Source of the DNA: Fistulifera solaris
Taxonomy: Eukaryota > Bacillariophyta > Bacillariophyceae > Naviculales > Stauroneidaceae
Assembly: GCA_030295235.1 (NCBI GenBank)
Contig: AP026138.1
Coordinates: 372,001 to 436,000, forward strand
DNA length: 64,000 bases
Direction: 5' to 3'
The position numbers were made by a program, and so were the translations under genes. Below, one piece after another: positions 1 to 64,000 of this stretch (position 1 is the first letter of the stretch; every line of letters starts with the position of its first letter). The notes beneath the pieces are model-generated. The model was not told the DNA's origin and ran no database searches. It was given only the letters and a program-made list of their open reading frames with translations.

Positions 1-435
1 TTCACCTAAGAAAATTTCTGAAAATTTCTGCGTTTTGTCTCATTGGGAAAATCCGTCCTGTTTCAACGGAAATAGGAGCATCGCCAGCTCGGATGCGCAC
101 ATTGTCTTCTATCTAATTAGTAGACTATTTAACAATCCAGACTTCCGTTGAAGACGTTGTAGAATTTGTATAGTACTTTGGAACGGTAGAGTCCACGCAT
201 TGTTAGCAAATACTCCGGGGTAGTCTTTTGCCATTTTCTCACCCACAAACGACGATGAAGGACGAGATGCATTCTACCTCGAGTATATCATTCGCAAACA
301 TCATTTCAAATCCTCCGCAGCATCTGTTTCATGCAATTAACGTCTCGAATAGGCTAGTCGAAGAAAAAGTTAAGGGAAGAGATCCTGTTGTAACGGCGGT
401 GGCAAGTTTCCATTGACTTGGGTATCGCACGGACA
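1..435. other. Left-edge intergenic/5' flank
   Basis: No gene is recognisable here. A perfect tandem copy of the 10-mer aaaatttctg lies at 11-30. The rest is presumably the 5' flank and promoter of the IQ-motif gene that follows. Confidence 0.5.
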
Positions 436-3400
436 ATGGCTTCCCGATCCTTTCAGGAGTTTTCTCGCGAGAAGTATCACTCCAACCAAGCTGCGTGGTC
501 ACCATCTTGGTTGCCGAACGCTATCGATGGAGCATCTTATGAAAAAGACTACAGAATTCGGGATCAGAAACGAACCGATCGAGGGACTCCCAGTACGGAA
601 TTTCCCGTGACGACAGAAAGAACTCGTCATGTTATTCCCAACTCCCGCCACAAAAACTATGATGCAACAATGTACGGTTCGCCTCAAAATGAATACCCCT
701 TTCTTTATAGTGATCCTGTCGATGGAGCCAGTGTGCAAACGGGGATGAGTCAACAAGAATTGCTCCGTCAGAAAGCCAGAGAGTCCAAACAACGATACAA
801 GAAATCCAAAACATCGAAAAAGCCCGTCGTACAAATCACCGGTTTTCTTTCTTCGCGGGATAAGGTAGCGACTCGATGGGATGATCTTTCGACGGCTGAC
901 ACTACCGATTCGTCGTTGCGACCCCGTACGAAAAGCAATTCCTCGTCTCCTTTGCGCGTCGTACTCGATGGCGGTGACTTGGTTCTGACGGCGAGGCAAA
1001 GTCGATTTAGACCGGAATTTACCAAGCAGGATGATGACTTTCCTTTGCTCTCTCGAAGTGCAAGTGGTTCGTTTCAAATGGATTTTCCAAGCGAATCCTT
1101 TTCGGGGAAAGGCTACGAACTGCCAAATCCTCCCTCCATTGAGCGCGAGCGCACTGCCGTTTATCGTGACGCCCGTTTCACTAAAAACTTTTCGAATAAT
1201 TGGCCAGTACTTCGGACAAGCTCTGCTGAGCTACGAAATAATCAAAGCGTCCAGAATACTTCGTCTCGTGAGTGGCTTTTGCATTCAGCAGCAGAAGAAG
1301 AAAGGGCGGAGAAGCAACATTCCAACCGATCGGTTCAATTTCGCGATGAAATAGTTCGACCTGCATCATTTGATTCTAAGAATCACTCAAGGGAAGTGCC
1401 AAAGAACTCTGACCGACAACCCAAGTCGATCCTACGCAAATCACGGTATCAGACCCAAAGTGGCGGAGTTCGAATGAGCTCGAGTCCATCTCGATTTATG
1501 ATCCGAAAACCAGCAACACCGGAACGAAAGAATGGCCAACACTTGGTCAAGTCCCCGCGGTCCACATATTCGCCGTCCGGCGTTCTTGACGAAACTCGAC
1601 GGAATTTTTTCCCTGTTTCGCAAGACTCCGAGATAAGCGGATCATCTGCACTCTCGGATGAGAGCTATCCGGACCCTCCTCTGGATAGCATCCCTGTAAG
1701 TACGCGTCGCACTCTACCAAAAATGCCAAAACATGTCACTGATTTTTCTTCATTTCCACTTCAGATTGATGACGATGAAACAACGTTCGCCTCACGGAAG
1801 GACGATTTCCTGGAAACCGTTGCCGCGATCGTTATTCAAACAAATATTAGGCGATTTCTAGCGATACGATACGTCGATAGGTTAATGGAGCAACTTGCAA
1901 ACGAGATGCATGCCAAGTACGTAAGGCTCTACAAAAATGAGCATCAGATAAATTCGGACACGGAAAATACAATCACGCCCTCAGCAAAGTCTAGGACGCA
2001 TCGCGTCCCCGCTCAGAAAATCACCAAATCGGGTAAAGCTATCTCCACAGCGCACTGATCACGACCGAAGGTTAGAGGAAAATACGCAGCAGAAAATGAC
2101 ATACGATTTGTACAATCTTGCTGCGATTCGGATCCAAGCGGCCTTTCGTGGATTCTGGGCGCGAGATTCATTGGACGTGGATCACTTTTGCGCAACTCTG
2201 ATCCAAAGATGCGTGCGCCGATATCTGTGCGAAACGAAGTATAAATATGGACATTATCATGCTTATCCTTATGCTGTTCGAATTCAGACGATGTGGCGCG
2301 GGATATTGGCAAAGCAAAACCTGCATCGATCGATAGGGGCAGCAATTCTCATTCAAGCGTACGCCAGGGGTTTTATTGAGCGCCGACTCAATCGTGGAAG
2401 GATCTTAAACACCTCGAGGGGAAATGAATCGCCGCAGTACATGAAAACTGAGACGTTAACGACGTCTAAATCTACTGGTGACTCCTGGCAGAAAGGGCTA
2501 GCCAATGACCTTTGGCAAACACGAAAAAGCAGAATGTCTGAAAGCGACAACAAGAATGGCTTTATACCACCACAAGATAATAGCTATCTCCCAAAACACC
2601 CATTCGTTCCATCGATGTCTTCTCGCGAACAACAAAATCGATCGACGAACTTCACTCATTCACGAGAGCAGAAAACCGACAATAGTATGACTAGCGAACC
2701 GTCTCAGGCCTCTCAGGGTTCTAATGTCAAAGTAGTAGCACGTCCTTATCAGCAGCCGGCTCCATCGATACCCGCCACTTACGATCGCATGACCGCTATT
2801 AAGGTAATGGCAGCAACCAAAATTCAGGCAAGATACCGCACTCATACGTGCGAAAGAAAGCTGATTCGCTCACTCGTCGATATCCTGATCGTACAAACTG
2901 TTGCTCGACGGTGGCTTGCGAGAAGACGTGTAGCTCGCCTCCGAACCTTGAGAGATCGCTGTCGAACTATTGTGGCGAATAGAGAGCCCGAATCCAATCA
3001 ATATCAACGCGCACCTACGCCTCGACTGGTCAGCCGTTCCGAATTCTTCCAGAATCGAGTGATACCCAAGGGACTCAATAGCCACCCACAGGTTGCATCT
3101 ACACAATCCGGACCGTCTTTTGACGAGGATGACTATTATCATTCTGAGAAGGAGCGAAGAGGTACTAGACGTGACTCGTCTGTGCATAGAGTGAAATCAT
3201 TTGAAGACAACAACCGACAAAGCGTTAACTACGGTCAAAGAGCAAGAGGTTCAATTATGGAGACAAGAGACTGCCCAGTCTCGTCGCAGCCTCCTCAATG
3301 GGCCAACGTATCACTTCGATCGACCAAAAGCAAAGTTTTGAATGAACGATCGCGGACACCACCCCAACTAATGGCGAGCTCAGGATCCGAGTCTCGCGTT

Positions 3401-3535
3401 TATTCGATACCATCTTACGACTCCGAAGCAACCAACGCGGCGGTACAGAATGGGAGTTCAGCGCGGAGACAAGTTGTAGTAACGCCACCCGCTCTGCTCA
3501 AGAAGAATACCGACAGACAGGTGGTGCGACGATAG
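436..3535 (+). CDS. IQ-motif (calmodulin-binding) repeat protein, two exons
   Basis: Large basic, Ser-rich protein of about 989 residues with at least five IQ-like motifs. One ends exon 1 (AAIVIQTNIRRFLAIRY). A cluster opens exon 2 (AAIRIQAAFRGFWAR, ATLIQRCVRRYL, AVRIQTMWRGILAK, AAILIQAYARGFIERR), and a further pair lies mid-exon 2 (AATKIQARYRTH, IVQTVARRWLARRR). IQ motifs normally bind calmodulin or myosin light chains, so a Ca2+-responsive scaffold is likely. The partner is unknown. I choose the first ATG at 436. The two open frames are best joined by an intron at 1921-2050 (donor GTAAGG, acceptor CCACAG, 130 bp), which puts the IQ motifs of both parts in one frame; a 3' splice site at 2089 or 2092 would also fit the phase. 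Outside the IQ motifs the sequence is disordered and phospho-site rich. No motor or GAP domain is seen. Confidence 0.8.
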
Positions 3536-4023
3536 TGCTAGTAAAGCGATAATGTCAGCAATTTTTTGTTTAGAGAATGAAGCTCTTTGCTTCTCATGTA
3601 ATCGACTAACATTTGAATGTAAAGTTGCGATCTAGATGATAGATTTAACTTTTTCGAAGAAGATTTGTCGAGCTTTTGTAGCCATAGTTTTCTTGGACTC
3701 GTAAATCATAAATAAAATGATTATACCTAGTGAAATCAAGTCAATGTCTTACAGGTAACCGTATCCTATGGTAACTATCCCGCTTTCCGTTTTTCTCGTT
3801 TCGTTCATACGAGCCCTATCGCCAGACCTGTCCGTTGTGGACCAGGCCAGTCGAACTGCAGCAAAATGCGACCATGACGGATTTGTTTCGGCGGATCATT
3901 GAAAGTGACTAACAAAAACTCGTTTCGTTCTTTCATCTGTTGCCATTTACTTTCACGAATAATAACAGAATAAGGAGACGCACGCAGCAATCCAAGAGGT
4001 TCAAGAAATTGTAATAACTGGAG
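3536..4023. other. Intergenic spacer
   Basis: Gap of 488 bp between two plus-strand genes. It must hold the IQ gene's 3' end (AATAAA-like aataaaatga near 3711) and the next promoter. No RNA gene or repeat seen. Confidence 0.5.
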
Positions 4024-5619
4024 ATGAATGGTATTCAGCATGACGATGATGATCATTCAAAGCCAAGTCCGATGAATGCCGCTGATATTATTCGGACAAT
4101 AGATTCTGCTTACGCAAAGATGAGTACGAACGTATTTAGCGCGGCCCGTGATGCCGAAGAAGCACGTGAGAACGCCAGAGTAGCTTCAGCTGTTGTTCGA
4201 AGGTATGCTTCCGAATCTCGGACACCCCCAACTCCTGCCCCTCCATCGCCTCCATTACGATCCCCCATAATACATCCAACTAGTCAACAGCATAACAAGC
4301 ACCCACCACCCACAGTATTATTCGGTACAAAGAACAGACCACCGCCGCCTCCTCCACCGCCCCGAATACAACCTAACAAAATACCAATCAACGCCGACTA
4401 TATGGAGGGTCAGGGGAGTATTTCGTATGAAAATTTGTCTATTGATAAGAGACTGAACGAGTCGTCCGCTCCACGAACGCCCATTGGTAGTTATACACCG
4501 ACGGAGCGGCTGAGCAATGCCAATGCCGAAGAGATGTTAGCGCTTTCTCTCGAGTTAGAACGGACGAAGCAAATGCTCGAACACGAAAAAACAATACACG
4601 AAGATACAAAAGCGGCACTGGAGCATTCCGAAGAGAAAAATGGCAAACTGCAGAATGAAATTGACAAACTTTTAGATGAACTGGAGACACAACGGCAGAA
4701 TCATGGATTGGCGGTCGAGTCACTGGAGCGCGATCTAGAAAAGTCTCGTCGTCGGGTTCGAGCCGCCGAAGAAGATGCCGAGTTAGCGTTAGATCTGGCG
4801 AAAGGAAACTCAGAAAGTAGAGAGCAACTGGAAGCTTGGTTACAGCGAGCTTTGTATGAAATTGAAACATTAAGAGAGCGCCTTTTGTTAACTGATGACA
4901 AGCGCGAAGATATCAATGGAACAGCCCCGCCATCCCTTTCGCCAGCACTCGAAGCTTTACATCATGCACCCAAAAGTATCAAGAAGTCTCAACCCCAGCA
5001 GCGCATGGTTCGTTTTGCCGATGACGAGGACTTTTCATCAGAAATTGTTCCATCGCCCTCGAGGCCTTCACGCAAATTAGTAGCCGCTGGACGACAAATT
5101 CTGCAACGGTCTCTGGCACCTCCAACGGATGCCTCACCGGTTCATCGAGTAGTGCCTCCGGAACTTTCCGCAGATCGTTTGCGCCAGCTACGATCGCGTT
5201 TGGCAACGATGAGTGTGTCGCGACCGCTTCCTCCTCCGCCTCCAAGGCTTGGGCCGATGCGCAAGGAAGAGCTTGTTGCCAAAGTGCAAGCAATCGATGT
5301 TTGTCGCAATACTGCTCGGATATTGAGGCAGAGTGGAAGGAAATTACAATTTACAGGAAAATGCTTTGATGCTGGATTAAGTTCTGACGTAGCAGATGAC
5401 ATTCATCTGGAGACCCTGGCAAGACAATACTGCGCAGCTGCGGAGGTGAGTTGACGATATTATTGCCGTACATTCTGGATTTTTGGACCTGAGATTCTCA
5501 CCCAACTTCTTTGTTTCATAATTCAGGTATCCATCGATCAACAAAAGAAAGAAATTATAGAGTTAACATCACTTGTGTCATTATGGGAGCAAAGTTTGCC
5601 ATTAAATACAAAGTCATAA
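4024..5619 (+). CDS. Coiled-coil protein with proline-rich stretch, two exons
   Basis: Predicted 504-residue protein of unknown function. Residues about 70-120 are proline-rich (PTPAPPSPP, RPPPPPPPPR), a type of sequence that can bind SH3, WW or profilin domains. Residues about 165-300 form a Glu/Leu/Lys-rich coiled coil (LALSLELERTKQMLEHEK onward). A basic C-terminal part follows. Exon 1 is 4024-5445; the GTGAGT donor at 5446 would otherwise read into a stop at once. Splicing 5446-5526 (81 bp, acceptor AATTCAG) adds 30 in-frame codons (starting VSIDQQKKEI) to a stop at 5617-5619. The architecture suggests a cytoskeletal or membrane-trafficking scaffold, but that is inference only. Confidence 0.75.
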
Positions 5620-7260
5620 CATTCTTGGGAAAGGGAAATTATCTAAAGCTGCAATTTATGGCGATGAAAGTAGTGCTGGGACTTAATGTATAATAAGGGA
5701 TAGTGCGGACTAACGTGTCGTGGTGGTACATCCTTCACTTGTGGGCGGTCCCCTTCTATTAGGCGCCACGCGATTCTCATGGAGGATGGTAGGATCCATG
5801 GGTTGCCTTTGCCTTTGATAGAAACTGAAAACCTGGGATCATCGATGCATTGACAAGATAAAGTCAACAATATCAATAACGGTTCGTTAGCATCTTTGAG
5901 TCAGAATTTCGGAACTAGATTTTCTTCACATTCATAAGCAACAAACAACTAATTATGGCGTTTAAATGAGGAGGAAATGACTTACGACGCTATCTTGTTG
6001 TGGGTATGCAAACAGTAGAAGGGGTTAGTAAGACGGTAGTCACAATCAACAGGCATCGACATTCAAACGTTCATAGCCCCGAGGGAGTATCTGGGACTGA
6101 AATCATATTCAGTCGGACTTTTCTAAAGCTCAGTGCCACGTTGATGCGCTTCTTTCGGAGAAACGAAAAAGCACAAGAGATACTCAACTTGAGCAATAAA
6201 ATTGCGTCAATAGACTTAATACGTGATAATTAGCATCAATTTCTTTGTAACAATGATAAAGCCATCGTGCTTAACTATAAAGAAGTGAAATCGATTTTAA
6301 GTCGGAGTTTTGTCCACCGATACCTTATACTTTACAGCTTTATTGAATTGCGCCGGTTCTCGGAAATTGATCCCAGCAGACAATTAGAAGCAAAACACTT
6401 CGTAAAAAACGCGAGCTTCAAACATGAAAGCTGGCTACCGGTACTGTATGTCAACGACAAACAGGAATTATCGTTACATCTCTCTCCTCCGCTAAACCGA
6501 GAGTCAGACCAGAGGTATGAAGTATTGAGGCTTTACCTCTCTAGTCTAGTAATTGGTAGCTGCAGACCTAAACTAAGAACTAAGGGAACTAGGGAGAAAA
6601 AGCTTGAGCTTTCTGCGCTCTTATTTTTCGGACAAGAATGAGAAATACAAGCCTTCAGTCTTGCCCATAATTGTTTGCACTTTGCAGCACACGCCACCCT
6701 ACAGTTTGGCTGAAAAAACCAAACCAACAGAAGTCGGTCGTACCAAAGGTTGGATTTTACTATTAGCACTTGTCCGTTGAAGTCTGTTCCTCAAGAAATT
6801 TGGTACTTGTGCCACGTGAAACCAAGAATCCGTCGTTTTCTCCACGAACTTCAATACTGGGATGACGGAAAGCACCACGTGGTGGACTCCAAGTTGGCTC
6901 ACAATTGACAAGCGTCAGTTTCACAGTTGACGTTCTAGATAGTAACGTAAACAAAAGCGCTCGGACATTTAGTCGCGTGCTCAGCACGTGCCGCCGCATG
7001 CGACGAAGCTTCGACGGACCGTCTGTACGCCCTCCTCAGCGTCGGAAATGAACAAGATCCACGAAAAATCTTCATCGGCTTTTTTTCCGACGCGAGGATG
7101 CGCGTGTTCACGGAATGTGTTGACAGATCTTTGTTGTTGACGGAATAAATGCGTTCTCTTGTCATCAAGGTTGAACTCTTCGCACGAACTGGTGTCATAA
7201 ATTGCATTTACCTCTCGCAGGCTGCATAACTTTGACTAATTAAAACTTCAACAATCCATC
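5620..7260. other. Long intergenic region ahead of the Fea1-like cluster
   Basis: About 1.6 kb without a recognisable gene. Small open frames, for example minus strand 5876-5643, show no known domain. The 3' third (6813-6991) has three CACGTG boxes described separately. The last few hundred bases are the likely promoter and 5' UTR of the first Fea1-like gene. Confidence 0.5.
6813..6991. promoter_or_regulatory. Cluster of three CACGTG (G-box/E-box) motifs
   Basis: CACGTG occurs at 6813-6818, 6876-6881 and 6985-6990, within 180 bp and 270-450 bp upstream of the first Fea1-like start codon. The third copy is GCACGTGC, one base from ACACGTGC, which I recall being reported as an iron-responsive promoter element in P. 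tricornutum. Such palindromes are typical bHLH or bZIP sites. Function here is inferred from position only. Confidence 0.4.
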
Positions 7261-8895
7261 ATGTTGTTCACCTCTGTCGCCCTTGCTGCATTGCTCGCTG
7301 GCTGCGAAGCCAAGATCGGAGCTCGTAAGCTCTCTTACCAAAAGATCTACAAGTTCACACCCAAGACGCAAGTGACGGATCATGTAAGTTTCGGCGACCT
7401 TGCTGCTCATCCATCAAACATTCTTCAGTTCGACTCATTCTTTACGTTGCGACCTTCCTCGATCAGGCTGCTATCGATTTGGATCAGCAAGAGATTGAGA
7501 CTTTGGTGACAGACCAGTTTCTTTGGTCCGCTGCTCAAGCTGTTTACGAAAATGGTGCTCATTCCAAGTCGTACGCTGAAGTCACTCTTTCGACGCCTTT
7601 GACCACCACCTTGGCAGCAGATGTCGAGATTTCGGGAGTTGCCGCTGATGGCGCTACTATCAACGGAAAGATCATGGAGGAAGCTGCCAGTGGATCGTCG
7701 GTCATCAAAGTTCAGTACGCCACTTCGGACAAGCAAGAAAGCTATGTTGGATGCCAGGTTGGAGGAAGCTCGGAGCCTGTTACTACTGGATGTAAGTTGT
7801 TGTCATTCATTTGCTCGACCTTCCTTGTAAAGATAAGTTTTTCTGACGACCGTTTCTCTGTCAGGCTTTGCCGACACGGGTTCGCTCACTGTGTCAGGAA
7901 CGACCCTCGACTACACTGCTCTCGCCAACAAGAACGCCCGAACCATCAGGGGCTTCAGTACCAACGACGCCAGACACCGTGTAGAAAGCAACCCGGATCA
8001 GGCGTACTACAAGGACATGCAAATGTTCGTCGACTACTACGGATCTTCCGACTATGCCGACAAGTGGATCATGGCTGCCCTTGCCAACGGATCCACCGGC
8101 TACTCTGGACTTGGTGAAACCAACTTCTCTACCCTCGATGACACCGGTCGAAAGGAAGCCGTTGTCAAAGGAACTGTCTTCCTTGCTATTTTCATGTACG
8201 TCATCCGCGAGCTTGAGGATGCCATCGATGACTGCGTCGTTGAGTGCGATGCCGATACCTGCAACGACGATCCCGTGCATGCATTGGATGAGGCAGTTGC
8301 TTTCTACACTGGATCCCTCCACATCACTGAAGGAACGGACGGCAACCTTCTTTTCTCTTTGGCGGAAAAGCGTTGCGAGAACTTCCTAACCTGCGAAAAC
8401 GGAGAAGCCGCTGTCAACAACAGATTGTTCGTTCTTTTCAACCGCATGCAGAACCATTTGCAACAAGGACAATGCGAGGAGGCGGCCAAAGTCGTGTCTG
8501 ATATCACCAACCTCATGTACGTCCCCATGGTCCAGGGAACTTTCCGTTACGCCTACAAGAGTGGTGAACAGGATGATCAGACCCCCAAGTCGGAGGCTGA
8601 GGGAGCTACTTTCGCCGCCGCCGTCCTCCCCAAGGTCCACAAGTGCAACGCCGCCGACGCACAACTTATTTACGACAACATGAAGGTTGGTAACACCGAG
8701 CCCGTGGACTGGCCTGCCGTCAAGAGCGCCTTCGAGCGAAACTACCGATGCATGGGTATCACTTGTGCCGATGTTGGTGGTCAGAGCGACGGAGAACTCT
8801 ACTTTGAAGGAGCCGGTCCATGCAGTTCTAGCTTCATGACCAATGCTGGCCTAGCTCTTAGTCTTGCGGCTGCCTCTCTCATGGCCTTTTTCTAA
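7261..8895 (+). CDS. Fea1/phytotransferrin-like secreted protein A
   Basis: 492-residue protein from three exons: 7261-7383, 7467-7791 and 7865-8895. The introns have clean GTAAGT donors and CAG acceptors. It starts with a signal peptide (MLFTSVALAALLAG) and ends in a short hydrophobic tail (LALSLAAASLMAFF) with no cytoplasmic segment, so a GPI-type anchor is possible. The middle has the pattern I associate with the Fea1 low-iron-inducible periplasmic family, which includes diatom ISIP2a/phytotransferrin: YADKWIMAAL, a DDCVVECD Cys pair, AVAFYTGSL and LAEKRCENFLTC. Family members bind ferric iron at the cell surface with carbonate. Two neighbours downstream share the same phase-1 intron position, so they are tandem duplicates. 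The reading frame is intact. The family assignment rests on recalled motifs, not on a search. Confidence 0.7.
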
Positions 8896-9283
8896 AGCAT
8901 ATATTTGTCAATAACTAAATGTAGTAGAGAAACAGTGATTTGCTAATCTAATATTATCTTCCTTCAGCTGCATTAAAAATACACGGTTATTCGATTCAAA
9001 ATCGAAGCCATCATTATCTTGCAATGTACTATAACCCAAAGTGTAGACGACGTTTGACCACGACTGCATTTCAGTCATGAATCATGTTTAAGTCCACAAC
9101 AAATCAAGTAGGGAGTTTAAAGTAGGATGGAATGACCGTCACAGATTACATACTATGATCCTCAAAGTAAAAACTAGGTGCAAAAAAGTCATTTCACTTT
9201 CCCATCGAGCTACCATAACACATGCAACACAAAAGAAAAACGAGCAGGGAACAAAAACCTTTTGATCAAAAGGAGAAACAAAC
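8896..9283. other. Intergenic spacer between Fea1-like genes
   Basis: About 390 bp, holding the 3' end of gene A and the 5' flank of gene B. No CACGTG box and no clear signal-peptide exon for gene B found. Confidence 0.45.
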
Positions 9284-11147
9284 ATGGCAGAGAATGATCG
9301 TGAACTCTTTTCCCTGAGTCAAGAGACTCTGGAAGTCCCTTTATATGAGCCGGCATCCAACTGGGCCAGCGCGGTGAGTCCTAACGGCTTGTTCGTCCCG
9401 AATGCTGGTCTTGTGTTTCGCTGATTTTTTCGTTCTCTCTTCAGATGACCATCGATTTAGATATCGCCAAAATGAGTGAGCTCATGGCCAAGGGAACATT
9501 CGACGACTTTATGGAAGCGAAGCAAGTGTATGAGTTCGGTGCCTTCGCGTGGCCTTATGCAGAAATGCAAATTGACGGTGGTTCGCCGGTCGAAGTGAAA
9601 AAGGAACGCCCGTGACGGGCTATACGATGCTGAATGATCCGGTTCGTGGGTATGTATTAGAGCATGTCAAGCCGCGACAAGGGAAATTCAAAATTGAATA
9701 CGACATTGACAGTTTGTCTGAGCAATCGGCGGCTTCGCAATGTTCCGTGGGAGGGAATCCCAATCCGAATTTCCGTAATTGTAAGTTATGCTGTGAAGGG
9801 ACACAGCCAGTTGCAAAGAGATTTCTAACAAGCGATATCCGCTTATGAAGGCTTTACAGAAAAAGGTGCTATTCGAGTGGATGGAATTAAGGAGCCCTTG
9901 CATTACGAATACAACAAAGAAGTGGATAACCGAAACTATCGCACCATTCAACGTTTAAGTACACTCGCGGGCTCGAAAATGAAAATGTGTGCCAACTGTC
10001 AGTATTTTCATGACTTTAAGAAAGCCAACGACTATTTTCAACTTCCGTCGTATGCAGACGCGTGGATTACAGCGGCCCTGACGGGGACATCGGTTGGGAT
10101 TCCCGAAGGAGGAAGGGGGAGGTGCTGATTTTTCAACCTTCAGTTTCAGTTCACGCGCTCGTAAGTACAGACAACTTATTTGTTGAAGTGATAAGTGGTT
10201 CTAAGAAGCAGAACTAACGATCAACAACTTCGATTAACAGACGCGGTGGAATACGCAGCATCTTACATGGCAGTAGCCCAATTTGTCCTTCGAGAGATGG
10301 AGGAAGCTTTTAATATGTGCCAGGCTGACTGCGACAATGGCACGAAGTGTTTCGAAACCGCTTTGCATCATGTAGACACGGCCGTGGCATTTTACACAGG
10401 CTCGCTCGTCCACACCAAGGGCGAAGACAAAGGGAAACTACTGTATTCTCTCGCCAATCGAATGTGCATGAAGTTCAAAACTTGCGGAAAAAACGGAAAC
10501 AGTAATTACGGTACATCCATTGTGAACAAGCAAATCTTTGAGGAGTTCCACAAATCACAACAAGCAGCATTGCATGACCATTGTCCAACTGTTCGACAAG
10601 CAAAAGAATCGATTGCTCATAAGATTAATGTTCCCCTGATTCAGGCCACCTTGGAAGCTGCGTACAAGCGCGATTCAACGTTGGGAAAGGATACGTCCCA
10701 AGAGGAAGAAGCGATTGGTGCCACCCTGGCAGCAACGGTCGAGCCGCTAGTCGCTGCTTGTAATCAAGCGGATTCACAGCTTATTTATGACAATCTCAAA
10801 ACGGGAGCCGATAGCACGTCGTTTCTCGACGTAAAAAGGGCTTTGGAAAGAAACTACAAATGTATGGGTGTCACGTGCGAGATGATCGGTGGTTTACACA
10901 ACAGCCGGACGGGGAAGCCGTACCCGGGCGCGGAAGCGTGTGTAACGCCCAGCGAAATGAAGGAAAAGCTGAAAACTCATTTGCCGTGGGCTAGTATCAC
11001 CTTCGTGCTACTTGTAGGATTCTCTTGGTGGTCCTACAAAAGATGAAAGCGAAGTGGAACGAAAGAAAGCGTCGTCTGAAGCGTATTGATGAAATGAATG
11101 ACCTTTCCGATTCAGACGACGAAGACGAGCACATGGTCTTTACCTAA
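9284..11147 (+). CDS. Fea1/phytotransferrin-like protein B, frame disturbed at three homopolymers
   Basis: Paralogue of the genes on either side: YADAWITAALTG, AVAFYTGSLV, SLANRMCMKFKTC. Exons are 9284-9373, 9445-9780, 9851-10160 and 10241-11147; the intron after 9780 lies at the same phase-1 place as in the paralogues, and the one at 10161-10240 is extra. The frame slips at an A5 run (9598-9602, one base short), a G5 run (10115-10119, one too many) and an A4 run (11038-11041, one short). Allowing these gives 547 codons, a transmembrane helix (SITFVLLVGFSWWSY) and a charged cytoplasmic tail ending DSDDEDEHMVFT. The N-terminus MAENDRELFSL is not a signal peptide, unlike both paralogues, so an upstream exon may be missing. 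It is either an intact type I membrane receptor with sequence errors or a decaying copy. I favour the former. Confidence 0.6.
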
Positions 11148-11959
11148 GTCGAAATGGAGGTTCTTCTTTGTCTTGTCAAAGACGAATTTCGAACGGCACG
11201 CGTAGTGTATCATGCCTTCATAAAACATCATTGCGAATGAATTATGTTTAGGTAACGGGTTTTTCCTATACTTAACACTGCAAATAATTACTTTGATTGC
11301 AATAAAACAAATGCTAGAGTGAGTAACACGTCTCGCACATTATTTTGTCTATAGTTCGTCTCCTGGTAGCCCTAGAAATTCGATCTACTTGCTAGCTCTA
11401 GATCAATGCATGCTGGGTTACCAATGGGAATGAACCGTGCTCATTGCGCATGTCCCCAAGCCAATGCCTGTCATACCGTAAAACGCAAACTCCTTTTTTC
11501 GTTGCGTAGCTAGACCTATCACGAATCATGACACACGATGAAAACGGCAAACTGCACTCAAGACCGAAAAGTGGGGGCAATTTTGTAACAAGCGTGCGAG
11601 TCAGTCACGCCCGAATTTCTTCGTACAATCCTGTATCTCAAAGGATCGGATCGTTATTAGGAGAAAGGTATTTGTCGAACGGATTTTATTAGAGGCTCGT
11701 GTACCAGGTCACTCTTTGCGGGTTAGTTCACGGTATTGAATTGCCTAAGTAACCATAGACAAAAATTTTTTCCAACTAAGTAATTTTGGCAGACGCACCG
11801 TAATTATGGCGTCATTTGTCTGATTGGAGGGAGTATCGTCGGAAAGTATCCGGCGGAACGACTCAACAGGGAACAAAAAGAGCAACGAAATAGTTTTTCA
11901 TTTTCTTTGCACTTCTTCACCTCTTCAGCATACCTTTTTCATTCATCATTTCGTTTACC
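11148..11959. other. Intergenic spacer between Fea1-like genes
   Basis: About 810 bp with no recognisable gene or RNA. The last part is the promoter and 5' UTR of the third Fea1-like gene. Confidence 0.45.
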
Positions 11960-13848
11960 ATGCAGATTGTAACATCTCTATTATTAGGCTTGTCAACGTT
12001 GGCTCACGCGAGTGCAGCAGGACAAAGGCGTCTTGAGAAGGTACGTTTTGTGGGTGAACGACGCTCGTAAAGGATCCTATGCTCACGATATCATTCCGTA
12101 GAGTATGTTGGCTGGATATCAACCTCAGACCCAAATTACAAATGAAGCTGCGCTGGATCTGGATCAGCAGATTCTAGAGGAACGCGCGGGTGTTGCCGAC
12201 TTTGATCATGCGCAGAGGATCTATTCGAACGGAGGTCACTCGGGCAGTTTTGCTCTCATCACTCTCATTGCTCCTCCCGACAACAAATCCTACAAAGCTG
12301 GTACCACCGTCATGGGTTTCACGGAACACGGCAGTGATGTGATCGCTTCCTTGAAAGAAGATACCGAATGGGGAGTCGTCAACGGCGGAAACGTCACTAT
12401 TGAAGTGCTGTATACCGTGTCGGACGAGCAGTCGCACCATGTGGACTGCATGGTAGGAGACTTGTTTGCCTTGGAAGCAGCGTACCGTGTCGGATGTAAG
12501 TAGTAGAAGTCGGCGGGAGGTGTTGAAGGTACCAGCGCTACCAGTAGCACTCATTATTGTTCTTTCAGGCTTGAAACCCTCGGGAGAAATCGAAATCATT
12601 CCGGTAACACCCTCTCAAACCATCGACAAGTATTCCTACGAATATGACGCGCGACTTGACAACATCAATTGGTTGACATTGCAGAGCCTTAGCACAAACG
12701 CCGAAACAACTATGAAAAGCTTGTCGGGTAGTTATTACAGTGACTTTCAAAAGTTTGTTGAATTTTACGGCGATACCAATTATGCCGACAAGTGGGTCCT
12801 GGGTGCTGCCAATGGTGAAGATACCGCGTTTACTAAGAACCGCGGAGACGCCAACTTCTCGGCTTTGTGGCACACGGGTGGCGGAAAAGGACGTGTCGAA
12901 GCCATGACGCATGGTGTCTGGTTGTTGAACGTATGGATGTACGTAATCCGCCAGATGGAGTATGCCATCGATTTGTGCAGCGTGGAGTGCACCGAAGCTA
13001 CCAAGGATGCCTGCGAAGACCATGCAGTCGCGGAATGGGACAAAGCGGTGGCGTATTATGCTGGGTCTTTGGCGGGTGAGAATGGTGATGGACACGGTGT
13101 TTTCCCTTATGGGTACGCCAACACCCGCGCCAAGGAGTTCAAGACGACTGGATACAACAGCGACGACGTTTCTGGAACATCCTATGTCAACTTGGAAGCC
13201 ATCTACCTACTCCAGCGAGGACAGAGCATTCTCATGGAAGACATTGGATCGGCCAGCCGTTGCGATTCGGCTAAAAATATCAAGAACTCGATCACCAATC
13301 TCATGAAGGTTCCATTGATTCAGTCAATCTACCGTTTTGCATGGATGCGAGAGTTTCAAACGAATTTTGACGAAAAACACCAAGCAACAGCAGCAACCTA
13401 CGCTGCTGCTCTCTTACCCTACGTACACGAATGCAAGGCTTCCGATTCTTCCTTCCTTTACGATCATATGAAAATCGGTGCCCATGCTGATAATGCCGAG
13501 GGTAGTTTCGCCAAAATCAAATCTCAATTGGAAGGAATCTACGATTGTCTTGGTGTAACGTGCTCACAAATCGGTGGAATCTACTCGGACGGTGAATACG
13601 CGGAAGGTGCCGAACCTTGCCAGGATGGTTCTTTCGTAATTGACCGCACTCCGGAAGGAATGCGACAAAGTGAGGGCACCCCGCAAAACGACCGCAACCC
13701 GGTAGTGACTTTGGGAGCTATCGTGGCTGTATGCGCCTTGCTAGGATTGGCGGGCGTCGTCTATTTGCGCCGAAAAGCACCCAAGGAAATCGAAGATACC
13801 CGAAACATTGCGGCAGTAACCGCCATTTCGGATGTCGATTTGGCGTAA
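11960..13848 (+). CDS. Fea1/phytotransferrin-like type I membrane protein C
   Basis: 584-residue protein. Exons are 11960-12040 (signal peptide MQIVTSLLLGLSTLAHASA), 12102-12495 and 12569-13848. Like its paralogues it has an N-terminal half with LDLDQQ and a VY/IY-NGGH motif, followed by the Fea1-like region: YADKWVLGAAN, DLCSVECTE, AVAYYAGSLAG and YDCLGVTC. A single membrane helix (VTLGAIVAVCALLGLAGVVY) is followed by a basic stop-transfer (LRRKAPK) and a 25-residue cytoplasmic tail. That topology matches diatom ISIP2a/phytotransferrin, which carries surface-bound ferric iron into endosomes. The frame is intact. The ligand is inferred, and iron-dependent expression is expected from the family but not shown here. 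Confidence 0.7.
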
Positions 13849-14515
13849 ACCTTTGATATCTTCCTCTGGGGATGTCAGCGGGCTCAGGCAACACTTCACT
13901 TCTATGGATGACAAAAGCCTTTGTTGAATGAAGTCTTTTATGCATACCGTAAATTTTTCATTATACTTTAGAAAAAAAACGTTTTCCTCAACGTTGTTCT
14001 TTCGAGAGTTAGGCTGACACAAAGACAGCGATATCACCCAGAGACTATCTCCTGAGATAAATTTAGCGTCCCTAGCAACCTTAAACTTAGGGTCTAGAGA
14101 GTCTACAAGAGGTATTTGCTTCATAGAGGTGACAAGGTGGCCATTACTGTACGTGACTCGATAGTACAACATCACCGACAGTACTTTTGGTTCCCGGTCA
14201 CTACTATGCGCGGTCACAATAGTTCCCAATCAGCTCCACAACAACATTTCCGCGTCGCGGTCATGGGATGCTTTATTTTCTGTTTCACTCCCATTTTGCA
14301 TCCCATCATTACGAAGATTGCCATTAAGAAGCTACATTGCTTCTGGTAACGAGTCACAAACACGTCGAAGTAATGCAAAGAGTCCGCTGGGTCGACAGGA
14401 CTTGAGATTTTGTAACGTTTCGAACGGTTCGCTTTTTCAGAGCGAAAAGGAATTCTCGCACCCGAGAGCTTGACCGTCTACTTCTTCCGCAAAGAGCTTC
14501 TTGAAACGAAAAACT
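13849..14515. other. Intergenic spacer
   Basis: About 670 bp between the Fea1-like cluster and the C2 protein gene. No gene, RNA or repeat recognised. Confidence 0.45.
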
Positions 14516-17500
14516 ATGGTTTCGACGGAAAAGCTTGCAAAACCGTTCCAGCGCATGCGCAAAACAAATCGAACTTTGGAGTCACAGGATGATCTCCATA
14601 TTCTCCGCTCATCAGATACGAGCTCGTCAGCAAATGGAGTCGAACGGAAAATGGTGCGAGACGATTCTGATATTGGTAGAAATTCTCGCACGATCATCAG
14701 TGCTATGACACCCAGATTGCTCAGCTTGAAAACGACACCCAAAAGGGGATCTTCTGGACGAGCTCGACGACGGAGACGAAACACAGACGACTCGGTGGAT
14801 TCCAGCGATGGTGCTTCGATGCGCGCATCGATGATCCAACGTTTGTTTTCTCGTAAGAAAATTGGGACACCCACGTCCTCCCGCTTCAATATAGGCCGGA
14901 GTGAATCTATCAGCAGCGGGGACGGTTCTATGGATAGAGATTTTGCTCAAATGGCGGTCCAAGTGGATGGCGTTCCCGACTTGCCGCGGGGGATCCTCAA
15001 AAACTCACGCGGGCGGCAAGCTACTAGTCAGACACCGACACTACTCAACGATCCGACACATTCGCCTTATCATTTTGAGACGACTCCCGACCGGAACATG
15101 GCGGATGCTACGGAAAGCGCCGAGGATGTGCAGTACGATTACGACGAAACCGATCCTATGCCTCGGCGAACTCCCGGCGAACGTGCGCGCTACAGTGTTT
15201 ATCATGGACAAGTCAAGCGCAAAATGCGAGTCCGGCCGTATCATCTGTTCCCTCTCGACTTCAAAATGACAGAAGAAGAAATTTATGCCGATAGTATGAA
15301 GCCGTCGCAAAACTTTATCTTCCTCAAATCTTATCTGGCGCCGACTTCAAAGGAAGTAGAGAAGTTGAATGCGCCTATAGCAGTGTCTCAGCTGTTTGGA
15401 TCACCACAAGAAGACGGACGTATTGGGGCTCTCAGAGTTGAGGTGTTGGGCTGTATTGCGTTGCCACGGACAAAACCTGACATATCGGTCTATATGGTTT
15501 GCGGGGATGCTGCTTTTGCGACGGATGTTCTTTCGGGCTACCGCTCACCTATTTGGCCGTCGCTCTCTAGACGAGCCGCTGTCTTCCCGCTGCACCACGC
15601 TTTTGCTCAGCTTTATGTCGGCGTCTTCGATGTACGAGCGAATAAGAATAAAGAGAACGACATGTTCTGTGGAAGAGTTGCGCTGGACATCGCTGCCTTG
15701 AGATCAGACACAGAATATGACGTGACATTTCCTCTTCGTGCGTCCACATTCGTTTACGATAGAAGGAAACGAGGAGTTATCCGCTTACGATTCTCGGTTC
15801 ACTGGTTTAGCGAGAGGGCTGCACTTGTTTCTTATTTCAAGAAAACAAAAAGTCTGACCTCTTGTGCGCCATTGTATCACGGAAGCCCTACTATTCCCTG
15901 TGCAGACCCGAAAACTTTCCGCAATGTTGCTTTTACTGTTTACGGTCAAGATCTCCCAGGAAAGTATTCTCGAAATGCTTTCAAGTCAACAATGCGAGAA
16001 TACACTCTCTACCAGCAGAACACAACCTTGCTGGCACAAATGCTAGCTCTGGATGCAATTTTCTATGAGCGACCGCACGTCTCTTTATATCTCTTTCTCT
16101 CTGGCATGTATTGTATCTCGTCGAATTCATTCAGTCTGGTACCCGCTGTATTTGTTGGGTACATCATCATTTTGTTCATTGAAAACTACCTGCATTACAT
16201 TGACGGGACAAAATTCAATATGGGGTACAGACCTCACACCCTGCAAGAAATTCTAAATGGATTACTTGGTCATGCTTCCGGAGCTGGTGGATTCTTCGAA
16301 CCGGCGTTGGTTGAGAAGAAAACGAAAAGGAAACGTGGGTACGGGTACGACGGGAAAGACGACAAAGACGAGGTAGAAATCGAGCCATTAGATCACCGCG
16401 AGTTCCCGTTCTCTGATCGCGATGCATATCCCAAATGGTCTGTTGATGACGCTTTGGCGCCAAGTTCAAATAAGAAAGATGGTAAGTGCTTTATCAGGAG
16501 CCTTGCATGCGAAGATCAATAATTTTGTTTTAATGTCGCCACATCGGATCTACCAACAGGAGGAAACACTAGGCTTCACGGACGTCTATCGGTGTATTAC
16601 ACTGCTGCCCCACCGACAGCAGGAGACAACGCTCGGGGCGAGGACGATGACGATGCGAGTGAAGATAGCGAAAACGACGATGAAACTATTGACACAACAG
16701 ACACCATGTTCAATCTTGATTATGATGTCGATGACGATCTTGACGAATCTGAGCACGAAACTCTGCACAACGCTTACCAATACCAAGACAATCTTTTGGA
16801 TCCCACCGTAACGAAAACTCGGTACAAACTTGGTCCGCCACAGGACGTAGATAAAAGAGGGGCCAAGGTACCCCCACAACTCCAGCTGCAAAAAAACTGA
16901 ACGAAGGATGCATGACTATTCCCTCAAAATTGCGGTAGAGCCGATTTTCGCTCCTACAAATATTGAAACCGTCTTAGGCGTCGGTACAACCAAAAACTCT
17001 ACAGTAGAAAGTCGGGAGGTGATGATGTTGAACGATCAAAATTCCGCTCTGAAGAAACGCAAAGCCGTTTACGACGAGTTCGATAAACTTCTTGGTTTGA
17101 AAAGTCGCTCCGCAAATCCACTAAATCGAATCATGTCGTCATTTCTTGGACCGCTAATGCGAATGTGCCGTATCAGTCTCTATGCGTTCCGAATCTCCTA
17201 CCATACTTTCAGCTGGAGAGATCCATTCTTCTCTTTCTGGGTCTTGGTGGCGCTCTGCGTAGTCTGCCTTATTTTGATCGCCTTCCCATGGCAACAGTTC
17301 TTTTTTCTTGGTAGTGCTTGGAGCACTCGGCCCTCAGGTACGTCCGTTTGTTGACAATTATTTGAGCTTAAATACTTGTGAACGTATTCTCACTTACTGT
17401 GTTTATCACAGAATATCTTTGTCAGACGCTACCTCGAAAAAAGGCTAAAAGAAAAAAGCTTTAAAGGCCATCGAAGAAGAGGAAAATCTTTCTTTAATTG

Positions 17501-17976
17501 ATAATAAGGACAGTATGTCGAGTCGCCATCACGCATCGGCAAACGACATAACGTCAGTTGACGAAATGAGAAAAAGCGCGTGGTTCGCGACAAGTACGAA
17601 GCACAAAAAGAAGCAAAAGAACGAAGCGGAAGCTGAGCTTGTGGACGAGAGACCGCCTTTTCTTCCGAATCATCACGCCAATGCTTCGAAGAAGGTCCAG
17701 CCGCGTTCGGTTGTGATACCATACAGTCGACTGAAAAAAGATCGTTTTTACGATTGGCCTCCGGATCCTACGGTCTCCAAAGCTACTCCACTATCCTTTC
17801 GCACGGAATCTAAATCAAACACAAAATTGTTGGCTCGTTCGGATAGTAACGATTCGAAGGGATCTCTCTTTGAAGCTTCAACTCCAGATGATGACGTACT
17901 GCCAAAGGGACTTCGTCGTCGCCCACAACCAATTACTGGTATACAAAGCGAGCTTCCCATGAATCTGTACCTCTAG
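14516..17976 (+). CDS. MCTP-like protein: one C2 domain plus C-terminal membrane region
   Basis: About 1101 residues. The first 250 are basic and disordered. A C2 domain follows at about 300-440 (IGALRVEVLGC, then ISVYMVCGD and LYVGVFDVR). A first membrane hairpin (SLVPAVFVGYIIILFIENYL) and a second hydrophobic pair (FSWRDPFFSFWVLVAL then GALGPQNIFVRRYLEKR) resemble the phosphoribosyltransferase C-terminal (PRT_C) region of multiple-C2 transmembrane proteins, which sit at ER-plasma membrane contacts. Exons: 14516-16481, 16560-17337, 17412-17976; donors GTAAGT and GTACGT. Three runs seem one base too long: A7 at 16890-16896, T6 at 17301-17306 and A6 at 17452-17457. With these allowed the length is an exact number of codons and the PRT_C-like motif becomes continuous. 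It has only one clear C2 domain, where animal and plant MCTPs have two to four. The first ATG is at 14516. Confidence 0.65.
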
Positions 17977-18268
17977 CTTCTATCGAAAACGCACATATAT
18001 TGCTCGGTGTCATCAGACCTTCAAAGTTTTTAAATGTGCGCTTGAGTGCATTAGTAACATGTGCATTTGATTCAAGTTCTTTTTAGGAAGCGAATTATAA
18101 TCTAGAATTATAGACATGGCCCGTAGACCCCGACTCGTGTTTTAACTTTCATTCGTGATCTAATCACAACCATTATCGCGTCGAGCGCACATTTTCATTC
18201 GTCTCGATCATCCATCGTCCATCGCAATTTATAATAACTCTTGCCGATCATTTTTCGCGATATGTCAA

Positions 18269-19709
18269 ATGATGCTTAACATATCAGTAAGCGCTAACGG
18301 CATCCGAATGGGTTACAAAGTGTGTGCTAGGCAGACATCCAAAATTGTCACTTCCTCAATCAACAAACAATGTCGTGTATCAGCCGTCTTTCACCAGCAC
18401 CCTAAATACTTCTCCATGATTTCATCTGCTGTAGAAGGAAGATTACGGAGCATGAAGTCACGGCATGATGAGATTATGGAGGAAATGAAAAGCGCGGGGC
18501 ATACATCAGCTGCTATGGGGAAGGAGTTATCGAAATTGATGCCGGTGGTAAATTTAATGGAAAAATGGGAGGCCCTTGCTGCAGAGGAAGCTTCGCTCCG
18601 TGATTTGCTAGCGGAATTGAAAGAAGATGAACACGAGATGAAGAATGAGTGTATAGAAGAACTGGAAAAGATTCGTCAAAAACAATCAATGCTCACAGAA
18701 CTCATGATGGACGCGGCCATCCCTCAGGATGAGGATGAAAGTGACTCGGATGCCATCGTTGAGGTTCGAGCTGGAACCGGCGGAGATGAAGCGTCCCTTT
18801 TGCCGCGGAGCTCGTGGCGTGCTATGTAAATGCGGCGAAACTGTTAAGCTGGAAAGTGGAAGTTTTGAGTGAAAGCAGGACCGATATCGGTGGCTTGAGA
18901 GAAGCGTCATTATCTATAGTTGCGGGGAACGGACCACCCTATCGCCTAGCTCGGAAAAGCGATGATGAAACTCCTTTAGACGATGACTCAGAGACTTTTG
19001 CTACTCCGCTAGGTCCCTACGGCACATTCAAGTTTGAGAGTGGGGTCCATCGTGTTCAGCGCGTCCCGGTAAATGATTCAAGGATTCACACTAGTGCATG
19101 CTCCGTGGCGGTTCTACCGTCGCTACCAGATGACAACAAAGAAACAGATCTCCTGCCACTGTCGGAATTAAAAATCGAGACGATGCGAGCGTCTGGGGCT
19201 GGAGGGCAGCATGTAAACGTATGTACAATTTTTAGTGTCGTCGTTGCGATAGTCGATTGGCTGTGATGGCTGCCACCTTTATCCAGCAATGAATGTGATG
19301 TTTTTCTGCCAATACTAATACTTTTCCTTTACAGACTACAGACAGCGCCGTTCGTATTACTCATTTACCGACCAAAATTACGGCGTCCATCCAAGACGAG
19401 CGTAGTCAGCATAAGAACAAGGAAAAGGCACTTCGTCTCGTTGCTGCTCGTGTCCGTGACTTTCGAAAGTCGACAGAGGAAAAAGCACGAGGAGAGACTC
19501 GTAGTAGCCTAATGGGTGGCGGAGATCGAAGCGAACGTATTCGTACCTACAATTTTCCCCAAGACCGAGTAACGGACCATCGATCCAAGGAATCTCATTT
19601 TGGTATCAATGCTTTACTCAATACTGAAGCAAATATCGTTATGGCATTTCTTCCTTTACTTCATAAACTTCACAGAGAAGAGAAAATTGAAAGATTAGGG
19701 GAGACTTAA
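18269..19709 (+). CDS. Organellar class I peptide chain release factor (RF1 type)
   Basis: 441-residue release factor, which hydrolyses peptidyl-tRNA at stop codons. Key signatures are [21 protein letters not shown], and the catalytic GGQ at 19201-19209 just before an intron (19219-19334, donor GTATGT). Exon 2 has the RF tail ([17 protein letters not shown]). The codon-reading loop is [10 protein letters not shown] where RF1 normally has PxT-ESQG-RIHTS, so the PxT tripeptide is not conserved and the loop is two residues shorter. The N-terminus is a basic presequence without an ASAF motif, which favours mitochondria over plastid. A T4 run at 18798-18801 is one base short of the conserved frame ([16 protein letters not shown]). 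The first ATG at 18269 is used. Confidence 0.85.
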
Positions 19710-19842
19710 ACTAGCGCTTAATAACATTGCAACAGACTAGGGGTGGGTTGTCGCAAGCTAAACTAAATAGACGACTAAAACGGACTCACACTCAAAAAGT
19801 TCAGATATCGAAATATCCTTTAGGTTATCTGCAGCACCTTCG

Positions 19843-22132
<2,290 letters not shown>

Positions 22133-22222
22133 TTTTTTAAATGTTGATGATGTATTACCAGTATCTTTGCTAATTGATGCTTCTGCTATTGTTGTTGCCT
22201 TTCGGCTCGTTTCAGACTGCAT

Positions 22223-22495
22223 TTTCTGCGTAAGGATGAATGGAGGAAGATCGAATGCCGAGTGTTGAGACCCGTGTGCGCACATTACTGCGCACAGGTA
22301 CCAGGTACCGGTAGGATAAGTTTGCCGCCACAAACAACGTACCGTCTGTCATGCACCCCTTCGAAAGTTACCGCTTTACTACAACCAGTTTTACCCTCGT
22401 CGATGGACATGCAACGACGAACAGATGTTACATCGTTGTGTGCTACCGAAATTGTCTTGATCGCTGTTAGTTACAAAGGAATATAAACAATCAAG
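22223..22495. promoter_or_regulatory. Divergent promoter region, Prp43 and RPS18
   Basis: Short spacer between two divergent housekeeping genes, so it must serve both. It contains an 11-base pair of close repeats (caggtaccaggtaccgg) near 22295. No TATA box is convincing. Confidence 0.4.
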
Positions 22496-23170
22496 ATGTG
22501 AGTCTATTCAATTAATCAGAAGAAGAGGATTTCTTATAGGCGACGCTACAGCCGGATACTACTTCTGTTACTGTCGATGCGCAGGAACTTTTTGAGGATG
22601 CCGCCGACCAATGTCCTTCAATGTCATGAAGTGTTGCTTGTTTGTTTTTGGTAGTTTGAGGAATTGAGAATTGATATTATTCAAAATGACGTATCTCATT
22701 TCTTTCAACTCTGTTTTTCCGCTTCGTAACAACAGGTCGACCTCGTTGATGCAAGGACCCGAGTTCCAGCACATTTTGCGTATTCTCAACACAAACGTGG
22801 AAGGAAAGCGCAATGTTGTGTTTGGTTTGACCAAAATTCCCGGTATTGGTCGCCGTTTCTCTGATTTGATCTGCAAAAGGCCGAAGTGGATGTCAACAAA
22901 CGTGCTGGTGAACTGACCGCCGATGAAATTGAAAAAGTCGTTGCCGTTATTTCGAATCCCCGTCAATTCAAGATCCCCCTCTGGTTCTTGAATCGGCAAA
23001 AGGATTTCAAGACCGGAAAATACTCGCAAGTTTTCGCTCAAAACATTGCCGCCAAATTGCGTGATGATATCGAACGCTTGAAGAAAATCCGTGCCCACCG
23101 TGGTTTGCGTCACTGGTGGAACGTTCGTGTTCGTGGACAGCACACTTGCTCCACAGGACGTCGTAAATAA
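22496..23170 (+). CDS. RPS18: 40S ribosomal protein S18 (uS13)
   Basis: 145-residue cytosolic small-subunit protein at the subunit interface and head. It is recognised by [46 protein letters not shown] and [15 protein letters not shown]. The start codon is split by the intron: AT at 22496-22497, intron 22498-22735 (238 bp, GTGAGT to AACAG), G at 22736, giving [11 protein letters not shown]. The A4 run at 22875-22878 is one base short of the conserved frame [14 protein letters not shown]. As this gene is essential and normally highly expressed, the break is most likely a sequence error. The C-terminus (HTCSTGRRK) is slightly shorter than in animals. Confidence 0.93.
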
Positions 23171-23438
23171 ATATAATATCTTGTTGACCCATAGTCGAGC
23201 TCTGCACTCGCGCTTTAATTTCTTTAATCGTTGTTACAGCATAACATAGTTTAACGGCAAGAGGTAGTTGAATCACTCCTTATACACTACGACGAAACAA
23301 AGTACTCCGTAATGATCGATCAACTCAGTAATATGAGAGAATTTGGTCTAATTATAAACTGGTTCACTCGTTTTAACTACTGCAAACTGTAATTTCGCAC
23401 AACCCACACCGTCAAACTAACATATCCCGACTGCAAAT

Positions 23439-23834
23439 TTATTTCTTCTTCTTCGACCGAGCACCGGATCCCTTCTTGGGCGGCCCTTTCCCTTGTCGTC
23501 TCCGTTGCACTAGCTTCGCCTGTTGTCGTTCTTCTAATTCCGTCATAAATCCTGGTATGGCCTGTAAATTTGTCATGCTATGTGTGAGAAACCGACAAAT
23601 CATCTCGTAGCTCCGCCTCTGGTTGTGCTAAAAGTAACTTACCTGTCGCGCGGACTTGGCGATCGGATCTGTATAATATTGATTCAAATATACACCTGTC
23701 AATTGTTTCTTAGCGAATTGATAGCCTGTGCGTTCCTGTATTTGAGGGACATGGCCCAAAACGTCACGCTTGACTTGCGCAATGCCCTTGCGAATTGCCG
23801 GAGAAAATTGAACCAATTTGTTAACGCTACTCAT
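23439..23834 (-). CDS. MRPS33: Mitochondrial small-subunit ribosomal protein mS33 (MRPS33/Rsm27 family)
   Basis: 104-residue basic protein from two exons, 23834-23643 and 23561-23439, with an intron of 81 bp (GTAAGT to TTTACAG). The C-terminus, MTELEERQQAKL then RRQGKGPPKKGSG and poly-lysine, matches the end of MRPS33/Rsm27, a mitoribosome subunit of about 106 residues. The start MSSVNKLVQ is chosen for length; an upstream in-frame ATG would add 33 residues. A family search would settle the call, since the N-terminal half is poorly conserved. Confidence 0.7.
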
Positions 23835-24711
23835 CCGTTCAAAATTTCTTCTTTCAATACGCTTGGGTAGGAGGAACTCTGAAGGAGGCTGATTAAAATA
23901 AACGACGTTGTTTTTCGAGCTGAAATGAAACAACCTATTGCTTGGAAAAGGTTATTGCGAGTGAGAGAGTTGTTGCTCTCGGCTCTCGGCTCTCGGCTCT
24001 CGGCTAGGTCTCTAGTCTCTAGTATAGAGTTGCTGTGTTGCTGTGTGCGCTTCTTTGAAATGATTTATCTCACGTCTTACCAGTACTCATTTTACATATT
24101 TTTAAACCAGCATCTACTATAAACGTATGGTACTGACGAAAGAACTCCAGAAAAGGAATTCGGCTGGAATTTGGAACTCCAATTCTTCAAGTTCAACTCC
24201 TACTAAGAAAGAGTAAAGAACGGTTATTACTGTGTCGTATCGGGTAGATGACTTAATTGACTCTACATCAGTAAGTAAAGTGCCTATTTGAAAGTAGCCA
24301 ATCAAAATGCTTACAAAATTTAAAAGGGTGGCAGATGCCTACTATCTTCTCCATTGTGGGATGTCACCTTTCAAAAAATTTTCTTGCTGATGACACCCCT
24401 TACGTCACTGCCTTCGTACTATTCCACTATAGCGATTATCGGCCCTTTTCTGCTTTTCTGTTTCCCCAAGTTCTGACGACTTCGTGCTACTCTTCATTCC
24501 ACACAACGTTGCACCTCCGCAATGACATTTTCGGCCGAGGTTAGCGAGTAGCCAGCCAATCGCCTGCAAGCGATGATTGAAATCGAAGCCAGATAGGCTG
24601 TACCAAAACGCGTACAAGTGTACGCCCACAAATCCGAGCCATCGCAGATGGGCCGTTTTGACTTTTTCCAAACCCTCACTCTGTTTTTCAATCCTTCGAC
24701 CACAAGTTACG
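23835..24711. other. Divergent promoter region, mS33 and HSF gene 1
   Basis: About 880 bp. It holds a 7-bp tandem repeat (23976-24004) and otherwise AT-rich spacer. No gene recognised; the open frame upstream of 24712 lacks a domain and I treat it as 5' UTR. Confidence 0.45.
23976..24004. repeat. Short tandem repeat (CTCTCGG, about 4 copies)
   Basis: Four direct copies of the 7-mer ctctcgg, followed by degenerate tctctag units to about 24020. A simple minisatellite in a promoter region. Confidence 0.8.
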
Positions 24712-25650
24712 ATGAAAGGATACAAAGATCACGCCAACGATACGATTACCGAGGGTCGCAATCGAGCCAACACATGGTTTGTGAATCGGCTCTTCGACAT
24801 GCTCGAGAACACTGACGCCGACGGCATCTCCGACGTTATTTCTTGGCAACCCCACGGTCGTTGCTTCATCATGCGAGATCAATCCAAATTGCAAGAAATA
24901 CTTCCCAACTTTTTCAAGCAAACGAAGACTTCTTCATTCCTCCGCCAGCTCAACATATACGGCTTTTGTCGGATTGCTCGAGGCCGAGACCGCGGTGGCT
25001 ACTATCACGAGTTGTTTTTGCAAAACAGACGCCATCTGGCACAAAAGATCACTCCCATTAAAATGAAAGCAAACGGCGTGCGTACGAAAGGACCCCAAGA
25101 GCCCAATTTTTGGGAAATGGAGTGGGTCAACTTGCCGAATAAAGTAGATGAAGTACCCCCTTCAAAGGCCATGACACGATCGATGTCAATCGTGTCACAT
25201 GACACAAAAGAGGTAGAAGACACAACTACGAGCACCGAAGAAGAGACAGAAACGTCTGAACAGGAGTGCACTCCAGTGGCTCCAACTGCCGTCAAGATCA
25301 AGAAATTTCATGAGGTGGCGTCACCTCTTTCAGCTCCCCAAGCAATTGAAGATGATATGGAAGACTTATTCGAAATGGTCGGATCGAAACCCTTTCTCCA
25401 TGAGTTTGTGTTGAATGGAAATGGTGTCTTTTTGCTGGATCACGGTATAGATTCAATGATCAATCGTGATCTCACAGCGTCGGAGCCTTCGACAAGTTCA
25501 GAAGTTGGTCATGACGACAGCGCTTACATTGTTGCTGCTCCTGAACTCAACGACAACGACTTGGAGCTTGTGATGCATGACTTTCAAGATGAGTCGGTGG
25601 GACTCGGATTCGACGCTTTTCTTCAGTCCTACGATGAAGAAAGGTATTGA
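24712..25650 (+). CDS. HSF: Heat shock factor-type transcription factor 1 (single exon)
   Basis: 312-residue protein. The HSF DNA-binding domain is at about 15-115: WFVNRLFDMLE, ISWQPHGRCFIM, ILPNFFKQTKTSSF and the recognition helix SFLRQLNIYGF, with the Arg kept. A shared diatom-type segment (KANGVRTKGPQEPNFWEME) follows. The rest is acidic with aromatic clusters (DMEDLFEMVG, DNDLELVMHDF) that resemble activation motifs. There is no clear heptad-repeat trimerisation domain, so oligomer state is open. Start at 24712 is the ATG nearest the domain; the frame is open upstream but without similarity. First of three HSF genes within about 8 kb. Confidence 0.9.
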   Translation: MKGYKDHANDTITEGRNRANTWFVNRLFDMLENTDADGISDVISWQPHGRCFIMRDQSKLQEILPNFFKQTKTSSFLRQLNIYGFCRIARGRDRGGYYHELFLQNRRHLAQKITPIKMKANGVRTKGPQEPNFWEMEWVNLPNKVDEVPPSKAMTRSMSIVSHDTKEVEDTTTSTEEETETSEQECTPVAPTAVKIKKFHEVASPLSAPQAIEDDMEDLFEMVGSKPFLHEFVLNGNGVFLLDHGIDSMINRDLTASEPSTSSEVGHDDSAYIVAAPELNDNDLELVMHDFQDESVGLGFDAFLQSYDEERY

Positions 25651-26419
25651 ACGTGTACATAAAATTTTTGAAACTCTATATCAAGTAAACGATTATTGGT
25701 CGAGCGACCGAACAAGCCAGCAAACCAACCAACTGTCATCCGACTGACCTGCTGATAGCACGAAATGTTTAATTATCAGCCGCTATTAATCCGCAATATA
25801 CTAGTTGACTTCCGTACTGTAGCATCTTACTCCTGAACTTTCTTGTCTCGAAGACCACGGAGCCGCTTTCAATTGAAGGTTTCAGAAATTGAAAAACAAA
25901 TGTGATTATAGCCTGCGTAGCACATACGTCAGTAAAGAACATAATACGATGAGGTTTTGTTAGGATTTACCTGATCACTCAAGGGTATTATTTGTTATGG
26001 GGATGACGAGGCGTAGGGAAATGATCAAAGCAAACCAGAATCATTTACTCGCTACACTGAAAATAAAAAAATGAAATTAAATACGTATCTTAATAATTTT
26101 TCCAAAGCAATTTCCAATTATTTGTAAAAGCTAAATATGAGAAGAGAAGTGGACTACTTCATAATCAAATGTTGAAGACGCTAGATTAAGCCGTCCGACG
26201 CCCGACTGACACTACGAGTAACGCACTTGACGTCATCAGCCTCTGGATACATTGAAGTTGAACGTCACACAAATAATTTGCGCTCACCTCTTTCCTTGTT
26301 GTCCGCCGATGGTAGTTTTATTACTTGTTTGAAGCAATAGACGATCATTCTAACAGCCTTTCCGTTCACAGGCGGCTCGTAAATAATAGGGGAACATAGC
26401 CAGTCATCTTCGTTCAAAA
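25651..26419. other. Intergenic spacer
   Basis: About 770 bp between HSF gene 1 and UROD, AT-rich in the middle. No gene, RNA or long repeat recognised. Confidence 0.45.
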
Positions 26420-27780
26420 ATGAGATGCCTCTTGCTCACCACGGTTTCGTTGGCGTACGCATTCACGCGCCCATCACTGCCGATCCGACCCACATCGGTA
26501 CGATCCAACCTTTTGCCGCCAGTCCTGAAGAAGATCTTGAAATGACAATTAAAATCATCATGGGAAGCCTCGAGAAACAGAATACTAATGACATCATCGA
26601 AACTCCTACAGCAGCTCCAGTTGTTGCTAAAACGTACAAACAACCAGCCATTGAGGAGCGTCCGCGCAATGACTTGATGATGCGTGCCGCAATGGGCGAA
26701 ACCACCGAAAAGACTCCCTTGTGGTTGTTCCGTCAAGCAGGTCGTCATTTACCAGAGTATCGTGAATACAAAGACCAGACCGGAAAGAACTTTCTCGAGT
26801 TGCTGTCGGATCCTTTGTGCGTTGCCGAATGTACCCTTCAGCCGATCCGACGTTATCCCGTAGATGCGGCCATTTTGTTTTCCGATATTCTGGTGATTGC
26901 GGAAGCGCTGGGTATTGAAGTGACAATGCCAGGTGGAGTGGGCATTCAGGTACCTCATCCCTTGAAGGACGCGAAGGAAGTCGACACTCGTCTTCCCGGT
27001 CTATCGGAAATTTCACCAGCATTCATTGAAGACAAACTAGGTCACGTCGTGGAAGCAGTCCGCGAAATTCGCCGACAAATGAAAAAAGAAGATATTTCTA
27101 TTCCGCTGATTGGCTTTTCAGCGGCTCCCTGGACGTTGTTGTTTTACATGGTAGGCGGCTCGTCCAAGAAGAACACCGAGAGCGGCGTACAGTGGCTAGA
27201 ACAAAACACGGAGGCGTCACAGAAGTTACTACAGTTGCTGACCAAAGTTGTTATTGAATACATGTCGGCCCAAGTGGAAGCGGGATGTCACATGTTGCAA
27301 ATATTCGAGGCCATGGGCATGATGATCGATGATGCAAACTTTGAAAAATTTGCTTTGCCTTGTCTGGAAGAGATGGGCCGAACACTCAAGAAACGTTTCC
27401 CCGACACACCCCTCATGGTATTCTGTCGAGGAAAGTGTTCTGCGAACGACAAAGTCGCTGCATTGGGGTATTTTGATGTAATAACGATTGACGGTTCGGT
27501 GGATCGCAAGTCCGTTCGATCGTTTGTCGGAGACAAAGTCACACTGCAAGGAAACTACGATCCTCGTGAGCTGATTCCAAACGCAGAAAACACGAAAACG
27601 CCCGAAACGGTACGGGAAACGGCTCGAGAAATGTTGGAAGCGTTGGGACCTAACAGATTGATTGCCAACCTTGGAGAGGGTCTAGGCGGAAACGAGAGTC
27701 CTGAACTTGTACAGGCGTTTGTGGACGCTATACACGAAGAAAGCGCTCTGATGATGGAAAAGAAAAAATATTTTTTCTAG
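26420..27780 (+). CDS. UROD: Plastid uroporphyrinogen decarboxylase
   Basis: 453-residue enzyme that decarboxylates uroporphyrinogen III to coproporphyrinogen III in heme and chlorophyll synthesis. Motifs: PLWLFRQAGRHLPEYR (substrate-binding Arg), GFSAAPWTLLFYMVGG, and the C-terminal VTLQGNYDP and GLGGNESPE. The ATG at 26420 gives MRCLLLTTVSLAYAFTRPS, a signal peptide with a diatom plastid AYAF cleavage motif. That frame meets the enzyme frame only if the T4 run at 26511-26514 is one base short. The alternative ATG at 26425 is in the enzyme frame but gives no targeting peptide, so I prefer 26420. Confidence 0.92.
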
Positions 27781-27831
27781 AATTCCCAATCTCAATACAA
27801 CTAGTCTCATCATGGCGCTTCATTGTCGTAA

Positions 27832-29249
27832 CTATTCATCAGCGGAATTGTTGTTGGAGGTGTTGGTGTTAACGTTGTTGTCGTCATCACGGTTAATCTC
27901 TTCACGCACAACCGTCTCAATGTGTTTGTTCTCGTAGAGCCACGTGCCAAATGCAAATACACTGTGAAAAAAGGACCCCCATAGACCAAAGTAAGCATTG
28001 CTTAATCCATTGATGACCCCATCCACACCGCTATACTCCAGAATCGCCCAAAACTTTGCACCCGTAGATACAAGAATGATTATTACTTCGATCTGCCGCC
28101 ATCCGAATTCGAAACGAAACATACTTTGCTCGCGTCGAAAACGACAGGGAAAGTGCCATAGGATCAAGTACACCTCATTGAGCGCAACGGTCAGACAGCA
28201 AAGTGCGACTTCAGACCAAATCACGGAAAGAATGATAATCCAGTCTTCGTCCGTCAGGTTTAATCGCTCTCCACGAAATCGTAATCTCACGAGTTCCCTG
28301 TTGTAGTAAATGTCGGTAGCAGCACCCGCGAAAATGCTAGAGCAAATTCCAGTCCAGATCCAGTTATAAGTCGTTTCACGATGGAATTGGTTGATCATTG
28401 TTTCTGTAGTGATAAGTCCTGCTGAATCACGCCACACACCATAATTCAAAACCATAGCCGCAAAGCCGATCCATGACGTAAAGTAGACGTTAGGTTGATA
28501 TTCGCCCACCGAAAGAACACTGGTGGACACATGCAAAGCGGCTATCCAAACAACTAGCAGGAAAAGAATCCAGTTTCGTTCCGCCAAACTGCCATCTCGG
28601 AATACCGCGATCCACAACGTGGGAAAAATTACCGTGTCGAAGTGCACGAGCAAGGTTCCGAAACTCAACGCCACAGCCGCCGCCGAAAGGTAAATAGCTG
28701 CCCACAATTTCCACCGAAAGACGAGACCGGTAGCTGTACTGTAATACTTATCGGGTTCGATTCCGGATTCGGTGGCAGAAGAGGATGGGTCTAATTGTTC
28801 TATCTCGTTACGATAAAATCTGAGAAGAGACGACAAGTGAGCGATCCAGGAGATAGAGCGGAAGCTAGCCAATGCAGGTTGACTCACTGAAAAACCGAAA
28901 CTAACATGACCGCACCGGTCGTCATGGCAAAAAGGTAACCCATGAGACGCGGAGATGCTCGAATGTCATCGGAGGAGAGTCGACGCGTACTTTCGCCTGG
29001 TACAGATGCTACACTACGATCGAAATCCAGTTCATCATTGAGTTCTGCTGATGCAGCTTCTCGCAGCAAAGATGAAGGAAACGTGACAACAGAGCGCTTT
29101 CGAGATGATTTTCTCCTTGCTGTTGACAAGGACGGCCGCGTCGTTCTTGCCGAAAGTTCCTCGGACCGATCGAGAACCGCAGATCTTCGGCTAGTCGACC
29201 TAGTCGGCGTTCGAGCGGCGGCTTTATTCAACACTATCCGTGTAGGCAT
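27832..29249 (-). CDS. Polytopic membrane protein of unknown function
   Basis: 449 residues from two exons, 29249-28888 and 28819-27832, with an intron of 68 bp (GTGAGT to CTTCTCAG). The first 95 residues are Arg/Ser-rich and disordered, then about seven hydrophobic segments, for example MGYLFAMTTGAVMLVSVF, AAIYLSAAAVALSFGTLLV and WILFLLVVWIAALHV. The C-terminus is charged and Asn-rich. I recognise no family; a sensor or channel role would be a guess. It is convergent with UROD, with only about 50 bp between the stop codons. Confidence 0.7.
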
Positions 29250-29831
29250 TCTATATAGTGAGATGATGATAAGAAGAAGTGAAATACCCCGGTAGTTGAC
29301 TATAAATAATACTGGAGTACTACGTAGTTTCAAGTTTCAAATGCACTTGAATGAAACAACCGTTGTCGCACTACCGGTACGATGTTTTCTTTCTTTTTTA
29401 ATACGGGACATCTTTGAGACACGAATAGAACGTGCAATACGGTAATGCGGCGCGCCACAAAAGAACAAAGCCAAAGAACACGGTTCGCATTTTCGTGGCC
29501 TTTTTTACGCCATTTCTCCGCATCTACTTCAATTGAGTTCACATTCAGGCTGTTTGGGGGCTATAAGGCATAAGGCGCATTCTCTGTTATCGGTTATCGA
29601 ATGTGAGGAAAGCAGCGTCGCATTCTCTCTTTCTGATGTGATGCAACACAACATCATGCACGTCAGATGCATTAGCGAGAAACTAATGGCACCAATCCGA
29701 ACCAAAAGGGTTTGCTCTTTGCTCGAGGTGCTTTCGCCCGATCAATTCATAAATTTACTGTTTCTTAATAAAAAAAGCTTGTCAACAAAAATCAAACTCA
29801 CAACCAGATATACCAAGGTGCTGTCGCCACA
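29250..29831. other. Divergent promoter region
   Basis: About 580 bp between the membrane-protein gene and HSF gene 2. No gene or structured element recognised. Confidence 0.45.
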
Positions 29832-30881
29832 ATGTGCTGCCCAACATTGATTCCATCGTCGACCAGAACCAGGTCAATAACAGATTTGGCTTCACTTTCG
29901 GATATATTCGCTCTGATTGATGAGGCCACTGATGAATTGCAACAGGCCGTCATCACCAGTAAACAAAGTCTGCCGATTATACCTACCGAGTCAAATCAAC
30001 TTCGATCAAACCCACGCCTCGTCTCCTCCGATGACGTAACGTCAGCAGTATTCTCGTCCAACAAGCGACAATGTCATCAACGCCGACGCAAGATTTCATC
30101 ACATCGTCGCAGGGAGTCTCACGAGCACGGCACTGTGCAACATTCGTATCATGACTATTCACGGATATCTCCCGAAGCACAAGACTTCTTTGCGTTACCT
30201 CTCAAAGGAGCGCACGGTGGGACCACAATTGCGTTTCCAGTCGTTCTTCACCGCTTACTCACCGACGCTGCCGAGGAAGGCTTCGAAGACATTGTAGCCT
30301 GGCAATCACACGGTCGAGCCTTTCTTGTTCATGACCACGACCGTTTTGTGGCCGAAGTCATGCCTAAATACTTCCGGCAAACTCGCTTTTCCAGTTTCCA
30401 ACGCCAGCTTAGCCTTTACGGCTTCCTTCGATTGACCAAAGGCGCCGACAGTGGTGCCTATTACAATGAATGGTTTCTTCGTGGGTTGCCTCATTTGTGT
30501 ACACACATGCAGCGAACACGAGTGAAAGGCTACGGAGTCCGCCAGTCTTCCTCACCCGAAACAGAACCGGACTTTTACGGGATGGATGCCGTGAGTGCTT
30601 CTCAACAGGGATTAAACGCAGGAACGATACCTATTATTTCGGTTCGGAGCACAGCCTTCGTGCCGGCACCGACGCTATCGTTTGAAGACTTTCCATTCGA
30701 TAGTTTTGAACCTTATCCCGCTACCTTAGATAAGACTTTCGAAGAACAAGAAGCAATGGCAGATTTTCTATCCGATGTTGACCTTGACGACGAAGACTCA
30801 TATCACTTGAGTCAGCCGTACGATGGCGAAGATAGGTTTGCCAAAATCTACAACCACGTTATACATGCACATGCCGTTTGA
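29832..30881 (+). CDS. HSF: Heat shock factor-type transcription factor 2 (single exon)
   Basis: 349 residues with a 125-residue N-terminal extension before the HSF domain. Domain features: GGTTIAFPVVLHRLL, VAWQSHGRAFLVHDH, VMPKYFRQTRFSSF and recognition helix SFQRQLSLYGF, in which Asn of RQLN is Ser. The post-domain motif is VKGYGVRQ then EPDFYGM. The C-terminus is acidic and aromatic (FEDFPFDSFEPY, MADFLSDVDLDDEDSYHL), suggestive of activation. The recognition-helix Arg is kept, so heat-shock-element binding is plausible. No intron. First ATG used, at 29832. Confidence 0.88.
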   Translation: MCCPTLIPSSTRTRSITDLASLSDIFALIDEATDELQQAVITSKQSLPIIPTESNQLRSNPRLVSSDDVTSAVFSSNKRQCHQRRRKISSHRRRESHEHGTVQHSYHDYSRISPEAQDFFALPLKGAHGGTTIAFPVVLHRLLTDAAEEGFEDIVAWQSHGRAFLVHDHDRFVAEVMPKYFRQTRFSSFQRQLSLYGFLRLTKGADSGAYYNEWFLRGLPHLCTHMQRTRVKGYGVRQSSSPETEPDFYGMDAVSASQQGLNAGTIPIISVRSTAFVPAPTLSFEDFPFDSFEPYPATLDKTFEEQEAMADFLSDVDLDDEDSYHLSQPYDGEDRFAKIYNHVIHAHAV

Positions 30882-31836
30882 TAATAACACTATAATTAGA
30901 ACACATTTATGCATCTTGATCATAGTTTGTCAAAGATGTCTCTCTTGTACGGGTTATGGCATGTAATGCACGGAGCACTACTTAGGTAGATTTCTTACCA
31001 GTAGCGAGATTTTCTTGCGAGCTGTGCGAAAGACTTGGACCAAAGACGATAGATGCAAGTCTCGGGCTCAAGCGTGAGTATATCGTATATCTAGCTGTAC
31101 TCTAATGGTGTTGTATATCTAGCTTTAGACTCTGTAATGACAACGATCGTATGTAGCTTTTCTTTTTGAATTCCTAGCTCATAACTCCTAACCTTAAGAC
31201 AGCTCCTTAAAAATCTGAGTATGTACTTTAGTTCAATGTGTAAGAAGTCAACTTGAAGAACGTTTTCTTCGGAACTATTTGGACATTCCACGGGTTAGGG
31301 CTATATACTTTTATTAGTCAGTCACGAGTCACGCTTCACAAATATTACAGCATCGTCAGCCCTTCACATGGAGTACAATACGCGCTATACAGAGAAGTGT
31401 GACCCGTGACTTGTTATTGTGTGCCGTGTGACTCTCAGTATGCAAAAACAAGTACTAGTCGGAGTAACGCGCTTGAGTCACCATCGTCACGTGGTCATTC
31501 CATAAATTTCTGATCAAACCGTCACCCAGACGTACTTTTTTCTATCAAACCTGACACGAACCTTCTGACGCTTCGAGCCTCCGAGTCCAAAGAGTGAACT
31601 GCAGAACACAAAACGGCAATCTGCAATTTGCAATCCCATCCTTTTGGGTTCGCGACGAGGAACGTAGAAGCTCTACTTTTTCGATATCTTTCGAGCGGAA
31701 GGTGATGATGAATGAGGATTTCGATGTTATCTTCCGGAGGCGAGTTTGAATTGTGATTTCGGTAGGTACACAATTTGACTTTTGAGTGCCATGATTTATG
31801 GAATTTTGAACAAAAGCGACATTGGCATCATTGACC
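30882..31836. other. Intergenic spacer / HSF gene 3 promoter
   Basis: About 950 bp. Between 31318 and 31495 GTGAC/GTCAC half-sites recur several times and include one CACGTG (31488-31493), the sort of core bZIP and bHLH proteins bind. No gene recognised. Confidence 0.4.
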
Positions 31837-32953
31837 ATGAACGAAGAATCCTTTGAAAGTATGAGCTCGCCCACAACGAGATCCTCTCGACGACGAGGAT
31901 CTATTGAGACACATCATCATCGCCATGTCAGTCCAGCTAGACGAGTGTTGGTGGATCACACTTACATCGATCACATGCATGATCCTATCGCCCCTAGTAT
32001 CGAGACGATTGATATTCATGATGGCAAGAACGCCCCCAAAAGGACCTCGCGGGGGCGTTACCGTAGCGTTTCCAGAAAAGCTTCACCAAATGTTGTCACA
32101 AATTGAAGAGGAAGGATTGTCTCATGTCGTTTCGTGGCAGCCCCACGGGCGTTGCTTTCTCGTCCACAGGAAGAGAGATTTCATCGATGATATTATGCCG
32201 AGGTGAGCAATTTTTTAACAAAGTCACATTTGGCTTATGATTTCGCGATTTCGACTCACACTGGTCGAATTTAGACATTTCAATCAGTCGAAACTGACGA
32301 GCTTTCAGCAGCAATTGAACTTATATGGCTTTGTCAGACTAACCGCAGGCCGTGATAGGGGCGGGTAAGTCTCTATTGCTGGTTGAAGCCCGATCATGAT
32401 CCCATTTCTTACGCAGGATGTTGTTTTGTTTAGATACTATCACGAGCTCTTCATCCGCGGTCGACCCGATTTGTGCCGTAGAATGGTACGGACGCGTGTA
32501 AAAGGAAACGGTATGAAAGCAGCTTCGAATCCGCAGAATGAACCCAACTTTTATGCGATGGAAGAGTGCAAGTCGACCTATGATTACGAAAACGCACCGG
32601 TTACGATGCATACGGAAAGTCTCGACGAGACTCTGCTCGATATTGACAAGCCACCGGAAATGAGTTCCCCCGTTCAAAAGCCGATTGTGACTCCTATCCA
32701 ATCGCCGCGGCAGTCACTATCTTTGGTACACAATCCCCCCGAAAGCATCATGATGCTAGAACTTGGTGAGCCCCCGAAAGTAATGGACTTTATGGACGAC
32801 ATGTTCTTGGGATCTGTTGTGAGCGAAGACAACGAGCCGCACAATGGAGACGAAATATTCTTCGAGGGGCACAAGTTTTGTTACCTTGACCATATGGAAC
32901 CGGAAGAGACGTACGACACCACGGTGCTGGGGGTTCCCGACAACATCATCTGA
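31837..32953 (+). CDS. HSF: Heat shock factor-type protein 3 with altered recognition helix
   Basis: 324 residues from three exons: 31837-32202, 32275-32364 and 32434-32953. The HSF domain reads GGVTVAFPEKLHQML, VSWQPHGRCFLVH, IMPRHFNQSKLTSF, then FQQQLNLYGFVRL where others have FxRQLN. The base-contacting Arg of the recognition helix is therefore Gln (32309-32311). The shared post-domain motif is VKGNGMKAASNPQNEPNFYAME. The tail is acidic and aromatic (MDFMDDMFLG). The C5 run at 32033-32037 seems one base too long; allowing it joins the N-terminus to the domain. Unlike the other two HSF genes it has introns, so they are not recent copies of one another. Confidence 0.85.
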
Positions 32954-33102
32954 GAACATGGAAGGCACTTCATCTTTGCATAGATCATACATACAGTACT
33001 TGTCGAATTAGTGATAACTTAGCGATTAATGTTATACATGTAGCAGAGCGCGTGGAGGGATAGAAAAAAATCAATAGTATTTAGTGCCCACATTTGCTAC
33101 CC

Positions 33103-33618
33103 TCACCAAGTAATTTCGAGATTGGGATTGATCGGATACTCCACTCCGATCAGCTTATCTTTGTCTACGTAATACAGTAACTCACTTTCTTCCCCGTGAG
33201 GATTCCCCGGACCCTTTCCACCGCCAACTTGACGACTCCCGTAAGCTATGCTGTTCGGATCTATTAAGGCGTGAACGATTACATCGTCTTCTGTGAGACC
33301 TGGGAACCGATGTTCTTCGTCTACAACAAACTCCACCGAGGTCCCATACACGGGCTCTTCCGACCAAGCGGAAACGGGTGCCAGCGTCCCATCCTCCTGC
33401 AAAGCTCCTATTCGTTTGCGTTCCAAATCATCCTTTTTCGAGTAAATCACCACATCCATGTCCATCAGCGAATTGAAGTCAATAGCAAAGAGATGGGGGC
33501 CGTTTTCCCGGTGATATGATGGAATTGTTATAGACTGCGTGTACCTTGCTACCGCACTAGGCCGAAATGCCGAGGCCATACAACCGAAAGATAAAATCTT
33601 CATCACAAAAACTAGCAT
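33103..33618 (-). CDS. Plastid-targeted protein of unknown function
   Basis: 171 residues. The N-terminus is a signal peptide ending in ASAF (ILSFGCMASAFRPSAV) followed by a Ser/Tyr/Arg-rich transit-like stretch, the standard diatom two-part plastid signal. The mature part (about 125 residues) is soluble and acidic, with VEFVVDEEHRFPGLTEDDV and GGGKGPGNPHGEESELLYYV. I do not recognise the family. An alternative start at the second Met (MKILSF) would keep the signal peptide. Confidence 0.75.
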   Translation of the reverse strand: MLVFVMKILSFGCMASAFRPSAVARYTQSITIPSYHRENGPHLFAIDFNSLMDMDVVIYSKKDDLERKRIGALQEDGTLAPVSAWSEEPVYGTSVEFVVDEEHRFPGLTEDDVIVHALIDPNSIAYGSRQVGGGKGPGNPHGEESELLYYVDKDKLIGVEYPINPNLEITW

Positions 33619-33956
33619 TTTGCATTAGATTGTCTCAATTGGTTATTCTGTGCTCTTAAGGCTTGCTAAAGGTTGACTAATTTGAGATTAAACATGATAC
33701 GTTATGAGATATGAGCAATCCTCATCATTCTGCTTGTTTGTGGTGTTTCGTTGTGTGCTGCGCAAAGCAAACTGTAGCAAAACGTGCTCTTGTCGTAACG
33801 TAAGCTCCAAAATTTTAGGCGCATAGCGTTTCAAGGAACTGTTGACCGAGCTGTCCTCTCGTGAGAAAGTTTCATCTACCAGTTGACACACGTTTATTAT
33901 GGTATACTACTACAGGAAGTTCACAACAAAAAGAAAGCGGGCCGCACTTCACCGTT
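33619..33956. other. Intergenic spacer
   Basis: About 340 bp between two minus-strand genes. Nothing recognised. Confidence 0.4.
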
Positions 33957-35668
33957 TCAATAAGGACGGAACGAAGTAGTGGAATACTGTGTTTCATCGA
34001 TAGACAAATCAGAGAGCTCCCGTGAGGGCTCTGATTTGCTGCGTGTCAATGCACTTCGCGTACTTGCTGCCAAGTTGCGGATCTTGGACGCAAGACCTAT
34101 GCGCTTCTTTCGTTTCTGCAAGGATTCCAAGGCTTGACTTCGCAGTTGAACATCATGCACCGAAGTCGCGGTGGATGGTACGGCTGGCATTTTCTGAAAT
34201 CCTCCAACAGCATCGACAAACGACGGTTCATTTTCGGATGTTAAAGGAGTCGACGTGCCCGCCCTCTCATCGAACGCTCCTAAAAGCATTACTACCGTAT
34301 CCGAGTCGGTTAGAACTTGATATCCTGGTTCCGGAGTTTCCATCAGAAAACGGCCTCCCAATGCGCTAGAACGGTGTCTTGCATCTGTAGCACAATTTCT
34401 TTCCTCTCTTGATGTGAGGACTTTTTATAACGTTCCATTTGCATGCTCATGTAAACATTTAGTCGATTGTTTCCTGTGTGTTGCTGCAGAGAAAATAACG
34501 TCGAATTTGGCTTACGCTGATCAACATTTTGAAAAATGACGTCGAGGGGTTCGGCCGTGGTCACCACATTGCTTCTTGGGGCTTCAAAGGAGTCTGATCG
34601 CTTCAAGAAGCTCGTAAATGAGTCATGTCTTCCCGACCTTCGTTTTTCGCGGATCGGATTTATGCTACTTTCACTCTTTGATAATATTTCGTCTAGAAAC
34701 GGATCCTCGTGTCCCAAGGACTCCTGTTCTGCCTCTAGCAGATCGAAGAAGGAAGACGAAGAGAAGGCGTTGGGATCCATGAGCGAGTGTTTTCGTAACG
34801 ATTTCTTGTGGTCGAAGTCAAAACTGTCGGTGGAATTCGCATTACTCGATAATAATGATTCCGAAGCCGAACGTCGCAGTAACGATGAGCGCCTTCGCCG
34901 TTTCTTTTCGCCATCTCCGTCAATAATGGTAATATTTTCTCCAATTGGTACTGGTTCCAGGGCCAGGAGCAGATCCTCATCGTCCTCTAAATTCAACGCG
35001 TGGGTCGCATTCACCATAGCGGGCATGCTATTGCGAAAATCGATATGGCTGGAAGTGACCGGAGTTGCGCTCACTGCGGGCAACATGTTCTGCATACTGC
35101 TTCGCATACCATAGTGCGACGAATTATAGACATGCATTTGAACCGAAGGACCGCCCACCGAGGAGTGCATATAAGTGGAAGAAGGACCCGAAGTCAGTGT
35201 TGACTGCGCCGGTGCCTGGCTCGGCGGAGGCGCCGGAGGTGATAAAATTTCTTGAATGGAAGATTTTGGTTTGTTGCCATCCATGATAGCATTCAGTTGT
35301 CGCTGCACAAACACTTTGGCATTCTCTCTCGACAAGACTATCCAACTGGAATGATTCTTGACCAGAAATCTCCCGTTGGGCACAACTTGGCGACACACAA
35401 TGTCAATGATTCGGTCGACGACCGGGTCGCTCTGCGCGCCCAATTTTACATTTTCGGCGTATTGTTTGGCGTTCATTGTTACGAGCACTTGAAAGCGGTT
35501 GTTGCCGACGTGCATTCGATCTTGCAATAGACATACATTGTGCGCACTGTCGCCGGTCAACAAGACATCGAAATTGCCTATGTTGGTGGTCGTTTCGACT
35601 CCCAGAAAATGACCGGCGTCGCTTCCGTTGCTACCAAAATCAAACGACGAAACAGCCAAGGGATTCAT
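33957..35668 (-). CDS. DUF6824-like diatom regulatory protein
   Basis: 570 residues. The N-terminal 35-130 region (FDVLLTGD, NNRFQVLV, YAENVKLG, IVDIVC-like turn, PNGRFLVKN, WIVLSRENAKVFVQRQL) resembles the stramenopile DUF6824 domain pattern DVLxGRG/GNxxFR/GGRFL. Function of that family is unknown; nuclear regulation is a guess. The rest is Ser-rich with a basic patch (KKRRRRSSLLRRS) that could be a nuclear signal and phospho-site. An A4 run on the plus strand (34347-34350) is one base short; allowing it links the main part to the C-terminal 135 residues (ending SIDETQYSTTSFRPY). Start at 35668, the first Met of the frame. Confidence 0.65.
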
Positions 35669-36287
35669 CTTTTCATTATTTTAGTGAAGAAGTAAATTAG
35701 TTTGTATGCAAGCGGAAAGAAAAGACTGTTACTGGTAGGGAGTTGAGAAATAAAGGCTTCGAGCTTCAACCAGAATGCGGCGTTGTTGTGTGTCGAGCTG
35801 AAATGCCCCGAACGCGGAAGGTATTCATTCTACAGATAGAAAGTATAGTAAAAACAACAAACTTTTGGGTGTCAATAACGAAAAGTGTACGTCTAGATTG
35901 ACTGTATGATCATCTGTAGTGTCAGGATCTTAGTCATGAAATCGGGATTCGGGACTCGAATAAAGGCTCACTTCGAGCAAGCCAGTTCGTAGACTGGGAC
36001 GGGGAAACTGATATTAAATTTAATGTATTTTAATTGCAATTGGAGCGTCTTGAAGCTCGCAATGATAGTTGATCACACATCACACAAACCATTGATGCTC
36101 CATTGCGTGGTGTTTTTGGTGGGCGTTGAGAGTCCTCCAAGATCGAATATCGCACTAAAAACAAGAAGCACATCTGCCCAAAGTAGAGTTAGAATTTAGC
36201 GCCATCTATGTGTAAGCAGTTGAGATCGCAGTCATCTCGTCGTCAAAGAAAAGCTACTGATTACTCTGCTGTTCAAAATGATAACTT
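35669..36287. other. Intergenic spacer
   Basis: About 620 bp between the DUF6824-like gene and the tRNA. No gene or repeat recognised. Confidence 0.4.
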
Positions 36288-36359
36288 TAATCACGGGGGG
36301 ACTCGAACCCTCAACCTTTGGTTCCGAAGACCAATGCTCTACCATTGAGCCACGTGATC
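36288..36359 (-). tRNA. tRNA-Arg, anticodon UCG
   Basis: The minus strand folds as a standard 72-nt tRNA: acceptor GATCACG/CGTGATT, D stem GCTC/GAGC, anticodon stem TTGGT/ACCAA with loop CTTCGGA (anticodon TCG at 34-36), variable AGGTT, and T stem GAGGG/CCCCC around TTCGAGT. The discriminator is A and CCA is not encoded, as usual for nuclear tRNAs. No intron. The T stem has one A-C mismatch. It would decode CGA. Confidence 0.9.
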
Positions 36360-36779
36360 TATGTACTTTGATAGTGGATAATATGCTACACAAAAGAGGT
36401 ATGGCTGTCGGAACACAATCGGTTTAGTTGGCTTTCCACGAACTACGGCGGTTCAAAGCTAGGTATAGGAAGAATAAGGCAAACCAAACGATCGAGAGTC
36501 TAGCTACATACCACGGAGAATGTGCCATTTACGATGGGAAAACCTTCCTTCTACTGTACTAGATCGCCCATTCAACAACAGGGCAAGTATTCTGAAGAAA
36601 TCATCTACATACGCAGAAAAGTCCCTCAACACATAACAGACAGAAAAATCCCGAAGTACGGCATGTAAAACGAAATGCAAATTGACCGTAACAAAGCACG
36701 TTTATTGACTGCAAAAGTAATATCCCCTATCCCCTATCGTTCAAAAAACCATCGTAGAACATCTTTATTCGTAAAAATC
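36360..36779. other. Intergenic spacer
   Basis: About 420 bp between the tRNA and the 3' end of the RRM gene. A duplicated tatccccta lies at 36720-36737. Nothing else seen. Confidence 0.4.
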
Positions 36780-38168
36780 TCAATAGGGGCGATCACGCCG
36801 TTGAAAACGCTGATAATTCGCTCCACCGCCCCCGCGGCCTCTACCGCCGTGTGAAAATCCTCCTCGTGCCCCGCCGCCTCTACCGCCGTGCGAAAATCCT
36901 CCCCGTGCCCCGCCTCCTCTACCGCCGTGCGAAAATCCTCCTCGTCCCCCGCCGCGAAAACTACCCGAGTTTGATCGATACGCGCCATGGCCATAAGGTG
37001 CTATAGAATCCGAATGATCGTTTGTCAAGTGTCTATCATCCTGCGGGTATGCATAGTTCCGGTCGTAATCTCCCTGCCGTGAGTGATACGAAGACTCGGC
37101 AGGATACGGCTGTTGATTGTGCGAATTCTCGTAATATGCTTCCTGTCGAGCGACACTGTGTTGTTGCTGTGGATGCATATATGCTTCATTAGAATGAGTC
37201 CCTTCATAATAATCTCCCTGTTGATAATCTCCCCCCTCGTTGTACTGCCCGCCATCATAATATCCTTCGTCGTTGTTTGAATAACCCTGCTGTTCGCCGT
37301 AACCATGATGCGATTGTTGATGACTGTATTCCTGCTCGGTATACCCATGTGTGTCCTGATTGTAACCCCCGACCTCCTCGTAGGATTGCGGATAGTCCTC
37401 GTACCCTCCCGTGGGACCATAATGATCAGCGGCAGCGTATTGATCAGGATAATACTCGGCAGCCGGTGGTTCCGGTTCGTCATAATAGCCACTATCATAA
37501 CTCCGCGGATCGGACGGATAACCGTTGGGTGCATGACTATCGGGCTGAGGGTATCGTGGAGGACCACGCCGCGGAGGTGGGGGAAACGGCCCCGCCGGAT
37601 GCCCATGACGCAATCGAGGTTGATGAGAAGGTCGCACGGGCGGCAAGTCCTCCCCGTTTCGCTGAACTCCGGGAGGAAGGCGCGGAGGCCGTTCCCTCAT
37701 CGGACGGGTTCTCGTCTTGTCATTGCGCTGCAGATAAATTCTCGAAAAATTCGCAAACCGAATGCGAAAATGGTTGCGCACCGAGTATTCTTCGACGCGT
37801 CGATCGGTTTCGGCGTCCATTAAATACAAAAATCCGTATCCCATGGAAACTCCCGTCGTTCTGTTGTAAATGAGCTTCACAAAGTTCACGTTTCCGTAGG
37901 ACTAGAAGGCACAGAATGGAGTGTAAGATTTACACAAGCGTAGAACGAAAAATTCTTATTAATGACTGCTTCTCACCTCAAAGTGTCGACGCATTTCAAG
38001 GGCCGTTACGCTCGGTGGTAGATTGGCCAGAAAGAATTTATATTGTTCGTTCAATGGGCCGCGCGGATGATCCATTTGCGAATCATCGTGAGGACGCAGC
38101 GGCGGTTTCTCGACGCTTTCGGTGCGGGGGGACGCGTCCACTTCTTCTACTTTAATTGGTTGAGACAT
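36780..38168 (-). CDS. RRM RNA-binding protein with Tyr/Gly/Gln-rich and RGG tail
   Basis: 437 residues. Exons 38168-37977 and 37901-36780 (intron 75 bp, GTGAGA to TTCTAG). The N-terminus is one RRM split by the intron: RNP2 FFLANLP in exon 1 and RNP1 GYGFLYL in exon 2. A Pro/Arg-rich linker follows, then a long Tyr/Gly/Gln/Ser-rich prion-like stretch and a C-terminal RGG block with three tandem 13-residue repeats (RGGGARGGFSHGG). This layout is typical of granule-forming hnRNP-like proteins. Arg methylation of the RGG block is likely. Target RNA unknown. Confidence 0.85.
36841..36957. repeat. Three tandem 39-bp coding repeats (RGG unit)
   Basis: Units begin at 36841, 36880 and 36919 and differ by only a few bases. 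They encode the RGG/FSHGG repeats of the RRM protein, and copy number may vary between strains. Confidence 0.85.
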
Positions 38169-38783
38169 AATGGATTATTTTAACATGTGATGAATGAATC
38201 TGAAATGAAAGTTCTGTTTTTTTTATAAAAGACATAGTCTTCTACAAACGGACTGAAGATACTTGTATATTATTGTCTTTGTTTTTGGGTCGCGAGTGTT
38301 GCGTGTCATGGTCATTTTCTTTTTCAAACTTTAGCGCGAGCCGAAGGAACGCGACAGAAGCGTGGGTACTGTCTGGGAGAGTCTAAACGAATTGGAAATA
38401 GTAGAACCACGTCACAGCCAGTACATACCAGCGTTACAGACAAGGTAAATTGCGTACACTGCGAAGGACACTCGTTTGAGAGAAAGGTCAAACCTCTTGT
38501 TGGCGAGGAGCAGCCGGCGGCAGACAGCGCGCAGCGTGCAGCGCAACCGTGTATTTTCAAAAGCGCCAAAATGGAACTGCTGTGCAATTCTTGCGCAACT
38601 GTGAATCAAGTGGGTCTATTGTTAACCTCAACGGAGAATTCATTTAATCCGTGTCGAATGCTGTTGAAAGTCATATCCTCTTAAAGGTGAATTATTATTT
38701 GTGAAATGAAATAAGAATTCCAACGCAGCTGCATTCGCTTTTCCTTTATTCACATACACAACAACCAGCTGCGCGGGCATATC
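38169..38783. promoter_or_regulatory. Divergent promoter region, RRM and Smr-UIM genes
   Basis: About 615 bp separating two divergent genes. A T-rich stretch is at 38217-38225. No clear motif seen. Confidence 0.4.
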
Positions 38784-39902
38784 ATGAATCGTCATCTCGC
38801 CGAATTGGACTTGCACGGTCTCACCAGAGAAAAGGCGATCCGTGCCGTGACCGATTTCATGGAAGACAACAAACGAAAGCACGTGCGGATCATTACGGGT
38901 ACCGGAAGTCACTCGACGCACGGTCCGGTGTTACGCACGGCGGTCGAAAGTTTGTTGACCCGCCGGAAGATGCAGTTTCAAAAAGATAGTGCGGGGAGTT
39001 TTTTGGTGAATTGTGCGTCGGGAGACACCTTTTATCCTCCGGAATCACCCCAAGATACCAAATTGCTCGTGGTCGCATCGGCCGTTCCGCCGCCCCCGCC
39101 CATTCAACGCGCGGTCTCCATTCCGCAATCGTCGTACAGCATTCCTCCCACGCGGACCCGCCGCGTCGTGTCGACGACCCGGATTCGCAATGCCGATGGG
39201 AGTATGGAGGAAACCACGTCCATGGAAGAATTGATTACGAACCAAAACGAGGAGGAGCAAGTGTACGCGGAATGCACGTACGCCGATGAGGCGTATTCGG
39301 CTCCCTGGTTGACGGCCGCAAAGCAGACGGGAGAATCCGATTATTACAAAGCATTAGAGGGTTCGTTGGAAGATTATCGCTTGCAAACCAAGACGAGTGA
39401 GCAGGATTCGGACGAACTGGATAAGGTGTTGCAATTGTCGTTAAAAGCGCACGAGGAACAAGAAATGAGACGAAAAGAGCAAGAACGAGCCGAACTGGAA
39501 AAAGCGATTCAATTATCCGAAAAGATTGCCGCAGAACAAAGGCAAAGGAATGTGATGGAGACCGACGAAGACAAACTATTCCTTATGGCGCTGGAACGCT
39601 CGAAATCGGATACCCAATACAAGTCGGTCGCTGCAGCGGAAGAGGAAGACGAAGAATTGAAGCGGATACTGGAGCTTTCGAAACAAGAAGCACAAATGCT
39701 GCCTCTGGAGCAAGACGACGAAGAGGAATTGCTGCGGAAAATTCTCGAAGAATCCAAGGCCCTGTCACGCAGCGAAACTCTTCCCGATCGCGAACTGGAA
39801 GACGCGATTCGACGTGCGATGGAACAATCACTAGAAGAAGAACGAAAGCAACGGGAAGAAGAGGAATTGTTGCAACAAGTGTTACGAATGAGTATGAGAT
39901 AG
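38784..39902 (+). CDS. Smr-domain protein with ubiquitin-interacting motif array
   Basis: 372 residues, no intron. Residues 5-75 are an Smr (MutS2-related) domain with both hallmark motifs: LDLHGLT and ITGTGSHSTHGPVLR. Smr domains of the Cue2/NONU-1/N4BP2 group cleave mRNA at collided ribosomes. A Pro-rich linker follows. From about residue 205 to the end there are six or seven amphipathic acidic repeats of UIM type (hydrophobic-x-x-Ala/Leu-x-x-x-Ser), for example DELDKVLQLSLKAHEE, AELEKAIQLSEK, DEELKRILELSKQ, EEELLRKILEESK and LEDAIRRAMEQSLEEE. UIMs bind ubiquitin. Known collision nucleases recruit through CUE domains, so this would be a different way to the same end. The role is inferred. 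Confidence 0.82.
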   Translation: MNRHLAELDLHGLTREKAIRAVTDFMEDNKRKHVRIITGTGSHSTHGPVLRTAVESLLTRRKMQFQKDSAGSFLVNCASGDTFYPPESPQDTKLLVVASAVPPPPPIQRAVSIPQSSYSIPPTRTRRVVSTTRIRNADGSMEETTSMEELITNQNEEEQVYAECTYADEAYSAPWLTAAKQTGESDYYKALEGSLEDYRLQTKTSEQDSDELDKVLQLSLKAHEEQEMRRKEQERAELEKAIQLSEKIAAEQRQRNVMETDEDKLFLMALERSKSDTQYKSVAAAEEEDEELKRILELSKQEAQMLPLEQDDEEELLRKILEESKALSRSETLPDRELEDAIRRAMEQSLEEERKQREEEELLQQVLRMSMR

Positions 39903-40307
39903 TCGGAAAAAACTTTCTTTTCTTTCTTTGGGTGCTCGGCATAACCTAAATTCACTATCATTTTAGTGAATACCTAACAAATAGATATGTGTCCTTTGTT
40001 CAATATTTTATAGTCACTTCAGGTAGAGACTCATTTTGTAGTCATCCTATTGTTCTTGGTTAGCTGAAACGTCGTGCATCGATAGTTGCACCCGGTAGCC
40101 CTAGCTCTATGCACTTTTACACTTACAAAATTTCTGTGGAAACGTTTTGATGACGACGCGTATGACGACGTTATTACTCGTATACAAAACGAGAAAACAA
40201 AAAAATTAACAAAAAACAACTCATTCACAACGAAAGAAGTCAACAATACGAAAGGAAAATCTGATTAGAGTAATCATATCAATCACAAACGCCTTTTCGA
40301 CGTTCAA
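39903..40307. other. Intergenic spacer
   Basis: About 405 bp between plus-strand genes. Nothing recognised beyond A-rich tracts near 40190-40215. Confidence 0.4.
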
Positions 40308-41576
40308 ATGGTTCGACTGAATCTTATATGTTGCACCTTGCTAGCGAATGGTCTATTCTTTCTCGGCCAAGGTTTCGCACTGGCTTTCTCTCCTTCTGTC
40401 TCCTCGATCCGCTCGAACGGTGTCGCCCTTTTCGCTACCGAAACATCGCAACAGTTGCAAAGCAGTGTTGATCAGCTGAAAAAGGTATTAGCGCGAGAAT
40501 ATGTGTCGTTCTTTAATCCAATGGAGAAACAATACTACAGCTCGGATGTCACATTCCAAGATCCGTTAACGTCGCTGGCCGGTATTGACAAATATCAAGA
40601 CAATGTCGACATGTTGTCGGGTCGAACTTTGTTAGGATCAATCTTATTCTCCGATGCCAGCATCAATTTACATTCGGTGAAAGGTGGTGACATTTCCGTG
40701 GATTCACAGGGGACCACCCAGATCTCTGACATTGTCACGCGTTGGACCTTGCGCTTTTGCTTTAAAGCTCTGCCCTGGAAGCCGACAGCACGGTTTTCGG
40801 GGATTTCCGTCTATCAAGTGCGAACTGGTGGATCCGAAGGAGTGCAGATTGTTCAACAGAACGATTATTGGGACTCCATCAACTTGCAATCCGATGGGAC
40901 GTACCGAGCAGTCGACAAATCGGTGGGCTTGTCCGATTTTTTGGATCAGCTGAAACCAAGCGATATCAATGCTCCATCGGCTGGACCGGAACTGCCGTTT
41001 GAGCTTTTGAGACGAGGCAATGGATATGAGGTACGACGATATCCGCAATATAGTGCTGCTAAACTAGCATACGAGAGACGCGATGAAGGATACAGTATTT
41101 TGGGGAGTTTTTGCAAAGGTAAGACGATCATTACCACTAGTTGTGTAGAATCTAAATTAAGGTGCTTGCCGTATTCGTGCGGTGACTCACAAGTATGCCT
41201 CTTTCGCCATTGTACATCAGGTCTTCAACCAATGGCACCAGCCATACTTACTGTTGATTCGCAAAAGGACCAAAAATCCATGATGTGGCCCCTGACGTTT
41301 GCTCGACCAGGGCAAACGTTTGAAGTCCCGCCTACGAACAATCGAGAAGGACGAGGTGTAGAGATGGTTGTGATGCCGTCATCCGTCGTTGCCGTAGCCC
41401 GGTTTTCCGATGCGAGTGTGGAACCAGTGGTACGAAAAGCGACCAACTTGCTTCGCAATGCGTGCGAACGTGACGGCTTAAAGCTGACCAGGAGTGAAGC
41501 TCTGCAGTTTTGTCAATACGATGCCATTTTTAGTATGGGAAAGCGAAGGGGTGAAGTTTGGATCCCCTCTCGATGA
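40308..41576 (+). CDS. Plastid SOUL heme-binding family protein with N-terminal DUF2358-like domain
   Basis: 388 residues when spliced. The N-terminus is a signal peptide with a plastid-type ALAF motif (GFALAFSPSV). Residues about 55-200 resemble the SnoaL-like DUF2358 domain (YYSSDVTFQDPLTSLAGIDKY), and about 225-388 are a SOUL domain (PFELLRRGNGYEVRRYP, MMWPLTFARPG, VVAVARFSD). This two-domain layout occurs in plastid SOUL proteins. SOUL proteins bind heme or tetrapyrrole. An intron at 41119-41220 (GTAAGA to CATCAG, 102 bp, a multiple of three with no stop) is silent in frame; splicing joins FCKG to LQPMAPAILTV, removing 34 codons that have no SOUL similarity. Confidence 0.82.
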   Translation: MVRLNLICCTLLANGLFFLGQGFALAFSPSVSSIRSNGVALFATETSQQLQSSVDQLKKVLAREYVSFFNPMEKQYYSSDVTFQDPLTSLAGIDKYQDNVDMLSGRTLLGSILFSDASINLHSVKGGDISVDSQGTTQISDIVTRWTLRFCFKALPWKPTARFSGISVYQVRTGGSEGVQIVQQNDYWDSINLQSDGTYRAVDKSVGLSDFLDQLKPSDINAPSAGPELPFELLRRGNGYEVRRYPQYSAAKLAYERRDEGYSILGSFCKGKTIITTSCVESKLRCLPYSCGDSQVCLFRHCTSGLQPMAPAILTVDSQKDQKSMMWPLTFARPGQTFEVPPTNNREGRGVEMVVMPSSVVAVARFSDASVEPVVRKATNLLRNACERDGLKLTRSEALQFCQYDAIFSMGKRRGEVWIPSR

Positions 41577-41806
41577 TGACAATCCGTGGAACCAAAGCGC
41601 GGATACGTTGAAATAATAGTCGTTTGAGTATTAAAAATAGGGCCAGGCAATGTTAATTAGTAGCAAACATATTGTAGAACAGGGTTGCACTCATTTTTAG
41701 CGAACAATGATCTTGATAAGTATCGAATTAGCCAATTAGTAGTGTTGACGACGCTTAAAAAACCCACCCTGAGTAGATCCACGTTTAGAGAGGCATTACT
41801 ATCCAA

Positions 41807-42526
41807 CTACCCTCGCTGAATACGAATGCTATTGACCCCTCCAATTCTCTTTGAATTCCAGGAAGACTCATTGTGCTCGTCCTCATTGTCGTATTCCTCT
41901 TCCTCTTTGTGCAGTACATTGTGCGCCACCAATAAACGAACCAAAGCCGACGTAGGAAAGTCAGGAGTCCCACCCAGCTCATCGAAACCACGAACATGAT
42001 GAACAGCTTTTCGTTTGTGAATGAGGACCAGCGTTGGCATGACAATAATGCCCAGTTTCTCCACCAAATACGAAGCCCCTATTCCATCTTCTTTGTCGCA
42101 ATCTTCCACATTTATCCGAACAAATCTGGATTCTAAGTGCTTATAAGCAATTTGTTGTAAATGCTTGTGAAAGACGTCCGACAAAGCGGTGGATGGCCGA
42201 TAGAAATGAACAATGACGCGATCCGATTCCTTTGTCACGCGGAAAAACTCTTGAGCCACGTCTCGGCTATCCTGACGCGATGCCGCCAGCTCTTCGTAAC
42301 TCCCGTGTCCAGCAGCACGCCATTGCTTCTCCTGTGAATGCTTCTGTTGAAGTTCCTGTAATCGATTGGCACGAAATTTGGAGAGCGCTTCCTCGTCATT
42401 GAGAAGGTCGTCGAATTGATCGAGCTGGTCGTCTACGGTGGATTCTTGCACCTGTGCGACTTTAAGTAAAACGGAAGCCGCTGCGCTTCCGACACGTTGA
42501 TTGGCGTTTCCGAAACCGAGATCCAT
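41807..42526 (-). CDS. TXNDC9: TXNDC9/phosducin-like thioredoxin-fold protein
   Basis: 239 residues with a helical N-terminus (DDLLNDEEALSKFRANRLQEL) followed by a thioredoxin-like fold (VIVHFYRPS, RFVRINVEDC, LGIIVMPTLVLIHKRKAV). There is no CxxC redox pair, as in phosducin-like proteins. The order matches TXNDC9 (Plp1), which binds the CCT chaperonin and modulates actin and tubulin folding. The acidic C-terminal tail and the short basic end also fit. Single exon. Confidence 0.85.
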   Translation of the reverse strand: MDLGFGNANQRVGSAAASVLLKVAQVQESTVDDQLDQFDDLLNDEEALSKFRANRLQELQQKHSQEKQWRAAGHGSYEELAASRQDSRDVAQEFFRVTKESDRVIVHFYRPSTALSDVFHKHLQQIAYKHLESRFVRINVEDCDKEDGIGASYLVEKLGIIVMPTLVLIHKRKAVHHVRGFDELGGTPDFPTSALVRLLVAHNVLHKEEEEYDNEDEHNESSWNSKRIGGVNSIRIQRG

Positions 42527-43474
42527 TGTTTGTGAAAGCTCTTTGCTAAACTGTCAATGATAAGTTGTATTGAAACTTCAAACGAAATAAAAAAAATGGA
42601 ATGCGTGAAGCAGCGCAAAAACTCGTCCGCGTTTGGTTTTGGCGGTGGCAAATACGGACGGTATGGTAGCGTGTCAGACTGTCGTCGTAGCAACATTAGC
42701 AAATAACTACTTGGATACCGGTAAGATCGACATAATGTCACTTTTTCTTTCCCTTTCGGAAATTTTGAATAGTGAAGAATGGCCTGCGCGCTATGTGACA
42801 GACGGCCTGTCGTGATCTGTTGGCATTTTATTGTAGTCTGTATAGATCAGAATGTATCACAACGGCCTAAATAGAAGTTAACAATGACCATGAATGTACT
42901 TTTTCGTCCTCGTCATGGCCGCACCGCAAAAACATGATGCCCGCGGTGAATTTCGGGCGCCGCAGAGAAACTTCACCGTGACATGGAGCGCACGATCGTT
43001 CTCGAATTCCGTACCTGGTAAGCGGTTGCAAGAGATTAATAACAATCATATCATTGCAACAAATCCATTGCTTTGGTTCAAAAGGTGCTTGATTTGAACG
43101 AGAAACGGCCGGTCGTAAATTGGGAAGAATATTTTGTTTAGAGCAAAAGGTAAGCCATTTTTGTTTGAATGACTCCAGTCCTGGTTTTCTGGTGCGGCTC
43201 GTTCGGGGAGCTTTGTCACTTTGCGTAGTGCATATATTCGCTCAGTAAACAGAGATTTCCCGCAAAAGTTGAGAACGTATTTACCTTATAGTTGTAAATG
43301 CTCCTGCATTTCGGATCTGATGGAAAAAATGACAAGGGAACGTTACGTGCGGACTTTGTTGCTCTTGATGCGGTTTCGCTGTTAGATTATATCCCCGTCA
43401 CTTTCGTTCCCTGCTACTTTTTTCTAAATGCTTACTGATTTTTCTTTGTGACACAGTTTTGATTTATCTTGAAT
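42527..43474. other. Intergenic region
   Basis: About 950 bp between divergent genes. Short open frames show no domain. No RNA gene recognised. Confidence 0.4.
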
Positions 43475-44856
43475 ATGGAAAACACAAGTGCGCAACGACT
43501 TTTACCGACTAATTTTCCATCGCCGCAATCGTTGAGCGTTCCTGAGCTGTCTCTCAGTACTCTTATGGCGAACAACGTGCACCAACGAGATCCTTCTAGC
43601 TCGCAATTTTTCTCGCAACTAATGGCTTCGCAAACACGCACGTCGCTCCAGCGAGCGTCGTCTCTAACTTCTACGACAGGAGTCGCGCCCCTCCAGCGAG
43701 CGTCATCCTTTACGTCTGGAGTCGCGTCTCATTCGACTGTAGCTTCTTCGCCATCCACACCGCTTTCCGGCTCCTCTGGATTCAGTTCCAACCGCCTTAG
43801 TTTTGCCACACGGCAGTTGAATCAATATGGCGCATTTTCGCCCGGTGATTCTATCATCCCTTCGCCGAATGGCCTTCAAAGCTCGCTGCCCGCGCGAGGA
43901 TTACAGAATGGCTTTACGGCGTCCGCTTCTGTGAGCTCATCGACACCGCTTCGTCGGTCACGTCGATTAGCTCGCGCAGGGGACGCCCTTCCGACGAAGT
44001 TGATCATTCTCCTGTTACAAGCTTGCCTCGCAAACGCAAACCAGCAACAAGTCCCAAAAAGACGTCGTCTCGAAAGCGACAAAAAGTTTTGAAAGAACCT
44101 CCGTCAAGCTCCCCGCTTTCGCTCGACGATTTAGACAAGAAGCCTTCAGCGGTTGAGAGCACGTGCACTATTTGCCTGTGTGAACCTGACAAAGAGGAAG
44201 TCTCCGCTCTTGATGGTTGCAACCATCTGTTTTGCTTCTCTTGTATTGAAAAGTGGTCCGAACGGGAGAACTCGTGTCCCCTTTGCAAGTGCCGCTTCTC
44301 TCGTATCACGCGACTGAACCCACCGCGGCGGCGCAAAGGTGCATCCAGCCGAAATACGAAGAAAGTCAAGACACGTGATCAACGCGCCGACATGCCCACC
44401 AGCGCGGCTATAGAGGGATTGCTGGCAAGCTTGGCGCAAGGGTCCGGTTCGACTCGACTAGGGCGAATGTTTGCTACGCAACTGTCTGTTCCCGTTGTTC
44501 GAAATCGCACGTCACGCGCAAACGCCTCTACCAGTTCTGGACGGTATGGAGTGACTATGATTCATCCTTCGATGAATTTGGAAGATGATGAAGATACGAG
44601 TCTGCTTGGCTTCATGCAAGCTGTTCTTCGATCACACCGTGAAGGTCATCATGGCGACATTCCAGGCGAATTGCACGTCTTTCCTGCGGGGGGAAGTGTG
44701 TTCTCCGGCTTTGGTGTTTCAAGCTCGTCCTCTTTCGCGAGAACCGCCCGTTCCCATGCTTCAAATGCAAACGATGTTTCGGCTGGACGAGCCCCTGACA
44801 ACCCCTTGGAGATTGACGATAGCGACGACGAAGTAGAGCTAATTCATATTGCATGA
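43475..44856 (+). CDS. RING-finger E3 ligase-like protein with C-terminal acidic SIM-like motif
   Basis: 460 residues. The N-terminal 200 residues are Ser/Thr-rich, then a basic stretch (PRKRKPATSPKK, SSRKRQK) likely acts as a nuclear signal. A C3HC4 RING follows (CTICLCEP, CNHLFCFSCIEKW, CPLCKCRF). The C-terminus ends in an acidic-plus-hydrophobic run (DDSDDEVELIHIA) like SUMO-interaction motifs; a SUMO-targeted ubiquitin ligase is possible but unproven. The G4 run at 43979-43982 is one base short; allowing it joins the RING to the N-terminus (ARAGGRPSDEVDHSP). Start at 43475, the first ATG. Confidence 0.78.
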
Positions 44857-45025
44857 AGAAGGTGCTACGGTAGATGGAGTCGTGTTGCACTTTTGGGCTG
44901 GCATTCATGTGAGAGCTAGATGCGCGCGTGAGATGGGTAAAGCGGTTTGCGGTCGACGAAAGTAACACGTAATGCTATAACCCAAAGCTTTTGTTAGTTT
45001 TACTTGCACTCATTAGTTGCTTAAT

Positions 45026-46393
45026 CTAGAAAATCTTTGTGTACTGTCCTTTCTGCAAATAGGCAACTGGCTTCTGGCCTCCTGCCATGATCCATTTGTC
45101 TAACTCGATCTTCGCAACCCCGGTGCTCGCGATTTGTTCTACAACGACACCTTCTCCATACTGGGTGCTGACCTTATCTCCTACCCGCGCCCAAGCACTT
45201 CCTTTGGCGACTTGACTATGCGCGTCTGCTTCGTCAGCTGCGGCCAGAGCGTTCTGAGTGACGCCCATTTTGTCGAGAATTCCATACACAACTTTTTCGA
45301 GATTGAGAGTGTAGAAATGAAGAACGGGTGTGGTTTTCGAATCTATCAAACCTTGACACATTTCGGCACCGAATGTGACGCCGAATTCTTTCACCGCTTC
45401 CGCATCGTCTTTGATGGCTTCCATCTTTTCGTCCAAGAACTGCGGAACTCGAGTCTTGCAAAATTGTGTCATCTTTCGGAAGCCAGCATAAGCGTTGATG
45501 CACATGATCCCTGGAACAATCGGACACTGAATTCCCCATTTGCGACAGTCGGCAACGAATGTTGTAAAAATGGTGACATCAAAGAACATTTGTGTGATTA
45601 TGAAATCTGGAAGTGGGCGGGAAAATGGTGAGTGTTTCCGTATTATTGATGGACTTCAATGAAAGTGTAACGAACCTGCTCCCGCATCCACTTTCTGCTT
45701 CAAATAATCCATCTCTTTCTTGTAATCAGCTTCTAAGCAGCAGTATGTTTTCCCATCAAAATGGCTCGACCGGGCTAGTTCTTCAGGTGTCAATGTAGAC
45801 GGGTCGGCGATTTCGGTAATAGCATTGGGGTGACCTTCGGGATATCCAGCAACCGAAATACCGAAATCATCACCAAATTTCTCCCGAATAAACTTTACCA
45901 GATCCAAGGCACAGTGAAAACCTCCTTCGGCCGCTTTCCATTCAGTCTCACCGGCCGGTGGGTCTCCACGCAACGCCACAATGTTCCGGATGCCACCCTC
46001 CTTCGCCGTCTGCAACGCTTTGTAAATGGCTTCCTTTGGATCGACATTACCCAAATTGGTGCAAGTCATGTGCAGATTCGCCAAATGGCCCGTTTTCTGT
46101 GCATGCAGAGCGAGATCGAGACTGAGTTCCGCCGTACTTCCTCCGGCACCCCACGTCATATCGGTAAACGCCGGACTCAAGACATTCTTCATACGATCCA
46201 TGCGACTGTGTAGATTCTAAAGCAAAATCGTGAGAATATAATATTGTAGATAATACAGTCCGCCTATCGCCTACCCACAATGAATGATGCGACACACCTG
46301 GACACCGACATCGCTTCGCGGCGGAAAATATTCTAAGGAAATCAGAGGCTTATCACCGTCGTGGTTTGTAAGAATGTCAATAATCTTTGTCAT
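45026..46393 (-). CDS. MTHFR: Methylenetetrahydrofolate reductase, catalytic domain only
   Basis: 405 residues. Three exons: 46393-46298, 46216-45676 and 45606-45026. It reduces 5,10-methylene-THF to 5-methyl-THF for methionine synthesis. Motifs: ISLEYFPPR, FTDMTWGAGG, HMTCTNL, NIVALRGDPP, GISVAGYPEGHP and FHFY-like VLHFYTLN near the end. The AdoMet-sensing C-terminal domain of about 300 residues found in animal, plant and fungal enzymes is absent. Instead there is a module of about 60 residues (GDKVSTQYGEGVVVEQ, LDKWIMAGGQKPVAYL) that I cannot name. Without the regulatory domain, feedback by AdoMet is unlikely. Junctions are phase-consistent. Confidence 0.9.
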
Positions 46394-46768
46394 ATTTGCT
46401 TTCTGTGTTATCAGTCGGATAAGAAGCGGATGAATTTAATGCTTTTTGTCGAATGTCCAATGCCGGTAGAAAGGAAAAAATGGGGAACCGTCGCGTCTTC
46501 AATCATCTCGTCGTCATCAGTGTGTGTGCTCGCGTTATTCTGTCTTCCACTCAAAAAGTACAGTCTACAGCACTGCACGTTCTATATCAAACAACCCGGA
46601 TATTAGATCGTGAATGAATGAACCATCAGTCGTGGTTGGATCGAACTTTGCCTATACACGAATTATGAACGCGCATATATCATAGCGAACATCCCTGACA
46701 ACCAGATGATGTGTCAAGCAAAATACTGCATTTATTACTTTTAATATGAAATCTTTTATCTAAGTCTC
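46394..46768. other. Spacer between MTHFR and the ProC-like gene
   Basis: About 375 bp separating two minus-strand genes. Nothing recognised. Confidence 0.4.
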
Positions 46769-47802
46769 TTATCTAGATTCGAACGGCAACGAGCCGTCCG
46801 ATTCTCCTAAAATGCGTGACAGTATCGCTGTTTGAACTTGATCGTAAGCATCCAACGCACCCAATGCTTCTAAATTTCGCAAGCCCTGATCATTGAGTCC
46901 TCCCGGAGTTTGTTCGGCAATGAGTTGATCGAATCCGTTCGGGTCCTTTTGTACTTGTACGGCATCCTGTACCATTGAGTCGTACAAACGACCGACGAGG
47001 AAACTCGCTTGATCGCGATCCAGGCCGTGACGCACCAAAAACTCCCGATTGTTGCGCAAAACGCCATAGAACGATCCCATCAGACATGTCGTGACCATGA
47101 GAGCCGACATTTGTTGCGCATCACGTGCCTGGACACAACCACCGAGGGCTTCGCACAGCTCCGTCAGAATCGGTGGATCTTTCTGTGTGGGAGTCAATAA
47201 CAGACATATGCCATTACATCGAGCGACAGCTGGCAAACAAATCATTTTGAACACGCGTTCGGGAGGCAACTGGGCGTCACGGCAAAGGTCTTCGATGGTG
47301 GATGTGGAAACCAGTGACACGAGTGTGTGTCGATGGGCATCGAATTTTAACTTTTGCAAGACAGATGAAGTTTGCTCCGGTAAGACACAAAGAAAAATGA
47401 TATCCGCCGTGTCGACGACTTGTTGATTGTCATCGTGAATCGACACCAAATCAGGGAACGATTTTTGCAAAGCCGAAGAACGTTTCTCGGATCTGCGCGA
47501 AACAGCCAAATAGGATATCGGTACACTTTGTTGCGTCGCTAGACCTGTAGCGATTGCGGAAGCAATCGTTCCAAAAGCCCACAAAAACCGATCCGTTGAG
47601 GTGTTAGGGAGGTGCCTAGAGAGGTGCTTTCGCTGTCGTCGGACGATGAATGATAAAGGGTTATGAATTCCGTTTCCGGAGGGGACATTATTTGTGGGCG
47701 AAGTAAGGTTCGTGTATGAATGTGAAAGGCGTCTTGTTGAGGAACGAATGATGCTAATAAAAGAGCCAGAAAAGCGTATGATGAGCTTATCAGAGGAGTC
47801 AT
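46769..47802 (-). CDS. ProC-superfamily reductase (pyrroline-5-carboxylate reductase-like), plastid- or ER-targeted
   Basis: 344 residues. The N-terminus is a signal peptide (YAFLALLLASFVPQQDAF) with a DAF cleavage site like diatom plastid preproteins. A Rossmann start QRIGFCGAFGTIASAIATGL follows, then ADIIFLCVLPEQ (NAD(P) fold) and a helical dimer domain. The frame meets only if a G3 run (minus strand, 47580-47578) is one base short. The ProC signature near the C-terminus, normally SPGGTT, is TPGGLNDQGL, so substrate use may differ; I assign the superfamily, not proline synthesis. Start at 47802 chosen because it gives the targeting peptide. Confidence 0.7.
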
Positions 47803-48065
47803 GGTCGAAACGTATCGAAATCTTCTGCATTTGTTTTTCTTTTTTCGTTTTTACTCCGTATTTTTTTTTCGAGGGTTTTGGTGGAGGCGAAAAGTTGAAG
47901 TTCCGATGTCGGATACTGTCGCTCGTACCGGCACTCGACGTAGGACGTAGGAGCTATAGGTTTGTTGTTTGCTGACCTATACTACCCAGAACCTCTTTTT
48001 TAGCCAAGCAAGTATAGTGTATGGGAATTCTATTTTACAAGTTATGAGTGGCAGTTAAGATCAAA

Positions 48066-48089
48066 AAGACTGAAAAGCTTTTCAGTCTT
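48066..48089. terminator. Perfect 24-bp palindrome at the ankyrin gene's stop codon
   Basis: Twelve-base arms (AAGACTGAAAAG and its complement) with no loop, followed on the minus strand by a T run. It covers the stop codon at 48084-48082. RNA from this gene could form a hairpin here. Whether it acts in 3'-end formation is unknown. Confidence 0.5.
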
Positions 48090-49245
48090 GACTTTCCGTG
48101 AAGCGCTGGAATTCCAGCTCTTTGGGGAGCAGGCGAGCGGCTCCTCGTTCCGCTAGGTATTTGCACCAGTCGCCATACTGTGCAGGACGCGCATAGTCCA
48201 ATGGTGTGAACCCTCTCTTGTCTTTGGTGTATAATAAGTCGGGGCAAGCGTCGAGTAGCTCATCGATCACTTGAAAGTTGGGACTCGAAGTCCAGCACGC
48301 ATCGTGCAAGGAGGTTCTTCCGTAATCACAACACACTTTGCAGCTGAGACCGGCCTCCTTCAACAGAAATTGAACAATTTCCAGAGATCCTCTCCGACAC
48401 GCCGTGTGAATAATCGAATCGCCAAATTTGTTCGCACATTGCAACTGTCGACCGGCTTTGTAAAAGTCTCGCAAGGTCGGGAGATCGTTCTCGCGCAAAG
48501 CTTTTATCACATCCATTTCGTAAGCTTTGACCACATCCTCCGTGACTTCGACAAAGAAGCCTTTCATATTGAGTGCGTCAAACGTTTCGTACACGTATCC
48601 CGCCTGCTCTATCATTGTTTTGAGTACAGAATCGGGCTTGGGTGCGGTAGTTGTTGCAGCGCGAGGCGACTGGTGTATGCAGGTAAGGCCGTCGCTGATT
48701 TTGGGCATAGATGTAGTCAGTCGGGAGCTTTTGAACGCGTGTAATTTTGCGCGATGCGCTATGGCCGCAGATTCAGAAGCGAGTGAAGCAGTGGAGGCGC
48801 TGTGCATGACTTTTTGTGAGGCAAGCTCGATGGCGCGGTTCAACACGCTATGCGGTACTGCGACGCCAAAGTTGGCCTTTTTCAGAGCTCGGGACGCCAT
48901 GTTGTCGGCTTCTTCGTCAGAGCTACTGGTATCGGATTCATCGGAAAGGGAGGAACCGCACGATAAAGTATCGGCCCGAGGCTGCTTACGTCTCATGTTT
49001 TCCACTAATTGCTCGACGGCCAGCCGCCTCTTTCGCGCCGCTACGGAAGGATCCATCGCTGTACCAGTTGGCTGAAAGTCGGGTAGACTGGCATTGCGAT
49101 ACATCATCCGCGCAATATTGTGGCTAGCAGCTTTTAATGGTTCCAACAGCAATGGTGTTGCCGCCGAAGTGCGCAAGTCATGGAGTGAAACTATACGGCG
49201 TATTATTATTTCAAGACCGAATGCGAGTGGTGTGACATGTGGCAT
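48082..49245 (-). CDS. Ankyrin-repeat protein
   Basis: 387 residues, of which the last 150 hold about four ankyrin repeats (NDLPTLRDFYKAG, FGDSIIHTACRRGSLEIVQFLL, YGRTSLHDACWTSS and KRGFTPLDYARPAQ). The N-terminal part is basic and Ser-rich (SSLSDESDTSSSDEEADNM) and carries no known domain. This is a common stramenopile layout, and the binding partner cannot be read from sequence. The upstream Met is the first in frame; a later start at MMYRNASLPDF (residue 47) is equally possible. Confidence 0.75.
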   Translation of the reverse strand: MPHVTPLAFGLEIIIRRIVSLHDLRTSAATPLLLEPLKAASHNIARMMYRNASLPDFQPTGTAMDPSVAARKRRLAVEQLVENMRRKQPRADTLSCGSSLSDESDTSSSDEEADNMASRALKKANFGVAVPHSVLNRAIELASQKVMHSASTASLASESAAIAHRAKLHAFKSSRLTTSMPKISDGLTCIHQSPRAATTTAPKPDSVLKTMIEQAGYVYETFDALNMKGFFVEVTEDVVKAYEMDVIKALRENDLPTLRDFYKAGRQLQCANKFGDSIIHTACRRGSLEIVQFLLKEAGLSCKVCCDYGRTSLHDACWTSSPNFQVIDELLDACPDLLYTKDKRGFTPLDYARPAQYGDWCKYLAERGAARLLPKELEFQRFTESQD

Positions 49246-50102
49246 GGAACACGTAGCTCACAAACTATCGAACTATCGTTTGAACTGTACGGAAAACGTT
49301 TGGCCTTTCCTTTTGTTGCTGGATCGACCGCCGAACCAACCGAACGCCGACAAACCCATCGGCAGATGGTTGTTATACACTGTAACTTATAGCTCAATTC
49401 TGACTATGCAAGAGATAGAGAAAATTGCATGCCGAAAGATGGAAGCCATCCGAACAGATGTAAGACCGATGTTAAAGTTCCCTACGAAACGTTCCGAACT
49501 TTATCTATAGGTCTACAGTCAGCCATCAGTAGTAATACGAGACCCGAGAGAAAAGCTAATCGATGCAGCGTATCATCTATTGCCCTCGGGCTGTAAGACG
49601 GATGACGACGAGCACGTCAAACTTCGGGAGGGCCATAATCCAGGAAGCGAAGTTTCCCACGTAAGCACGTAAGCAAGCTTTCTTTGTTGCGGATCGTAGA
49701 TTGGTCTGACGTCGACCAAGCAGATGACCAACAAGCAGAAGCAGGATTCCTCCGCGATGCGAACGAGCGAATGCCGATGGGAGGGATAATACTCCGTTTA
49801 GGGTTATAAGACGGAACGTTCACGACGAAAAACTAGGATGGCTGGTCTAGAGACTTTAGACCAAATTGCAAAGATAATTACTCAGTCTTTTAAGTTACAG
49901 TCGAGCGTAGCATTTGATGCTCCGAATAACTCACAATGTAAATAGAGTACCAGAAGGGAAAAGAAACAGCTAGGCAAGTGATGTAACTCATGTTACACTG
50001 CTCTTTAGTCGTTTGCGTTAAACACTAGACTACGAAGACTATCGATTGCGTTTTTTAGAGAAATCTTCTCTAATAATCATGACGTGGAAGACGAAGCGCT
50101 TA
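49246..50102. other. Intergenic region
   Basis: About 860 bp between two minus-strand genes. Nothing recognised. Confidence 0.4.
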
Positions 50103-50756
50103 CTAACCGGCAAAGGTGCGACGACTCCAGCCAACGTTGGCGCGCGGCATATCGAAAAAGTTGATGTAAATTCGAGCTTCGTCCACGCCGAACGGCGCCA
50201 AGAGATCTGTGACAGCGGCCGTAATTTGTCCGTTGGATTCCATGCCAATGGCACCGATGCTATAGAGACATCCTAAAGCAGTGGGTGCATCCGATCCTCC
50301 AAAGATGACATCGGCCTTGTCGGTGATCGAAACGGCTGCAAGGCAGTACAAAGAGGATGGACGATTGTGAAGCCATAAATAAATTGTATCATTTACTAGA
50401 AAAGGCTGAAATAAACTTACCGATGTAAGACTCGGGCTTTCCAGTGCTGGCGCAAATGGCTTTTGAACATGCTGTAACGAAGAGACCAAGCGATGAGAGG
50501 TGAACACAAAAGGGAAAATAGCAGATTCTTTATTAATCTCACCTTTCATAATTTCCATCTTCTTATCCCCAAGGTCAACATTAGTGGTCAAAATGAGCGA
50601 AGGGTCTCCTGGAAGTAAGCAGAACGGATGAGGTTCGTTGCAGCTTGAAGGATCCATGGCGAAAGACGTAGAATATTCTTGGACGGCGTTTACAATGAAG
50701 GAATGAGCGTTTATAAAAGTTAATGCAAGAAAGAGAAGTGATTGCCAAGCCAACAT
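50103..50756 (-). CDS. Secreted MIF/D-dopachrome tautomerase-like protein
   Basis: 165 residues. Exons 50756-50543, 50471-50421 and 50335-50103 (introns 71 and 85 bp). The MIF fold signature is clear: CSKAICASTGKPESYIAVS, FGGSDAPTALGCLYSIGAIG and EARIYINFFDMPRANVGWS. Unlike normal MIF, which starts at the catalytic proline, this one has a signal peptide (LAWQSLLFLALTFINAHS) and an extra segment, so the equivalent proline is internal, at about residue 52 (PGDPSLILTTNV). Tautomerase activity would need cleavage just before it. The start at 50756 is preferred over an upstream in-frame Met because it exposes the signal peptide. Confidence 0.82.
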   Translation of the reverse strand: MLAWQSLLFLALTFINAHSFIVNAVQEYSTSFAMDPSSCNEPHPFCLLPGDPSLILTTNVDLGDKKMEIMKGEINKESAIFPFVFTSHRLVSSLQHVQKPFAPALESPSLTSVSLFQPFLVNDTIYLWLHNRPSSLYCLAAVSITDKADVIFGGSDAPTALGCLYSIGAIGMESNGQITAAVTDLLAPFGVDEARIYINFFDMPRANVGWSRRTFAG

Positions 50757-51071
50757 ACTGGAAATGTCTCTCTCGGGCCTCGTCGAAGCTTGTGAATGGC
50801 GTGTGAAAAGATCTGAAAATCTTTCGATCTTTGACAAGTAACTATAGCCAATAATAGTATGGATGCTTTGTCGCAGCGAATAGTTGCAATCGTACGTATT
50901 CATGACTCAAAGTAAGGTGAAGCTGAAGCTCAAAAGAAATAGTTGCGCACATATGAGATATCATTATTTGTAAACTGAATATTACACTATAGCGCTTTCC
51001 CAAAATAAAGCGGCATAAGATGAGTTACGAGGCGTTTATGAGCTGTCATGATAAACCCAAATCACGCTGGT

Positions 51072-52762
51072 TCAACCAAAGACAGGAGCCTCTCCAATAC
51101 CATTGCACAGGCGAAACACAATTTCGGCGGCTTTCGTTGCTAGCTGATCCGCCAAAGTGCGAGTGGGGGCTTCGGCATACACGCGGACGACATCTTCCGT
51201 TCCACTGGGACGAATGAATGCACGGCCCTTGACTTCCGCCATGGCGATATCGAGTTCTTCTTGTACTTGAACCGGTGATAAGCACTTGGTCTCGTTTTCA
51301 TTCGTCTGTATCATATTGCGGTCTTTGACCAAGACTTTGCCCTGACGCGATGGCAAGTCCGTGTAGATGGCATCCCACTCGGATGGTGACATCCCCTGGA
51401 TTTGCAAAATGGCATCGACAAGGAGCAAATCGGACAAGGCGTCGCCGACGGCTTGGTTGACCAACGCTGGTAAAACGGACAATCGCTGCAATGCCACGGA
51501 GCCGCGGCATCTCTTTCCTCGCAACGCAGCATCTGCTTGAGCCATACATTGATAAAAGGCCGGTCCAAACAGGACAGTGCCGTGTCCATTCGCTTCAAAG
51601 TAGACACCGACATCAAAGTGTTCCGCGGCCGCGTGGTGCACGTATTTGACTCCCGTTTTGGCAATCACAATTCCCTCCGGACCCAGGACTTGTTCCAAGT
51701 AGTGTGTCGAAGCTCCGTTGGCATACGCGGTTTGAACGACACCCAAGCGAATCGGAGGAAGACTCGGTGCATCGGCTCGCAGGGCCTGATACTCCGCTTG
51801 CAAGAATCGACACAATAGACAAGCAATTTTGTCGCCATCTTGTAGCCGCATTTGACCGTCCGTGACGCTAAAAAAGACAATCCGATCGGCATCTCCATCC
51901 AACGAGGCACAGTACTGCGTCGGTAGATCGGCAGGGGCATCGTAAAAAGTCGGCGGTTGTAAGGCTTTCTGCACATGCTCCGAGCCGCACTTTTCATTGA
52001 GTGGACCGGTTCCCGGTGCATTGACGACAAGAATTGGTCGATGGGTGGGATCGAGTTCTTGAATGGCTTGGTGCAAGGTTTGCGCGTGGGCGTATCCGAC
52101 ACCGCAGGCGGCGTCGACCACCAAGGGCGCACGGCGGTCTCCGTCGGACGAATGAGTGGCCAAGAGAGCGTGGTACGATTGTGCCAACAACGAAAAGTAA
52201 CCGGCGGGACGTGGAGGAATCAAGAGTGGTAAATACTCTCGATTCCCGTGCAAAACGGCATGATGGAGCATGGGGGTGGTGATGATGCCGTGATCGATTA
52301 TAGCACTGCCCAGCGCCCGCGCAGTTTGCACCACCAAATCACAAAGTGCGGGAGAATGTTTTCGTGTATCGCGTCCCACATGAATGATGGGAACAAAGTC
52401 ACTCTTGAAGGGTTCAATTTTCTGCAACAGCCGTTGAATATCGCGTTCATTCGCCATTTCGACGGCCAACGTTTCACCGTCACTGGCCATCATCCCTCCG
52501 TCCGGATCCGCTATTTTGACGCCGTTATAGGACTCGTCATTGTGCGACGCCGTCACCATGACTCCCACCGGAGCTTGTTTTTGCCAGGAACGCAATGTGG
52601 CGACGATTCCGACACGCACCATAATGGGCGGCAGAATCGAGGCATCGTAGCGGAATCCGGCCGTTCCGTAATTCAAAAGGTATCACCGGAAGGGTGTTCC
52701 TGCAGGAGTTGTAGAAGCTTTTCGGGGGATGGTTCGGGTGCTAGCTTTGTAGGAAGGTGCAT
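51072..52762 (-). CDS. PGM3: Phosphoacetylglucosamine mutase (PGM3/AGM1)
   Basis: 563 residues. It converts GlcNAc-6-phosphate to GlcNAc-1-phosphate for UDP-GlcNAc synthesis, needed for N-glycans and chitin. Motifs: LNYGTAGFR, the active-site phosphoserine loop VTASHN, the metal-binding loop SLDGDADRI, the sugar-binding EANGHGT and the phosphate-binding RPSGTEDVVRVYAEA. A plus-strand A4 run (52675-52678) is one base short; allowing it links ATG at 52762 (MHLPTKLAPEPS) to the core. Single exon. The next gene diverges from it. Confidence 0.93.
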
Positions 52763-53216
52763 GTTAATATTGCTTTATTAATAGAAGCAAGAGAATCTTT
52801 TGAAGTCGTCCCCGAAATGAGCAGGAAAAGCCACATGAACTTACATTTGCGGACGAGCGAAAAGATGCGAGGCATAAAAAGATCGAAATGACCAAGTACT
52901 GGAGAGACATCATATTTCTACTGTTTGGCTCAGTTTTCATTCCCGCCAAATGACCCTTTGCTGGCGCGGGCTTGCATCTTGAATGAATCACGAACGAGCG
53001 TGACCGTCTACTTTTTCCAGCACAATAACAGAACATCCCCTGCATCGATCTCTGTTGCGACGCAAAAGGAAGGCTTCAAGCTTCAAGTTCCTTGTATATT
53101 ATTTTCGCTTCCTACCATCTCCTTTGAATGCTTGGAATGACATGAGAGCACTGTTGCTTTAGGAAAAAAACACAACAACTATTGTTTCGTAGGCGAAAGG
53201 GCTTGCGGCGGAAACA
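52763..53216. promoter_or_regulatory. Divergent promoter region, PGM3 and RS-rich gene
   Basis: About 450 bp separating divergent genes. No element stands out. Confidence 0.4.
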
Positions 53217-56200
53217 ATGATCAAAAATTTGCAGGGCATGCTCAGCCCCTCCAAAAAGAAGCGTTCGTTTCAACCCGACCAGCATTCCGTCGTCGATGAA
53301 TATTCGCGAGCCAGTGTTACCACGACACCGAAAGATGGAAAGAACGGGAGATTAATGAACGTTCTGAAATCACCTCCGATCGACGATGATGCGAAGGAGT
53401 CGTCGCCCGGGGTATTATTTGCGAGGAGACGGAGATCCATCACGGGGGACGAGCCGCAAATATCACCGTCGTATGAAGATGCGGAAAAGAAAGCTGGATT
53501 GAATATTCGTGGCTTTTTTTACGCGAAGGAAATCCATGTCGAAAAAGGAAAGTGAAGAAATGATGGTGCATTCACCCAGCAACGTTGTGGAGGACGATGA
53601 TAGTGAAAACGATATCGAACAAAGTTATCTTGAAGAGATTTTCAAACGGAAACAAGCCGCCATGCAGGAGGAAATATCGGAGAGTCAATACAGTGCGGCG
53701 GAAAGTAATGTCGTGGGCGACAACAAGTCACGGCGCGGAAGGAGAAGGTCGGTGACCAAGTTGATGGCCGAATCACGCCGGCGTGACGAAGAAAAAAAGT
53801 GCGGGTGTTTCCCCTGGCGGTGGGTTACCGGTCGTATTAGACAATATATCACGGAGACGTCGAAGATCATTGCATGCTAGACCATTGGACGCACCTTCTA
53901 GGAGAGAGGATACGGACGCGATGGATGAAAGAAGGGAGCCGAATTTGGTGCGACAACACAGGGCTAGCGTTTCGTCTGTAGAGAATGCTACCGCAGAAGT
54001 CACTGAGAAGAGGACGTACAAGGAGCGTGGATCAGCAGACGTTCAGGCAAGTCCTAATCGAAATAGTCATAAGAAAGAAGATGTTGACGACAGAAGAAGG
54101 ATGAGAGGGCGTGAATCGCAAATTAGCCGCAGTGACATTGAAAATGATCTATTAAAGAACGACAGGAGGAAAAGTCATAGTCAAAAAAATAATGCGAGAT
54201 CCTGGTGACAAGTACTCATACTCTGAAAGCGAAGCGGATAGAAAATCGCATGTAGCACGCAATACAGAACAGCAAACGATTTCTGCTGGAGACAAACGGA
54301 GCAGTGACAATTTCACGAAATCCCGTGGCGGTGGGCATGACCAAAGACGGAACAGTGTTGTCAGTGATAAAGGAAAAATGAGAGACCGTCATACAAGGGA
54401 CCGCTCACGGAGCCCGCCTTCTGGACCGATAGGTCGTTCACGATCGAAGAGTCGAAATCATGCCAAGTCACCAACACGCCATAGATCCAAGAGTAGAAGA
54501 AGGAGGTCGGAGTTAGAAGAGTCTCGCGAGAGAAGGCGATCAAAAAGTAGACATCGTTCTTTACTGGTTTCCCCGAAAAGCAATGATGATGAACATAGGC
54601 GGCAGGGAAGTAGCAGCAATATGCATAGAGACCCAGATCGTGCCAGGGAACGAGAAACTGTGGAGAGAGTGAAGATAGAGCGTGATATTCACAATGTCAG
54701 GGAGGGCTCAAAAGGGAAAGATTATGATCGACAGCGTGAAAGAGATCGTGAAGAAAATAGAAGGAGACGCTACAAGGATAACCACATTCCGAGAGATCCG
54801 CGTAATAGGGAGTCAGGAAAGGGGGCCAGACGGTCTCGCCGAGCCAACGATGACCACTCCTCTGCGCGTTCCTTCTTATCGGATTCTGCGTCTTCATTTG
54901 ACTCTTTTTCGCAGCAAAGTAGGACTGGGTCGACGTCTAGCACTAGGGAGGAAACACTAAGGGGCGGGCACGCATCACCACATGGCAAGATGTCAAAAAG
55001 CAAGGACAAGCTGAAAAGCTACCTTCCTTCTGATGAGAGGGCTAGATCCAAGCAGAGCCTCGATATGAGATCACCGTCCACTATCAGCAGCAAACAAAAG
55101 ATTGACCTTCGCAAATTTAGAACTGAGGGCAGCGGGAAGCATATGAATCCGTGGACAGAGAAGGATTTGCCTGAGGTACAAAGTCATCACTCCCGCAATT
55201 CTGATGCATGTCACGAATCATTTTCAAATGAAATTGCTGCTATTGTGGCGAAAAATGAGGTTGGCCCCGAAAAGACCTACGACGAGAGTAACAATTCATC
55301 ATCCAATGCGAAAATAACTGCGACTGCGGATCGTTCTGCGGAGACTGGCCGTACAATTGCCCAAGATAAAAATGGGACGATACGCGGAGGAGAAAAGCTC
55401 AATAATGAACACTCTATATCTGGTCCCGATCCTCCGTCAGATGGGAAGCGCTCGCGTAATCGACGTGTTGCGCTTGCCTCAATTCTTGACAGCGACGTTG
55501 GAGGGGAGCGAGAAGCGGACATACTTTCTCTTTGTTCATCTTACAGCAAACCTTTGGTTACTGCACGAACCTTGTATCACTCTGAACTGCTGGTGAAGGT
55601 ACCTGACGATCGCGGGGGCCTGTTGAGTTCAGACCGGTATAAGGTACTTTCCGCTGATAGTGGGACAAGAGATCCTTTGTTGCACCACTCGATGCAAGAT
55701 GTGCCAGATTCTGCTATTGACAAGCCACAAGAATCTTGCAATACTGCAAATGGCTCGTCGTCATCGCTTAATCACGAGGTAACTGACACAAAGCAGTTGA
55801 TTGAGACCGATCATAACAGTGAAATAAACTGTAATGACGATGAAAACGTTACGGTGGCGGAGCATGCGGTTTGTTGTGAACCAGCCCTTTTGCTGTTGCT
55901 AATGGTGAGGCCGAAGAAAATTTCCTTCGAGATAGCAGATCAATCAAGCTATTACAGTCACACGATATCGATCTGCAACCAACGCAATATGATTTTGAGA
56001 ACGACAAACTGAGTGCTGAGTTAGGAAAATTTAATGATGCATTGTCGATGGGTGGCGAGGAAACTCTGCCAGCCACGAAAGAAACAGAGCAAAGAACTTT
56101 GACAGCATCTTCAAAGAAGAACAAATCTGAAGATTTTCAATCTAGCACGAGCGCTCCTCCGTCATACTTCTGTGCGGATAAAGATATGGAAAAGCCGCTC

Positions 56201-57060
56201 GACTCAGAAAAGATGCAACAGAATGCTCGTAATGTCGACTTTGGTAGCCAAATAAATCCAGACAAGACAAATCGCACTGCACATGATGATAATTCAGAAA
56301 AGTCACTTGAGCTTGAGTTGCTATCGGAGACAAATGTTAGACCTGAGGGTCCGGGTGATAGTATCCAGGGCGTCTCCTCGACAAGAGATGTTAGCACGGC
56401 GTTTAGTTCTACCCACCCTTCTAAGCAATACAATTTGGCGACAACAACTATCGAGCCAGCAAATCAAGGGTTGACGCCCATTGTAGAGTTGTCTCGCGAC
56501 AAAAGTCACGAGGCCGCTGAAGCCAGGATCAGCCTCGAAGCACTATCCAGCGAGCCATCTCAGAATTCTATTTTGTCTTCTCCCGTGTCTAGCCGAGGTC
56601 GCGACAGATCGAGGAAGTCGGTGAAGGGTGCGTCAAAGAAGGGCGACAAATATGGGCGAACAAATTTACAAAGTAAAGACATCTACCACGATAGTTCCGA
56701 CAATCGTAGTCTCTCACCCAAACGACGAAGCTCGGAAAACAAAGTTTCCAGTGATGCCAGTTCACGTGATAGTAAAACTTCTTCGTGGAGACCCCCAAAC
56801 CAAATGAGAGAGGTACCGATGAAAGCAACAAAACATCACAGATGCGAAGGAGGCGCTCATCTCGCCGAATGGACAGTCACCGCGAAGTAAATAAGAACGA
56901 CGCAACCTCTGTTGAGTATAACGAAGAGGATGTTTTCACGCTGTACAAATGGTCAGGGACTAGGCAAGCTGAAAGTAAAGTTCGAGGAGAGAGACTTGCT
57001 TTGAGAAAGTCGATAAAGGCGCTGTCCTTTCTACGCGCTTTCGAGACCGTTGGTATTTAA
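53217..57060 (+). CDS. Large RS/SR-rich disordered protein
   Basis: About 1280 residues if five homopolymer slips are allowed: T7 53514-53520, A7 53792-53798 and A7 54183-54189 (each one too many), T4 55888-55891 and C5/A3 at 56792-56799 (each one short). The result is exactly divisible by three. The sequence is very hydrophilic and has a dense arginine-serine region (GRSRSKSRNHAKSPTRHRSK, RRSKSRHRS) of the sort found in splicing and nuclear-speckle proteins, plus many acidic Ser clusters. No RRM or other fold is seen, so splicing is only a suggestion. The start is the first ATG, MIKNLQGMLSPSKKKRS. Confidence 0.6.
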
Positions 57061-57151
57061 ATGAATAAGACTACAGTACTAAACGTGCACCAGATATTGA
57101 CCTTTAATTTCTCCCTTGTACCTAGGTTACACTTATAGTATTACTCCGTAT

Positions 57152-59305
57152 TCAGTTTTCCAGCATTACATCGTCACCGTTGTTTTCGCTACTCGGTTCG
57201 TCACATAATCCAAAGATCCCACCACCGCTACTACTTGACCTCATAAAACTAGCATGAGCAGCTGTAAAAAAGCTCCGCTTCTTTCTTGTGTCCGATTTCA
57301 GCATTAATTCTAAACCGTCGCTACTAAAACTCCGTTGAACGTCACGAAGCTTGCGACCAATTTGATTGAACCGGGATTTTATCCCGTGTTCCTGCCGAAC
57401 TTGCCGATTCCGATCGGCCGCGTCGTCCTCGTTTTCCAAGTTACCAGGATCAGAATCTTCGAAGTCTATTGCTGCACTTTCATCTAGATCATACGCTGGT
57501 AAGTGCGGGACATCGCTTTCTGCTACAGCTCTTGCCAATCTTAAGGTGCTTTCGCTTTCGACATTATGATCCTTAGACAACTCTTGGACGAATCCCTTCT
57601 CATTCAACGTAAACTGCATGAACGTGGCAGCGACCGCATTTGTGTCGTGTGAGGAGGTATCAGAAGCTGAGCTCAGCGATTTTCGTGATGCGCCATAGTC
57701 CAGCGCCGATGCATCGGTGGAACCACTTCTGTTAAGATGAGACCTCTTGGATCGAGGCGAAACTCTTGCTTTATGAGCCCTACTAGTCGTAGGCGGGGCC
57801 TTATTTGCATGATTTCTTCGCCCCCGTCTCGTGGGTCTTACTTCCAGACCGGAATCTTCCGAAATTCGACTTTCAGCAAGACTAACTTGCGCGGAACCTA
57901 AAGTACGTCGGTGTATAGAATCATCAATGGCCCTCGGAAGGAAGTTCGCTAGAGGATCGATGCTAAAGTCGTCGCTATTGCTAAGTACCGCATTCGCAGG
58001 TGGAACATTGCCGATGCTATTATCGTCGTCGCCACTCCGTTCCGAGTCGGAATTAGACCTTGTAAAATAGCGATCCGTCGAATCACTGGGACCATTCCTC
58101 GACTGCTTGACAGGTTCATTCTTATTCTTTTTCTCTCCAGAAACTCGACGTGGTGTAACACTGTCACTTTTGCTGTTGTTATGAGATTGATGGCCCGCTT
58201 CGCCATCATGTCGTCGCGGAGCACCGTCAATTTTGCTGCTATTATTGAAATGACTTTTTTCGCCCGAGGTCCGTCGTGAGGTAGCTCCCTGTTCGCGGGT
58301 TTTATCGCCAGAGGTCCGCCGCGGCGTGGTACTCTCACTTTTGTTGTTTTTCAAAGTATTCTTTTCTCCCGAGGTCCGTCGTGGCGCAGCAGTCTCCGTT
58401 TTACTCGTGTTGTTCTTTTCTCCTGAGGTCCGCCGCGGAGCGCTCATCTCAGTTTTGCTGTTACCTACATTCTTCTTTTCTCCCGAAATTCGTCGCGGAG
58501 CCGGGTTCTCGGTTTTGCTATTATTCTTTTCTCCCGAGGTCCGCCGCGGCTCCTTTTCTCCGGACGTACGTCGTGGGGCTGCTTGCTCTCGTTGAGTGCT
58601 GATGCCATTGTTTTCTCCCGAATGCACCGCTGCATCATTGTTTCGATCCGCGTTTTCTCCCGAACTACGTCGTTTCGTTGGGCTAGTTTCGCTACGTTTT
58701 TTTATTCGTTCTGGCATGGCGGATACATTATCTTTCATAGTTACATCCTGCGTGGAATCCGTCGGAACGACTGTTCCCTCATCCATCGTTTCAATACCCG
58801 TGACGATATTCATTCTCTCCTTCCCATGACTGAAGGGAGTATCGAAGACAATGGTCCACGTAATACCGGCCCGTTCCCCTTGCAAAGACTTTCGTATATT
58901 CCGCGAAGGAGGAGACGCCGCTGCCGGGCGTTTTACTGCCTTGGCAGCAGCTGGTGGATCCTCCGACAATTTGGTGGGTCGACTGTCATCGCGGCTTCGG
59001 GAGCGTCGCCGTGGAGAAGCTCGCAGATCGCTTTTGCTGCGTCGTGGCGGAGAAGCCCTTGCGACTCTCCGCCGTCGTCCGGGGGTGACAGGAGAGCCTG
59101 TGTATGGATTCGACTCTCTCATGGTGTTCATGGCACGACAATTGAAACTATAAATAATTCTCTTTCTTTCATCTTCATGCTCCAGTTGTTCATCGAGGTT
59201 ATTTCGTCCGGAAGCTTTATTGCGTCTTGTTGCTGGCACACTCTCTCTATGGTCGGTTCGTGACTTGCGAGTCAGGTAAGTAATAGGGTCGTGGGTCATG
59301 GTCAT
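57152..59305 (-). CDS. Disordered protein with RRTSGEK repeat array
   Basis: 717 residues. About eight copies of the motif (A/T)PRR(T/I/V)SG(E/D)K lie in the middle at 13-30 residue spacing, with Asn/Lys/Ser-rich spacers. R-R-x-S is the consensus for basophilic kinases such as PKA, so this reads as a multisite phospho-acceptor or docking array. The flanks are Ser/Arg-rich (RRRSRSRDDSR). The C-terminus is acidic, then basic with helices (RFNQIGRKLRDVQRSF). It may start at the in-frame ATG at 59131 (MNTMRESNPYTGS) instead. No recognised domain. Confidence 0.65.
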   Translation of the reverse strand: MTMTHDPITYLTRKSRTDHRESVPATRRNKASGRNNLDEQLEHEDERKRIIYSFNCRAMNTMRESNPYTGSPVTPGRRRRVARASPPRRSKSDLRASPRRRSRSRDDSRPTKLSEDPPAAAKAVKRPAAASPPSRNIRKSLQGERAGITWTIVFDTPFSHGKERMNIVTGIETMDEGTVVPTDSTQDVTMKDNVSAMPERIKKRSETSPTKRRSSGENADRNNDAAVHSGENNGISTQREQAAPRRTSGEKEPRRTSGEKNNSKTENPAPRRISGEKKNVGNSKTEMSAPRRTSGEKNNTSKTETAAPRRTSGEKNTLKNNKSESTTPRRTSGDKTREQGATSRRTSGEKSHFNNSSKIDGAPRRHDGEAGHQSHNNSKSDSVTPRRVSGEKKNKNEPVKQSRNGPSDSTDRYFTRSNSDSERSGDDDNSIGNVPPANAVLSNSDDFSIDPLANFLPRAIDDSIHRRTLGSAQVSLAESRISEDSGLEVRPTRRGRRNHANKAPPTTSRAHKARVSPRSKRSHLNRSGSTDASALDYGASRKSLSSASDTSSHDTNAVAATFMQFTLNEKGFVQELSKDHNVESESTLRLARAVAESDVPHLPAYDLDESAAIDFEDSDPGNLENEDDAADRNRQVRQEHGIKSRFNQIGRKLRDVQRSFSSDGLELMLKSDTRKKRSFFTAAHASFMRSSSSGGGIFGLCDEPSSENNGDDVMLEN
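58130..58680. repeat. Coding repeat array (RRTSGEK)
   Basis: Degenerate direct repeats at irregular 30-90 bp spacing, each encoding PRRTSGEK or a close variant on the minus strand. Around eight clear copies plus two decayed ones (KRRSSGEN and APRRHDGEA). Confidence 0.8.
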
Positions 59306-59675
59306 AGAACGTTCTATAAGTCATAGAGTTTCTTGCTACTGCATGTCTTCTGTAGACTACAGTAGTGCTCTTTACCGAAACCAATAAGGCCTTCAGAACA
59401 CGTTTTTTGCAATCTGGGCTTTGTCCTCCCGCAACTCTTTTTGACTCGACCATGGACAAGATTGTACTCCGGTGTAGATCACATTGTGTTGGTGATTAGA
59501 AACTCGAAAATTCTAAGCCAGGCATTTTACAGACATTTCTCTCACACACACGATGTATTTTTGTAGTGCCAACAACGACGCATCAACATCAAACACTCCA
59601 TTCGAAATACATTATTGTTTTGATCATTATTTCTGAATTTCTTTTCGTTCACAAGTCTTGACGTTATCTGCCACA
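59306..59675. promoter_or_regulatory. Divergent promoter region
   Basis: About 370 bp between divergent genes. Nothing specific recognised. Confidence 0.35.
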
Positions 59676-60731
59676 ATGATCGGGGACACGCCAAATGATT
59701 CTCACCCACCGAAAAGGACGAAACGAAGGACTATCTTCATTTCGCTGTTCGCGATAGCCGCTTTCTCGTCGTGCCGGTTACGAGGCGCTTTTACCCGTGG
59801 GAACTTCGACTTTTTACTCGAAACAGGAAACAAACGATACCCTTTCTGGGGAGCTTTCCCGAATGTCGAAACTGTCGAGCGACTCCTCAATTTCACCGAT
59901 CTATCCGATCTCGTACAACTACATAATCTGCCCGTCCCTCGCAATCTCAATATTCTTTTCATGGGAGACTCATTGTCTCGGTATCAGTACCTGGATCTGG
60001 TTTATTTCTTATCCCACAATGGCACATGGCCATCGCCGGACGAGACGCCGAATATGGTGCTGGAGAATACGCACAAACACGGCTGGGTCCAATTCTTCAA
60101 CTTCACGAATGCAGCGTTACGACCGTACGAACAGTGCGATTGTTTTCGTCTTCACTCGGCCATCAAAGCTGTCGAGAATCGCTACTTTTATGATGCGGAA
60201 CGCAACAACTCTGTTACATATTTGCAAAAGTTTGGAATGTATCCGTTCAAAAGTTCATGGAATGTCACGGATGTATACAACGAACATGAGCTGGTACAAC
60301 TTCCATCGGGATTGTCGTTTGTTCACAAAGACTTGGACTGGGCGGACGCCATTCGGGATTTTGTTTGTCGCATGTCTCCCAAACCGTCGGTATTCATTTT
60401 TAATGCGGGCATATGGGCCGACCACGATTTAGTCAACGTGGAAATGCAACAAAGGATTGTCGATGCGCTCCAGGAATGTCAAATTGTGAGCATGTACAAG
60501 ACCACAACCAAAATGACCGACCAGCGCAATCAGACTTGGGACGAGTACGAGCAACAATTGTGCAAACTCACAGACCATTGCATGGACTTGAGATGGACGG
60601 CAATCGTTCCTGAGGAACACTATTGGGATACGAAGCATTTTCGTGAACCTATATATTCGATGATGAACGTTCAGTTGCTATCGCTGCTAACTTCCAGCAA
60701 CCTTATCGAAACCTATGAAACAATATCATGA
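59676..60731 (+). CDS. PC-esterase/TBL-like type II membrane protein
   Basis: 351 residues. After a basic start (PKRTKRRT) there is one N-terminal hydrophobic stretch (IFISLFAIAAFSS), consistent with a type II Golgi protein. The catalytic-type motifs are GDS in LFMGDSLSRYQY and DxxH in WDTKHFREP near the C-terminus, as in PC-esterase/trichome-birefringence-like acyltransferases that O-acetylate glycans. Several Asn-X-Ser/Thr sites are present. The acceptor sugar cannot be told. The first ATG is at 59676. Confidence 0.7.
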   Translation: MIGDTPNDSHPPKRTKRRTIFISLFAIAAFSSCRLRGAFTRGNFDFLLETGNKRYPFWGAFPNVETVERLLNFTDLSDLVQLHNLPVPRNLNILFMGDSLSRYQYLDLVYFLSHNGTWPSPDETPNMVLENTHKHGWVQFFNFTNAALRPYEQCDCFRLHSAIKAVENRYFYDAERNNSVTYLQKFGMYPFKSSWNVTDVYNEHELVQLPSGLSFVHKDLDWADAIRDFVCRMSPKPSVFIFNAGIWADHDLVNVEMQQRIVDALQECQIVSMYKTTTKMTDQRNQTWDEYEQQLCKLTDHCMDLRWTAIVPEEHYWDTKHFREPIYSMMNVQLLSLLTSSNLIETYETIS

Positions 60732-61071
60732 AACAGCGGTGTCGCTCTTTTTCTACTCCGAATAAACAACATAAACCTAGTCTACAACAATAAGAAACCA
60801 AATCATGTCCGGGACTCAAATCATCTTAAAGAGTCACGTTTCGAGACAATAGCTGAAACTGAAAAGTGTTGTGTCGCAACGTTCAGGAAGACGTTTCATT
60901 ACAACGTTCCAAGTGGAACGTTTCTTCGACGATGACAATAACCGCTCGCGTTGATAACAATAAATAATTAAGGAGTACCGGTACCGTACCAGGTAAAGCC
61001 GATGCACTTCCTATCGACCGTCAAAGCGGTAAATAAGCGCGAAAGAAGTCAATTAACAACAAAAATAGAAT
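60732..61071. other. Intergenic spacer
   Basis: About 340 bp. Contains an inverted repeat at 60903-60922 (arms AACGTTCC/GGAACGTT, four-base spacer), 150 bp before the next gene. Confidence 0.5.
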
Positions 61072-61923
61072 ATGAAGAGGTCAATAAACTGTTGCGTCTT
61101 GATTGTAGCGAGTCTCTTGGTATCCAGCTCTGCTTTTTCGACGCCGCAACGTCCTATCGGCGTGTTTTCCGCACAGCAAACACGTCGTTCTCATCTCTTT
61201 GCCAAACAATACATAAAAGAGCGTCCAAAACTATTCTCTCGTGTCTCTAAATCGTTCCGGCGGCGATGCAAACTGACGGGGGCTTCTCTGTTGTTCGCGG
61301 CCAGTGTCTTTTTGGCTCCACCCAAGCCGGCTCACGCATCGGCAGCACCATCCGCCGTACTAGAGAGTATCTTGGAAAAGACTTCGCCTTCTCTGGATAC
61401 CATCATTGATCGTTATGTGAAGGAACACATGTTCAACGACGATACGTACGATCCCATCGAATCGGCCTACCGCGAAGCGTACGATGATGCCGTTCACGGA
61501 ACGTATCCCCAAGCCTTGCGCGAAGTCACTGGAGTCGGCGCCGCATCCACGGAAACACCCACGAACAGTAATCCTGTCTCCAACGTGCTTTCCAAGATTG
61601 ATCTCGGTGCCATGTTGACGTCAATGTTGACGTTCATTAAAAACAAATTGCAATTGAACGAAACGTCCGCCATTATGGTGTTGGCCGCCATTTTCGTCGT
61701 CGGTGGACCGTTCGCTTTTTTGTTCACGGGGATGGTAATTGGGGGCATGTCCAAACGCAACATGAATCGTTTGATGAAGAAACGTTACGGAGATTCGTAC
61801 ACGTTGGATGCCACCATGAAAACAGAAGAGACGGTCGAAGCACCCGATGACGATGATGACGACGAAGAAGAAGGCGAGAATGATAGCGCAAACGACGACG
61901 AGGATGATGAAGACGATGAATAA
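61072..61923 (+). CDS. Plastid thylakoid-type membrane protein with acidic tail
   Basis: 283 residues. The N-terminus is a signal peptide ending SSAFSTP, the diatom plastid motif, then a basic transit stretch, then a second hydrophobic signal with an AHASA cleavage site (SLLFAASVFLAPPKPAHASA) typical of thylakoid-lumen precursors. The mature part has one membrane helix (AIMVLAAIFVVGGPFAFLF) and an Asp/Glu-rich end of about 30 residues. A three-stage targeting route to the thylakoid is likely. The family is unknown to me. Confidence 0.72.
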   Translation: MKRSINCCVLIVASLLVSSSAFSTPQRPIGVFSAQQTRRSHLFAKQYIKERPKLFSRVSKSFRRRCKLTGASLLFAASVFLAPPKPAHASAAPSAVLESILEKTSPSLDTIIDRYVKEHMFNDDTYDPIESAYREAYDDAVHGTYPQALREVTGVGAASTETPTNSNPVSNVLSKIDLGAMLTSMLTFIKNKLQLNETSAIMVLAAIFVVGGPFAFLFTGMVIGGMSKRNMNRLMKKRYGDSYTLDATMKTEETVEAPDDDDDDEEEGENDSANDDEDDEDDE

Positions 61924-62086
61924 GACATTCAATTGCTGTGTTCGAAACAAACAAATGGAGCGCTGTGTTATTGCAAGATAAACGAATGAATAATGTACTC
62001 AATTATGACAAAAAAAACAGTAGTGAAAAAAGGCAAGAGTTCCTCATCGCTGACGTGCCTCTAGTGGAACCTCAGCGGACCATTAT

Positions 62087-63120
62087 TTAAAGACCCGCAG
62101 CTTTTTTCAGGTTCTCCATCAAATCATCGACATCGGATTTCGAATTCTTGGTATATCGACCTTCTGTAAAGAAAGGCCCGGCCATATGCTTGGGCTGCGT
62201 CTTTCGGTCCAAATAGAATTCTCCACTTTGAATGTTTTCTCGCTTGGTACCGACGAGCCACGCCACACCTTCGGCTCCTTGCCAGGGTTCTCGCAAGGGA
62301 TGTAAATACTTTTTCATGTCACCAAACGCTTCGTCGACAGCAGGAGTATCGGACCAACCGGGATGGGCCGTCACCCATTGCACGGCGGGTTCCGTCTCCG
62401 TCAAGCGTTCGGCCAAGAGCACTTGGGCCCGTTTCGCGTACGCGTACACATTGACGCCGTTGTACTTCTCACCGGGGGCACTGGTGAGAACCTTCCACGA
62501 TGGTAATTTGAAATTGTACATGCCACCGGATGTCACAAAGATGCAGCGTCCTTGGGCTGCTTTCAGCTGCGGTAATAACAATTGACTCAACAAGTAGCTT
62601 CCTCCCAACAAGTGACTCGCAAAGGTTGCTTCATTGCCTTCACTGGTGTCGTTTCGTTCATTCAACAACACCCCCGCGTTACAAACCAAAGCATCGACTT
62701 TTGTTTCTTGTTGTTGCAATTGTTGAACCGCGTCTCGAACTTGTTGAAGCTCGGCGACATCGACCAATACAATGTTCAAACGATCGCGCAAGGATGACGA
62801 TGACGACGAGTCGTACGTTTCAATCTGTTTGATCATTTCGTCCTTGGCGGTAGCCGCACGTTCCTGACTCCGACACAACATGTAAACTTTGGCTCCTTTG
62901 GCGGCCGCGTAGGTCGCAATTTCTTTCCGAGACCAGAATTGGCACCTGTCACGACCACGACTTTTTGCCGTAAATCTGTATTATCGGCATCAGCGTGTCC
63001 GGACGGAATGGCCGCGGCTTTCTGCACGGGGTCTTGGTATTCCTGAATGTGTCGCAAATAGCCCGTTCTATTGAGAAGTGGAAGAATGAGAAGGCAGTGC
63101 AATAAGACACGTCGATACAT
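62087..63120 (-). CDS. Short-chain dehydrogenase/reductase, DHRS12-like
   Basis: 344 residues. NAD(P)-binding TGANSGLGKEIA, NAG motif (LVCNAGVLLN), and the active-site Tyr-x-x-x-Lys (VYAYAKRAQ) with a preceding Ser (FVTSGGMYN). The N-terminal hydrophobic segment (LLHCLLILPLLN) anchors it to a membrane. The pattern HPGWSDTPAV and GAEGVAWLV resembles DHRS12. A T3 run on the plus strand (62924-62926) is one base short of GLGKEIATYAAAKGAKVY. Substrate unknown. First ATG at 63120. Confidence 0.85.
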
Positions 63121-63707
63121 TCATTCGCTGCACGTACTGTGTGAAATGTTTCTTTCCGTAAAGAAAGAATTGCGTGGAAGAGATTGTTTGACCCATATTG
63201 ATGACACAAGAACAAACGACGAAGGAATGAAACAGGAGAAGCAAGTTGAAGATAGAGTTTGACGGTTTTGCAGTGAATGGATTCGAGAGGTTCTGGATCA
63301 AGAACATGAATAAGCACAGAGATGCATTATTTGATGATGATTCATCTCAACAGCAACCTGTTGTACTTTCCGAAGTCGCTGGAACAAAAGGTGTGTGCTC
63401 GCGTTGCGTGTTCTTGTTTTTTTAATCTGCATAACAAACAGGAGTGACTCAGTGAGCTGAGTCACTAGCGGAAGTCAATCGTAATTCCACTTCATCTCGC
63501 ACCGGTACCCGACCCGACGTCCGACGCACGGTCGATCGTTGAAGTCGCGATGGATCCGCGTAAATAGCGAAAAAAACATTTTCAGTTTCATTTTCTCCTT
63601 CACTATCTCCTCTCGCAACATAACGGTGAAGGCGTTCATTGTTTTATAGATTCTCTAATAGACACGTCGTTATTCTTTGGTCCAGTGACAAGCAGAACGC
63701 GCCTACG
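63121..63707. promoter_or_regulatory. Divergent promoter region, SDR and UROS
   Basis: About 590 bp. It contains a 24-bp inverted repeat with two bZIP-type cores, described separately, and CT-rich tracts upstream of UROS. Confidence 0.45.
63443..63466. promoter_or_regulatory. Inverted repeat with two TGACTCA (AP-1/GCN4-type) cores
   Basis: Nine-base arms AGTGACTCA and TGAGTCACT separated by GTGAGC. Each arm holds the 7-bp bZIP core TGACTCA/TGAGTCA. It lies 242 bp upstream of the UROS start and 323 bp upstream of the SDR start. A dimeric bZIP site is likely by sequence; the target gene is unknown. Confidence 0.5.
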
Positions 63708-64000
63708 ATGCATGCTTTGTGCCATACGCTTCTTTGTTTCCTAGGGACATTCCACATTGCCGAGTCGTGGATTTCAACGACAAAATCACATCATCATCAT
63801 CACGCCACACCGTTGTTCAGTAGTTCCCAAGCATCCGAACAGTCCATAGTGGTAGCGGCGACACGGGAGCAGGGAAAGAATGAACAATTAATGAAAGGCA
63901 TACGCGGCATTCATTTGCATCCAGTCGAACTACCGTGCATTGCGCATGCCGACGGACCGGATTTTTCCTCGTTACAAGAAACCTTACAAAACAATCACTG
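63708..64000 (+). CDS. UROS: Uroporphyrinogen-III synthase, 5' part (runs off window)
   Basis: Open from ATG 63708 to the window edge, 97 codons. The N-terminus is a hydrophobic signal peptide (ALCHTLLCFLGTFHIAES). The start of the mature part, VVAATREQGKNEQLMKG then LPCIAHADGPDFSSL, matches the N-terminus of plant UROS (VTRERGKN and LPLIQHARGPD). The enzyme closes hydroxymethylbilane to uroporphyrinogen III, the substrate of the UROD encoded at 26.4 kb. The remaining domain lies outside the window. Confidence 0.78.
   Translation, partial: MHALCHTLLCFLGTFHIAESWISTTKSHHHHHATPLFSSSQASEQSIVVAATREQGKNEQLMKGIRGIHLHPVELPCIAHADGPDFSSLQETLQNNH

Follow-up and report, generated by a model that had tools for sequence, protein, structure and literature searches.

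The window analysed here is a stretch of 64,000 nucleotides of contig AP026138.1 (positions 372,001 to 436,000) from Fistulifera solaris, which parts of PMC5935921 describe as an allopolyploid diatom with 42 chromosome pairs. One gene in this window, hereafter the Smr-UIM gene, encodes a protein with an Smr domain in front and a series of helices resembling the ubiquitin-interacting motif (UIM) behind, and the locus raises the question whether a ubiquitin reader other than CUE could call an Smr nuclease to collided ribosomes in a diatom.

Organization of the Smr-UIM gene and its homeologue

The gene is one open frame on the plus strand, giving 372 amino acids from the first in-frame ATG, and the protein is laid out as an N-terminal Smr domain, a linker of about 100 residues and an acidic C-terminal tail of 190 residues. 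In the Pfam scan of the 372-residue protein, Smr was the sole family above cut-off. The features are as follows.

38784..39902, plus strand: whole gene, single open frame of 372 amino acids; homeologue 88% identical, on the partner contig
38805..39011, plus strand: Smr domain, residues 8-76; Pfam match over 8-62, strands modelled to 76; best Foldseek match N4BP2 Smr (2d9i, E 6.4e-4)
38808..38816, plus strand: DxH motif, D9-L10-H11, from alignments; equals D348 and H350 tested in Cue2
38895..38915, plus strand: TGTGSHS, the GxG motif, residues 38-44; Thr where N4BP2 has Arg
39024..39329, plus strand: linker, residues 81-182; proline-rich at first, with a predicted beta hairpin (125-151) after it
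39330..39899, plus strand: tail with the putative UIM array, residues 183-372; acidic, modelled as helices, motif statistics

The leader of the gene contains a frame of 37 codons (38571-38684, plus strand), which the homeologue shares (L003 from about 1260), including a run of 33 identical bases; read by eye, it would be either an upstream ORF that is conserved or the gene's first exon. An upstream exon at this site was considered and rejected: the fitting acceptor AG at 38767-38768 (judged by eye) is absent from the homeologue, and for this reason the ATG at 38784 was retained as the presumed start.

The full protein was searched at E 0.01 against the genome, 61 contigs totalling 51.7 Mb, and matched only itself and one homeologue (C24, 88% identical). 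In this homeologue the architecture is preserved, and so are all eight UIM-like cores described below. When viral contigs were searched with the full protein and with the Smr domain alone, no relative was found; in one scan of bacterial and archaeal contigs, a single bacterial Smr protein (L011) matched, over residues 6-55.

The ratio dN/dS between the two homeologues was 0.17 (NG86) or 0.19 (YN00) for the whole gene, over 370 codons; the other 10 of the 380 alignment columns were gapped in one homeologue or the other and were excluded. By region, it was 0.15 and 0.10 for the Smr domain, 0.11 and 0.12 for the linker (101 codons), and 0.23 and 0.41 for the tail, which is thus the highest of the three. 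These values support purifying selection between the two homeologues, two copies being a thin sample. The modelled beta hairpin of the linker (residues 125-151, 39156-39236, plus strand) is strongly conserved between them, and it matched no Pfam family. The AlphaFold2 model, for which the two homeologues were the input, had a mean pLDDT of 64.9 and a pTM of 0.26, the ten-residue means ranging over 65-87 in the Smr domain, 29-74 in the linker and 49-91 in the tail.

The Smr domain and its DxH and GxG motifs

The Smr family (PF01713) was matched over residues 8-62 (E 5.1e-11, 43 bits against a cut-off of 25.7), and the two motifs that the sequence-only reading had assigned to a leading Smr domain, LDLHG and TGxGxHS, were both confirmed. 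The modelled elements are strand 6-9, helix 15-28, strand 33-37, helix 47-60 and strands 64-67 and 72-76. Among the best 50 of 377 Foldseek matches in PDB, ranks 1-6 were N4BP2 Smr chains (E 6.4e-4 to 6.7e-3, with a single value under 0.001; TM by target 0.58-0.79), and the seventh was SepF (E 0.079). In the PDB sequence search with this Smr domain N4BP2 was again at the top, with a weak E of 0.014, and a profile made from six Smr domains of the genome, including a MutS2-like one, gave MutS2 chains at best E 1.1e-5 and N4BP2 at best 7.4e-5. The NCBIfam scan gave the SmrB model alone, at 12.7 bits below its cut-off of 128.

LDLHG and TGTGSHS are identical in both homeologues, each of which has the D and H of DxH (D9, H11) and lacks the basic residue of GxG, Thr40 standing in its place. 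The middle residue of GxG is likewise Thr in the CCCH-Smr gene of this genome, Arg in N4BP2 and in the PPR-Smr-like L007, Lys in the C33 Smr and in the bacterial Smr, and Tyr in the MutS2-like gene. Both DxH and GxG are named as motifs at work in yeast in parts of PMC10897456, and from passages of this paper and PMC6598757 taken together we infer that R402 of Cue2 is the x of GxG. The combined change of D348 and H350 in Cue2 abolished cleavage, SMR-R402A gave no mapped cleavage in vitro, and R402K had no discernible effect in vivo (passages of PMC6598757). By alignment, two of the three residues tested in Cue2 appear to be present here and one is replaced: among the nucleolytic residues on which the sequence-only reading depended, DxH is in place and the Arg or Lys of GxG is not.

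This replacement by Thr fits a protein that does not cut, that is, a collision adaptor whose Smr domain would bind collided ribosomes like B. subtilis MutS2 while its UIMs hold ubiquitinated ribosomes or recruit ubiquitinated factors; the DLR and HGxG residues of MutS2 are stated, in parts of PMC10897456, to serve binding and not cleavage. We consider such an adaptor unlikely, since DxH keeps both its D and its H, whereas the MutS2-like gene found here has DVR at this site, and since no single change at D348, H350 or R402 of Cue2 abolished the in vivo activity, as given in passages of PMC6598757.

The UIM-like tail

The tail is rich in acidic residues (54 Asp or Glu against 32 Lys or Arg in 190 residues), and residues 206-274 form a long continuous helix in the AlphaFold2 model. 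The core of a UIM has the pattern hydrophobic-x-x-Ala-hydrophobic-x-x-Ser. Using the relaxed form [LIVMFY]xx[AVIG][LIVM]xxS, we found eight cores, at residues 187, 212, 238, 266, 292, 317, 342 and 363, with Ala as the central residue in four, Val in two and Ile in two. The matches given for each core are those of the isolated helix.

39342..39365, plus strand: UIM-like core 1, YYKALEGS (Ala), by motif; no Pfam family
39417..39440, plus strand: UIM-like core 2, LDKVLQLS (Val), by motif; no Pfam family
39495..39518, plus strand: UIM-like core 3, LEKAIQLS (Ala), by motif; no Pfam family
39579..39602, plus strand: UIM-like core 4, FLMALERS (Ala), by motif; no Pfam family
39657..39680, plus strand: UIM-like core 5, LKRILELS (Ile); Pfam UIM 16.6 bits; first half of the RAP80-like tandem
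39732..39755, plus strand: UIM-like core 6, LRKILEES (Ile); RAP80_UIM 13.4 bits, sole family; second half of the RAP80-like tandem
39807..39830, plus strand: UIM-like core 7, IRRAMEQS (Ala); Pfam UIM 16.4 bits
39870..39893, plus strand: UIM-like core 8, LQQVLRMS (Val), at the C-terminal end; Pfam UIM 20.2 bits, E 4.9e-4 (second match CSTF_C, 18.9 bits)

Eight cores were reached in none of 20,000 composition shuffles of the tail (mean 0.11, maximum 3), nor were the four strict Ala cores in as many shuffles (mean 0.06, maximum 2). As a genomic background, we took the 149 stop-to-stop frames of at least 190 residues, in all six frames and not all of them genes, from the window plus 17 stretches of 10 kb (170 kb) out of 10 contigs. 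The densest 190-residue span held eight cores in the Smr-UIM frame, and for the other 148 frames two cores in 11, one in 46 and none in 91. Five of the seven steps from core to core are 25 or 26 residues long. A tandem duplication of the UIM unit at the DNA level was looked for and none was found.

The UIM profile (PF02809, cut-off 21 bits), by which the sequence-only reading was to be checked, did give scores, and all of them stay below its cut-off: the whole protein scored 9 bits (E 1.9), the isolated tail 14 bits (E 0.045), and isolated helix 8, the best of all, 20.2 bits. When the tail was scanned by itself, RAP80_UIM ranked first in Pfam (14.6 bits, E 0.028, cut-off 27.3) and UIM second. 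The tail of the homeologue scored 12.6 bits for UIM, and its whole protein gave no UIM up to E 10. The array of six to seven UIM-like helices claimed earlier is thus upheld as a predicted array, its number being eight by motif, only part of them with profile support. The genome search with PF02809 at E 0.001 gave zero matches and missed the Smr-UIM gene itself, so that it is uninformative on other UIM proteins.

Among the 32 core codons, 11 differ silently between the homeologues, one by replacement (Leu238 to Ile) and 20 are unchanged. Residues were changed at 1 of 32 core positions against 26 of 157 tail positions outside the cores, a marginal difference (Fisher p 0.053).

Similarity of the tail to RAP80

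The PDB sequence search with the tail gave seven matches, of which the first four were UIM constructs of RAP80/UIMC1 (E 0.0088 to 0.097), each placed on helices 5-6, and the remaining three were FtsH chains (E 2.4 or worse). The best was the RAP80 tandem UIM 2mkg (E 0.0088). The three RAP80 alignments printed are ungapped. In the alignment to the tandem UIM 16 of 41 residues are identical, and the cores are 25 residues apart in helices 5-6 and in the RAP80 tandem alike; in both of the aligned cores Ile replaces the central Ala. The local score of the tail against the RAP80 stretch was 82, a value reached in none of 4000 shuffles (mean 42.3, maximum 70), and elsewhere among the 149 frames the score was at most 46. 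The tail of the homeologue scored 70, equalled in one of 4000 shuffles of the window tail. Since the RAP80 stretch had been picked by the PDB search, this test checks composition and is no independent find. RAP80 is the only credible sequence match of the tail in PDB and, as an alignment, appears to be the best independent support for reading the tail as UIMs. Upon binding of K63-linked diubiquitin the two UIMs of RAP80 become one long helix, and Leu, Ala and Ser of the UIM make contacts (both from parts of PMC2951365).

RAP80 is a DNA-repair protein, and this resemblance would also suit a reading in which the array, like that of RAP80, guides the protein to K63-ubiquitinated chromatin, where the Smr domain nicks or binds DNA. 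The Smr domain of N4BP2, the nearest solved Smr fold, has been reported to nick or bind DNA in vitro, and the Smr domain here starts at residue 8, with no space ahead of it for a transit peptide, which makes a nuclear place possible. A repair role nevertheless seems quite unlikely to us: UIMs act in several pathways (parts of PMC2951365), and the RAP80 match therefore argues for the reading of ubiquitin rather than for repair; passages of PMC6598757 and PMC10897456 link DxH and GxG to cleavage of mRNA at ribosomes; and the protein has no further Pfam domain above cut-off.

Other Smr, CUE and quality-control genes of the genome

The Smr profile search gave nine matches in the genome: a pair called MutS2-like by eye on the basis of its frame, a PPR-Smr-like pair with PPR below cut-off, a CCCH-Smr pair, the Smr-UIM pair and one weak match on C33. 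Like these, the CUE, Pelota and E3 matches are mostly pairs on partner contigs. The C33 match (L020, 3213-3584, minus strand; 25.5 bits against 25.7) reads MDLHS and VGKGLRS, and is unpaired among the matches listed. The closest to the window Smr among the other aligned Smr domains of the genome is L007 (39% identity), the CCCH-Smr L005 showing 25%. Both L007 and the CCCH-Smr gene share with the Smr-UIM gene an Smr domain with DLH, and they differ in that their Smr is not N-terminal and that they have no Pfam UIM; L007 moreover has Arg in GxG.

The CCCH-Smr gene (L005/L021, C15/C16) joins CCCH-like fingers, which are sub-threshold (best zf_CCCH_4, 27 bits against 29, E 4.5e-6), to a C-terminal Smr domain. 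It lies at L021 3015-4325 (minus strand, C15), and the frame of its partner copy in L006 is shorter, with 132 residues around the Smr match. This gene could be the real counterpart of Cue2, leaving some other ubiquitin-linked RNA task to the Smr-UIM protein: its Smr is C-terminal, as in Cue2, and helices 132-176, before the fingers, could be UBA/CUE-like and a possible helical bundle, in a poor model with a mean pLDDT of 38 and blocks of 49-76 there. We regard this assignment as doubtful, because neither CUE, UBA nor DUF1771 was found in it up to E 10, in a search where HMMER filters drop most weak matches, no Pfam family was found in the 197-residue frame upstream, and its Smr domain gave no PDB chain by sequence up to E 10, while the window Smr matched N4BP2.

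CUE was found as one pair (C3/C4), apart from Smr, which we take by eye to be a Cue3/ASCC2 relative. The Smr-UIM protein has no CUE up to E 10 by Pfam, and no Smr-CUE fusion was seen in the exon-by-exon search of the genome, in which the best candidates alone were scored. DUF1771, which precedes Smr in N4BP2 and its plant relatives, was found neither in the Smr-UIM protein nor in the genome, the genome search having no positive control.

Pelota is encoded by two homeologues (E 9.9e-84 and 4.0e-83). In addition, a pair of E3 candidates with RING and zf-C2H2_13 (1.7e-13 and 8.6e-15) looks, by its domains, like Hel2/ZNF598. The RING_ZNF598 profile gave 17.2 and 18.2 bits on this pair, below its cut-off of 27, and one other RING model, zf-C3HC4_3, found the RING above cut-off; the genome search with RING_ZNF598 gave no match, controls included. 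The L018 frame of this pair (546 residues) ends before that of L019 (661 residues), which may reflect an intron or a frame difference.

Proposed function of the Smr-UIM protein

The combination of a putative RAP80-type reader, a long flexible linker and an N4BP2-like Smr domain makes a Cue2-like role the most likely. Our best explanation, advanced tentatively and with somewhat less than even confidence, is that the protein may be a collision nuclease of the Cue2 type that reads ubiquitin through UIMs rather than CUEs. An E3 of the Hel2/ZNF598 type would mark the small subunit of collided ribosomes with K63-linked ubiquitin; the C-terminal UIM array, chiefly the RAP80-like tandem of helices 5-6, would hold on to the chain through avidity; with about 100 residues of flexible linker, the N-terminal Smr domain would be able to reach the mRNA channel, where it would cut the mRNA, the fragments then being decayed. 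Ubiquitin binding, K63 preference, ribosome recruitment and cleavage are all predicted activities of the protein. In yeast, the CUE domains of Cue2 are the proposed means by which it binds K63 chains on eS7 (parts of PMC9841427). CUE domains 1 and 2 are dispensable for RQC-coupled cleavage according to the same parts of PMC9841427, and their ubiquitin binding is therefore not needed for every cut.

The pairing of activities that the sequence-only reading had likened to Cue2, with another ubiquitin module and order, accordingly holds in part. It is favoured by the N4BP2 fold, the conserved DxH, the eight cores with their RAP80-like tandem, purifying selection between the homeologues, Pelota and the Hel2-like E3, and counted against it are the Thr in GxG, the UIM scores below cut-off and the absence of Ala from four of the eight cores, both tandem cores included. 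We count against it also the weaker RAP80 score of the homeologue, the marginal conservation of the cores, the high dN/dS of the tail, the preference of the six-Smr profile for MutS2, the dispensability of CUE 1 and 2 in yeast and the presence of the CCCH-Smr gene. That the tail is merely an acidic, leucine-rich helical repeat resembling UIMs, and no ubiquitin reader, is very improbable: this would suit the sub-cut-off UIM scores in every test, the four cores without Ala and the continuous helix 206-274, but the shuffles never attained the core count or the RAP80 score, the 148 other frames stay far below, UIM is the top family for three of the eight isolated helices, and RAP80_UIM is the sole match of a fourth.

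Beyond the Cue2-like nuclease with UIMs as reader, a bolder version, to which we give a low probability, is that a ubiquitin-guided mRNA nuclease might have arisen independently of the CUE-Smr family, with Smr in front and a UIM ruler behind. Steps of 25 or 26 residues are about seven alpha-helical turns, and neighbouring UIMs could therefore share one helix face. If such a ruler exists, its UIMs could clasp successive ubiquitins of a K63 chain, and cutting would depend on the chain length on collided ribosomes.

The domains themselves are known, and their combination was not found described in the open-licence PubMed Central literature: no description of an Smr domain with a UIM turned up there, the one paper listed for diatoms and the Smr domain is a review of dinoflagellate RNA-binding proteins, and none of the 8 stramenopile papers listed, out of 2,551, contains 'Smr domain'. 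Recognition of collided ribosomes in algae seems hardly studied, no diatom paper on it being found by title among the open-licence PubMed Central papers listed. If the Smr domain was kept and the ubiquitin reader swapped, the principle that a ubiquitin mark calls a nuclease would either predate the CUE-Smr family or have arisen more often than that family suggests. The homeologous gene pair named here is a knockout target for no-go decay in an alga, Cas9 RNP editing having been reported for Fistulifera solaris, and the natural array of eight putative UIMs with RAP80-like spacing is a candidate binder of K63 chains.

Comparison with known systems

With RAP80 (UIMC1) the protein shares the ungapped alignment of helices 5-6 to the tandem UIM, with its identities and its spacing of 25; it differs in having eight cores where RAP80 has two, in Ile for Ala in both aligned cores, and in the Smr domain joined to the array. 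The bacterial collision factors SmrB (E. coli) and MutS2 (B. subtilis) have the Smr domain in common with it, and the D and H of DxH are as in SmrB; unlike here, SmrB and MutS2 are recruited via an N-terminal hook or a KOW domain, as described in parts of PMC10897456. The CUE-Smr proteins of no-go decay, Cue2 (yeast), NONU-1 (C. elegans) and N4BP2 (animals), share with it the Smr domain, N4BP2 being nearest in fold, and DxH. They also carry ubiquitin-binding modules in the same chain, as the Smr-UIM protein putatively does, in a genome with a Hel2-like E3 and Pelota. In contrast to these proteins, the Smr-UIM protein has a UIM-like array in place of CUE/UBA, its Smr domain is N-terminal and not C-terminal, DUF1771 is absent, and Thr stands in GxG.
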